DNA from: an uncultured Lactobacillus sp.
GTDB taxonomy: Bacteria > Bacillota > Bacilli > Lactobacillales > Lactobacillaceae
Direction: 5' to 3'
Length of the DNA stretch: 47,062 nt
Assembly: GCA_930989465.1 (NCBI GenBank)
Contig: CAKNLX010000005.1
Span: forward strand, 1 to 47,062
In this document: in pieces, positions 1-47,062 of the stretch
How positions within the stretch are numbered: the first letter of the stretch is position 1
Layout: each line of letters begins with the position of its first letter
The notes under the pieces: model-generated
Databases searched by the model: none
Seen by the model: the letters and a program-made list of their open reading frames with translations, nothing else
What the model was told of the DNA's origin: nothing
Position numbers and translations under genes: made by a program

Positions 1-79
1 TTAGGACATTTTTACTTAATAACAATTAAGACTTTATCGTTTATTAATCACAAAAGATGTGCAAAAGCTGATGTATTTC

Positions 80-108
80 TTGATTTATTATTCTGAACTC
101 TATATAAT
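80..108 (+). promoter_or_regulatory. rpsD promoter
   Basis: A -35 TTGATT (80-85) and a -10 TATAAT (103-108) are separated by 17 bp. This predicts a start near 115 and a 5' leader of about 175 nt ahead of rpsD, much longer than a simple ribosome-binding leader. Confidence 0.7.
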
Positions 109-114
109 ACTATT

Positions 115-285
115 CGTGTAAAATATTTGCAGCAATAAGTGACAAGAACGTCAACATCTTGAAACGCTTAAGTGAACGAGTAACCCGCGCTGCATTGGGC
201 GAAAATGTAAATCCAAGATGCACGAATGTTGAACTTATTTGTAATATTTTACTCCAGAAATTATTATTTTAAATTTTATGGAGGA
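115..285 (+). promoter_or_regulatory. Structured S4-type autoregulatory leader of rpsD
   Basis: The long untranslated leader can close on itself. AAAATATT at 120-127 pairs with AATATTTT at 243-250, and AATAAGT at 134-140 pairs with ACTTATT at 233-239. An inner helix pairs CATCTTG (155-161) with CAAGATG (214-220). In Bacillus and relatives, free ribosomal protein S4 binds its own mRNA leader and represses translation. This position and fold fit that family, but the call rests on hand folding. The SD (GGAGG, 280-284) lies just outside the closing stem, so control by occlusion would need an alternative fold. Confidence 0.55.
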
Positions 286-290
286 TTTTT

Positions 291-902
291 ATGTCAAGAT
301 ATACAGGTCCAAGTTGGAAACGTTCAAGAAGATTAGGTATCTCACTTTCAGGTACTGGTAAGGAAATCGCACGTCGTAACTACGCTCCAGGTCAACACGG
401 TCCTAACAGCCGTGGTCGTTTGTCAGAATATGGCCAACAATTACACGAAAAGCAAAAGTTACGTTGGATGTACGGTTTGAACGAACGTCAATTTAGAACT
501 TTGTTCACTCGCGCTGGTAAGATCCGTGAAGGTGAACACGGTACCAACTTCATGATTTTGCTTGAACGTCGTTTGGACAGTATTGTTTACCGTCTCGGTT
601 TAGCTACTACTAGAGAACAAGCTAGACAATTAGTTAACCACGGTCACATCACTGTTGATGGCAAGCGTGTTGACATTCCTTCATACGAAGTCAGCGTTGG
701 TCAAACTGTTGGCTTGAAGGAAAAGTCAAAGAACTTACAACAAGTTAAGGATGCCTTAGACGCAGTTACTGCACGTCCATCATTCGTTTCATTTGACGAC
801 AACAAGATGGAAGGTACTCTTGTACGTTTACCAGAACGTGACGAAATGGAACCAGAAATTGATGAATCACTCGTTGTTGAATGGTACAACAAGTTACTTT
901 AA
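291..902 (+). CDS. rpsD: 30S ribosomal protein S4
   Basis: This 203-residue protein is the usual length for S4, a primary 16S rRNA binder that starts assembly of the small-subunit body. The N-terminus ([16 protein letters not shown]) and the [16 protein letters not shown] segment are family-typical. An S4 RNA-binding domain spans about residues 92-155 ([33 protein letters not shown]). This is the form without the N-terminal zinc-binding cysteines. The start has a strong GGAGG seven bases upstream. It is a single-gene transcription unit with its own long leader and an intrinsic terminator, consistent with autogenous control. Confidence 0.97.
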
Positions 903-922
903 TTTTTATATTTTATTTTGTC

Positions 923-956
923 AAAAACCTTTCCCAATATCGGGGAAGGTTTTTTT
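923..956 (+). terminator. rpsD intrinsic terminator
   Basis: A 13-bp stem (AAAAACCTTTCCC with GGGGAAGGTTTTT, one G-U) and a short AATATC loop end in a T run, 21 bases past the rpsD stop codon. Confidence 0.85.
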
Positions 957-991
957 GTTACAATTAATAGTAACAAAGAAAGGATGATTTT

Positions 992-1459
992 ATGAGTGAT
1001 GATTTAAGTAAGCGCGTAGAACAAGCTGCGCAAGGAATAACCCCACAGACTAAACCGGATGAACGTCGGCGATATTTAGGTTCACTGCGTGAGCGTGTGT
1101 ATGTACGCATGAATAATGCTGAAGTAAAAGATTCCAAACTCACTAGTCTTTTCTTACAACACATTGATGATTTTAAAGGCTACACTATTTTGATTAACGG
1201 CAATATTACTGATGATGGTTTTCTAGGTGATGTCGAGGCAGCCTGCAGCAAGAAAAATATTCCATTTACATTAGTTAACAATGAAACTGCAAAAACTGGA
1301 CCCGAAGATTCTGCTGTTTTAGTAGTCTCCAAAAATGCTATTAATCGTCAAAGAATTGAAATTGGACAAGTCTATGCTCCTGAGTTGCCAAAAACTGAAT
1401 TAGAAGCGCCTAAAAAGAAAGAAAGCTTTTGGCATAAACTTTTTCACGGAGAAAAATAA
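992..1459 (+). CDS. YueI-like (DUF1694) family protein
   Basis: This 155-residue soluble protein has no signal peptide. It resembles the YueI/DUF1694 family of Firmicutes: an N-terminal RRRYLGSLRERVYVRM segment, a central segment with hydrophobic strands (GYTILINGNI), and a C-terminal charged, lysine-rich tail. The function of the family is not established. AAAGAAAGGA precedes the ATG. The TAA stop overlaps the rarA ATG by one base (TAATG), so the two genes are almost certainly translationally coupled. Confidence 0.75.
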   Translation: MSDDLSKRVEQAAQGITPQTKPDERRRYLGSLRERVYVRMNNAEVKDSKLTSLFLQHIDDFKGYTILINGNITDDGFLGDVEAACSKKNIPFTLVNNETAKTGPEDSAVLVVSKNAINRQRIEIGQVYAPELPKTELEAPKKKESFWHKLFHGEK

Positions 1460-2772
1460 TGAAACCATTAGCTTATCGTATGCGTCCACAGACTCTTGAT
1501 CAAGTTGTCGGACAGCAACATCTAATTGGACCTGGTAAAATTATTCGCCGAATGGTTGAGGCTCGTCTTCTATCATCAATGATTCTTTATGGCCCTCCTG
1601 GCATTGGCAAGACCAGTATTGCGAGTGCTATCGCTGGTTCTACTAAATATGCTTTTCGAAAGTTGAACGCAGCTACTGACGGAAAGAAGCAATTACAGCA
1701 AGTAGCCGCAGAAGGGAAAATGAGTGGCACCGTCATTTTATTATTAGATGAAATTCACAGACTCGATAAGACAAAACAAGACTTTTTATTGCCTTTGCTT
1801 GAGTCAGGACAAGTCATTTTAATTGGGGCTACAACGGAGAATCCATATATTTCAATTTCCCCTGCTATTCGTTCACGTTGCCAAATTTTTGAGCTAAAGC
1901 CTTTATCTGCTCAAGATGCATCGAATGCCATTGACCGCGCTTTAACGGATAAAGAAAATGGCTTAGGCAATTATCATGTCGAGCTGACGGATGATGCACG
2001 TGCCCTTTTAATCGAAAAAGGCAATGGAGATTTGAGATCTACTTTAAATTCATTGGAACTTGCGGTTTTGTCTACCAAACAAGAATTAAAAGATAATCAT
2101 CAAGATACAGACTCTATTGTAATTACTCAGCAAGAAATGGCTGATTCTATTCAAATGAAGGTGCAGAATTTTGATTCTTCTGGGGACGGACACTATGATT
2201 TGGTATCTGCTTTTCAAAAATCAATTCGCGGTTCAGATACAGACGCAGCATTGCATTACTTGGCAAGATTAATCGAGTCTGGCGACTTAATTTCAATTTG
2301 TCGGCGTCTCTCCGTCATTGCTTACGAAGATGTGGGACTAGCCAATCCTAGCGCTGCAGAACATGCTATATTAGCTATTCAAGCTGCTCAAACGCTGGGC
2401 TTTCCAGAGGCGCGTATTCCGCTCGCTAATGCCGTCATTGAGCTGACTCTTTCTCCTAAAAGCAATAGTGCTATTACTGCCATAGATCGGGCAATTGATG
2501 ACGTTAAAAACAAAAATATTGGCTCTATTCCCGCCAATTTAAAGGATGCGCATTATGCTGGTGCTAAAAAGTTAGGTCATGGAGTTAATTATATTTACCC
2601 TCATGATTTTGAAAATGATTGGGTCGCCCAACAATACTTGCCAGACAATCTTCTGACTGCAAGTTACTTTACCCCGAAAGGAAATTCTAAAGTCGAAGAA
2701 AGGTATAAGCTAATTTATCAAAAATTAAAGAAGATGCAACGCGATAATTTGAGCAAACATCACAATAGATAG
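1459..2772 (+). CDS. rarA: Replication-associated recombination protein A (AAA+ ATPase)
   Basis: RarA/MgsA is a clamp-loader-like AAA+ ATPase that acts at stalled replication forks. The 437 residues match family length. Walker A is GPPGIGKT near residue 48, Walker B is LLLDEIHR near residue 97, and sensor/arginine motifs follow (GATTENP, SRCQIF). The C-terminal half holds the family's tetramerisation region (GSDTDAALHYLARLIESGD, RRLSVIAYEDVGLANP). The gene overlaps the preceding YueI-like gene by one base and is followed by the 6S RNA gene, a neighbourhood common in lactobacilli. Confidence 0.95.
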   Translation: MKPLAYRMRPQTLDQVVGQQHLIGPGKIIRRMVEARLLSSMILYGPPGIGKTSIASAIAGSTKYAFRKLNAATDGKKQLQQVAAEGKMSGTVILLLDEIHRLDKTKQDFLLPLLESGQVILIGATTENPYISISPAIRSRCQIFELKPLSAQDASNAIDRALTDKENGLGNYHVELTDDARALLIEKGNGDLRSTLNSLELAVLSTKQELKDNHQDTDSIVITQQEMADSIQMKVQNFDSSGDGHYDLVSAFQKSIRGSDTDAALHYLARLIESGDLISICRRLSVIAYEDVGLANPSAAEHAILAIQAAQTLGFPEARIPLANAVIELTLSPKSNSAITAIDRAIDDVKNKNIGSIPANLKDAHYAGAKKLGHGVNYIYPHDFENDWVAQQYLPDNLLTASYFTPKGNSKVEERYKLIYQKLKKMQRDNLSKHHNR

Positions 2773-2786
2773 CGCATTCAATATTA

Positions 2787-2815
2787 TTGACAAACCTAAT
2801 CTGATTGCGTATTAT
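2787..2815 (+). promoter_or_regulatory. 6S RNA promoter
   Basis: A consensus TTGACA (2787-2792) is followed after 17 bp by TATTAT (2810-2815). It lies 15 bases past the rarA stop and predicts an RNA start near 2822. Confidence 0.6.
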
Positions 2816-2821
2816 AATAAG

Positions 2822-3058
2822 TGATCTGAGTTGATCGACAAGCTTAAATGTATAAAGTTGACCGATCAAACTAGAAGACGTGGGAGTTAGCAAATAACTA
2901 CCGAATCGGAATACTGTCTTGTCACAGGATCCATATTCGCTGCGATGTTAGCTCAAATTTTGAACACTGCGGGTTCAACAAGCGTCATTATGCTTTGTTT
3001 AGTCAACTCGGATTTCTTTTGAATATCAGGAAAGGCGGTCTTAGATGGCCGTCTTTTT
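2822..3058 (+). ncRNA. ssrS: 6S RNA candidate
   Basis: A roughly 237-nt transcript has its own promoter and terminator and contains no convincing reading frame. It folds as a long rod. CTGAGTTGA near the 5' end pairs with TCAACTCGG near 3003-3011, further arms pair around AAGTTGACC and GGGTTCAAC, and an apical hairpin closes on CGAAT/ATTCG. A local AGTTA/TAACT hairpin lies in the left half, as in Bacillus-type 6S RNA. 6S RNA sequesters sigma-A RNA polymerase by mimicking an open promoter. The call combines fold, size and the rarA-adjacent location; I could not run a covariance model. Another structured RNA remains possible. Confidence 0.7.
3032..3058 (+). terminator. Terminator of the 6S RNA unit
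   Basis: AAGGCGGTC pairs with GGCCGTCTT (two wobble pairs) around a TTAGAT loop and is followed by a T run. Confidence 0.75.
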
Positions 3059-3078
3059 ATGTAATGAGGTTAAAATAA

Positions 3079-3360
3079 ATGATAATTAAAATTGTAATGA
3101 TTGTTTTTATTCTACTCTTGCTTTTAACTGCTTGGTATATGTGGCACAGACGAAATGGCCATTTTTTAATCTATGACGTAGGCGGTAATCCTCGCCTAAC
3201 CAACATTTTAAAATGGACTTCTATTGCTTTGATCGCAGAGAGCGCAATCGGAATTATCATTTTATTTATGGATAATAAATATCTTAACTTGATCACACTA
3301 TTCCTTGCCTCTCTAACCATTTTGACCTTTAGTCTTTTAATTACAGATTCCAAAAAATAA
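3079..3360 (+). CDS. Small three-helix membrane protein of unknown function
   Basis: I do not recognise the family of this 93-residue protein. It has three hydrophobic helices, at about residues 3-21, 43-63 and 69-88. A short loop carries WHRRNGHFLIYDVGGNPR between the first two. An AATGAGG sequence precedes the ATG at SD distance. It follows the 6S RNA terminator and precedes uspA on the same strand, with no obvious terminator between them. Confidence 0.6.
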   Translation: MIIKIVMIVFILLLLLTAWYMWHRRNGHFLIYDVGGNPRLTNILKWTSIALIAESAIGIIILFMDNKYLNLITLFLASLTILTFSLLITDSKK

Positions 3361-3427
3361 AAATATAAACCTTCTAATAATAGATGAAATTTTGGTAAAA
3401 TAGATATCAGGAAGAGGTGTTTAGAAA

Positions 3428-3892
3428 ATGCTTTCACAATATAAGAATATTCAAGTTTCCGTTGATGGTTCTAAAGAAGCCGATTTAGCTTTCAGCAAGG
3501 CAGTTTCTATTGCCAAGCGTAATCATGCTACATTAGAGATCTTACATGTCATCGATACTCGTTCTTTCCAAAATGTTTCAAGTTTTGACTCAGCAATGGT
3601 AGAACAAGTTTCTAAAGATGCTGAAAAGAGAATGAAGGATTACCAAGCACGTGCTAACAAGGCCGGTGTTACTGATTCTCATTATTCAATCGAATTTGGT
3701 TCACCTAAGACAATCATTGGTCATGATTTCCCTAAGAAACACAATATTGACCTAATTGTTGTTGGTGCAACTGGTTTAAACGCAGTAGAACGTTTATTAA
3801 TTGGTAGTGTTACAGAATACGTAACTAGAACTGCTAAATGTGATGTTTTAGTATGTCGTGCTAAAGAAATTGCTAATGCGTTAGAAGGCTAA
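3428..3892 (+). CDS. Universal stress protein (UspA family)
   Basis: This 154-residue cytoplasmic protein has a single Usp domain. The N-terminal strand reads YKNIQVSVDGS and the ATP-binding-type C-terminal motif is VGATGLNAVERLLIGSVTEYVTR, matching G-x2-G-x9-G-(S/T). Family members bind ATP and are induced by starvation or acid stress; the exact role of this copy is unknown. AGGAAGAGG precedes the ATG. A strong bidirectional terminator separates it from the convergent rodA. Confidence 0.9.
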   Translation: MLSQYKNIQVSVDGSKEADLAFSKAVSIAKRNHATLEILHVIDTRSFQNVSSFDSAMVEQVSKDAEKRMKDYQARANKAGVTDSHYSIEFGSPKTIIGHDFPKKHNIDLIVVGATGLNAVERLLIGSVTEYVTRTAKCDVLVCRAKEIANALEG

Positions 3893-3909
3893 TTTTTATA
3901 TCATTAATC

Positions 3910-3949
3910 AAAAAAGGTATTTAAGTTTTTAAGCTTAAATACCTTTTTT
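3910..3949. terminator. Bidirectional terminator between uspA and rodA
   Basis: A perfect 16-bp stem (arms 3910-3925 and 3934-3949, containing GGTATTTAAG and CTTAAATACC) has A and T tracts on opposite sides. It can terminate both convergent genes. Confidence 0.9.
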
Positions 3950-3958
3950 ATTTATATT

Positions 3959-5152
3959 CTAGAAATCACCAGCGGTGCTAAACATGTAGTCTCGATTATG
4001 GAATTTCATTGATAAAATCAAACCAATACCAATCATGTTCCCTACCAAGGCTGAACCACCTTGAGAAACAAATGGTAAGGGAATACCAGTCAATGGTAAT
4101 AAATCAATGTTCATACCAATATTTTCAAATACGTGGAATAAAATCATCATAATAACACCCGTAGAAATGTATGAATAAAATGCATTTCTAGTATTAAATG
4201 AAATTTTAACCATTTGAATAATCAGGTATAAATAAATTAAAATCAAACTTACACAGCCTACAAAGCCAAAATTCTCTCCAATTACGGAGAAAACCATGTC
4301 AGACCCACGAACTGGTACATATACGCTTGCTTTACCAAAGCCATTACCAAAAAGTTGTCCTGACCCAATTGCCTTCATACTTTGCCATAACTGGTAGGCA
4401 CCTGATGATGTATCACCTGATGGATTAAGCCAAGACTTAATTCTTTCAAACTGATATGCTTGAAAGAAATGACTTAAAAACGCTTGCCCACCTGGCGTTA
4501 CCACCATTAGAATAACTGCAATTGCTCCAATGATGACTATTCCATATAGGGGAACAATAATCTTCCACGATATACCAGAAACTAAAACTACACCACCAAC
4601 AATTGCGATAAATACTAGCATAGTACCAAAGTCGTTCTGCAACTTTAATAAAATCGCTACGGGTGCAAGCCATGCAACTATTTTACCTAACAATAGCCAA
4701 TCTGATTTAATGGTATGACCATATTTATCGTTATGATCCTTAACTACGCGTGCCAACATCAAGATAAATGCTGGCTTCATTATTTCAGATGGCTGAAAAG
4801 TAACAGGTCCTAACTTGAACCAACTCTTTGCCCCAGTATCCGCTGCAACACTACGATTATAGAAGAACAAAACCGCTATTAACAAGAATATTCCTATTCC
4901 GAAAAATATTGGTGCTATCTTAAATAATTGCTCTGCATCAAACTGCATTACAATTACAACAATTACAATAGAAATCAAATACCATAATGCTTGCATAACT
5001 ACAGCTTTAACAGGTGAACCAATGTGACTTGGATCTCCAAGTGCAGCTATATAGATACAATATAGACTGATTAATACCAATAACGCCACAGGAATAATTA
5101 TATTCCATGCTAATCGGTCAATTAGACTTGTTTTGTTTTCAACTTTTGCCAT
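3959..5152 (-). CDS. rodA: Peptidoglycan glycosyltransferase RodA
   Basis: This is a SEDS-family polytopic membrane enzyme of 397 residues with about ten transmembrane helices. SEDS proteins polymerise lipid II into glycan strands together with a class B PBP; RodA serves the elongasome. Family motifs include GAKSWFKLGPVTFQPSE, QNDFGTMLVF with the catalytic Asp of the WQNDFGT-type loop, and the C-terminal GIPLPFVSQGGSALVGNMIGIG. It ends a minus-strand cluster with mreB/mbl, yidD and DUF2969, which supports RodA over FtsW. Confidence 0.93.
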   Translation of the reverse strand: MAKVENKTSLIDRLAWNIIIPVALLVLISLYCIYIAALGDPSHIGSPVKAVVMQALWYLISIVIVVIVMQFDAEQLFKIAPIFFGIGIFLLIAVLFFYNRSVAADTGAKSWFKLGPVTFQPSEIMKPAFILMLARVVKDHNDKYGHTIKSDWLLLGKIVAWLAPVAILLKLQNDFGTMLVFIAIVGGVVLVSGISWKIIVPLYGIVIIGAIAVILMVVTPGGQAFLSHFFQAYQFERIKSWLNPSGDTSSGAYQLWQSMKAIGSGQLFGNGFGKASVYVPVRGSDMVFSVIGENFGFVGCVSLILIYLYLIIQMVKISFNTRNAFYSYISTGVIMMILFHVFENIGMNIDLLPLTGIPLPFVSQGGSALVGNMIGIGLILSMKFHNRDYMFSTAGDF

Positions 5153-5173
5153 TAAATAATCACTACTTATATT

Positions 5174-5401
5174 TTATTTTTCATGCAATGTAAAGTATGA
5201 AAGTAAGTCATTAATACTGCTTTCTAGACTGTTAGCAAATAATACATTGCTACTCTTAGTCGTAGTAGCGCGATAACGACCTTCAACTTTTTCGATTAAA
5301 CCAATGGACTTCTTGTTAGGAATAATAACTTCCCAAGTTGGTAAATTCTTTCCTTTAAGTTCATTAACTTCAATATCAATATTTTCTAACTTTTTAGACA
5401 T
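5174..5401 (-). CDS. DUF2969 family protein
   Basis: This is a 75-residue soluble protein matching the small DUF2969 family of lactobacilli. Conserved features are the N-terminal KLENIDIEVNELKGKNLPTWEVIIPNKKSIGLIEKVEGRY region and a helical C-terminus. No function is known. It lies 22 bases upstream of rodA and eight bases after yidD, so it is co-transcribed with the cell-shape genes. Confidence 0.8.
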   Translation of the reverse strand: MSKKLENIDIEVNELKGKNLPTWEVIIPNKKSIGLIEKVEGRYRATTTKSSNVLFANSLESSINDLLSYFTLHEK

Positions 5402-5409
5402 AAATCCTC

Positions 5410-5703
5410 CTACTTGCTATCCGGGTGAAACTTAGATGCTATAATCTCATCTTCGTATCTCTCAGGATGTGGATTTCGAAAAACAGTAAAATTATCAGGA
5501 ACTGGGTCCACCCCACCGCGTATAAATGGGTTACATCTTAGTATACGACTAATTCCCATAATTAGCCCTAAAATTGGTCCATGTTTTTTCAAAGCATCAA
5601 TCATATAACTAGAGCACGTAGGATAATACCTACAACTCGGTGGAAATAATGGCGAAATTAGAGTCTGATAAATACGTACGATAAAAATCAAAATCTTTCG
5701 CAA
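5410..5703 (-). CDS. yidD: Membrane protein insertion efficiency factor YidD
   Basis: YidD helps YidC/SecYEG-dependent insertion of inner-membrane proteins. The 97 residues show the full family signature: an amphipathic N-terminus ([25 protein letters not shown]) with the three conserved cysteines, then [24 protein letters not shown]. It lies 13 bases downstream of mreB/mbl in the same transcription unit. Confidence 0.94.
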
Positions 5704-5716
5704 GTAATCTCCTCAC

Positions 5717-6706
5717 TTAGTGTCGTTGATGTTTTTCAATATTCTTAAGCAAAGTACCAGTACCTAAGGCTACAGCTTCCAAAGGATGGTCAGCTGTTAA
5801 AACTGGGACCTGCAAGTAATATGATATCAACTTATCAATATTCTTCAATAATGCTCCACCACCAGTAAGCATGATACCACGATCAATGATATCAGCTGAA
5901 AGTTCTGGTGGCGTAGTTTCCAATACTTCTTTAGCTGCTGCAATGATTGACATAAGACCATCTTGCAAAGCATGCTGAATTTCAGGGGCAGTAACTGTAG
6001 TTTGTTTAGGTAAGCCATCAACTACATCACGACCACGAACCTTAATTTGTTGATCTTCATCAGGTTCAAATGCACTACCGATTTCAATCTTGATTTGTTC
6101 AGCAGTTCTTGAACCGATCAATAAATTATGTTTATTCTTAATATAGCTAATAACCGCTTGATTCATACGATCACCAGCGTAGCGAAGTGAACGTGAGGTA
6201 ACAATTTCCCCCATGGACAAGACAGCAATATCGGTAGTACCACCACCGATATCAATAACCATATTACCTTGTGGTTTAAAAATATCAAGTCCTGCACCTA
6301 CTGCAGCTACCTTAGGTTCGAAATCAAGGTAAACCTTACCGCCACCTGATTTTTCTGCTGCTTGAATAATAGCCTTTTGTTCAATCGAAGTAACTCCTGT
6401 AGGAGCACAGATTAAAATATTAGGCTTAGACATAAAACCTTTTACATTTAATTTTTCAATAAAGTATGACAGCATTTCCTCTGTAATATCGAAGTCCGCA
6501 ATTACACCGTTCTTCAAGGGGCGAATTACGCGAATATTACCTGGGGTTCTTCCTACCATTTCATATGCCTCTGAGCCAACTGCTACTACTTTATTTGTAT
6601 CAGTATTAACAGCAACTACAGATGGTTCATTTAAAACAATCCCTTTTCCAGAGACATTGATTAGTACATTAGCTGTTCCTAAATCAATTCCTATATCTCG
6701 TGCCAC
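5717..6706 (-). CDS. mreB: Rod shape-determining actin homologue (MreB/Mbl)
   Basis: This 329-residue actin-fold ATPase organises lateral cell-wall synthesis under the membrane. Phosphate-1 motif DIGIDLGTANVLI is at the N-terminus, the phosphate-2 motif is VIDIGGGTTDIAV near residue 152, and the adenosine motif is GIMLTGGGALLKNID near residue 277. The location between the ATP synthase operon and yidD matches the gene often called mbl in lactobacilli. I cannot separate MreB from Mbl by eye. The gene appears to head the mreB-yidD-DUF2969-rodA unit. Confidence 0.93.
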   Translation of the reverse strand: MARDIGIDLGTANVLINVSGKGIVLNEPSVVAVNTDTNKVVAVGSEAYEMVGRTPGNIRVIRPLKNGVIADFDITEEMLSYFIEKLNVKGFMSKPNILICAPTGVTSIEQKAIIQAAEKSGGGKVYLDFEPKVAAVGAGLDIFKPQGNMVIDIGGGTTDIAVLSMGEIVTSRSLRYAGDRMNQAVISYIKNKHNLLIGSRTAEQIKIEIGSAFEPDEDQQIKVRGRDVVDGLPKQTTVTAPEIQHALQDGLMSIIAAAKEVLETTPPELSADIIDRGIMLTGGGALLKNIDKLISYYLQVPVLTADHPLEAVALGTGTLLKNIEKHQRH

Positions 6707-6789
6707 AATAACCCTCCATAATTATTCATCGTCCATTTTACCATAAATAAATAAGAGTTTCCTTTACTGTCCCTGTTTTAACACAATCT

Positions 6790-7020
6790 TTAAAACAAAT
6801 TACTTAATTGCATCGAAGTATCGATAAATGTAATTACAAAATTACCAACTAAAAAGCCCAATGCAATAGCAAGAAATAAATATAATAATTGCGTTTCAAA
6901 CACATGTCCTTTACGAATTATTTTTTCTAGCTGCACAGCCTTCATTGCCTGAAAAGATAATCCAATTGCAATCAAATAAATTATTATACTAATAATGGCA
7001 TGAACGCCTAATTGAAACAT
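6790..7020 (-). CDS. DUF1146 family small membrane protein
   Basis: This 76-residue protein has two transmembrane helices, at about residues 5-24 and 42-65, and resembles the DUF1146 (YwzB) family commonly found after atpC. No function is known. I start it at the ATG at 7020 because AAAGGAAAAG lies right upstream. A longer frame from 7065 would run through the terminator hairpin that follows atpC, which is not credible. The predicted mature start is MFQLGVHAIISI. Confidence 0.8.
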   Translation of the reverse strand: MFQLGVHAIISIIIYLIAIGLSFQAMKAVQLEKIIRKGHVFETQLLYLFLAIALGFLVGNFVITFIDTSMQLSNLF

Positions 7021-7040
7021 ATTCTTTTCCTTTATTAATA

Positions 7041-7075
7041 AAAAAGACGGATGCAAAATCTGCATTCGTCTTTTT
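7041..7075 (-). terminator. Terminator after the atp operon
   Basis: Fifteen-base arms (7041-7055 and 7061-7075) match at all but one position and are flanked by A and T runs. The hairpin lies eight bases past the atpC stop and ends the atpBEFHAGDC transcript. Confidence 0.8.
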
Positions 7076-7082
7076 ATCTCTT

Positions 7083-7523
7083 TTAGTGACCTTTAGTGTT
7101 GTAAACACTAATTCTGTTCATTGCTCGTCTTAAAGCAACTTCAGCACGTTCAAGAGTACGCTCATCATGCTTTTCACGTGCTTCCTTCAAACGCTTCTCG
7201 GCTCTTTCCTTAGCGGCTTGAGCACGAGATACATCAATGTTTCTAGCACGTTCAGCACTATCCGCAATAATTGTAGCCACGTTATTAGAAAATTCAATAT
7301 ACCCACCACTAATAGCGATGTGATCAATTCTTGAATTCATTTCACGACTACGTTTAACCTTGACCTCACTAATTACTAATGGGGTAAGCAAGGGTACGTG
7401 ATTATACATTATTGAACGTTCACCATCTATAGCACGTACATCAACGATGCTTCCACGATGTGAATAAACCATTCCATTAGGAGTTACAACATTTACTCTA
7501 AAAAGCTTTTCTGGATCTGCCAT
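7083..7523 (-). CDS. atpC: F1Fo ATP synthase epsilon subunit
   Basis: Epsilon is the central-stalk subunit that couples rotation and inhibits ATP hydrolysis. The 146 residues have the N-terminal beta-sandwich ([42 protein letters not shown]) and a C-terminal helical hairpin rich in Arg, Glu and Ala ([27 protein letters not shown]). It is the last gene of the operon, 11 bases after atpD, followed by a terminator. Confidence 0.96.
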
Positions 7524-7534
7524 TGGACATCACC

Positions 7535-9959
<2,425 letters not shown>

Positions 9960-9969
9960 ATTCTACCTC

Positions 9970-12043
<2,074 letters not shown>

Positions 12044-12044
<1 letters not shown>

Positions 12045-12553
12045 TAATCATCCAACCCCTTAATAAATTGGTCGACTAAATCTTTTTGGTCTTCAGCAGA
12101 TAAATTCTTAGCAATTACCTTTTCAGCAATAGCTACAGAAATATCAGCAACTTGATCACGTGCAGAATTCAATGCATCTGATTTAGCCTTAGTGGCTTCT
12201 TCATTTGCCTTCTTACGAATTGCTGCAGCATCTTCATTCGCACTTGCTACGATTTCTTTGCCAGTTTTTTGCGCATTAGCTTTAGCGTCAGAGAGAATCT
12301 GTGTTGCTTCTTGTCTTGAGTTCTTCAAGGCAGCTTCACGCTCGTTAGCAAGCGTTTCAGCCTTTTTGCGATCACTTGCAGCTGAATCCAAGTCATTAAT
12401 AACTTTTTGCCGCCGCTTTTCCATCATTTCTGATACTGGACCCCAAGCAAAGTGCTTGACCAATAACATCAAGATGGCAAAACAAATTAAATACCAAAGT
12501 GCATTACCTAGGTAAATATGATGTGAGGCTGCAAATAATGTTTGAATAGTCAT
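12044..12553 (-). CDS. atpF: F1Fo ATP synthase subunit b
   Basis: Subunit b forms the peripheral stator stalk. Of its 169 residues, one N-terminal transmembrane helix (about residues 14-34, [21 protein letters not shown]) is followed by a long Ala/Glu/Lys-rich helix that dimerises as a right-handed coiled coil. Length and layout are typical. It lies between atpE and atpH, as expected. Confidence 0.95.
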
Positions 12554-12604
12554 TTACTGCCCTTCTCTCTTTAATACTTAAATCCTTTAGTTTTAAAAAT
12601 TTTA

Positions 12605-13562
<958 letters not shown>

Positions 13563-13612
13563 TACTTCGTGACCTCCCTTCTCGTGTTGAATTAAACTCG
13601 AACACGTAAATC

Positions 13613-13642
13613 ATCTTAACACCAAAAAATTCTTTTGTGTAA
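13613..13642 (-). promoter_or_regulatory. Candidate promoter of the atp operon
   Basis: Reading the minus strand, TTACAC (13642-13637) and TAAGAT (13618-13613) are 18 bp apart in the gap between upp and atpB. The match is moderate. This is the best candidate in the 120-base gap. Confidence 0.4.
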
Positions 13643-13683
13643 CATGAAAACGTATTCTAATAAATATTTTTACGAAAAAGGGT

Positions 13684-14313
13684 TTACTTAGTTCCGAATA
13701 ATCGGTCACCAGCATCACCCAAACCTGGGAAGATGTAGCCGTTATCCATCAACTTTTCATCTTCAGCAGCTGCGTAAATATCAACATCTGGGTTAGCTTC
13801 TTGAACAGCCTTGATTCCTTCTGGAGCCGCTACTAAAACTGCTAACTTGATTTCTTTAACGCCGCGCTTCTTTAATGCAGCAATGGCATCATTAGCAGAT
13901 CCACCAGTTGCAAGCATTGGATCAACAACTAAACATTCACGTTCAGCGATGTCCTTTGGAGCCTTGAAGAAGTATTCATGTGGCTTCAAAGTTTTTTCAT
14001 CACGATACATGCCGATGACCGCAATTTTAGCTGATGGAACCATATCAAGAACACCATTAAGCATCCCGATACCAGCACGTAAAATTGGCACAATTGTCAA
14101 TTTCTTACCAGCAATTTCTTTTTGGACAGTTTTACCCATTGGTGTTTCAATTTCAACATCTTCAAGTGGTAAATCTCTCGTAATTTCATAGGTCATTAAC
14201 CCACCAATTTCGCCAACAATTCTACGAAATTCATTTGAACCTGTGTCCTTACGACGAATGATAGTTAACTTGTGTTGAATCAATGGATGATCCAAAACTA
14301 CAAACTTTCCCAT
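13684..14313 (-). CDS. upp: Uracil phosphoribosyltransferase
   Basis: The enzyme makes UMP from uracil and PRPP (pyrimidine salvage). Its 209 residues are standard. The PRPP-binding loop reads [18 protein letters not shown], the flexible loop is [16 protein letters not shown], and the C-terminal uracil site is [17 protein letters not shown]. The position directly upstream of the atp operon is common in lactobacilli. A terminator separates it from the ywlC unit. Confidence 0.97.
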
Positions 14314-14359
14314 ATATGCCTCCTATAACAAATAATCTGATCATAAATATTTTAATCAA

Positions 14360-14391
14360 AAACGCAAAGGGTTTAAACCCCTTTGCGTTTA
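14360..14391 (-). terminator. Terminator of the tdk-prfA-prmC-ywlC unit
   Basis: Twelve-base arms (AAACGCAAAGGG and CCCTTTGCGTTT) flank a TTTAAAC loop. On the minus strand the stem is followed by a T run, just past the ywlC stop. Confidence 0.85.
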
Positions 14392-14395
14392 TTTT

Positions 14396-15397
14396 TTATT
14401 TATTAAAATGATGTCCACCAGCAGCTTTGTTCAAACGATTCATGTAAGCCAAACTTTCTTCGCCTTCATCAAAACCTTGAACATAAATTGTGGCGATGTC
14501 GTCTTTATCGTCAAAATAACGTAATCCGCCAAATAAATTATGATCGGCATCAACTAAGTTCTTACCTAAATTAAACTTGTTTTCATCTGGCAAATCAATT
14601 TGATCCAAAACTGAACCCAGTGCGGCAACACCCGTTTTATCATTAAAGTCAATTTGACTAAAGTCAGCGGGATCATCTACTACGATCACTGGTTCACTTG
14701 GAGCATAGTGGCGATACTTCATACCTGGAGCCTTCGGCACATCTTTATCTGCAACCTTACCAGTATTAATTAAAACTTTTTCGCCTAAAACTTCACTAAG
14801 TTCTTCTGGCGTAATCTCACCTGGACGAAGAACAATTGGAGTTTTGACTGATAAATCAATAATAGTTGATTCAAGACCCACGCGAGTTGGACCACCATCA
14901 ATAATACCTGCAATCTTACCTTTCAAATCGTGGTAAACATGCTCAGCTGTTGTTGGACTTGGCTTAGTTGAGGTATTAGCAGATGGACCTACGATTGGAT
15001 AACCCAATTTTGCAATCAAATCATGAGTTAACTGATCGTCAGGACAACGAAATGCAACTGTATCAAGACCACCTGTAACAGCATCTGGAAGCGTACCAGG
15101 CTTGACAAACAAAAGCAAAGTCAATGGACCTGGCCAAAAATGCTTGATTAATTTCTTAGCTCTTTCAGGCACTTCCTTGGCATAACGCTCCATCATTTTT
15201 TCATCAGAAACCGTAACGATCAATGGATTATCACTAGGGCGACCTTTTGCGGCATAAACGCCCTTGACAGACTTTTCTTTAGTTGCAATAGCGCCTAACC
15301 CATAAACTGTTTCAGTAGGAAATGCTACAAGCTCCCCTTCAGCTAATAATTTAACAGCTTCATCAAGTTGATCTTTTTTAAAAATTTTGGTTTCCAT
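14396..15397 (-). CDS. ywlC: Threonylcarbamoyl-AMP synthase (Sua5/YwlC)
   Basis: The enzyme makes the L-threonylcarbamoyl-AMP used for t6A37 modification of ANN-decoding tRNAs. The N-terminal YrdC domain (about residues 5-200) shows VAFPTETVYGLGA, KGRPSDNPL and GPSANTSTKPSPTTAEHV. The C-terminal Sua5 domain (KAPGMKYRHYAPSEPVIVV) makes it the long Sua5 type rather than short TsaC. I prefer the ATG at 15397 (METKIFKK), six bases after the prmC stop. An in-frame GTG at 15415 inside the SD-like GGAAGGTGG is the alternative. Confidence 0.9.
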   Translation of the reverse strand: METKIFKKDQLDEAVKLLAEGELVAFPTETVYGLGAIATKEKSVKGVYAAKGRPSDNPLIVTVSDEKMMERYAKEVPERAKKLIKHFWPGPLTLLLFVKPGTLPDAVTGGLDTVAFRCPDDQLTHDLIAKLGYPIVGPSANTSTKPSPTTAEHVYHDLKGKIAGIIDGGPTRVGLESTIIDLSVKTPIVLRPGEITPEELSEVLGEKVLINTGKVADKDVPKAPGMKYRHYAPSEPVIVVDDPADFSQIDFNDKTGVAALGSVLDQIDLPDENKFNLGKNLVDADHNLFGGLRYFDDKDDIATIYVQGFDEGEESLAYMNRLNKAAGGHHFNK

Positions 15398-15402
15398 AAT
15401 TT

Positions 15403-16245
15403 TTATTTTTGCCACCTTCCATGAACCATGCGTGGCTTGCCGGCCATGTCTTTTCTAAATTCAATATCAAAATCAGGCAATTCTTTAGCAAATAATTCTT
15501 TTAATTGATCTTCTTCACTGAAACCAAATTCCAAGAAAAATTCACCATGACTATTTAAATGATCACGAACCTGTTTAGCAAATTTTTTATAAAAATCTAA
15601 ACCGTCACTACCTGCAAAAAGAGCCTCTTTAGGTTCATTCTGCAGGACATTATCATCCATCTCCTTTTTTTCAGTTGTCTTAATATATGGCGGGTTAGAA
15701 ATAATCTTGTCGAACTTCTCTAATCCAATTAAGACATTCGCTTTGCGCGTTACTACATCCAAGTCATAAGTCAAGAAATTCTCTTCACTAGTTCTTAATG
15801 CAGAATCGGTAATATCACTAGCATAAAGGATCAAATCTTTAATTCCATTTTTCTCTGCCTCTTTAGCAAGAGCAACAGTGATGCATCCCGAACCAGTACC
15901 AAGATCAAGCACCTTATCGCCGCTCTTTAACGACTTAAGTGCCCACTCTACTAGTTCTTCGGTTTCAAAACGAGGAATCAAAACTCCGCGCTGTACCATG
16001 ATCTTATATCCCAAAAACCAGGCGTAACCCAAAATATACTGCGGAGAAACACCCTTAGCTAGCTTTTTAATATCTTTATTGGCTTGTTTTAACTGAGCAT
16101 CGGACAAGACCATATCCTGTTTTAACTCAAATTCACTTGGAGTCAAATTAAGACGTTCAGCTAAAACATAGTCAATATCTTCGGGACGAGCATTTTCAGC
16201 AGTTTCGCCTGCCTTAATTCTAATTTCCTTTAAAGTTTTAGGCAT
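15403..16245 (-). CDS. prmC: Release factor glutamine methyltransferase
   Basis: PrmC N5-methylates the glutamine of the GGQ motif in release factors. The 280 residues have the N-terminal helical substrate-binding domain and a SAM-dependent domain with [16 protein letters not shown]. The catalytic ISNPPYI motif lies near residue 182. The gene overlaps the end of prfA by eight bases, so the enzyme and its substrate RF1 are produced together. Confidence 0.95.
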
Positions 16246-17326
16246 TTTGATCAGCCAACTCCTCTAATTGCTTAGTTTGGTTATAAAGAATCAATGCATC
16301 AATAATTTCGTCAAGTTCACCGTTCATTACTCGATCAAGCTTGTTAATAGTTAAACCAATACGGTGATCAGTTACACGGTTTTGAGGATAGTTGTAGGTT
16401 CTAATTCTTTCTGAACGATCCCCTGTACCAACAGCGCTCTTACGCTTGGCATCATATTGAGCTTGATTTTGACTTTCGTAATAATCGTAAACACGAGATT
16501 TCAAAATTTGCATAGCTTTTTCACGGTTTTGTTGCTGACTACGTTGATCCTGCATAGCAACTACGATGCCCGTTGGTAAGTGAGTCATACGTACGGCACT
16601 AGAAGTCTTGTTGATGTGCTGACCACCGGCACCACTTGAACGGTAAACATCGACACGAATATCTTTAGGATCAATATCAATATCAACTTGCTCATATTCT
16701 GGCATAACGGCAACAGTAGCAGTTGAGGTATGAACACGACCTTGGGATTCAGTTACTGGGATACGTTGAACACGGTGAGCACCATTTTCATATTTCAATT
16801 TTGAATAAACCTTATCCCCAGTAATCATAATGGCAACACGCTTATAACCACCAACTTCTGTTGGTTCTGTATCAATCATTGAAACTTTCCAGTTTTGACG
16901 TTCAGCGTATTTTTCATACATTCTAAGCAAATCGCCAGCAAAAAGTGAAGCTTCATCACCACCAGCGGCACCACGAATTTCCATGATGATGTCTTTGTCA
17001 TCATTAGGATCCTTTGGCAGCATTAAAATTTTAATTTGATCTTCAAGTTCTGGAATTTCTTTTTCAATTTCAGCGTTTTCTTCTTTAGCCATTTCGATCA
17101 AATCAGCATCTGTTTCACTGGCAATAATTTCTTTATTGTCAGCAATTTCTTGCTTATCCTTTTTGTATTTCTTGTACTTTTGTACAACTTCACGCAAATC
17201 GGCTTCTTCTTTAGAAATTTCCATGTAACGCTTAGTATCATTAATAACTTCAGGGTCTGCCATCATTTCTTGAAGTTCTTCATAATGAGCTACTAAGCCC
17301 TCTAATTGAGCCATTACTTTATCCAT
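16238..17326 (-). CDS. prfA: Peptide chain release factor 1
   Basis: RF1 releases the peptide at UAA and UAG. The 362 residues match family length. The peptidyl-release GGQ is in [17 protein letters not shown] near residue 233. The codon-reading tripeptide appears as PVT in [15 protein letters not shown], the P-x-T class of RF1. The N-terminal coiled-coil domain is Glu/Lys rich. It follows tdk by 16 bases and overlaps prmC. Confidence 0.96.
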
Positions 17327-17342
17327 AAATTAAAAGTCCTCT

Positions 17343-17942
17343 CTATCTCTGAATACCTGGGTGAAAATAATGATAGCGACAAACTGGATAGTAACTCTCA
17401 TCGCCACCAATTTGTACCTGCTCACCTTCATATACAGGTTTGCCATTATTAACTCTTAAATTCATTATTGCTTTATGACCACAATAATGACAAATAGTTT
17501 TCATCTCTTCTATTTTATCAGCAAAAATCAATAAATTTTCACTGCCTTCAAATAAATGATTCTGAAAATCATTTTTTAAGCCAAACGCCATTACTGGGAT
17601 ATTAAATTCATCTACAATTTTGGCACATTCCAAAACATGATGTCTTTTCAAAAACTGTGCTTCATCAATTAAAACACAAGCCAATTTTCCTTTTCCATCA
17701 GCTAGATCATGGCTATTCATCTTTTCGATGTATGTAAATAAATTCATATCTTCAGTAATTGGAATTGCCTTTCGATGTAAGCCAATCCTAGAAGCAACCG
17801 TACCAACACCACTACGATTATCAAGTCCGCTCGTCATTAAAGCAATTTTTCGTCCTTGTGCCTCATAATTGTGAGCCACCTTTAAAATTTCTATTGTTTT
17901 ACCACTACTCATTGCACCATAACGAAAAAATAATTGCGACAT
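17343..17942 (-). CDS. tdk: Thymidine kinase
   Basis: This is a type II cytosolic thymidine kinase of 199 residues in the salvage pathway. The P-loop GAMSSGKT is at the N-terminus, the catalytic Glu is in [10 protein letters not shown], and the lasso/zinc domain has CHYCG and [11 protein letters not shown], giving the four metal ligands. It heads the tdk-prfA-prmC-ywlC unit and diverges from murT. Confidence 0.96.
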
Positions 17943-18091
17943 TCCGGGCCCTCCCTTTTACTTAAAAAGTATTCGCCTAACATAGTATAGAGGAAAAAAT
18001 AAATTTGTGTAGCTAAATGAACAGTAAAACCTCGTTTTCATTCCTGCTCTATGCTAAACTAAAACATAGTTTTAAAGTGAGGGATTATAAC

Positions 18092-19444
18092 ATGAGTTTT
18101 AAATCAGGAATCGCCAAAGTTGCGGGAAAGTCTAGTTACTGGTTTTTACATAACGTTTTAAAAGGTGGTACTAGTTTTCCTGGCAAGTTTGCTATGAAAA
18201 TTGATCCAAACGTTCTTAATTCTCTAGCCAAAGGCTACGAAACCGTAATCGTTACTGGTACTAATGGGAAAACCATGACTACTGCATTAATAGTTGAAGC
18301 CTTAAAGAAAAAATACGGTGATGTTTTAACTAACCCATCAGGTTCAAACATGCAGCAAGGAATTGTAACGGCTTTTTTGGCTCACAAACATAAACATGTT
18401 AAGCGAAAGATTGCGGTGCTAGAAGTTGATGAAGCTAACGTAAAAATGGTAACTAAGTTGCTTCATCCTAGCGTATTTGTTTTAACAAATATTTTCCGTG
18501 ATCAGATGGATCGATACGGTGAGATTTATACGACCTACGACAAAATCGTTGATGGTATCAAATTAGCACCTGATGCGACCATTATTGCTAACGGCGATGC
18601 AAGCATCTTTTCATCAGTTGAGCTCCCTAATAAGAAAATTTTCTACGGTTTCAAATTACCTGATGATAAACCAGAAAACGATCTTAAGGCCCCTGTTAAT
18701 ACTGATGGTGTGCTCTGCCCTAAATGTGATCATATTTTGCATTACCATAGCAGAATTTACGCAAACTTAGGTGACTTCTTCTGCCCTAATTGTGGCTACG
18801 ACCGTCCTGACTTGACTTTTACAGTCAATAACATTCTTGAACAAACGCCTAATAGTTTGAAATTCCAAATGGGCAACAAGGATTACTCTATTAACATCGG
18901 TGGTACTTACAACATTTATAATGCTTTGGCTGCTTACTCAGTAGCACGTCATTTTGGCTTAACTGAAGCTGAAGTTGCTCAAGCATTTGCAGAAAACAAG
19001 CGTATTTTTGGCCGTCAAGAATTAATTCATTACGGTAATAAAGATATTGATTTAATCTTGGTCAAAAATCCTGTTGGACTTGATGAAGTGTTACACATGC
19101 TCAACACCGAAAAGGATGATTATTCTTTAGTTGCACTGCTTAACGCTAACCACGCAGATGGTATTGATACATCATGGATTTGGGATGCTGATTTTGAAGG
19201 ATTAAATAAAGACAAGATTAAGAAAGTTCTGGTTGGTGGACAACGTTGGCATGACATGGGCTTCAGATTAGAAATTGCTGGCTTTGATCCAGGTACAATG
19301 AGCACCAATCCAGATTATGATAGTTTAATCGAAGAAATTAAAAAATTACCAACTAAGAAGGTTTATATTCTTTCTACTTATACTGCTATGCTTGCCCTTA
19401 GAAAGAAAATGGCCGAAAAGAAAATTATTAAAGCTGGTATGTAA
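18092..19444 (+). CDS. murT: Lipid II isoglutaminyl synthase subunit MurT
   Basis: MurT is a Mur-ligase-like subunit that, with the glutamine amidotransferase GatD, amidates D-Glu of lipid II to D-isoglutamine. The 450 residues have a P-loop VTGTNGKTMTT, Mur central motifs (EVDEANV, TNIFRDQMDRYGE) and the MurT-specific four-Cys ribbon (CPKCDH and CPNCGYD, residues 210-240). The C-terminal DUF1727 domain follows (LVALLNANHADGIDTSWIWD). I start it at the ATG at 18092, seven bases after GAGGG. An upstream frame from 18017 adds a non-homologous leader. No gatD lies next to it in this window, and a terminator follows at once. Confidence 0.93.
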   Translation: MSFKSGIAKVAGKSSYWFLHNVLKGGTSFPGKFAMKIDPNVLNSLAKGYETVIVTGTNGKTMTTALIVEALKKKYGDVLTNPSGSNMQQGIVTAFLAHKHKHVKRKIAVLEVDEANVKMVTKLLHPSVFVLTNIFRDQMDRYGEIYTTYDKIVDGIKLAPDATIIANGDASIFSSVELPNKKIFYGFKLPDDKPENDLKAPVNTDGVLCPKCDHILHYHSRIYANLGDFFCPNCGYDRPDLTFTVNNILEQTPNSLKFQMGNKDYSINIGGTYNIYNALAAYSVARHFGLTEAEVAQAFAENKRIFGRQELIHYGNKDIDLILVKNPVGLDEVLHMLNTEKDDYSLVALLNANHADGIDTSWIWDADFEGLNKDKIKKVLVGGQRWHDMGFRLEIAGFDPGTMSTNPDYDSLIEEIKKLPTKKVYILSTYTAMLALRKKMAEKKIIKAGM

Positions 19445-19448
19445 CGAT

Positions 19449-19477
19449 AAAGATTCACGCAAAGTGAATCTTTTTAT
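19449..19477 (+). terminator. murT terminator
   Basis: AAAGATTCAC and GTGAATCTTT form a 10-bp stem with a GCAAA loop and a following T run, five bases after the murT stop. Confidence 0.85.
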
Positions 19478-19491
19478 TTTAGAGAAAAATA

Positions 19492-19524
19492 AAAAGGTCT
19501 AAGCTGAAATAGCTTAAACCTTTT
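19492..19524 (-). terminator. Original terminator of the tRNA-Glu/tRNA-Gln unit, displaced by E1
   Basis: The arms AAAAGGTCTAAGCT and AGCTTAAACCTTTT pair fully only as minus-strand RNA (one G-U), with a T run beyond. It lies immediately outside the left att copy, so before insertion it would have followed tRNA-Gln directly. Confidence 0.7.
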
Positions 19525-19527
19525 CTT

Positions 19528-19552
19528 TATTATTGAGATATTGGGGCTCGAA
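19528..19552. repeat. E1 attL core
   Basis: This 25-base sequence is identical to 26683-26707. It holds the last 20 bases of tRNA-Gln plus five flanking bases. Identity stops at 19553 (T here, C at the right copy), marking the displaced tRNA 3' fragment. Confidence 0.9.
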
Positions 19553-19602
19553 TCACATTGTCTTAATGTCTTGGTATATCTGCATTTTTAAACCTAAAAA
19601 AT

Positions 19603-19625
19603 AATATTGATTAAAATATTGATTA
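19603..19625. repeat. E1 candidate integrase arm-type sites
   Basis: AATATTGATTA occurs twice, at 19603-19613 and 19615-19625, a 12-bp period. The pair lies between attL and the integrase and overlaps its stop codon. E2 has a comparable 12-bp-spaced pair at the same relative place. Confidence 0.45.
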
Positions 19626-20780
19626 TTTACCCTCTAACAGACGCACAAGTTTGTTAGTTGTATCCTTTTTCTGGTCGTCTGTAACGTGGGTATAAATATT
19701 CATAGTCGTGTTAATATCCGCATGTCCTAAACGCGCTTTAACTTCATTCATTGATGCACCAGCTTCAAATAATAAAGAAGCGTGCGTATGCCTAAAGCCG
19801 TGAATCTTAATTCTTCTTAGTTTGTACTTCTTACAAATAGCCACATTCCATTGCCGTGGTTTTGACATTGAAAGATAACCATTATTGATAGTAGAAAAAA
19901 GTAAATTATCACTATTTAAGAAGTTATAACCTAATTTAAGCATGGTCTTTTGTTGCATTAATCTATACTCTTTCAAGTATTCCATTGTGGCTGCATCCAT
20001 GTTTAAATTTCTGAAACTATTTTCAGTTTTAGGCGTGTCTTCATACAATTCATTGTTTAAACCAACGGTAATATCTTTATTAATACTAATAGTATTATCT
20101 TTGAAATTAATATCTGACCATTTAAGCGCCAATGCCTCACCTTTACGCATTCCTGAATAAGCTAATAACCTAAAGAAAACAAAATACTTGAAGTTGTATT
20201 CTTTTGCATCCCTTAGAAAGATGTTTAATTCATCTTTAGAGTAAAAGTCGGTGAATGGTTTAGGCTTATTTTTAGCTTTAGGTGGGATGACCTTATTCAT
20301 TGGATTCTTACTAATCAGCTCTAAATTATTGATGCCGTAGTTCAAAACATTATTCGTATAACGTATGAACCGCTTATAAGTCTTAGGCGCATCATTAAAC
20401 CAAATATTTACGGCTTTCTGACAGTCTAAAACGGTTAATTTATCAATATACTTACTACCTAATTGCTTTAGAATATGGTCGTCAAAATAACGTGTAGTAG
20501 TAGCATATGTGCTAGTCTTAACAGTTTCACGATAAATCTTAAGCCACATCTTATAAAGCTTATTAAAAGTAATATGTCCCTTACTTTCTGGGATATACTC
20601 ACCTTTAATTACTTTTAGTTGATAGTTTAAATATGCCTCTTGTGCTTCTTTCTTTGATTTATAGCCTTGTTTTCTAATTTGAATTGAATGTCCTGTTGTT
20701 TCATCAACACCCACATATAAATTAAAACCATAACGCTTTTTCCCACTAGGCGTGGTGTATTCCTTAATATCATTATTCAT
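19623..20780 (-). CDS. int: E1 tyrosine integrase
   Basis: This phage-type tyrosine recombinase of 385 residues would integrate and excise E1 at tRNA-Gln. An N-terminal AP2-like arm-binding domain (GKKRYGFNLYVGVDETTGHSIQIRKQGYKSKKEAQEAY) is followed by a SAM-like core-binding domain at about residues 70-160. The catalytic domain has Arg in YSGMRKGEALALKWSDI, His-x-x-Arg in IHGFRHTHASLLFEAG, a second His/Lys region GHADINTT and the nucleophile Tyr in MNIYTHV. It is about half identical to the E2 integrase at 39.5-40.7 kb by eye. AGAGG precedes the ATG. Confidence 0.95.
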   Translation of the reverse strand: MNNDIKEYTTPSGKKRYGFNLYVGVDETTGHSIQIRKQGYKSKKEAQEAYLNYQLKVIKGEYIPESKGHITFNKLYKMWLKIYRETVKTSTYATTTRYFDDHILKQLGSKYIDKLTVLDCQKAVNIWFNDAPKTYKRFIRYTNNVLNYGINNLELISKNPMNKVIPPKAKNKPKPFTDFYSKDELNIFLRDAKEYNFKYFVFFRLLAYSGMRKGEALALKWSDINFKDNTISINKDITVGLNNELYEDTPKTENSFRNLNMDAATMEYLKEYRLMQQKTMLKLGYNFLNSDNLLFSTINNGYLSMSKPRQWNVAICKKYKLRRIKIHGFRHTHASLLFEAGASMNEVKARLGHADINTTMNIYTHVTDDQKKDTTNKLVRLLEGK

Positions 20781-20806
20781 GTTAATAACCTCTTTTAATT
20801 AGTACA

Positions 20807-20838
20807 TGTGCAGGTAGACTAATCTTAAATGCTTAACA
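20807..20838 (+). repeat. E1 GCTAATC-type repeat, copy 1 (upstream of int)
   Basis: This 32-base sequence (TGTGCAGGTAGACTAATC...) closely matches 22652-22683, and in inverse orientation 26475-26506. It lies just upstream of the integrase start. It is a candidate operator shared by the int and replication units. Confidence 0.7.
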
Positions 20839-20948
20839 TAAATAATTTAGTTGTGAGGGATGCCTCATTTTACCAACGCTGTGGGATGCAAGATAATCAA
20901 CTAACAACTAATTAGAACGAACTAGGCTTTAGAATTGCGATGTCAGCA

Positions 20949-21482
20949 TTATTTATTATTGTAATAATCTATTATCTGCTTCATAGTTGTAAAGTTTAAG
21001 AAGATAGTATATTCAAGTAATAACTTAATATCATCATCGTTGTATTCGTCTTTAGTGGTTAACAGTCGCTCAATATTCGGACTATCAAAAATAAAATTAA
21101 AGTGGTCTTTCCAAAATTGGTTATCAATATTGGAAGGCTTTTTTATTTTGGCTTGTTTTAAATAAGCATCAACTGTTTTATCAAAACTACCGCCCATTAT
21201 TTGACCTGTTGGGTCTTTCCATTTTTCTTTGTAAGCATCATCCAACTGTTTATAGATGTAATCCTTTGAATAACCTGTATTCGGTTTGTCATCAATTCCT
21301 TGTAAATATGGAACTGTTACATCAAAGAAGTTTGCTAATGCTTGCCACGTTTCTATTTTTGGTTCACGCTTATTATTTTCATAAAAGCTAATTATTTGAT
21401 TACTTATTCCAATTTTATTAGCTAGTTGTGCTTGACTTAATCCAACCTTTTTACGCAATTCTTTAATTCTATTCTGTGTCAT
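20949..21482 (-). CDS. E1 CI-like repressor (XRE HTH)
   Basis: The 177-residue protein has an N-terminal XRE helix-turn-helix (residues 1-65: RIKELRKKVGLSQAQLANKIGISNQIISFYENNKREPKIETWQALANFFDV). It is followed by a non-peptidase C-terminal region with no S24 Ser-Lys dyad that I can see. That suggests induction by a helper-encoded anti-repressor, as for Stl-type repressors, not RecA-driven cleavage; this part is inference. It diverges from the early operon across a control region with TTCCTACA operators. AGAGGTG precedes the ATG. Confidence 0.85.
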   Translation of the reverse strand: MTQNRIKELRKKVGLSQAQLANKIGISNQIISFYENNKREPKIETWQALANFFDVTVPYLQGIDDKPNTGYSKDYIYKQLDDAYKEKWKDPTGQIMGGSFDKTVDAYLKQAKIKKPSNIDNQFWKDHFNFIFDSPNIERLLTTKDEYNDDDIKLLLEYTIFLNFTTMKQIIDYYNNK

Positions 21483-21516
21483 TGTTTTTCACCTCTTTAT
21501 TACATAATAGCAAATA

Positions 21517-21593
21517 TTCCTACAAAAGTTTATTATTTTCTTTACTTTCCTACAAATGTAGAATATTATATTAATTGTAAACAAATGTAGGAA
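21517..21593. promoter_or_regulatory. E1 switch region: early promoter and TTCCTACA operators
   Basis: The plus-strand promoter has -35 TTTACT (21541-21546) and -10 TATTAT (21564-21569). The intervening 17 bases are exactly the palindrome TTCCTACAAATGTAGAA. Further half-sites lie at 21517-21524 (TTCCTACA) and 21586-21593 (TGTAGGAA). A repressor on the central site would sit squarely between -35 and -10. Confidence 0.75.
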
Positions 21594-21606
21594 AGGAAGA
21601 AACACT

Positions 21607-21810
21607 ATGACAGAATATTTTTCATTTAAAGAAGCTATGAAGTATTTAGGTGTTAAATCACACAAAACCCTAAATTATTACATTAAACAAGGTTTACCAG
21701 TAACTATTATTGGTAACTCTAAGCGCATTAGCAAAACCGCTATTGATGATTTTATGCAAGCCCACACAGCGGTAGTGCATCCCACAAAGGCGGTGGTAAA
21801 CAATGACTAA
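21607..21810 (+). CDS. E1 excisionase/AlpA-like HTH protein
   Basis: This 67-residue MerR/Xis-type winged-helix protein (YFSFKEAMKYLGVKSHKTLNYYIKQGLPVTIIGNSKRISKTAIDDFMQAH) is of the kind that acts as excisionase or as activator of int/rep genes in satellites. It is the first gene of the early operon, with AAGGAAG before the ATG. The last eight bases overlap the next gene. The exact role is inferred from position and fold. Confidence 0.7.
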   Translation: MTEYFSFKEAMKYLGVKSHKTLNYYIKQGLPVTIIGNSKRISKTAIDDFMQAHTAVVHPTKAVVNND

Positions 21811-22021
21811 TTACAGTGCAGACGGTTCAAACGTGGTTAATCGTTGGTATAAGGACGGTTACCTCTATTGTGCATTTGTAGACGGTACGATTATGGAATA
21901 TGGGCGAAATAAGATTCCTGAAAGATATATAGAGGTTATGAGAAATGAACTAGCTCAAACCGTCTACGACTTGCAAGGTGGTAAATATGATTTTGACGAC
22001 TTTGAACCCGAGGAGGCTTAA
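21803..22021 (+). CDS. E1 hypothetical protein, 72 aa
   Basis: I do not recognise this protein. It is acidic at the C-terminus (DFDDFEPEEA) and has an N-terminal beta-rich segment (VVNRWYKDGYLYCAFVDGTIMEYGR). The start has GGCGGTGG upstream and overlaps the previous gene by eight bases. The next gene starts four bases after its stop, so it belongs to a tightly packed early operon. Confidence 0.6.
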   Translation: MTNYSADGSNVVNRWYKDGYLYCAFVDGTIMEYGRNKIPERYIEVMRNELAQTVYDLQGGKYDFDDFEPEEA

Positions 22022-22024
22022 ACA

Positions 22025-22249
22025 ATGAACGATGAAATTAAATTGCATCAAGCTTTATATGAAATGAACAGAATTGCAGAACAAATATTTGTTAGCTATG
22101 GATTATTGTCTAAGTTAATTGAAGATGTGCCAGAAGATGACCCGTCCGACCCTATTAGTACTAAAAAGATGCTGCAGCATTTAACCAATGAACTTGCTGA
22201 TTATTCAACCGACTTAACAGACAATGCTAAATCAATTAAGGAGCGTTAA
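22025..22249 (+). CDS. E1 hypothetical protein, 74 aa
   Basis: This is an unrecognised acidic, largely helical protein (LHQALYEMNRIAEQIFVSYGLLSKLIEDVPEDDPSDP...). GAGGAGG precedes the ATG. It lies in the early operon, three bases from the next gene. No motif suggests a function. Confidence 0.6.
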   Translation: MNDEIKLHQALYEMNRIAEQIFVSYGLLSKLIEDVPEDDPSDPISTKKMLQHLTNELADYSTDLTDNAKSIKER

Positions 22250-22251
22250 TA

Positions 22252-22527
22252 ATGGAGTTCAAACTAGACGAAAGCCAAGAAACAGAAATCAAAACTTATG
22301 TGCTTAACGTTGTGAGGGATGCAATCAAGCAAGCCACCACATCAAGCAAGCCTTACTTAAACCGCAAAGAAATTGCTAAATATTTTGGCGTTGCTGATTC
22401 AACTATTACATATTGGGCTTCATTAGGGATGCCAGTAGCTAATATTGACGGTCGCAAGCTTTATGGTAAACAGTCGATAACTCAATGGCTTAAAGCTCAT
22501 GAGATGCCGTCAATTAAGGCAAAATAA
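22252..22527 (+). CDS. E1 HTH DNA-binding protein, shared with E2
   Basis: The 91-residue protein has a C-terminal MerR/excisionase-like winged helix (residues 37-85: YLNRKEIAKYFGVADSTITYWASLGMPVANIDGRKLYGKQSITQWLK). The E2 protein at 43,652 is nearly the same over this region, in protein and in DNA, while the N-terminal parts differ more. In both elements it is the last gene before a GCTAATC-type repeat and the replication gene, so it may bind that repeat; that is inference. AAGGAG precedes the ATG. Confidence 0.75.
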   Translation: MEFKLDESQETEIKTYVLNVVRDAIKQATTSSKPYLNRKEIAKYFGVADSTITYWASLGMPVANIDGRKLYGKQSITQWLKAHEMPSIKAK

Positions 22528-22651
22528 AAAGCCTGTTACTTTCAGGACTGGTAACAAGCTAAATGTAATGGAACTTAATTGTTAATAAAAAGCAAGCCAG
22601 TTTAAACAGCTCTAGCAAGCTTTTATTAGTAATAATTATACCATGTTTACC

Positions 22652-22683
22652 TGTGCAGGTGGGCTAATCTTAGGTGTTTAACG
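22652..22683 (+). repeat. E1 GCTAATC-type repeat, copy 2 (upstream of replication genes)
   Basis: This second copy of the 32-base repeat ends a few bases before the SD of the 37-aa ORF that leads the helicase gene. The 120 bases before it (22528-22650) hold terminator-like inverted repeats around AAAAAGC/GCTTTTA and no gene. Confidence 0.7.
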
Positions 22684-22698
22684 TTTGGAGGTAAAAAC

Positions 22699-22812
22699 AT
22701 GAACAAGAAATTAATACAGGAACTAAAGAAGTTAAACAAAAACCTTGAAGCAATTAATAATACATTAGATGAAATTGATACAGATCTTGATTTTATAGGA
22801 GGTCGAATTTAG
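22699..22812 (+). CDS. E1 small ORF, 37 aa, leader of the helicase gene
   Basis: MNKKLIQELKKLNKNLEAIN begins a 37-residue, highly charged helical peptide with heptad-like Leu/Ile spacing. It has an excellent SD (GGAGGT, eight bases upstream) and ends 15 bases before the helicase start. It is either a genuine small coiled-coil partner or a leader peptide that delivers ribosomes to the helicase gene. Confidence 0.55.
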   Translation: MNKKLIQELKKLNKNLEAINNTLDEIDTDLDFIGGRI

Positions 22813-22827
22813 AAAGGCGGTTAAGTA

Positions 22828-24870
22828 ATGACAGGTGACTTTGCGAACAACTTAAAAGAAATTAATCATAATTCAAAAGAAAAGGGATCTAAGGAAACCA
22901 AAAGAATTAATAAAACTAATAATATAGAACAACTGCGAAACGATTTAAGAAAGTTAATAGATAGAGTAACTAGCCTTTTTCCTAATTCCCGTCAACGCAA
23001 TGAAGCGGTAAAGGGATGCTTAAAGCTCGCTCAAAACTTATTAACAAGAGTTACGCCTAAAGCAGATGCTTTAAAAAATAGCATTCAAGAACTTAATGAA
23101 ATAGCAGACAAAGAAGAAGAGAAACAGGAAAAATACAAACAAGAGGCAAAAGAACAAGCAGAACAAGAGGCAAAAGAATACGAAAAAAGTTTAAACAATG
23201 TTAAGAACTTAAGTATTGGTTCTATTAAAAATTTAGCTAAAAAAAGCCCTATTTACAACTATAACACTCACGCCACCGAAAATAATTTTCGTCCCTTGTG
23301 GGCTAAATACAATGCTAAAACAGGTAATTGGAGCATTGATCCTAATAAGTTAGCGGATGAAATTGTTAACAATCATTTAATCAAGCGATTGGAAGAAAAC
23401 GGCAATGCTAGTGGTTTAGTTGTCTATCAAGATAACGCTGGTAACTGGGCGAAAAATTCAAAAGCGGTATTAAACAATTTTATTGAAGACTGTTTTCAAT
23501 ACCCTACCGACCCTATCGAAAAAGACAAGGTGCAACAAACGCAATATGCTAAAGACCTTGAAGACGCTAAAGGAGTTAGAAGCACTCTTACTTTATTAGA
23601 CGGCAAAATATACGGGATTAATCCACAAAATACGTTTGATACGCCCCCCTCTCACATTGTTCACTTTAAAAGTTTTGACTTTGACATTGATAAATGGCAA
23701 ACAGTAGGCTTTTCACCTGAACATTATTATTTATATTCTAAAGACTATAACTTAAACAATGATGCCATTCAATTGGGTTGGGACTTATTAAGTAGCGCAG
23801 CAGGTCAAAGCTTAATTGATAATTTAGCCCCTACTACAACTGAATGGCTCACTAAATCACTAGGCGCGGAAAATGAGAAGAAAACTCTAATAGCCTTTCT
23901 TGAATGTATTGGCTTAAGTCTACTTAATACTTATGAAATCCCTTTTTTCGTTTTTATGAAAAGCGCAGGCGGTCGTGGTAAATCAACGATATTTAAATAT
24001 TTAGCGTCCTTATTTGGTGTTGGAGCAACAAGCAGTATCTCATTAACACAAATGACTGAGGGACAGTCATTTGATGCAAGCGAATTGCGATTTAAAGAAG
24101 TCAATTTAGTAAGTGATGAAAAAGCCGCATATATACCTGATAAGGTAATAGGTTTAATAAAATCTTTTAGCGGTGACGACACAAACAATTTTAGCCAAAA
24201 GAATAAGCAGACAGCACGGTTTACTAATCATGCTAATTTATGGTTTAACATGAACACATTCCCACGATTTCAAAGCTATGATGATTCTATTGCTAGGCGT
24301 GCATCCCTTTTTAGGTGGAACTATGTGCAGAAATATGCTCACTTTAATAAAGAATATTTACCTACAATAGAAAAAGAACGTGGTGAGTTTGCTCTAAAAT
24401 GCTTATATTATGCCAAAATTGCTATTGAACGTGAACCTATTAAATACTCATATATAAGCATCCCTATCCAATTAACCAGAAGCGATTCAATGATTAACGA
24501 CTATAAGGAATGGGCGGACATCAACGATTTCTTTAATTCATTTATTGAAAATGAATGTGTTATTGGCAAAGAATACAAAATTGGATGCAAGGCTTTACTT
24601 GATAATTTAAACCAGTTTGCAAAAGATAACGGTGGGAACGATGGCTATAAAATGGCTAATTTTGCCTCACGCTTGCAAGAAAAAGATGTCCATAAAAGCA
24701 AAAATCCTACCAGTTGGAGAGATGAACATGGCAATTTCAAAACAGGCACATATGTTTTTCAAGGTATTACTCTAAAAAGTATAGCCAAAATAGAACAAGA
24801 AGAAAAAAACTTTCACAATGAACAAAGAAGAAAAGGTGAAACAAAATGGCAGGCAATAATTAATGGATAA
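22828..24870 (+). CDS. E1 D5/P4-type replicative helicase (primase-helicase family)
   Basis: The 680 residues form a superfamily 3-like AAA+ helicase of the phage/plasmid P4/D5 class. Residues 1-130 are a charged coiled coil, and the middle has a D5_N-like region. Walker A is SAGGRGKST near residue 376 and Walker B/acidic region is EVNLVSDEK. Sensor 1 is LWFNMNTFPRF and the arginine finger region is DDSIARRASLFRW. The C-terminus is winged-helix-like. I see no clear AEP or TOPRIM primase motif, so it may be helicase only. The role is origin melting and unwinding at the adjacent repeat region. AAAGGCGG precedes the ATG. Confidence 0.85.
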   Translation: MTGDFANNLKEINHNSKEKGSKETKRINKTNNIEQLRNDLRKLIDRVTSLFPNSRQRNEAVKGCLKLAQNLLTRVTPKADALKNSIQELNEIADKEEEKQEKYKQEAKEQAEQEAKEYEKSLNNVKNLSIGSIKNLAKKSPIYNYNTHATENNFRPLWAKYNAKTGNWSIDPNKLADEIVNNHLIKRLEENGNASGLVVYQDNAGNWAKNSKAVLNNFIEDCFQYPTDPIEKDKVQQTQYAKDLEDAKGVRSTLTLLDGKIYGINPQNTFDTPPSHIVHFKSFDFDIDKWQTVGFSPEHYYLYSKDYNLNNDAIQLGWDLLSSAAGQSLIDNLAPTTTEWLTKSLGAENEKKTLIAFLECIGLSLLNTYEIPFFVFMKSAGGRGKSTIFKYLASLFGVGATSSISLTQMTEGQSFDASELRFKEVNLVSDEKAAYIPDKVIGLIKSFSGDDTNNFSQKNKQTARFTNHANLWFNMNTFPRFQSYDDSIARRASLFRWNYVQKYAHFNKEYLPTIEKERGEFALKCLYYAKIAIEREPIKYSYISIPIQLTRSDSMINDYKEWADINDFFNSFIENECVIGKEYKIGCKALLDNLNQFAKDNGGNDGYKMANFASRLQEKDVHKSKNPTSWRDEHGNFKTGTYVFQGITLKSIAKIEQEEKNFHNEQRRKGETKWQAIING

Positions 24871-24893
24871 ATAATAGAAATTTAGCCTTATAT

Positions 24894-25338
24894 TATGGAC
24901 TTTTAAAAAATAGTGTCAAACGTTGATATATCAATACTAGGCACTATTTTTAATAAGATTTTTATGGATCAATATGGATTTTTTTATAAAAAGTCCATAG
25001 TCTTTAGCTCTTACTCTCTCAAGGGATTTAATATTGTATTATGGATTTATGGATTTTTTTACTATTGAGACAATATATATAAAATAAAAATAAACATGAC
25101 ATATATCAAAAATATGTGTTGTTTATTTTAAATTTACATATATATAAGAACCACGAAAAAAAGTCCATAAATCCATAAACCTATTGAAAACACTGTTATA
25201 TCAAGGGTTAAGCCATATGGACTCTTGAATTTTAAAAAAATAAAAGTCCATATGCAAAATGGAAAAAGTTTTTTAATCCCTTGTCGCTCTAAGAGTTGCG
25301 CTAATTTCAAAAAGTCCATAAAAGTCCATATGCAAAAT
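24894..25338. repeat. E1 candidate replication origin with AAAAGTCCATA iterons
   Basis: This very AT-rich, gene-free stretch follows the helicase gene. AAAAGTCCATA or its complement lies at 24894-24904, 24989-24999, 25159-25169, 25242-25252, 25310-25320 and 25320-25330. A shortened TATGGACT is at 25216-25223. TATGGAT variants lie at 24963, 24973, 25040, 25048 and 25171. The left copies mostly point one way and the right ones the other, around an AT-rich centre (25060-25150). SaPI-type islands have a similar iteron-flanked AT region next to rep. Confidence 0.7.
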
Positions 25339-25427
25339 ATTTACGTATTTGAATTAAACAATCGCCAAGAAAATAAACCACCCCTACGCCAATAGCGGTG
25401 GTTAGCAGAATAGAAAGAAGATCAATT

Positions 25428-25643
25428 ATGACTAAACAAACAGCACGTAATTTAAAAGTTGAAACCATTAGCGCCAAAACTAAGGAACAGCTAACTAATC
25501 AAGTCAACTACTTTTTAGAAAATAACCCTGAATTAGTTATCCAAGAAATCCAATATAATACTTGTGCAAGCCCGTGCGGTTCTGGTGAGGATATGGACGT
25601 CTACGTTGAGTATTCAGCATTAATTATTTACCTTATGTCCTAA
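25428..25643 (+). CDS. E1 Cse60-like small protein
   Basis: The 71-residue protein resembles the Cse60 family, named in Bacillus sporulation but widespread in phages. It shows an N-terminal strand, then EQLTNQVNYFLENNPELVIQEIQYNT and a C-terminal VEYSALIIYLM. I start it at the ATG at 25428 (MTKQTARNLK) behind AGAAAGAAG, not at the earlier in-frame start at 25398. The function in E1 is unknown. Confidence 0.6.
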   Translation: MTKQTARNLKVETISAKTKEQLTNQVNYFLENNPELVIQEIQYNTCASPCGSGEDMDVYVEYSALIIYLMS

Positions 25644-25941
25644 TTCGGGGGCTTTTACGACCTGATAAAACCTGACTTAATGTGTCATATTTAAATCACA
25701 AAAAAACGTGATTTCATGGACTTTTAGTGAAACATTATGAAACAATCAGGTGCAGAAAAGGTCAGTTTTCGGGGCTTTTTTCAGGCTAAATAAATTCGTT
25801 TCATCCCTTGCAAGGCGTGGCTTTTAACCTTGTCTATTAAATTTCAAGCCTGAACCGTTTTTGCACTATTAAGTATAGTCATACTAAGCCACTAATAAAA
25901 CCGCTCTAGCCCCTCTTAAAATCAATCTGACAGCATACTAA
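25644..25941. other. E1 gene-free region with inverted repeats
   Basis: I see no gene here. It contains CGGGGCTTTT twice (25646-25655 and 25769-25778), an AAATCAC/GTGATTT hairpin near 25694-25715, and an inverted pair TTCAGGCT/AGCCTGAA (25780-25787 and 25847-25854) around a CCTTGCAAGG palindrome. It could be a structured RNA, a packaging site or a regulatory region. Nothing decides between them. Confidence 0.4.
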
Positions 25942-25977
25942 AAGCACTAGTAAATTACTTACTGGTGCTTCTTTTTT
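25942..25977. terminator. Terminator between the Cse60-like and ArpU-like genes of E1
   Basis: AAGCACTAGTAA (25942-25953) pairs with TTACTGGTGCTT (25959-25970, one wobble) and is followed by CTTTTTT. It lies between convergent transcription units. Confidence 0.75.
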
Positions 25978-26347
25978 ACTCAAATTCTAACAGCGGATAA
26001 ACCTTATTCTTAATCTGTTCTTGCTTAAATATTTCAGCAAACTTTTTTAATGCTTCATTTTTCCTATTCCTTCCCCAAGATCCACTGTATTTATACGTAT
26101 TTACTATGTCTTTTATAGTTACATGGTTAATACAATGTTCTACAATAATCGTTCTATAGGGATGCTGTGGCGTGTCTTCAAGTCTATTGATGGCAAACCA
26201 TGTTACAGCTAGAACATTACAGTAATAGCCAATACGGCTTTTATCTTTTAAATTAATATCGGTGGGTATCTGGCTACCAGACAACAAATATAATTTAGGA
26301 TAATCATTTTTAAAGAAATCTCTTACACCTTTATTGTGCTTAATCAT
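25976..26347 (-). CDS. E1 ArpU-like late transcription regulator
   Basis: The 123-residue protein resembles the ArpU/RinA-type regulators that switch on late phage genes. The HTH-containing second half reads HPYRTIIVEHCINHVTIKDIVNTYKYSGSWGRNRKNEALKKFAEIF, matching the pattern of a growing Y/C-rich helix followed by a sigma-like HTH. It faces the rest of the element from the right end. A GCTAATC-type repeat lies upstream at 26475-26506 with a minus-strand TATAAT nearby. Similarity is judged by eye and is remote. Confidence 0.6.
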   Translation of the reverse strand: MIKHNKGVRDFFKNDYPKLYLLSGSQIPTDINLKDKSRIGYYCNVLAVTWFAINRLEDTPQHPYRTIIVEHCINHVTIKDIVNTYKYSGSWGRNRKNEALKKFAEIFKQEQIKNKVYPLLEFE

Positions 26348-26407
26348 AATTAATATTCATCCTTGCCGTGATTCAATACCTTTTAGTTATATTTTACCTA
26401 AAAATAA

Positions 26408-26431
26408 AACCAACGCTTTTTATCGTTGGTT
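26408..26431. repeat. Hairpin upstream of the E1 ArpU-like gene
   Basis: AACCAACG and CGTTGGTT form an 8-bp stem with an eight-base loop, 60 bases before the ArpU-like start. It may be an attenuator or a terminator remnant. The rest of 26348-26633 has no gene I can support. Confidence 0.45.
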
Positions 26432-26474
26432 CATTGGTTATTAACATAAATATGATACATGCTTATTATATCAT

Positions 26475-26506
26475 GGCTAAACATCTAAGATCAGCCCACC
26501 TACACA
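26475..26506 (-). repeat. E1 GCTAATC-type repeat, copy 3 (upstream of ArpU-like gene)
   Basis: On the minus strand this reads TGTGTAGGTGGGCTGATC..., about five sixths identical to copy 2 by eye. It is oriented with the ArpU-like gene, just as copy 2 is oriented with the helicase gene. Confidence 0.65.
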
Positions 26507-26631
26507 CTAAAACAATTTCAACTAGACCAATTTTATATTTATTGGTGCTAGTAAATGCCAGTAAAAATATTGCTTAGAATATTGTATTATTTTGCTTATT
26601 TTCACCTAATTTCAGAAAATCGTAAAAAACA

Positions 26632-26680
26632 AAAATGCCTTAACACTGGGTTTTTAAAGCTTTCAGCATTAAGACATTTT
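26632..26680 (-). terminator. Element-supplied terminator for the tRNA unit
   Basis: AAAATGCCTTAA (26632-26643) pairs with TTAAGACATTTT (26669-26680, one wobble). It lies three bases inside attR, so the tRNA transcript still has a terminator after E1 displaced the original one. Confidence 0.65.
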
Positions 26681-26682
26681 CC

Positions 26683-26707
26683 TATTATTGAGATATTGGG
26701 GCTCGAA
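26683..26707. repeat. E1 attR core (3' end of tRNA-Gln)
   Basis: The 25 bases are identical to 19528-19552 and cover the T-arm and acceptor 3' half of tRNA-Gln. The tRNA is therefore restored intact at this side. Confidence 0.9.
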
Positions 26708-26760
26708 CCCAAACATCCAGGAACCAGAATCCTGTGCCTTACCAATTTGGCTATATCTCA
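26688..26760 (-). tRNA. tRNA-Gln (anticodon CUG)
   Basis: The 73-nt cloverleaf is complete. The acceptor is TGAGATA/TATCTCA, the D stem GCC/GGC, the anticodon stem CAGGA/TCCTG with loop TTCTGGT, and the T stem TTGGG/CCCAA with loop TTCGAGC. The discriminator is A. CCA is not encoded. Anticodon CUG reads only CAG, so this is a secondary Gln isoacceptor. Its 3' end is the E1 integration site. It is second in a unit after tRNA-Glu. Confidence 0.93.
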
Positions 26761-26765
26761 ATTAA

Positions 26766-26837
26766 TCACCCGTACGAGAATTGAACTCATAACTCCACCT
26801 TGAGAGGGTAGCGTCTTAACCATTTGACCAACGGGCG
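26766..26837 (-). tRNA. tRNA-Glu (anticodon CUC)
   Basis: The 72-nt cloverleaf has acceptor CGCCCGT/ACGGGTG (one G-U), D arm GTC/GAC, and anticodon stem CTACC/GGTGG with loop CTCTCAA. T arm ATGAG/CTCGT has loop TTCAATT. The discriminator is A and CCA is not encoded. Anticodon CUC reads GAG only, whereas the main bacterial tRNA-Glu carries UUC. It lies five bases upstream of tRNA-Gln. Confidence 0.9.
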
Positions 26838-26851
26838 AGTCAACATTAATA

Positions 26852-26880
26852 ATTATGCTTTTTTCTTCTATGCTTGTCAA
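26852..26880 (-). promoter_or_regulatory. Promoter of the tRNA-Glu/tRNA-Gln unit
   Basis: Read on the minus strand, TTGACA (26880-26875) is separated by 17 bp from CATAAT (26857-26852), ending 15 bases before tRNA-Glu. Confidence 0.75.
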
Positions 26881-26917
26881 GTCATTTTGTCTATAATAAT
26901 TGAGTGGATGGTGAAAA

Positions 26918-27931
26918 ATGATAGACTATAATAAAACACAACATTTAATTGAATCAATGGTCTTTGAAAGAGTTGTACCGGGCGTAAACTACACTTTCAT
27001 TAAAGATAAACAAATCTTTACCTCAACGACAGGATTTGCTAGTATCTACCCTACCGTGACTCAACTTAGTCCATTTGCTGAATATGACTTGGCTAGTCTA
27101 ACTAAAGTCTTAGCTACTGAAAATGTACTTTTAAAGCTTTATGATCAAGGCAAGCTTAATTTTACCGAGCCTTTAAAAGAGTTTGTTCCAGAATTTAAAG
27201 ATTCGCGCATTCGTCTTTATCATCTTTTAACTCACACCAGTGGTATTCGCGGTTGGATTCCGCATCGTGATGAACTGGATCATGATGAATTACTAAAAGC
27301 AATTATCAATTTACCCGTAACTGACGAGTTTGAACATAAAATGCGCTATGCAGATACCAACTTCATTTTATTAGGCTTGGTTATCAAAAAGATTTTCAAT
27401 CAACCTGTACAAGACGTTGCCACGCAAGAAGTATTCAGCCAAATGCCGCTGACTCACACCACATTTTCACCTAAAAAAGATGCTTGTGTACCAACTGCAA
27501 TCGTTGATGGACAGGTCTTACAGGGCATCCCACATGATCCTAAGGCACGACAATTAGGTGCAGATTGCGGCTCCGCCGGACTTTTCTCAACCATGCAAGA
27601 TTTAATCACCTTCAGTCAAGGTTATCTCGGACTAAAAAAAGAGATATTACCTTACAGTCAAAAAACTGTTAGCCTGCTTTTTGATAATAAAAATCCAGCT
27701 GGTGTAAAGCCTCGCTCTTGGGGCTGGGATCTACGCTTTGATCCTAAAAATCATTATCCAATCATTTTACACACCGGTTTTACCGGTACATTAATGATTT
27801 TGGATCGCGTTAAACGATCAGGCTTAATTTTATTAACCAATCGAATTCATCCTACAGGTCATAATACGGTTTTTCTTGCAATGCGAGAAAAAATTATCCG
27901 TAGCTTTTTAAAAGAAAATAACAAGATATAA
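26918..27931 (+). CDS. Beta-lactamase-family serine hydrolase
   Basis: This 337-residue member of the class C beta-lactamase/PBP4*-like fold lacks a signal peptide, so it is probably cytoplasmic. The catalytic S-x-x-K is SLTK near residue 60, in YDLASLTKVLATENVLLKLYDQGKL. The second motif position reads YAD instead of the usual YxN (MRYADTNFILLGLVI). HTG in ILHTGFTGT replaces the KTG triad. Such proteins are often esterases or D-aminopeptidases. The substrate is unknown. Confidence 0.85.
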   Translation: MIDYNKTQHLIESMVFERVVPGVNYTFIKDKQIFTSTTGFASIYPTVTQLSPFAEYDLASLTKVLATENVLLKLYDQGKLNFTEPLKEFVPEFKDSRIRLYHLLTHTSGIRGWIPHRDELDHDELLKAIINLPVTDEFEHKMRYADTNFILLGLVIKKIFNQPVQDVATQEVFSQMPLTHTTFSPKKDACVPTAIVDGQVLQGIPHDPKARQLGADCGSAGLFSTMQDLITFSQGYLGLKKEILPYSQKTVSLLFDNKNPAGVKPRSWGWDLRFDPKNHYPIILHTGFTGTLMILDRVKRSGLILLTNRIHPTGHNTVFLAMREKIIRSFLKENNKI

Positions 27932-27933
27932 GA

Positions 27934-27966
27934 AAAAAGGACGACTGTGTGTCAGCCGTCCTTTTT
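27934..27966. terminator. Terminator after the serine hydrolase
   Basis: Fourteen-base arms (27934-27947 and 27953-27966, GGACGACTG/CAGCCGTCC core) match at all but one pair. The pairing is complete, by G-U, in the minus-strand RNA. It probably serves both this gene and the broken transporter opposite. Confidence 0.8.
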
Positions 27967-28028
27967 ATCTCTCACTAAATTTCATCATTCGTGTACTATT
28001 ATAACTTATTTTAAAGTAATTGTCTTAC

Positions 28029-29139
28029 TTAATTATTATTTTCTGCTTTAAACATTTTCCAATCACTAAAGATAATAATTAAACTAATGATCACTGTAAA
28101 AATAAATGCTGCTTGACTTCCCTGAGCCGTTCCTAATGAATAAGTTATATTAGGCTTTTTTTGCCAGATAGATATAATCGCGGCCAAGATAGTTGTTCCA
28201 ACGGAGCCAACTAATTGTTGACTAGTTTGACAAACAGCCGTAGCATCCGCACGCAATTCCCCTTTTTATACCTTAAGCGATTCTGCTAAAGTATTGCTAA
28301 AGGACATTCTATGCCCTAACATCATGATGCCGTAAAAAATGACAATCATCAATACACTTAAATTCAAGCCAAAAATCATGAATAATAAGCACCCCAACAT
28401 CATAAAACTGCCACCTAAGTAAAGTGGCAATTTAGCGCTCTTTTTATCATACAAGCTACCAAAATAAAGGATTGGTGATTCCCTTACTAATTTGATTAAC
28501 GACCACAGTTAACGTAATAAAAGCGCTGGCTAAAATTATAAACGCTAGCCAATCAAAATCGCTTTTAACTTGTTCATGATATTTGCCAATCACTAGAACA
28601 CCTGCGATGAAAACAATCAAAGCAATGATAGTCGCAAAAATAAAAATCCAGCGCCAAGATAGATAAAAATTAGTAATTCCACCAAAAGCAGGACCTAAAG
28701 TTGGAGCCATAGCGACTACTAACCCAGCAATTCCCATATAAACGCCCCACTTGTCGCGTGGAATAATCTCGGTAACCAAATTAAACATTAACGGTGTACT
28801 AATTCCTGCACCTAATGCAGAGATTAAACGTCCTAAAAGCAAAATTGAAAAATTAGGCGCAAACGCACTAATTACGCTGCCGACCATAAAACCACCACAA
28901 GCTACTACAAATAGTTGTTTAGCAGTAAAGCGTTCATTTAAATACGATGAACAGATCATAATAATTGCAATGGTTAAAAGGTAGCCTGTAGTAGTCCATT
29001 GAACAGTATCTAGAGCTACATTAAATTGTTTCATCATCGTAGGGAAAGTTACATTTAAACTAGTTTCTGTCAAAATTCCCACGAATGACATAAACGCTGC
29101 CGATAAAACAGCTAAAATATTTTTAGTTTTTTCTTTCAT
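28029..29139 (-). pseudogene. DHA2-type MFS drug transporter, broken
   Basis: Remains of a 14-helix EmrB/QacA-type exporter. Residues 1-227 are intact (LSAAFMSFVGILTETSLNVTFPTMMKQF, GRLISALGAGISTPLMFNLV). The frame then stops at TNPLFW near 28456. The next frame continues ILYFGSLYDKKSAKLPLYLGG, which belongs much further along the family, so roughly 120 central residues are deleted with a frameshift. A TAA at about 28260 then interrupts SLKV-KGELRADATAV in frame. Three lesions or parts make it non-functional. Confidence 0.85.
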
Positions 29140-29167
29140 ACAGATCCCTAATTTAATCTTCCAAACA

Positions 29168-29205
29168 AAAAGAGTAGAAACCTCAAAAAGGGTTCTACTC
29201 TTTCT
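29168..29205 (-). terminator. pgi terminator
   Basis: AAAGAGTAGAA and TTCTACTCTTT arms with a one-base bulge near the loop are followed by a T run on the minus strand, about 60 bases past the pgi stop. Confidence 0.75.
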
Positions 29206-29266
29206 TTAATTAGCTAATGCTAACTATATTCAACCGCATACTATCAAATATGCTGAGTAAAATTAA

Positions 29267-30607
29267 TTATTTAAGACGCTTAGTTAAGTCGTCGTGTAAG
29301 TTTTCGTAACCTGGCTTGTTAAGAAGACCAAACATGTTACGCTTGTATTCTTCAACACCTGGTTGGTTGAATGGGTTAATACCATTCAAGTAACCTGAAA
29401 TAGCAATTGCTAATTCGAAGAAGTAGATCATGTAACCAAGAGTGTGTTCAGTTTGATCTGGAATGTTAACAGTCATAACTGGTACGCCACCGTCAGTGTG
29501 GGCTAAAACAACACCTTCGTAAGCACGATCGTTTACGTAGTTCAAGCTCTTGCCTTCCAAGAAGTTAAGTTGATCCAAGTTCTTTTCATCGCCAGGAATC
29601 TTAACATCGTGACGTGGGTTTTCAACACGGATAACAGTTTCAAATAAGTTACGAAGACCTTCTTGAATGTATTGACCAAGTGAGTGTAAGTCAGTAGTGA
29701 AGTTAGCACTTGATGGCCAAATACCCTTGTTGTCCTTACCTTCTGATTCACCCATCAATTGCTTGCACCATTCACCGAACATTCTAAGATTTGGTTCATA
29801 GTTTTCAACAATTTCAGTAGTGTAACCCTTGCGGTAAAGGATGTTACGAAGAGCAGCGTATTGGTATGGTGAGTTCTTGTGAACATCAGTATCAGTGTAA
29901 TCTGCACGAGCATCTGCAGCACCCTTCATCAAAGCATCGATGTCAGCACCTGCAGCAGCAATTGGAAGTAAACCAACAGCAGTAAGAACACTGTAACGAC
30001 CACCAATATCATCTGGAACTACGAATTCTTCGTAACCTTCTGCGTCAGCTTCAGTCTTCAAAGCACCCTTTTGACGGTCAGTAGTTGCGTAAATACGCTT
30101 AGCAGCTTCTTCCTTACCGTACTTCTTGATCAACTTATCCTTGAAGATTCTGAATGCTACTGATGGTTCAGTAGTAGTACCTGACTTAGAAATTACGTTA
30201 ATACTAAAGTCCTTGTCGCCTACCCATTCAATCAAGTCGTAAAGGTATGAACCTGAAAGTGAGTTACCACAGAAAACAACAGTTGGCATGTCTGTCTTTT
30301 CCTTGCCGTAGAAGTTGCTGTTCAAAAATTCAATTGCAGCTTGAGCACCAAGGTATGAACCACCAATACCGATGCAGACCAAAACTTCTGAATCATTTTG
30401 GATCTTCTTGGCAGCCTTCTTGATACGAGCAAATTCGTCTTTGTCGTAATCTACTGGCAAGTCAAGCCAACCACGGAAATCATTGCCAGCACCAGTACCA
30501 TCACGGAGTTCAGTGTTAGCAGCATTTACCATAGCTTGCATTTCGCCTAATTCATTTTCATGAACAAATGGCGTTAACTTACTACTATCAAAATTAATTA
30601 AACTCAT
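29267..30607 (-). CDS. pgi: Glucose-6-phosphate isomerase
   Basis: This glycolytic enzyme interconverts glucose-6-P and fructose-6-P. The 446 residues are typical of the short Firmicute form. SIS-domain motifs include [37 protein letters not shown] and [16 protein letters not shown], with the catalytic Glu/His/Lys regions in [32 protein letters not shown]. Codon use is strongly biased to preferred codons, as expected for high expression. It is a single-gene unit with its own terminator. Confidence 0.97.
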
Positions 30608-30683
30608 AAATCTGCTTCCTAACTATTATAAAAATTTCACATCCTTATTTTAACAATCTTATTTATCGAATACCAGTATCATT

Positions 30684-31298
30684 TTACAAGCGCATACATA
30701 ATTTTTTGAAAAAGAGATAAATCAAATAGCCTAAGATCGCACCACACGTATTAAAGAAGACATCATCAATGTCACTAACACCAGTTGATAATAAAAATTG
30801 CAATGTTTCAATGGCAATTGAAAACAGCATCCCCATCAAAATAGTTTTAAAAAATGATTGCTTCTTTGAAAAAACAATTGGAAATAATATTCCAAACGGC
30901 ACAAAACACATAATATTGCCCAGTGAATTGTAAAAGAAATCTAACCTGCTTGGCGCATAAACTAATTTCCACGTTTCCTTCATAAAAACTAAATTAACAT
31001 CACTCAACGGCCTATTAAAATTAAACACAAGTTGCCATGGAAAATAAGTATCTCTGAACGTTGTCAACATTAAAATCAAAATTAGATAAAATGCAAAAAT
31101 CCAAACACTAATTTCCGATTTAATTGATCGTCTTCTTCTAACAAAAAGAAGCCAGATCAACCGTAAAACCGCAAAAATAAGAAAGTAAAAGAAGGTTTTA
31201 TCTAATGCTAAAAAAGTTAATTTAACTAATGCAAAATGATTAATACTAGTCGCATAACGTTCTGCTAAAAAATTATAAAGTGGGCCGAAAAACAGCAT
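30684..31298 (-). CDS. VanZ-family membrane protein
   Basis: The 204-residue protein has five predicted transmembrane helices and the VanZ-like core NSLGNIMCFVPFGILFPIV...IETLQFLLSTGVSDIDDVFFNTCGAILGYLIY. VanZ confers low teicoplanin resistance in enterococci. Chromosomal VanZ-like proteins in lactobacilli have no defined role. It diverges from the LTA-synthase-like gene. Confidence 0.85.
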   Translation of the reverse strand: MLFFGPLYNFLAERYATSINHFALVKLTFLALDKTFFYFLIFAVLRLIWLLFVRRRRSIKSEISVWIFAFYLILILMLTTFRDTYFPWQLVFNFNRPLSDVNLVFMKETWKLVYAPSRLDFFYNSLGNIMCFVPFGILFPIVFSKKQSFFKTILMGMLFSIAIETLQFLLSTGVSDIDDVFFNTCGAILGYLIYLFFKKLCMRL

Positions 31299-31440
31299 GC
31301 TTTGCCTCTTTCTAAATTATTCCTTCTAGATTATAACCATTTTTTCAAAAAGTAATTATTAAAAAATGCATAACTCTTGATAAATCGTTGTTTTAAGCAG
31401 AATGAACCTTTAAAATTAAAATATGTTAAAGGAGAAAAAT

Positions 31441-33624
31441 ATGAAAAAGAAAATTAGCAATTTTATTCAAACAAGAACTGGATTTTTGGTTCTTTTGGTA
31501 TTTTGGTTTTGGATAAAATACATTTTTGCCGCTTATTTCGACTTTAATTTAGGTTTATCGGATCCTTACCAGCACGTTATCATGTGGCTCAGCCCGATTG
31601 GGACTGCTGTAATTTTGATTAGTATTGGCTTTTACATCCCTAAACCTATTATTTCCTATATCGCCATGTTAATCATGGATTTTGCAAATACTGCTTTGCT
31701 ATTTGCAAACATTATCTACTACCGGCAATTTACTGATTTTTTAACCATTAAAACAATGACTAATGCTGGCAAGGTCTCCCAAGGCTTGGGTAAAAGTACT
31801 GTTGCTTTACTCCACCCTACCGACATCTTAATTTGGATTGACCTTATCATTATCATCATCCTTTTGGTTATTCATAAAATACGAATCGATCAAAAATCAT
31901 ACGGGCTGTCAACTCCCATCGCTATTACTTCAGTTGGAGCATTGATTACTACTTTGAACATCTTTCTGGCTGAGACTTCCCGTCCACGCCTTTTAAGAAA
32001 TACCTTTGACCGTTCTTATGTAGTGAAATATTTGGGAATTGATACTTTTACTGCTTATGATGGTTTCAAGAGCGCACAAAACGTTCAGGTAACCAAAAAT
32101 GCTAATGCTTCAGATCTAAATGAGATTTTGAATTTTACCAATAAGATTCATTCTGCTCCCTCATCCGCATATTTTGGCGTAGAGAAAAATAAAAACGTAA
32201 TTGTCATTCACTTGGAAAGTTTTCAACAGTTTTTAATTAACCTTAAGGTTAATGGCAAAGAAGTGACACCGTTTTTAAATTCACTTTATCGAAATAAACA
32301 TACTTTGAGTTTTGATAACTTTTATCATCAAGTTGGTTTAGGTAGAACTAGTGATGCTGAAAACATGTTAGAAACCAGTACATATGGGATTTCAGATGGA
32401 TCATTATTCACTTCACTTGGTTCTGAGAATACGTTCCAGGCAGCTCCCCAAATTCTGCGTCAAGATGGGTATACTTCTGCTGTATTCCACGGGAATGTCG
32501 GTACTTTCTGGAATAGAAATGATGTCTATAAAAATATGGGCTATAACTATTTCTTTGATAAGAATTATTTCAGTACACAAAATAAAGACAATATTGGTTA
32601 CGGTTTAAAAGATAAGCTGTTGTTTGCCGAGAGCATCAAGTACCTAGAACAAATGCAACAGCCATTTTATGCAAAATTCATTACTGTTACTAACCATATT
32701 CCATTTGATCTAGATAAGGATGATCGCGATCCTAACTTTAAGACCACTAAAACGAGCGATCAAACTATTAACAACTATTTTGAAACTGCTCATTACTTAG
32801 ACGAAGCAGTTCATGAATTTTTCAACTATCTAAAAGCTTCTGGCCTCTATAAAAATAGTATGATAGTAATCTATGGTGATCACTATGGATTAAGTAATTC
32901 CGAAAATGAAACCTTAGCTCCAATTATTAATGAAAGTGCTGATACTTGGAACACATATAACAATGTGCAAATGCAAAAAGTTCCATTCATGATTCACGCT
33001 GATAATTTAAAAGGAAAAATCAGTCACGAAATTGCTGGCGAAATCGACGTTCTTCCAACCTTGCTTCACCTACTTGGAATCAGTAATAAGGGCTATGTTC
33101 AATTTGGTAGCGACATGCTTTCTCCTCATAGACAAGATTGGATCGTCTTTAGAAATGGTACTATTGTCAGCTCCAAATATATTATCGTTGGAGGCAAGGG
33201 AATAAAAGGAACAGTTTACAATCGAATTAACGGTAGACAAATTATTAATTTTAGCCCGCAGGAAAAGAAAGAAATTACCTCTTTAGCTAAAAAAGCTAAA
33301 GATTCTCTTCATTATTCTGATTTGCTTAATAATCATAATTTACTACGGTTTTACACTCCAACAGGTTTTGTACCGGTTGATCCAACTCAGTTTAATTACT
33401 CTACTAATTATCAAAAGATGATCTCAATCAGACAAGACCTAGCAGATAGTTCTACTTCACTTTACAGTGAAAATCATAACCGTTCTACAACCAAGCTCTA
33501 TAAGACTGATGCTTCTGAATTGCACAATCGTGAAAAAGATATTACTAAAGTGCCAGAAGAAGTACTTAAGAATCAATTAACCGAGCAAAATAAAAGTAGC
33601 ACAGAAAAAAGTGATAAAAACTAA
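31441..33624 (+). CDS. LTA synthase-family glycerophosphate transferase
   Basis: This membrane sulfatase-fold enzyme polymerises glycerol phosphate onto a glycolipid anchor. The 727 residues comprise five N-terminal transmembrane helices (to about residue 190), then an extracellular domain. Metal site Glu is in VIHLESFQQF, the catalytic Thr in GLGRTSDAENMLETS, and the Asp-His pair in VIYGDHYGLSN. A roughly 130-residue Ser/Lys-rich tail extends past the usual end. I start it at 31441 behind AAAGGAG. Lactobacilli often carry more than one LtaS-like enzyme. Confidence 0.92.
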   Translation: MKKKISNFIQTRTGFLVLLVFWFWIKYIFAAYFDFNLGLSDPYQHVIMWLSPIGTAVILISIGFYIPKPIISYIAMLIMDFANTALLFANIIYYRQFTDFLTIKTMTNAGKVSQGLGKSTVALLHPTDILIWIDLIIIIILLVIHKIRIDQKSYGLSTPIAITSVGALITTLNIFLAETSRPRLLRNTFDRSYVVKYLGIDTFTAYDGFKSAQNVQVTKNANASDLNEILNFTNKIHSAPSSAYFGVEKNKNVIVIHLESFQQFLINLKVNGKEVTPFLNSLYRNKHTLSFDNFYHQVGLGRTSDAENMLETSTYGISDGSLFTSLGSENTFQAAPQILRQDGYTSAVFHGNVGTFWNRNDVYKNMGYNYFFDKNYFSTQNKDNIGYGLKDKLLFAESIKYLEQMQQPFYAKFITVTNHIPFDLDKDDRDPNFKTTKTSDQTINNYFETAHYLDEAVHEFFNYLKASGLYKNSMIVIYGDHYGLSNSENETLAPIINESADTWNTYNNVQMQKVPFMIHADNLKGKISHEIAGEIDVLPTLLHLLGISNKGYVQFGSDMLSPHRQDWIVFRNGTIVSSKYIIVGGKGIKGTVYNRINGRQIINFSPQEKKEITSLAKKAKDSLHYSDLLNNHNLLRFYTPTGFVPVDPTQFNYSTNYQKMISIRQDLADSSTSLYSENHNRSTTKLYKTDASELHNREKDITKVPEEVLKNQLTEQNKSSTEKSDKN

Positions 33625-33632
33625 AGAAAATT

Positions 33633-33676
33633 AAAAGGCATTCAGCTGTATAAAATTGCAGCTGAATGCCTTTTTC
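33633..33676. terminator. Bidirectional terminator between the LTA synthase and the histidine kinase
   Basis: AAAAGGCATTCAGCTG (33633-33648) pairs perfectly with 33659-33674, flanked by A and T runs. It lies between convergent genes. Confidence 0.9.
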
Positions 33677-35133
33677 TATTCATCTTTGCTTATAAATTGT
33701 TCATAGCCTTTATCATAAAAGATAACCGTAAATGTTGATCCTTTGCCAGGTGCAGAAGCCACTTTTACTTTACCACCGTGCTGTTTAATCAATGAGGAAA
33801 CAATGGCCAATCCTAACCCAGATTCGCCTGTGCCCATCCTCGCTCTTGATGGATCAGCCTTGAAAAAGCGTTCAAAGATAAACTTAGTTTGGTCTTTACT
33901 CATGCCGATACCATCATCCTTGACAGATATTTCACTAGCATGTTCCAATCTTTTACCAGAAATTTGAATGTGACCATCATGCGTAAATTGAATGGCATTT
34001 TGAACCAAGTTGACCATCACCTGCGTAAATCGATCACGATCTGCATAAATTGGCAATTTTTCTGGACCAGCAACACTAATTTCGTCTTTAGCCTTTTGAG
34101 CATTTTGTTTTAACTGCGACTTTAAGTCATGCAGAATTGGCATTGCATCAAAATCTGTTTTAATCAACATGATCTGATTATTACGGATTTTTTCATAATC
34201 CAAATTTTCATTAACTAACCTAATTAAACGTTTAGTCTCACGTTGCATTAAATCAATAGACTTAGGCTTAGATTCTTCCGGAATGGCGTCATACTGCAAG
34301 CCCTCCAGAATGCCATTAATAGTTGTCAAAGGTGTTCGCATTTCATGAGCTGCATCAGCCATAAATTGATCACGCCGCTTTTCTTGTGCCTTAACTTCTT
34401 CATTTGATTGCTTAAGTGCCTTAACCATTTTATTAAAGTTTTCAGCCAGCTGATCAATTTCATCACTGTCTTTATGAGCGATCTGTACATTGAAGTTTCC
34501 TGAGGCAACTTTTTGCGTTGCCCGAGACAACCGTTTGATTCGTTTAGTTGAATAATATGAAATGATAAAGCTAAGAATAAGTCCAACTGCTACAGTGATT
34601 AACAAAGCCCGCAATAAATTGCGCTTAGCCATATATATTGGTCGCTCAACATGTTTTACCCTAGAACTAATCCACGCTATACCAACCAAATTTTTTCCAT
34701 TCATCCAGGGGACTAAGACACCAGTATATGCGTCCTTAGTTGAACCAATTGGGGAATTTTCAGTATGGTTATTCTGGATGCGAATCTCTTGTCCATTTTG
34801 CAAAGTAGAAAAAATCTTATCAGACAATTGAACTTTGGCATTGACCCGAGGATAAATTTGCGTATTTTTATCATCAAAAATACGTAAATGAACGTCATCT
34901 CCACGCAATACAAATTCTAATTGATTCAAGAAATTATCATTTAGTAAAGCTGTGCCGTTTTTGCCATCCGTTTCAGCTAATTCTCCCAACGAATTAGCAT
35001 AACTTTCCATTCGTTGATAATTTTGCATGTAAGCCTGATTATGGGCATATCCGATTTCTGAATAACCAATAATGGAAATCGTGGTTACGATAATCAAAAG
35101 AAAGCCCAGCATGTTCTGATAAATTAATTTCAT
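33676..35133 (-). CDS. Sensor histidine kinase
   Basis: This membrane-bound sensor of 485 residues has two transmembrane helices (about 7-27 and 173-193) around an extracellular domain. A HAMP domain (TKRIKRLSRATQKVASGNFNVQIAHKDSDEIDQLAENFNKM) follows. HisKA has the phosphoacceptor His near 263 in AADAAHEMRTPLTTINGI. HATPase motifs are NAIQF, DDGIGM and GESGLGLAIV. It is the last gene of the unit, starting right at the end of the response regulator gene. The signal is unknown. Confidence 0.93.
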   Translation of the reverse strand: MKLIYQNMLGFLLIIVTTISIIGYSEIGYAHNQAYMQNYQRMESYANSLGELAETDGKNGTALLNDNFLNQLEFVLRGDDVHLRIFDDKNTQIYPRVNAKVQLSDKIFSTLQNGQEIRIQNNHTENSPIGSTKDAYTGVLVPWMNGKNLVGIAWISSRVKHVERPIYMAKRNLLRALLITVAVGLILSFIISYYSTKRIKRLSRATQKVASGNFNVQIAHKDSDEIDQLAENFNKMVKALKQSNEEVKAQEKRRDQFMADAAHEMRTPLTTINGILEGLQYDAIPEESKPKSIDLMQRETKRLIRLVNENLDYEKIRNNQIMLIKTDFDAMPILHDLKSQLKQNAQKAKDEISVAGPEKLPIYADRDRFTQVMVNLVQNAIQFTHDGHIQISGKRLEHASEISVKDDGIGMSKDQTKFIFERFFKADPSRARMGTGESGLGLAIVSSLIKQHGGKVKVASAPGKGSTFTVIFYDKGYEQFISKDE

Positions 35134-35855
35134 TATTTGACCTGCGAATCGTCAAACTTATAGCCGACACCCCAGACTGTTTGAATAACTTTGGCGCCAA
35201 CTTTTTCTAATTTTTGCCGCAATTTTTTAATATGAGCATCAACGGTTCGTTCTTCACCATAATACTCATATCCCCATACTAACTCTAATAGCTGATCACG
35301 TGAAAATACTTGCTTAGGCTTTTGAGCCATCGTATACAGTAAATCAAATTCCTTAGGTGTTAAATCAACTACCGGTTGATCATCAAACAAAACTTCTCGT
35401 CTATCCTTAGAAATTTTTAGATGAGGTGTTTGAATTTCATATTCCTGATTAGTATTTTCTTGCGTTTGAATATCTTCTTCCATCATCACACGACGATGAA
35501 GGGCCTTAATTCGTGCAATCAGGGCAATTGGACTAAATGGCTTAGTCACATATTCATCAGCACCAATTCCTAATCCCAGAACTTGATCTGATTCACTGCC
35601 CCTAGCAGTAAGCATGATAATTGGAACAGTAGGAGAAATAGCCCTTACTTCCTTAGCAACCTGAATCCCATCTTTTTTTGGCAAATTCAGATCTAATGTA
35701 ATCAAATCATACTTATCTGCATTTTCTTTAAACATATCGACGGCTTCGACACCGTCGACAGCGATATCTTGCTGCCAACCTTCTTTTTTGAAAAACATTC
35801 CCATCATTTCAGCGACAGAACTGTCATCTTCAACCATTAAGATTCTCAAACTCAT
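35133..35855 (-). CDS. OmpR-family response regulator
   Basis: The 240 residues have a receiver domain with the phospho-acceptor Asp near residue 55 (LITLDLNLPKKDG), acidic pocket VEDD, and switch Lys in YVTKPF. A winged-helix DNA-binding domain follows (LTPKEFDLLYTMAQKPKQVFSRDQLLELVWGYEYYGEERTVDAHIKKLRQKL). The gene abuts both its partner kinase and the upstream membrane-protein gene, so the three are co-transcribed. Confidence 0.95.
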   Translation of the reverse strand: MSLRILMVEDDSSVAEMMGMFFKKEGWQQDIAVDGVEAVDMFKENADKYDLITLDLNLPKKDGIQVAKEVRAISPTVPIIMLTARGSESDQVLGLGIGADEYVTKPFSPIALIARIKALHRRVMMEEDIQTQENTNQEYEIQTPHLKISKDRREVLFDDQPVVDLTPKEFDLLYTMAQKPKQVFSRDQLLELVWGYEYYGEERTVDAHIKKLRQKLEKVGAKVIQTVWGVGYKFDDSQVK

Positions 35856-36247
35856 TATCGATCCCTAAATCCTTTTGTTCTTTGACGTTTTACTTGATCG
35901 GGATCGACATAGTCATGTGGCAATTCATGTCTTTTACTTAAAAAAGATTTGAGACTTTTTTCAGTAAAGACAATTGGCAATAAGATAAATAAATAAAAAG
36001 TTAATAGCCAAATGAGAAAATAGCGATCCCAATTCAAATAGTGAATAATTAACCCTATTACGACTTGAATCAAGCCGAATAAAATACAATATAAACTTGC
36101 CCTTCTTTGAGCAAACTTAAAACTATCCTTGTTAACTTGCGCTAGATAAGATAAATAGCCATAAATCCGATTAGGCTTCTTGGCTGGTGAAATCAACCAA
36201 ATAATTCCAATCACTGCCATTATTGAACCACAAGCGACATAGATCAC
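35855..36247 (-). CDS. SdpI-like small membrane protein
   Basis: The 130-residue protein has three hydrophobic helices and a segment PAKKPNRIYGYLSYLAQVNKDSFKFAQRRAS that recalls the SdpI (immunity to SdpC) signature of a conserved GYR-type loop followed by Asn and Trp/Phe. Similarity is partial. The start is a GTG behind GGAGTGAG. Overlap with the response regulator gene suggests it serves the same system, perhaps in envelope-stress sensing. That link is inference. Confidence 0.55.
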   Translation of the reverse strand: MIYVACGSIMAVIGIIWLISPAKKPNRIYGYLSYLAQVNKDSFKFAQRRASLYCILFGLIQVVIGLIIHYLNWDRYFLIWLLTFYLFILLPIVFTEKSLKSFLSKRHELPHDYVDPDQVKRQRTKGFRDR

Positions 36248-36281
36248 AATTTCTCACTCCTAAATCTGATAAAATAAACGG

Positions 36282-37247
36282 TTATTCCTCACCAGGTGCA
36301 GACATAACTATTCTCATTTTACCAGTGAAAGTGAATTTCTTCATCTCATTTGGAATAATTAAATTAGTTCCTAATTTCAAATCATATGTTTTGTCATCAG
36401 CTTCAAGTTTTCCTTCGCCTTTAATGACTGAAACTAAAAGATATGGATGATCCTTTAACCCTGTTTTCCAAGTACCATCAAGGTCAATTTGCCATAAGTA
36501 GAAGTGTGGTGAAATTGGTGGTTCTACCAAAGTCTTAATTTCTGCATCTTGATCCTTGCTGGTCTTAATATCAAGCTTAGGATCAACATGAGGTACAGTA
36601 GTTACATCAATTGATTTTTGCGTATGAAGTTCACGCTTTTTACCGGTCTTCTTGTCTACTCGATCATAATCGTAAAGACGGTAAGTAACATCACTTGATT
36701 GTTGAGTTTCAATTACCAAGCAACCCTTAGTCAAAGCATGGATTGTACCTGCTGGAACGTAGAAAAAGTCGCCAGCCTTAACTGGAACTTTTCTGAGCAA
36801 CTTATCCCATTCACCCTTATGGATCATATCAGCTAATTCTTCACGAGTCTTAGCATAATGACCATAAATAATGTAGGCACCTGGGTCTGCTTGCATGACG
36901 TACCAGCTTTCAGTCTTGCCGGAATCATTTTCTACTTTTCTAGCATAATCATCATCTGGGTGTACTTGCACTGATAAATTATCATTGGCATCCAAGAACT
37001 TAACCAAAAGTGGAAATTCCTTAGCCTTAGGATTACCAAATAATTCTGGATGTTTTAAATAAACATCTCTTAAAGACATGCCCTTAAGTGGACCTTCAGT
37101 TACTACTGAAGCATCATCCTTATAGCCAGAAATAATCCAAGCCTCACCGACTTTTCCTTCTGGAATATCATAGTGAAAAATATCATCTAATTTGCGTCCG
37201 CCCCAAATCTTTGGTCTAAAATACGGGGTTAAAAATAATGGTTCCAT
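36282..37247 (-). CDS. manA: Mannose-6-phosphate isomerase, class I
   Basis: This zinc enzyme interconverts mannose-6-P and fructose-6-P. The 321 residues show the cupin metal ligands in LSVQVHPDDDYAR and ESWYVM, the catalytic lid FFYVPAGTIHALTKGCLVIETQQSSDVTYRLYDYDR, and the C-terminal cupin. It precedes the SdpI-like gene by 34 bases, so they may share a transcript. Confidence 0.95.
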   Translation of the reverse strand: MEPLFLTPYFRPKIWGGRKLDDIFHYDIPEGKVGEAWIISGYKDDASVVTEGPLKGMSLRDVYLKHPELFGNPKAKEFPLLVKFLDANDNLSVQVHPDDDYARKVENDSGKTESWYVMQADPGAYIIYGHYAKTREELADMIHKGEWDKLLRKVPVKAGDFFYVPAGTIHALTKGCLVIETQQSSDVTYRLYDYDRVDKKTGKKRELHTQKSIDVTTVPHVDPKLDIKTSKDQDAEIKTLVEPPISPHFYLWQIDLDGTWKTGLKDHPYLLVSVIKGEGKLEADDKTYDLKLGTNLIIPNEMKKFTFTGKMRIVMSAPGEE

Positions 37248-37263
37248 TTAAATCACCTCACAT

Positions 37264-37294
37264 AAAGTATATACTTTGAGGCTATAAAAATGAA
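37264..37294 (-). promoter_or_regulatory. manA promoter with an embedded palindrome
   Basis: On the minus strand, TTCATT is followed after 17 bp by TATACT. The -10 lies within the palindrome AAAGTATATACTTT (37264-37277), which could be an operator. AGGTGA before the manA ATG is the SD. Confidence 0.4.
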
Positions 37295-37339
37295 ACCCTT
37301 TTCTTAATTATATATCTACCTTTTTGTTTACATGTAAGC

Positions 37340-38388
37340 CTATTTGCTATACTTACGGATTCCTTCTACCAATCGCTTCATTCCATCTTTTACCATTGCT
37401 AATGGGCAGGCTAAATTTATCCGAATGAAATCTTGTCCGTTACCGCGATAAACAATACCTGCTGAAACAATTAGACCTGTCTCTTTTCTCAAAAAAGCAG
37501 CAAAATCTGCAGAATTATCAGTCACTTTCTGTACATTAATCCACATCAAATAAGTGGCATCCCCATAGACAACTTTTACCTCAGGAACATTTTTTGAATG
37601 AACTGACTGACATAATCAAAATTCTCATTTAACTGTTGCTTTAACTTCTTCAGCCAATCATGCCCCTCTTCATAAGCAGCATGAAGTGCAGCCACATTAA
37701 AAGTCTTGCTTGGTGAAACCAAAGAAATTATATTGCTTTTAGCTTCAATTGAAAATGCTGGTGTATAGCCCTGTCCTTTTCTGACTAAGTCACCATGAAT
37801 CTCATCCGAAAGCAAAACCACATGGTGTTTTTGACACAATTGTGCAATTTTTTGAACTTCTGCTTTAGTCCAAACCTTACCAATAGGATTGTGAGGATTA
37901 CAGAAAATCATTAACGTAGTGAGTAGATCAGCTAATTTTTCTTCTAAATCTGTCCAATCAATGCTGTAATGTTCACCATCAAACACTAAATTACTTGATA
38001 AAACATGGCGCCCATTATTCAAAATAGAGTTGTAAAAAATATTGTAAACAGGTTCTTGAACTAGAACATTATCGCCAATATGCGAAACACGCCGCACAAT
38101 CGATGAAATCGCGGGCACAACTCCCGTGGTAAAGATCATCCAATTGGTTTGCGGACGATATCCATGTTCTATTTCATACCAATCCGCTACCGCATTAAAA
38201 TAATCAGCTTGTGGCCACTCATAACCAAAGGCACCTAATGAAACTTTTTCTTTCATTGCCTTAATGATTTCCGGTGCTGTTTTAAAATCCATGTCGGCAA
38301 TCCACATCGGTAATTCACCTGGCTTAACATCCCACTTTACTGAATCCGTATGACTACGATCAGGTGCATTTTTAAAATCATATTCCAT
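37340..38388 (-). pseudogene. malY: MalY/PatB-type aminotransferase (cystathionine beta-lyase), frameshifted
   Basis: This is a PLP fold-type I enzyme split in two frames. The N-terminal part (about 270 residues) has GELPMWIADMDFKTAPEI, NPHNPIGKVWTKAEV and the PLP-lysine motif SPSKTFNVAALHAA. It runs out at IQKMFLR, near 37576. The C-terminal part continues in the next frame as NVPEVKVVYGDATYLMWINVQ to the natural end. Adding one A to the six-base A tract at about 37589-37594 restores the gene. It may be a true frameshift, slippage-type switching or a sequencing error. I start it at the ATG at 38388. Confidence 0.8.
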
Positions 38389-38396
38389 TATTATCA

Positions 38397-39274
38397 CTAA
38401 TCCTTTGGTTTTTGATTATTATCTGAATGCTTTACCTTTGAAATTATCTTTGGACAATTGATTTTCGTTTTTTCAGGATCAATCTTATTTGAATCCATAA
38501 TTAAAATTCCAATTTCTGGCGCTACAATTTTACCTGACACGGGATTTTTAACACTATCAATTTTACTAGTCACTTCTACATCCATATCTGAAACATATTC
38601 AAAAGCTAAATCAGTATGAATAAGTGAACTATTTTTAATTTCAAGATGATCAATATGATTTAATCCTTGATCACTTTCGATTTTACAATTAATGAATTTA
38701 ATATTCTCAGTATTCCAAGCTAGATACTCACCATCAATTGTTGAATCATAGATAGTCACATTTTTACAATTCCAAAAAGCATCTTTAGAGACAAAAGTTG
38801 AATTGTGAACCTCAATATTTTCAGCACCATCAAAAACATAATTACCAACTACACTCACGTGATCTAGATATATATTCTTGCTATCCTTGCCAAAATAGTC
38901 GCCATTAATTCGTGAATTAGTAATTCTAATATCATTACAAGTCCACATCGTTTCTTCTGCATTGGCAAAATGAACATTGTCCAATCTAATATGACTTGCT
39001 CTTCTAAATAGTTTAGGCGCTTGTAAAGCACTATTCTTAATAGAAATGTTTTTAGTATACCAAATTCCACTCCTAGACATTATTTCAAAGGTAGTATTTT
39101 CTACTTCTACATGATCGTCATACCATAATGGATACTTCCATGTAAAAATTGAATCTTTTAATCTGACATTATTTACCTCCTTTAAAGGAGATTCACCATG
39201 ACCAAAGGTAATGCATCATTAATGCCATAAAGTATTCTTTCCCTTTCAAAGTATTTATTTTTGTATTTAATCAT
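38397..39274 (-). pseudogene. DUF3737 beta-helix protein, frameshifted near the N-terminus
   Basis: The true start is probably the ATG at 39274 behind AGGTGA: MIKYKNKYFERERILYGIND. The frame then shifts near 39205 and continues as ITFGHGESPLKEVNNVRLKD...FEIMSRSGIWYTKN, the normal DUF3737 repeat core. A few codons around the shift look deleted. The remaining ~227 residues after MSRSG form a right-handed beta-helix of short repeats (NIEVHNSTFVSKDAFWNCKNVTIYDST). An internal start at 39080 would give a truncated product. The family function is unknown. Confidence 0.7.
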
Positions 39275-39398
39275 TCGCTCACCTATTATCTGTAAAAACA
39301 GTTTTCTTTAGGTTCCATTATAAATAGCAGCTTTTATAATGTTTAATACTTATTTTTAGGGCAAAGCTATAACTAATTGTTATTAATAAATAAAAATA

Positions 39399-39436
39399 AA
39401 AGTCTTGCTAGGAATCATATCCTAGCAAGACTTTTA
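39399..39436. terminator. Strong terminator outside E2's left end
   Basis: AAAAGTCTTGCTAGGA and TCCTAGCAAGACTTTT form a perfect 16-bp stem around ATCATA. It lies just beyond the tmRNA/tRNA-like 3' end, so it is probably the displaced terminator of that RNA gene, as seen for E1. Confidence 0.85.
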
Positions 39437-39444
39437 CTATTGTA

Positions 39445-39466
39445 TGGAGATGAGGGGGTTTAGAAA
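39445..39466. repeat. E2 candidate attL: 3' end of tmRNA or tRNA-Ala
   Basis: The minus strand reads ...CCCCCTCATCTCCA, like the T-stem, acceptor 3' half and discriminator A of an RNA gene. The base at position 70 would be U, the alanine identity partner of G3, fitting tmRNA (ssrA) or tRNA-Ala. The intact gene would lie at E2's right end, outside the window. Confidence 0.45.
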
Positions 39467-39517
39467 TTAGCCCCCGTCCGTACTTTAATATCAACGGTTT
39501 TGGAGCTTCACTAAAAA

Positions 39518-39538
39518 ATATGAAGTCGCATATGAAGT
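39518..39538. repeat. E2 candidate integrase arm-type sites
   Basis: ATATGAAGT occurs at 39518-39526 and 39530-39538, a 12-bp period, just before the integrase stop. This mirrors the E1 pair at 19603-19625 in place and spacing, not in sequence. Confidence 0.4.
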
Positions 39539-39545
39539 TTTTTTC

Positions 39546-40697
39546 CTATGATTCCATGTAATTAGCAAAGTCTATAGCCGTTTCTTTGGCTTTCTTTTTA
39601 GTTACATGAGTATAAATATTCATGGTCGTTGTTATATCTGAATGTCCTAGACGTTCCTTAACGTCTTTCATTGATACACCAGCATCAAACAATAAAGAGG
39701 CGTGCGTATGTCTAAAGCCGTGGACTTTAATATGTCGTAATTCAAACTTCTTACAAATAGCATTATCCCACCGTTGAGGTTTAGATAGGACGGTATAGTT
39801 ACCCTCGCTATTGGCAAAAACTAAATTATCATTGCTAAGAAAATTCAAGCCTAGTTTTAGCATTTCTTTTTGTTGTTTGGTTCGCCACTGTTTCAAATAA
39901 CGCATCGTTTCAGCATCCATATCTAGGCTTCTAACACTGTTACTAGTCTTACATGGAGAAAGATACAGGCGGTTATTTTCGCCACTAGCTAAAGACTTGT
40001 TAATGTCTATTGTATTGTTCTTAAAATCAATATCAGACCATTTAAGGGCTAGACACTCGCCTTTGCGCATCCCTGAATAAGCTAACAGCCTAAAGAACAT
40101 AAAATATCTAAAGTTGTACCCTTTAGCATCGTTTAAGAACGTATTGAGTTCATCTTTAGAATAAAAGTTATCAAATTTCTTGTTGTCTCTTTCAATTTTA
40201 GGCAAGATAACTTTCTTCATAGGGTTCTTTTTCATTAATTCCATAGTGATACCGTAATTAATCAACTTAGAAGCATAGAAAACGAACCGCTTAAACGTTT
40301 TAGGCGCTACATCCGCCCACGTATTTACCGCCCTTTGACATTGAGAAACGGTCAACTTGTTTAGATAGGTGCTTCCTAGTTGTTTAAGAATATGATTTTT
40401 AAATATCTTTTCGGTTGAAACAAAAGTGCTTTCTTGCACCGTTCTTTTGTACAGTTTGACCCACATCTTATATAGATCATTTAGGCGTAGCTTGCGCTTA
40501 GTAACTGGGACATACTCGCCCTTAACTACCTTTAGCCTGTAATTTAGGTAGCATTCTAGGGCTTGCTTTTCAGTTTTAAAGCCTTGCTTCTTAACCTGAA
40601 TTGTTCTTCCTGTAGTTTCATCTTTACCGACATAAATTAAAAACTTGTATCGTTTTTCGCCACTAGGCGTGGTGTATTCCTTAATATCGTTATTCAT
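39546..40697 (-). CDS. int: E2 tyrosine integrase
   Basis: The 383-residue phage integrase has an AP2-like arm-binding N-terminus (EKRYKFLIYVGKDETTGRTIQVKKQGFKTEKQALECY), a core-binding domain, and a catalytic domain. Catalytic Arg is in YSGMRKGECLALKWSDI, His-x-x-Arg in VHGFRHTHASLLFDAG, and the Tyr in MNIYTHV. The first nine residues (MNNDIKEYT) match E1's integrase exactly, yet the target gene differs. AGAGG precedes the ATG. Confidence 0.95.
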   Translation of the reverse strand: MNNDIKEYTTPSGEKRYKFLIYVGKDETTGRTIQVKKQGFKTEKQALECYLNYRLKVVKGEYVPVTKRKLRLNDLYKMWVKLYKRTVQESTFVSTEKIFKNHILKQLGSTYLNKLTVSQCQRAVNTWADVAPKTFKRFVFYASKLINYGITMELMKKNPMKKVILPKIERDNKKFDNFYSKDELNTFLNDAKGYNFRYFMFFRLLAYSGMRKGECLALKWSDIDFKNNTIDINKSLASGENNRLYLSPCKTSNSVRSLDMDAETMRYLKQWRTKQQKEMLKLGLNFLSNDNLVFANSEGNYTVLSKPQRWDNAICKKFELRHIKVHGFRHTHASLLFDAGVSMKDVKERLGHSDITTTMNIYTHVTKKKAKETAIDFANYMES

Positions 40698-40718
40698 TAG
40701 TTATTAACCTCTTTTCGA

Positions 40719-40755
40719 TTGTTGGCGCAAACGAGCTAATCAAAGGTTTCTAATT
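40719..40755 (+). repeat. E2 GCTAATC-type repeat, copy 1 (upstream of int)
   Basis: The 37 bases starting TTGTTGGCGCAAACGAGCTA match 44000-44036 at 34 of 37 positions by eye. The core G-x-GCTAATC-xxAGG also occurs in the E1 repeats. Confidence 0.75.
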
Positions 40756-40840
40756 GAATAACTATCTTTCCCTAAAACTAATAAAACCTCATATATTCGG
40801 CTAATTCGGCCGCCCTAAAAAGCTATCTTTGAGGGATGCT

Positions 40841-41461
40841 TTACTTTTTTAAGCTTTGAAGCTTCTCAGATAGTTCATCTATTTTCATATAAACATCTTG
40901 AAAAAGAGCATCTAGTTGTGTTTGTATTTCGAAATTTCTATCTTCATCATTTGTAAACTTAATTTTACTTATTTGAGCGCTTGCGCGTTCCGCACCGCTT
41001 CCAATAAGAATTGCTATTTCATTTTCAAAACGTCCATCTGTTAAGCTCTTTTTATCAAATTTTGACAAAAAAGGTATTCTAGTTATCAAGGGAACATATT
41101 CTAAAATTAACTTTTTTGCTAATTCTTTATTATGCATAGCACTTTTTATTGTGCTTTCACTAACTTCATAAAATTTTAGATGATCTATCAATATTCTATG
41201 CATATTGAAATCAAAATACCCACAAGAACCATTTAGCCAACCTACAAGCATATTCACAGCATCATTTTCTGAAATAGTTATACCTTGAATGTATGGAATG
41301 GGTACATTAAAAAAATCAGCTAGTTTTTGCCATGTTTCGAGTTTGGGTTCACGTTTTCCCGTTTCATATTGGCTTAATCTGCTACTACTCATATTTATTT
41401 TTTCACCTAATGCTCTAAGCGTTAGATTATTTTTTTGCCTTAATTCTTTTATTCGATTCAT
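40841..41461 (-). CDS. E2 CI-like repressor (XRE HTH)
   Basis: The 206-residue protein has an N-terminal XRE HTH (MNRIKELRQKNNLTLRALGEKINMSSSRLSQYETGKREPKLETWQKLADFFNV). Its remaining part is helical and I see no S24 peptidase dyad, so it may be released by a helper factor and not by RecA. It is not close to the E1 repressor beyond the HTH and the linker (PIPYIQGI vs VPYLQGI). AAGGAGGTG precedes the ATG. It diverges from the early operon over GTTAGC operators. Confidence 0.85.
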   Translation of the reverse strand: MNRIKELRQKNNLTLRALGEKINMSSSRLSQYETGKREPKLETWQKLADFFNVPIPYIQGITISENDAVNMLVGWLNGSCGYFDFNMHRILIDHLKFYEVSESTIKSAMHNKELAKKLILEYVPLITRIPFLSKFDKKSLTDGRFENEIAILIGSGAERASAQISKIKFTNDEDRNFEIQTQLDALFQDVYMKIDELSEKLQSLKK

Positions 41462-41498
41462 AAAATCACCTCCTTATACTCAAAAATATATTAACATA

Positions 41499-41583
41499 TT
41501 AGCTAACAAAATGTGAAAAAATATATTGACATTCACAAAGCGTTAGCATATTATTTTAGGTGTTAGCTAACAAATCGTTAGCA
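41499..41583. promoter_or_regulatory. E2 switch region: early promoter and GTTAGC operators
   Basis: The early promoter has TTGACA (41526-41531), 17 bp, then TATTAT (41549-41554). Operator-like sequences are TTAGCTAAC (41499-41507), CGTTAGCA (41541-41548, inside the spacer), TGTTAGCTAACA (41561-41572, a 12-bp palindrome) and CGTTAGCA (41576-41583). The first lies where the divergent repressor promoter should be. Confidence 0.75.
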
Positions 41584-41598
41584 AAAAGAGGTGAAAAC

Positions 41599-41817
41599 AT
41601 GAAATTAACAGATCAACAAGTTACAGCAATTAAGCGTAAACGTGGTGAACTTGATTTATCTATTGTGGGCTTAGCTAATGCTACTGGCGTTAGCAAGTGG
41701 ACATTAATCGACATCTTCAAGCACGATCACCGTAACGTTAATTCAGCAACTTTTAAGAAGTTAAATGATTGGTTGATTAATCAATATAACCATGATCTTG
41801 TAAAGGAGGTGAACTAA
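41599..41817 (+). CDS. E2 Cro-like HTH protein
   Basis: The 72-residue protein is a compact HTH (IKRKRGELDLSIVGLANATGVSKWTLIDIFKHDHRNVNSATFKKLNDWL), first in the early operon, so it could play a Cro-like role at the GTTAGC sites. I start it at 41599 behind AGAGGTG; the operators lie directly upstream. Function is inferred from fold and position. Confidence 0.7.
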   Translation: MKLTDQQVTAIKRKRGELDLSIVGLANATGVSKWTLIDIFKHDHRNVNSATFKKLNDWLINQYNHDLVKEVN

Positions 41818-42243
41818 ATGAGTGAGACTATGCAAAGCAACAAGTCGAAAGTAAGCGCACAAATGACCCTTAATCTTGACGGGTTAACGTTCCCTAACGG
41901 GGATGCAAAGCTTACTAGCAAAGAAAAACGAGTTTATGACTTGCTGCCAACTGGCAAGGAAAACGCCCGACCTAGCAGTTACTTTACTGAAATATTAGGT
42001 ATCAGTAGAAGAAACTTATCAGACGTTGTTAAGAGATTGAAATCAAAGTCCCTAGACGTTGGTAGTACACGGGATAACGGGTATTACAAGTTTAAAGACG
42101 TTCAAGAGTATTTAGACTTTATGAACCGAGATGCTCACGAACTCGCAGAAAGAAACAAGGTTCATGATGCAATGAGAACAACGCCACTAGGACGCAAACT
42201 CTTTGCAGACATGAACCAAGAATCGAAAGGAGAAAAACAATGA
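41818..42243 (+). CDS. E2 winged-helix-like protein, 141 aa
   Basis: I do not recognise the family. The middle ([61 protein letters not shown]) looks like a winged helix with a wing hairpin, so a DNA-binding role is likely. AAGGAGGTG precedes the ATG, which directly follows the previous stop. Its own stop overlaps the next start (ATGA). Confidence 0.6.
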
Positions 42244-42635
42244 CTAAATACACGCCACTAGTTAAAGACATGCAAAAAGATTTAAAGAAACAAGGCTATC
42301 ATTTCAGCCTTGAACAAACCTATCAGCATTTACTAAAAGCTAATTTTATTGATGCTGACGGTCAACCAACTAAGTGGGCTATTGAGAACGGTTATGTAGG
42401 CGTTGAATACACCTACCCACAAGGGATGCAAGCAGATCAAGGTCAAGCGGACATTATGGAAGTCCTAAACCGTCTACCGCAAAGCGCTATTCACTATAAC
42501 GACCGCCCTAATCTATCTGGGATTGATAAAGAACCACTTAAAAAGGCTATCAAACAAGCTTTACATGACAAAGTCCTATCTGCTGACGGGCGCAAGAAAT
42601 GGAAAAACATTTTAAAAGATATTGAGAGTAAATAA
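42240..42635 (+). CDS. E2 hypothetical protein, 131 aa
   Basis: It is unrecognised as a whole. The segment [36 protein letters not shown] resembles the small C-terminal domains of phage antirepressors, so an antirepressor-related role is possible. The C-terminus is Lys-rich and helical. The start overlaps the preceding stop by four bases, with AAAGGAG upstream. Confidence 0.55.
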
Positions 42636-42647
42636 AGAAGCGCAAAC

Positions 42648-42947
42648 ATGAAAGAAACAAAAATTAATGATGCAATTATTGGACTAGGTAAAGACAAAGA
42701 CCCGCTTTTTGGTTCTGTTCAATATGAACAGCCCGCAAAGCCTAACACGATTGCTACTATTCGAACTGACAAAGCAAAAATACAAATACCACTTAATCAA
42801 ATTGATTTAATTATTTTTAGATTTGGTGCTGAAACTTTTGGTTTAATCTTCAATTATCGCTTATTTATTTCTGATAATAAGAGCTTTAATTTATGGAACA
42901 GGCAAACAAAAAAGCTTGCATGCCATGAGTTACAGCCGAACTTTTAA
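42648..42947 (+). CDS. E2 hypothetical protein, 99 aa
   Basis: I do not recognise this protein. It has a Lys-rich N-terminus and a beta-strand-rich second half (IPLNQIDLIIFRFGAETFGLIFNYRLFISDN). The SD is weak. It lies in frame order with the early operon. It could be translated by coupling. Confidence 0.5.
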   Translation: MKETKINDAIIGLGKDKDPLFGSVQYEQPAKPNTIATIRTDKAKIQIPLNQIDLIIFRFGAETFGLIFNYRLFISDNKSFNLWNRQTKKLACHELQPNF

Positions 42948-42963
42948 GAAAGGAAAAAACAAA

Positions 42964-43302
42964 ATGAGAATATCAAAAAAATACTTGCTTAATAATGATG
43001 ACATTGTAAGAGTTGGTCAAAAGCTCTACGAAGTTGCGGACATGGTCAGTACACTTCCCTACACGGTAGATGCAGATTATAGCGAGGGCGACATTGCCGA
43101 AATATTCCTACATGGTAACAATAAAAAAGCAATTCCATTAGAAATAGGTGACATTGTAGCACCTATAGACGTTCCTAGTTTTGAATGTATGCGAATTGGC
43201 GACCAGTTAATGGCAACTATTGATATTAACTTTATTTCTAGTTACATCAACGAAGATCATCAAGTTATTTACTTTGAAAGGAATGTAAGCAATGAAAATT
43301 AG
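42964..43302 (+). CDS. E2 hypothetical protein, 112 aa
   Basis: This is an unrecognised acidic protein with beta-rich character (DDIVRVGQKLYEVADMVSTLPYTVDADYSEGDIAEIFL...IDVPSFECMRIGDQLMATIDINFISSYI). I start it at 42964, behind AAGAAAGGA. An earlier in-frame ATG at 42916 overlaps the previous gene. Its end overlaps a 36-aa ORF. Confidence 0.55.
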   Translation: MRISKKYLLNNDDIVRVGQKLYEVADMVSTLPYTVDADYSEGDIAEIFLHGNNKKAIPLEIGDIVAPIDVPSFECMRIGDQLMATIDINFISSYINEDHQVIYFERNVSNEN

Positions 43303-43402
43303 TTTAGATGATGACAGTAAACAAGTTAACCATGACTTTGATAAGCTTACGAATGGTCTTTACTCAAACAGAGGTTTTAGCTATGAAACGACATTTAACT
43401 AA
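43292..43402 (+). CDS. E2 small ORF, 36 aa
   Basis: MKISLDDDSKQVNHDFDKL begins a 36-residue peptide with AAAGGA nine bases upstream. It overlaps the end of the previous gene and the start of the next (43383), the tight packing typical of phage early operons. No function can be proposed. Confidence 0.4.
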   Translation: MKISLDDDSKQVNHDFDKLTNGLYSNRGFSYETTFN

Positions 43403-43649
43403 TTTTATTAGCTATGAAGTTAATGAGATTGAAATTATTGAATCTCAAACAAAAGAAATTAAAAAGACAAATAGAGCCATTACGCTTTTAGCAAAAGCTA
43501 TGCTCTTTTATATAAAGCATCATTCGAACATTGATAAACAGACGGTTAATTGTGCTATTTCATTTCTTAATAGTCAAAATGCTAAGACCGATAATGAAAT
43601 AAGCAAAATAGAACTTCTTACTAATGATATTAAGAAAAGAGTGAATTAA
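43383..43649 (+). CDS. E2 helical hypothetical protein, 88 aa
   Basis: This unrecognised helical, charged protein (MKRHLTNFISYEVNEIEIIESQTKEIKKTNRAITLLAKAMLFYIKHHSN) has heptad-like patterns. I start it at the ATG at 43383 with AGAGG upstream. The same frame open from 43308 lacks a good SD. Confidence 0.5.
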   Translation: MKRHLTNFISYEVNEIEIIESQTKEIKKTNRAITLLAKAMLFYIKHHSNIDKQTVNCAISFLNSQNAKTDNEISKIELLTNDIKKRVN

Positions 43650-43651
43650 AC

Positions 43652-43972
43652 ATGCAAGTTACTTTAGATGATAAACAGAAAGCAGAAATTAAAGCGCTGA
43701 TATTCTCTACTGTTAAAGAGGGTATTCAGCAAGCCATTAACACTCGCCCTTATTTGAACCGCAAGGACATTGCAAAATATTTTGGCGTTGCTGAATCAAC
43801 TATTACATATTGGGCTTCTTTAGGAATGCCAGTAGCAATCATTGACGGTCGCAAACTGTATGGAAAGCAAAGCATAACTCAATGGTTAAAAGATCATGAA
43901 ATGCCCTCACAAAAGGCACAAGAGCAAACAAAAAAGCCCTCAACTATTGGAGTAGTTAAGGGCAACAAGTAA
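43652..43972 (+). CDS. E2 HTH DNA-binding protein, shared with E1
   Basis: The 106-residue MerR/excisionase-like winged-helix protein is nearly identical to the E1 protein at 22,252 over residues 35-90 (YLNRKDIAKYFGVAESTITYWASLGMPVAIIDGRKLYGKQSITQWLK). The DNA is also closely similar there. It has a longer C-terminus (QEQTKKPSTIGVVKGNK). It is last before the GCTAATC repeat and the initiator gene, as in E1. The SD is weak, so coupling to the gene two bases upstream is likely. Confidence 0.75.
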   Translation: MQVTLDDKQKAEIKALIFSTVKEGIQQAINTRPYLNRKDIAKYFGVAESTITYWASLGMPVAIIDGRKLYGKQSITQWLKDHEMPSQKAQEQTKKPSTIGVVKGNK

Positions 43973-43999
43973 AAATGTTAAGCCAATGATTTAATTATT

Positions 44000-44036
44000 T
44001 TGTTGGCGCAAAAGAGCTAATCAAAGGCTTTTAATT
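44000..44036 (+). repeat. E2 GCTAATC-type repeat, copy 2 (upstream of the initiator gene)
   Basis: This second copy of the 37-base repeat lies 49 bases before the replication initiator ATG. It is followed by TTTTGAGGGATGCTTT (44047-44062), which has a near copy at 40828-40843. Confidence 0.75.
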
Positions 44037-44084
44037 AGAGCATTCCTTTTGAGGGATGCTTTTTTACTAGATAGGTGGTGAATT

Positions 44085-45365
44085 ATGAAAAATCCTAATC
44101 TCAAAATACCGTTAGTTTTGATTAATAACGGCTTACCTATCCTCGTTATCTTAGTATACAGCGAGTTAAACGGTTTATACAGTAAAAATAATCAATGCTA
44201 CATTACAGATAAGGAACTATCTAGACGGCTTAACAGATCTGAAAGAAGCATTCAAAGGGCTATGCATGAACTTAGAAATTACGATTTAATTAAGACTAAA
44301 CAAAAGCCAAACTACAAAGGACGGTTTATTACTGTAACACCTGTAGACATGAATAAATTTTTGCTAATCCCTGTTAAGGTCATTAGAAGCAAAGATTTAA
44401 GTTTAGGCGCTTTACTGGTGTACAGCTCTTTATATTCAAGACATCATAAACAAATAAAAATCAATGCTGACAAACACAAAGAAGATGCTCCATTGATTAT
44501 ATCTGTTACAAAATCAGAATTAGCTAATGAGTTAAATAAAAGCGTGCGAGCTGTTCAATATCAGTTAAGAGAATTAGAAAATAAGCATTATATTCAAATT
44601 GATTGCTTTACTGGGATTAATCTTGAAATAGTTCTAGTTCCTATTAAAAATCTTGTAGATAACTCTCAAAAAGGTGGACGTCCAAAAAATGACCCTAGCA
44701 AAAAATGTCGTACCACCCTAGCAAAAAATGTCGTACGAGGTAAGCAAAAAATGTCGTACCACCCTAGCAAAAAATGTCCAACTAATAAATATCTAATAGA
44801 TAATATTAATAAAGGAGATGATTTGTCATCATCTTCTTCTAATAAAGATCAACGGGGCGCAGTTGACCCCTTTGACCCGTTTGAAGTTGGCGAACCATTA
44901 AAAGAGCCTGTATATTATGACAGCATCCCTAACGATGATGAAATGCCACCTAAAACAAATAATGCTGAAACTTCTAAGGACATAGCGGAACTTAATACCC
45001 TAGATATTCAAAATGCTACTCAACACAAAACTAGCCCTATAACTGGGAAAAGTGGTTCAGAAAGTGGAAACAAGTATATAGATAGATCAACTAAGCCCAC
45101 AAGAAAGAAATATCATGCATACAACGGCTTCAATCTTGATTATCAAGTTGACCAGTTACGCAAAATGTTAAACAGCAAAACAAACAAGCGCTATATTATC
45201 ACGTCTCAACAAATTCCATTAATTGAGCAACGATTAAAAGACGGTTTCACCCTGTATGACTTTGAAAGAGCTATTGATTATCTTGTTCAGCAAAAACAAT
45301 CAATATCAGTTAAAGAGCTAGTGATAAACATTAGTAATTATCTAAATAAAATTAATTCGAATTAG
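44085..45365 (+). CDS. E2 replication initiator with tandem winged helices
   Basis: The 426-residue protein has two winged-helix domains, at about residues 18-75 (LVYSELNGLYSKNNQCYITDKELSRRLNRSERSIQRAMHEL) and 110-175 (LVYSSLYSRH...SVTKSELANELNKSVRAVQYQLREL), with a Gly/Lys linker. A disordered acidic middle and a C-terminal helical domain (YITSQQIPLIEQRLKDGFTLYDFERAIDYLV) follow. The layout fits phage replisome organisers or RepA-type initiators. Four 23-bp iterons lie within its coding sequence. AGGTGG precedes the ATG. Confidence 0.75.
   Translation: MKNPNLKIPLVLINNGLPILVILVYSELNGLYSKNNQCYITDKELSRRLNRSERSIQRAMHELRNYDLIKTKQKPNYKGRFITVTPVDMNKFLLIPVKVIRSKDLSLGALLVYSSLYSRHHKQIKINADKHKEDAPLIISVTKSELANELNKSVRAVQYQLRELENKHYIQIDCFTGINLEIVLVPIKNLVDNSQKGGRPKNDPSKKCRTTLAKNVVRGKQKMSYHPSKKCPTNKYLIDNINKGDDLSSSSSNKDQRGAVDPFDPFEVGEPLKEPVYYDSIPNDDEMPPKTNNAETSKDIAELNTLDIQNATQHKTSPITGKSGSESGNKYIDRSTKPTRKKYHAYNGFNLDYQVDQLRKMLNSKTNKRYIITSQQIPLIEQRLKDGFTLYDFERAIDYLVQQKQSISVKELVINISNYLNKINSN
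44697..44782 (+). repeat. E2 origin iterons, four copies at a 23-bp period
   Basis: AGCAAAAAATGTCGTAC starts at 44697, 44720 and 44743, and with two changes at 44766 (AGCAAAAAATGTCCAAC). The period is exactly 23 bp. It is followed by a very AT-rich stretch (44783-44815), a candidate unwinding element. The array codes for the linker of the initiator in three successive reading frames. Confidence 0.85.
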
Positions 45366-45375
45366 TTTAATTTAA

Positions 45376-45412
45376 AAGGCGACTGTATTAATTTACAGCC
45401 GTCTTATTTTTA
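45376..45412. terminator. Terminator after the E2 initiator gene
   Basis: AAGGCGACTGTA and TACAGCCGTCTT arms form an imperfect stem followed by a T-rich run, ten bases after the stop codon. Confidence 0.6.
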
Positions 45413-45495
45413 TGATGCTTAGAAATGCCGACATAGTCAGCCCCTAAAAAGGGATGCAATTAATATCAATGCTGACATCGAGTTTCTACGATGAT

Positions 45496-46179
45496 TTAGT
45501 TTGAACTCGTTGAATAATTAATTTGTTTAGGGTTTGGACTGTTCAAAGATTCATCTAGTAAATGCTCCAATTTATCACGGTTTGAGCAATTAGCAAGAGC
45601 TTGTTTTTTAGCATCCATGAAAGATATATCAGAACGAGCTTGTAAAAGAGTGATATACAAGTTTACCGTTTGCCAATACGTCAACGAACTTAAAAAGCTT
45701 GCTAAATTATCCATTTTGGGCGTATCTAGGGCTTTTTTAGTACTTTCAGCATCAACTACACCATTATCAAGATAAATCACTGGGAACACGTTGTAATACT
45801 GTTGAGCTGATATAAACGCCTTGTAAAACTCTAACAATGCATCATTCTTTTTTAAATAATAAGTGTGCAAGCAATAGCCCACTTCATCCGCTATCTGCTG
45901 ACTTGGTAAAAAGCCGTCAAAATATTTAAGCGTTAGTATTTTCTTAAATGGATGCTTCTTAGTATCCGACAAGCCTTGAAATGCCTTTGCTACGCTATAG
46001 ACAATTCTAATCATGTTTCTTGTATCGCTTGAAATTGACCCCTTATTCAAGTAGCTTGCTAGGCTATCTTCTTTTAGAGTTAGTATCCACTCACGTTGCA
46101 TCCCTGTTGAATAAATATAATTATCAAGATCATATTCAAGAAACCTATTAATATTTTTCGCTAGTTCATGTTTATTCAT
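45496..46179 (-). CDS. E2 ArpU-like regulator, long form
   Basis: The 227-residue protein's middle matches the ArpU/late-regulator pattern: HPFKKILTLKYFDGFLPSQQIADEVGYCLHTYYLKKNDALLEFYKAF, a sigma-like HTH. N-terminal (1-90) and C-terminal (150-227) extensions are not seen in the other two ArpU-like proteins here. AGGA precedes the ATG. It is transcribed toward the initiator gene, the same relative orientation as the E1 ArpU-like gene. Confidence 0.6.
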   Translation of the reverse strand: MNKHELAKNINRFLEYDLDNYIYSTGMQREWILTLKEDSLASYLNKGSISSDTRNMIRIVYSVAKAFQGLSDTKKHPFKKILTLKYFDGFLPSQQIADEVGYCLHTYYLKKNDALLEFYKAFISAQQYYNVFPVIYLDNGVVDAESTKKALDTPKMDNLASFLSSLTYWQTVNLYITLLQARSDISFMDAKKQALANCSNRDKLEHLLDESLNSPNPKQINYSTSSN

Positions 46180-46200
46180 TTTTTCATCCTGACATTTCTA

Positions 46201-46250
46201 ACACCTTAAAAAGCATAGTGACATTAATGACACCTTAAAAAAGAAGATAT
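46201..46250 (+). repeat. E2 right-end repeat family, left block
   Basis: ACACCTTAAAAA starts at 46201 and again at 46230, a 29-bp spacing, each followed by related sequence. The same unit recurs at 46863-46975, on the other side of the ArpU-like gene. TTTTGCGCAG at 46258-46267 also has a partner near 46998-47007. Confidence 0.6.
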
Positions 46251-46429
46251 ACGTAATTTTGCGCAGATATATTTTTAATATGCTGACACAATAATTAAAG
46301 CGATTATTTATTGAGTTAATAGCATTTTAAAGGCTAGTATTTTGCTAATATATTGATATTAACGGGCTATATTTAATCTAGTTAAAAATTTCTAAAAACA
46401 GGTTTATTGAAAATAGTGAGTGTGAATGT

Positions 46430-46861
46430 ATGACAGAAACAATGAACGTCAAAAAGTTTTTAAAAGATGATTTTTGGCATTACATAAATTTAGGCGGTAT
46501 TCAATATAATCAATTATCAAGCCCACAGTTAACTTTTACACCTAATACTCATAGTTATACTAATGGGACTGAAAAACGCCTCATAGACGATATGAGCGAG
46601 GCTGAAAGAAGTACATATGTGGCAACTACAATAGTTATAGCTTTTAAAGATTGCACCGACATTGAGGGACAACGGCATAAAAGTATTTTGGAAGATTATT
46701 ATATTAAAGAGCTAACCAATCAAGCTATAGCGATTAGAGTTAATTTAAGCGATTGGAAATATAAAAAGGCTAAAAGAAAAGCGCTTGAAGAGTTTACAGA
46801 ACGATTTAATTTTTGGCGTTTAAAACGTGATTGTCCCGAATTGCCTATACTTACATGCTGA
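46430..46861 (+). CDS. E2 ArpU-like regulator, short form
   Basis: The 143-residue protein fits the ArpU family in length and pattern. MSEAERSTYVATTIVIAFKDC is followed by RHKSILEDYYIKELTNQAIAIRVNLSDWKYKKAKRKALEEFTERFNFW, with the HTH in the second half. ArpU-type proteins activate late phage operons. It lies between two blocks of ~30-bp repeats that may be its targets. The SD is weak (GTGAGTGTG). It is the last complete gene in the window. Confidence 0.65.
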   Translation: MTETMNVKKFLKDDFWHYINLGGIQYNQLSSPQLTFTPNTHSYTNGTEKRLIDDMSEAERSTYVATTIVIAFKDCTDIEGQRHKSILEDYYIKELTNQAIAIRVNLSDWKYKKAKRKALEEFTERFNFWRLKRDCPELPILTC

Positions 46862-46862
46862 A

Positions 46863-46975
46863 TCAAATAAAAGGCATAACAATAAATAATATGCAGACCT
46901 TAAAAAAGGCATAGCGACATTTGAGACACCCTAAAAAAGGCATAGCAATATTTTAGAACCTTTAAAAAGATATTC
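46863..46975 (+). repeat. E2 right-end repeat family, right block
   Basis: Three to four diverged units of about 30 bp have the consensus ACCTTAAAAAAGGCATAGC. They start near 46863 (partial), 46895, 46926 and 46955. The remaining sequence to 47062 has ACGATGCTAAGAAATGC, like 45412-45429, and no gene. Confidence 0.65.
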
Positions 46976-47062
46976 AGCAACTAAAAAACTCACTACGCAA
47001 TTTTGCGCAGTGAAACAACTTAGAACTAAATTTTACTTCATACGATGCTAAGAAATGCTAAT

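Follow-up and report, generated by a model that had tools for sequence, protein, structure and literature searches.

Why would the gene of a replication initiator carry four copies of one DNA motif at a period of 23 bp, which is not a multiple of three, so that the same bases are read in all three frames? The gene lies in a 47,062-nucleotide stretch of DNA from an uncultured Lactobacillus sp. (the window), a complete contig that ends at 47062 and leaves the far end of the surrounding mobile element outside it. From anatomy and precedent, we infer that the initiator binds the array and that replication starts there: the array is very probably the origin of an integrated Lactobacillus element, kept inside its own initiator gene, and our analysis supports the original prediction in its main point, the array as an origin. 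In the mechanism that we propose, initiator molecules would bind the four iterons, each an asymmetric site whose 5′ half would be read by the second winged helix (WH2) and whose 3′ half by the first (WH1); by binding cooperatively, they would open the adjoining AT-rich stretch; and the C-terminal domain would recruit the host helicase loader and helicase.

One motif in three reading frames

The array (44697-44788) consists of four units at an exact 23-bp period inside the initiator (rep) gene (44085-45365, plus strand; Table 1). The original prediction had described four copies of a 17-base motif at this period, and both the coordinates and Tandem Repeats Finder (44692-44778, period 23, 3.8 copies, score 139, the top score of the window) bear this out, with one correction: the 17-mers of iterons 1-3 are identical, and that of iteron 4 differs at two bases. 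The 17-base motif is real, but the regular unit is 23 bp including the flank, which reads CACCCT in copies 1 and 3. Codon offsets of 0, 2, 1 and 0 confirm that one DNA motif is translated as SKKC, LAKN, KQKM and again SKKC. The 17-mer has no site outside the array on either strand of the 47-kb window at up to 3 mismatches; at 4 mismatches, there is one extra site on the plus strand. Since a 23-bp unit is not a whole number of codons, loss or gain of a unit would shift the frame, so the array should be held at four copies (or one, or seven).

Table 1. Features of the initiator gene and of the element around it (window coordinates).
Feature	Position	Strand	Basis or remark
Initiator (Rep) gene, 426 aa: two winged helices, disordered linker, C-terminal domain	44085..45365	+	Pfam, PHROGs, AlphaFold
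WH1, residues 5-84; recognition helix about residues 53-65	44097..44336	+	AlphaFold secondary structure and confidence
WH2, residues 92-184; recognition helix about residues 154-166	44358..44636	+	AlphaFold; HTH_24
Disordered linker, residues 192-347; holds the array	44658..45125	+	pLDDT below 50
C-terminal helical domain (Phg_2220_C-like; residues 351-425 in AlphaFold)	45135..45359	+	Pfam; AlphaFold
Iteron 1	44697..44719	+	Frame 0
Iteron 2	44720..44742	+	Frame 2
Iteron 3	44743..44765	+	Frame 1
Iteron 4	44766..44788	+	Frame 0; 17-mer with two mismatches; runs into the AT-rich stretch
AT-rich stretch, proposed unwinding element; repeated TAATA words	44780..44819	+	15% GC
Hairpin, 11 pairs, 5-base loop	44812..44838	+	-5.9 kcal/mol, z -3.3
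Integrase (int)	39546-40697	-	
28-bp repeat (one free position), just upstream of int	40719-40746		
Repressor-like gene	40841-41461	-	
28-bp repeat (one free position), rep leader	44000..44027	+	
Activator-like gene	45496-46179	-	phrog_248 transcriptional activator, 4.9e-8
Activator-like gene	46430-46861	+	phrog_248 transcriptional activator, 1.9e-24

Is the repeat a property of the DNA or of the protein that it encodes? At lag 23, 52 of 69 positions are identical, whereas 5000 synonymous-codon shuffles that keep the protein average 35.4 and reach 48 at most; since even this value falls below the observed one, the peptide alone does not force the repeat. The same test led us to reject a chance repeat and, together with the spread of the copies over three frames, a protein-level repeat; a CRISPR-like array was rejected as well, with units that abut at 23 bp within an intact open reading frame. 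That a Lys-rich basic linker keeps the repeat for its residues is very improbable, even though the copies in the listed linkers repeatedly contain basic residues: the linker is predicted to be disordered, the shuffle test speaks against this reading, and the mean identity among the four copies, read in three frames, is 0.30 for the peptides but 0.94 for the DNA in the window (17-mers) and 0.74 in L007, the one relative for which DNA is at hand.

As the original prediction had it, an AT-rich stretch follows the array at once. A lower GC content is found in only 0.2% of the gene's 40-base stretches, which places this one near, not at, the gene minimum, and the corresponding trough in L007 is among the poorest 0.8% of its gene; the gene-wide GC minimum lies elsewhere in both genes, and this counts against the origin reading. 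The hairpin at the end of the stretch has a counterpart at the matching place in L007 (10 pairs, 5-base loop, -8.2 kcal/mol, z -4.5) that is built from partly different base pairs, and each is the strongest 30-nt hairpin of its gene.

The 23-bp period among relatives

Relatives were taken as the best 120 of 314 and the best 120 of 308 matches of two protein searches, giving 167 proteins with that of the window and 168 with L007. Most are metagenomic proteins that come without DNA, and iteron DNA of two-winged-helix initiators is available only from the window and L007; the named sources among the relatives listed are Lactobacillus (crispatus, amylovorus, helveticus, gallinarum). How can a DNA period be sought in proteins? 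Each distinct linker was back-translated into sets of possible bases, and the best-agreeing lag was determined. This lag is 23 in 31 of the 32 distinct linkers (168 related proteins listed; kinship ignored), with scores of 32-62; lag scores in two control regions per linker are at most 21.1. The linkers differ in their first words, of which there are eight (SKK, CKK, GKK, GQK, GTK, RTK, YQK and RQK), and L007, whose rep gene (4324-5787) is about 57% identical, has four copies at period 23 in frames 0, 2, 1 and 0, spelled in other bases. As regards the DNA period, the claim that the DNA is conserved and the protein varies is supported beyond the window; related genes that kept the peptide and lost the DNA period would have spoken against it, and the outcome is the opposite. 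The sole exception, P0052, lacks exactly 23 codons (69 nt = 3 x 23 nt, or three units) and has one copy left; assembly collapse is a possible cause because its longest contig is 2.3 kb. In P0146, the first unit is of the RTK type and the last of the GTK type, which looks like recombination inside the array.

These comparisons also bear on the idea that the array is a young expansion or a functionless relic in a decaying element. Three identical 17-mers speak for it, as does a window that ends with its contig, the far end of the element unseen; yet the rep reading frame is intact, L007 keeps period, copy number and frame order at its level of divergence, and the same period recurs across the linkers, so we regard this idea as highly implausible and retain the origin as the preferred reading.

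The linker had been portrayed as a passenger on the origin, and this is true of a part of it. Among ten chosen class representatives, mean pairwise peptide identity amounts to 0.71 in WH1, 0.63 in WH2 and 0.72 in the C-terminal domain, against 0.46 in the array and 0.23 immediately ahead of it. Only the array and the stretch that precedes it vary, within a linker predicted to be disordered, but residues 244-347 are about as conserved as WH2 (0.62 vs 0.63).

As a rule, initiators and the sites that they bind become known as single pairs. In this family, the coding sequence of the reader also contains the site, spelled out in three frames, and every metagenomic protein sequence therefore reveals much of reader and site alike. 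Combining the three frames decodes most iteron bases of each class from protein alone: the decoded window-class iteron departs from the first real unit only at the last base, two of its positions being ambiguous or poorly supported, and the decoded L007-class iteron is wrong at position 12 and ambiguous at five positions.

Where else do these genes occur? With tblastn, P0001 had no match in phages and plasmids, P0134 had none in phages, and P0122 had only five weak partial matches in plasmids; blastn against phages gave no match. Scans of viral contigs with P0001 or alignment A1 yielded 0 confirmed relatives, and the scan of genome contigs yielded one, L007. The exact 17-mer is present in 1 of 100 related genomes, its own. 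Searches of genus genomes found P0001 in 2 of 75 and alignment A2 in 7 of 75, all of them partial except in the source genome; 1 of 395 genomes of the order and 2 of 397 of the family matched, one of the latter partially. Decoded iteron patterns had 0 and 0 matches in viral contigs, and one pattern had three single matches at 1 mismatch in 75 genus genomes, none in an array; the reversed control also matched 3 genomes.

A two-winged-helix initiator and its putative sites

The presumed reader of these sites appears to be a phage-type initiator. Pfam places HTH_36 at residues 21-69 (3.1e-10), HTH_24 at 142-171 (1.4e-7) and Phg_2220_C at 361-403 (1.4e-5; 25.5 bits, below the curated cut-off of 27); Phg_2220_C is also annotated for many relatives in a precomputed domain column. 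PHROGs matches are phrog_186 (1.3e-12) and phrog_428 (3.8e-11), which represent phage DnaD-like loaders and replication initiators, and the O-like family phrog_345 matches weakly (0.0023). Neither Rep_3 nor RepA_N is among the 11 Pfam families that the window protein matches at E<=0.01. An AlphaFold model (35 aligned sequences; mean pLDDT 67.1, pTM 0.46) has three folded domains, mostly of high confidence, and the array sits in what the model presents as a flexible tether. Between the two winged helices there is a weak resemblance (22 of 74 residues identical, E 0.016 in a single comparison), and a PDB sequence search with alignment A3 gave two weak matches in the winged-helix range (0.0033 and 0.0071). 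The C-terminal domain is proposed to contact a helicase loader or the primosome.

Do domain and site change together? There are 15 WH2 helix strings, each paired with one 5′ word (P0052, which has no array, aside). Over 60 haplotypes, with kinship ignored and the P0052 haplotype kept, the normalised mutual information between WH2 and the 5′ word is 0.96 (maximum of 1000 shuffles, 0.41); it is 0.76 between WH2 and the next word, 0.49 between WH1 and the 5′ word, 0.40 between the 5′ word and the segment just downstream of the array (sorted into four coarse classes only), and 0.22, within the shuffles (maximum 0.31), between the 5′ word and the C-terminus. WH2 and the array are neighbors, and linkage contributes to their association; the downstream segment lies no farther from the array than the WH2 helix, which makes proximity by itself an improbable account of the pattern. 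The near-perfect pairing of WH2 type with the 5′ half of the site suggests, at the level of sequence, an exchangeable DNA-binding-domain-plus-origin cassette.

The part that WH1 would play, in the middle of the site, is less regular. Arg54 is present in 29 of the 32 proteins with TC-type arrays and absent from 122 of the 133 with other types (165 proteins, leaving out P0052, P0135 and P0136, which have no array or no WH1; array type read from copy 4 only). We do not claim a strict WH1 code for the 3′ half: exceptions run both ways (11 of 40 Arg54 proteins have the other array type), and Fisher's test gives p 0.053 on 25 haplotypes.

Does the site itself look like the target of a tandem reader? 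An internal dyad is borderline in the window array (p 0.093, 5-bp arms), not significant in that of L007 (p 0.793), and found at p<=0.05 in 0 of 10 decoded class consensus sites. In other initiators, a dyad is present in 14 of 20 arrays, and in 10 of 14 where one HTH domain is seen; the number of winged helices in these genes rests on Pfam, which recognizes one HTH region in 14 of 20 and none or only a weak one in 6 of 20 (BtpYZU02, L033, L034, L042, L048 and L049).

These patterns invite a longer history, which we offer tentatively, as one possible course of events. A phage-type initiator may have duplicated its winged helix and passed from a dimer on a palindrome to a tandem reader of an asymmetric iteron, as in Rep_3 plasmid initiators, with the origin kept in the gene; WH2 would specify the 5′ half, with WH1 (around Arg54) responsible for the middle-to-3′ half; the family would comprise natural specificity variants swapped as DNA-binding-domain-plus-origin cassettes; the 23-bp period would lock four copies through the frame; and most of each iteron would be decodable from the protein. 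The eight first words and 15 WH2 helix strings provide a start for testing a recognition code of winged-helix initiators, and the family may show how origins change specificity in nature.

The surrounding element and other initiators

What kind of element does this initiator serve? The gene order in the window is integrase, repressor-like gene, small genes, rep and two activator-like genes, and it is similar in L007. Pfam and PHROGs recognized no helicase-loader gene beside rep before the contig end, which is a point against the origin reading. In L007, exact 26-bp direct repeats (30-55 and 9712-9737), 9.7 kb apart, enclose the integrase, repressor-like, rep, activator-like and glycosyltransferase genes; the window has no copy of this repeat, even with 3 mismatches allowed. 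Neither a capsid nor a terminase gene was recognized among the L007 ORFs compared or searched. The L007 stretch resembles a satellite island, and a phage satellite (PICI-like) is the likely, though tentative, assignment. The two phrog_248 genes of the window are neighbors on opposite strands, and beside them (46185-46241 and 46897-46969) there are direct repeats of 28-31 bp with CCTTAAAAA words.

One feature of the element bears on a rival reading, in which the array serves control or incompatibility, through autoregulation, handcuffing or titration of the initiator, and replication really starts at another place in the element. A 28-bp repeat occurs exactly twice in each element (1302-1329 and 4234-4261 in L007), once just upstream of int and once in the rep leader, which speaks for this rival; int lies on the opposite strand, and an int leader RNA that extended as far as the repeat would be antisense to the rep leader. 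Rfam, at its gathering score, has no match in 39400-47062, the 28-bp repeats included. In Rep_3 plasmids, moreover, iterons also serve copy control (PMC5703833). We nevertheless find this rival unlikely: in many other initiators, too, AT-rich DNA comes after the array, a mid-gene array is badly placed for an operator, and a promoter scan of 43900-45500 finds no excess (7 vs 6.0 expected).

The origin reading, for its part, has company. Initiator-internal origins are already known, from lambda O, SPP1 gp38, 80alpha ORF20 and pSK41 Rep, so the idea is right but not new; the new part is the tandem winged helix, iterons with no significant dyad and a natural series of specificities. Among the matches listed in a search of open-licence literature (titles and abstract openings), there was no description of this Lactobacillus initiator family or of three-frame iterons. 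As in the known cases, direct repeats lie in coding sequence between the DNA-binding and C-terminal domains, beside an AT-rich region (15% GC here, unwinding being proposed only). Lambda shares with the window gene four iterons and an adjacent AT-rich region in mid-gene, but every lambda iteron is an inverted repeat of 18 bp to which two O proteins bind (PMC3985674, PMC7466680, PMC6022878), whereas the window array has no significant dyad and its protein has two winged helices. SPP1 oriL, in gene 38, combines direct repeats with an AT-rich DUE (PMC6316719), and helicase-loader and helicase genes lie next door, unlike in the window, where no loader was recognized; gp38 matches Phg_2220_C at 2e-20, as against the sub-threshold match of the window protein, and g38, the homologue that has been studied best, has no significant 22-24-bp period (its best lag, 18, is reached by 5 of 100 shuffles), in contrast to the exact 23 bp of the window, and this speaks against the origin reading. 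L010, a distant relative, reaches SPP1 g38 in tblastn. For 80alpha ORF20, an ori in the gene was deduced from failed complementation (PMC5499656).

The closest parallel to a cassette comes from plasmids. pSK41 rep has four Rep boxes centrally inside the gene and its ori-encoded linker is dispensable; in a pPR9 chimera, a pfam13730 DNA-binding domain and another origin replace those of pSK41, the kind of exchange that we propose for the Lactobacillus initiators (PMC5703833). pSK41 Rep, as described there, is a plasmid RepA_N protein with one N-terminal DNA-binding domain; by contrast, the window protein has two winged helices and no RepA_N match. It also differs from Rep_3 initiators such as RepE of plasmid F, lacking a Rep_3 sequence match, and the staphylococcal Rep_3 origin (pSK639) lies upstream of rep and not inside it (PMC5703833).

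How common are such arrays in other initiators? A first scan covered 21 genes: the window, L007, three genus initiators (L009-L011) and 16 phage loci (L017-L032). In 11 of them, nine without the window and L007, the best period is 22-24 bp and exceeds each of 100 codon shuffles. Other best periods are 27 in TMW1706P2, 15 in Lv-1, 16 in LL-H and 15 in Javan350; AQ113 has 27, reached by 23 of 100 shuffles; in KC5a, the period of 23 is reached by 3 of 100; and in L009, SP120 and Lc50902, a period of 15 comes first and one of 22-24 second. Among 30 further genus loci (L033-L062), where the ORF was chosen by its position and is perhaps the wrong gene in a few cases, ten have a period of 22-24 bp above 60 shuffles, two of these being the same places as L010 and L011. 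Other periods exceed the shuffles in L038 (26), L053 and L054 (28), L056 (21) and L059 (18), and the rest of the non-22-24 loci do not exceed them; the array of L051, with period 24 and all copies in frame 0, may be a protein repeat. The 22-24-bp repeats in phage initiator linkers are candidate origins to look for.

Do troughs and hairpins accompany these arrays? In 22 genes chosen for 22-24-bp arrays, the window and L007 included, the gene-wide GC minimum falls within -10 to +60 of the array end in 13 (neither the window nor L007). The strongest hairpin of the gene lies within 110 nt after the array in 10 of 22, the window and L007 among them, as against about 3 estimated for random positions; one of these ten hairpins, that of L048, overlaps its own array. 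By a more lenient measure, a hairpin in the top 5%, the count is 16 of 22, in a region that holds many windows of the scan. In phage initiators such as L017, L018 and L020, the AT-rich stretch contains TAATAGAACA-like words in steps of about 12 bp, possibly an unwinding motif.
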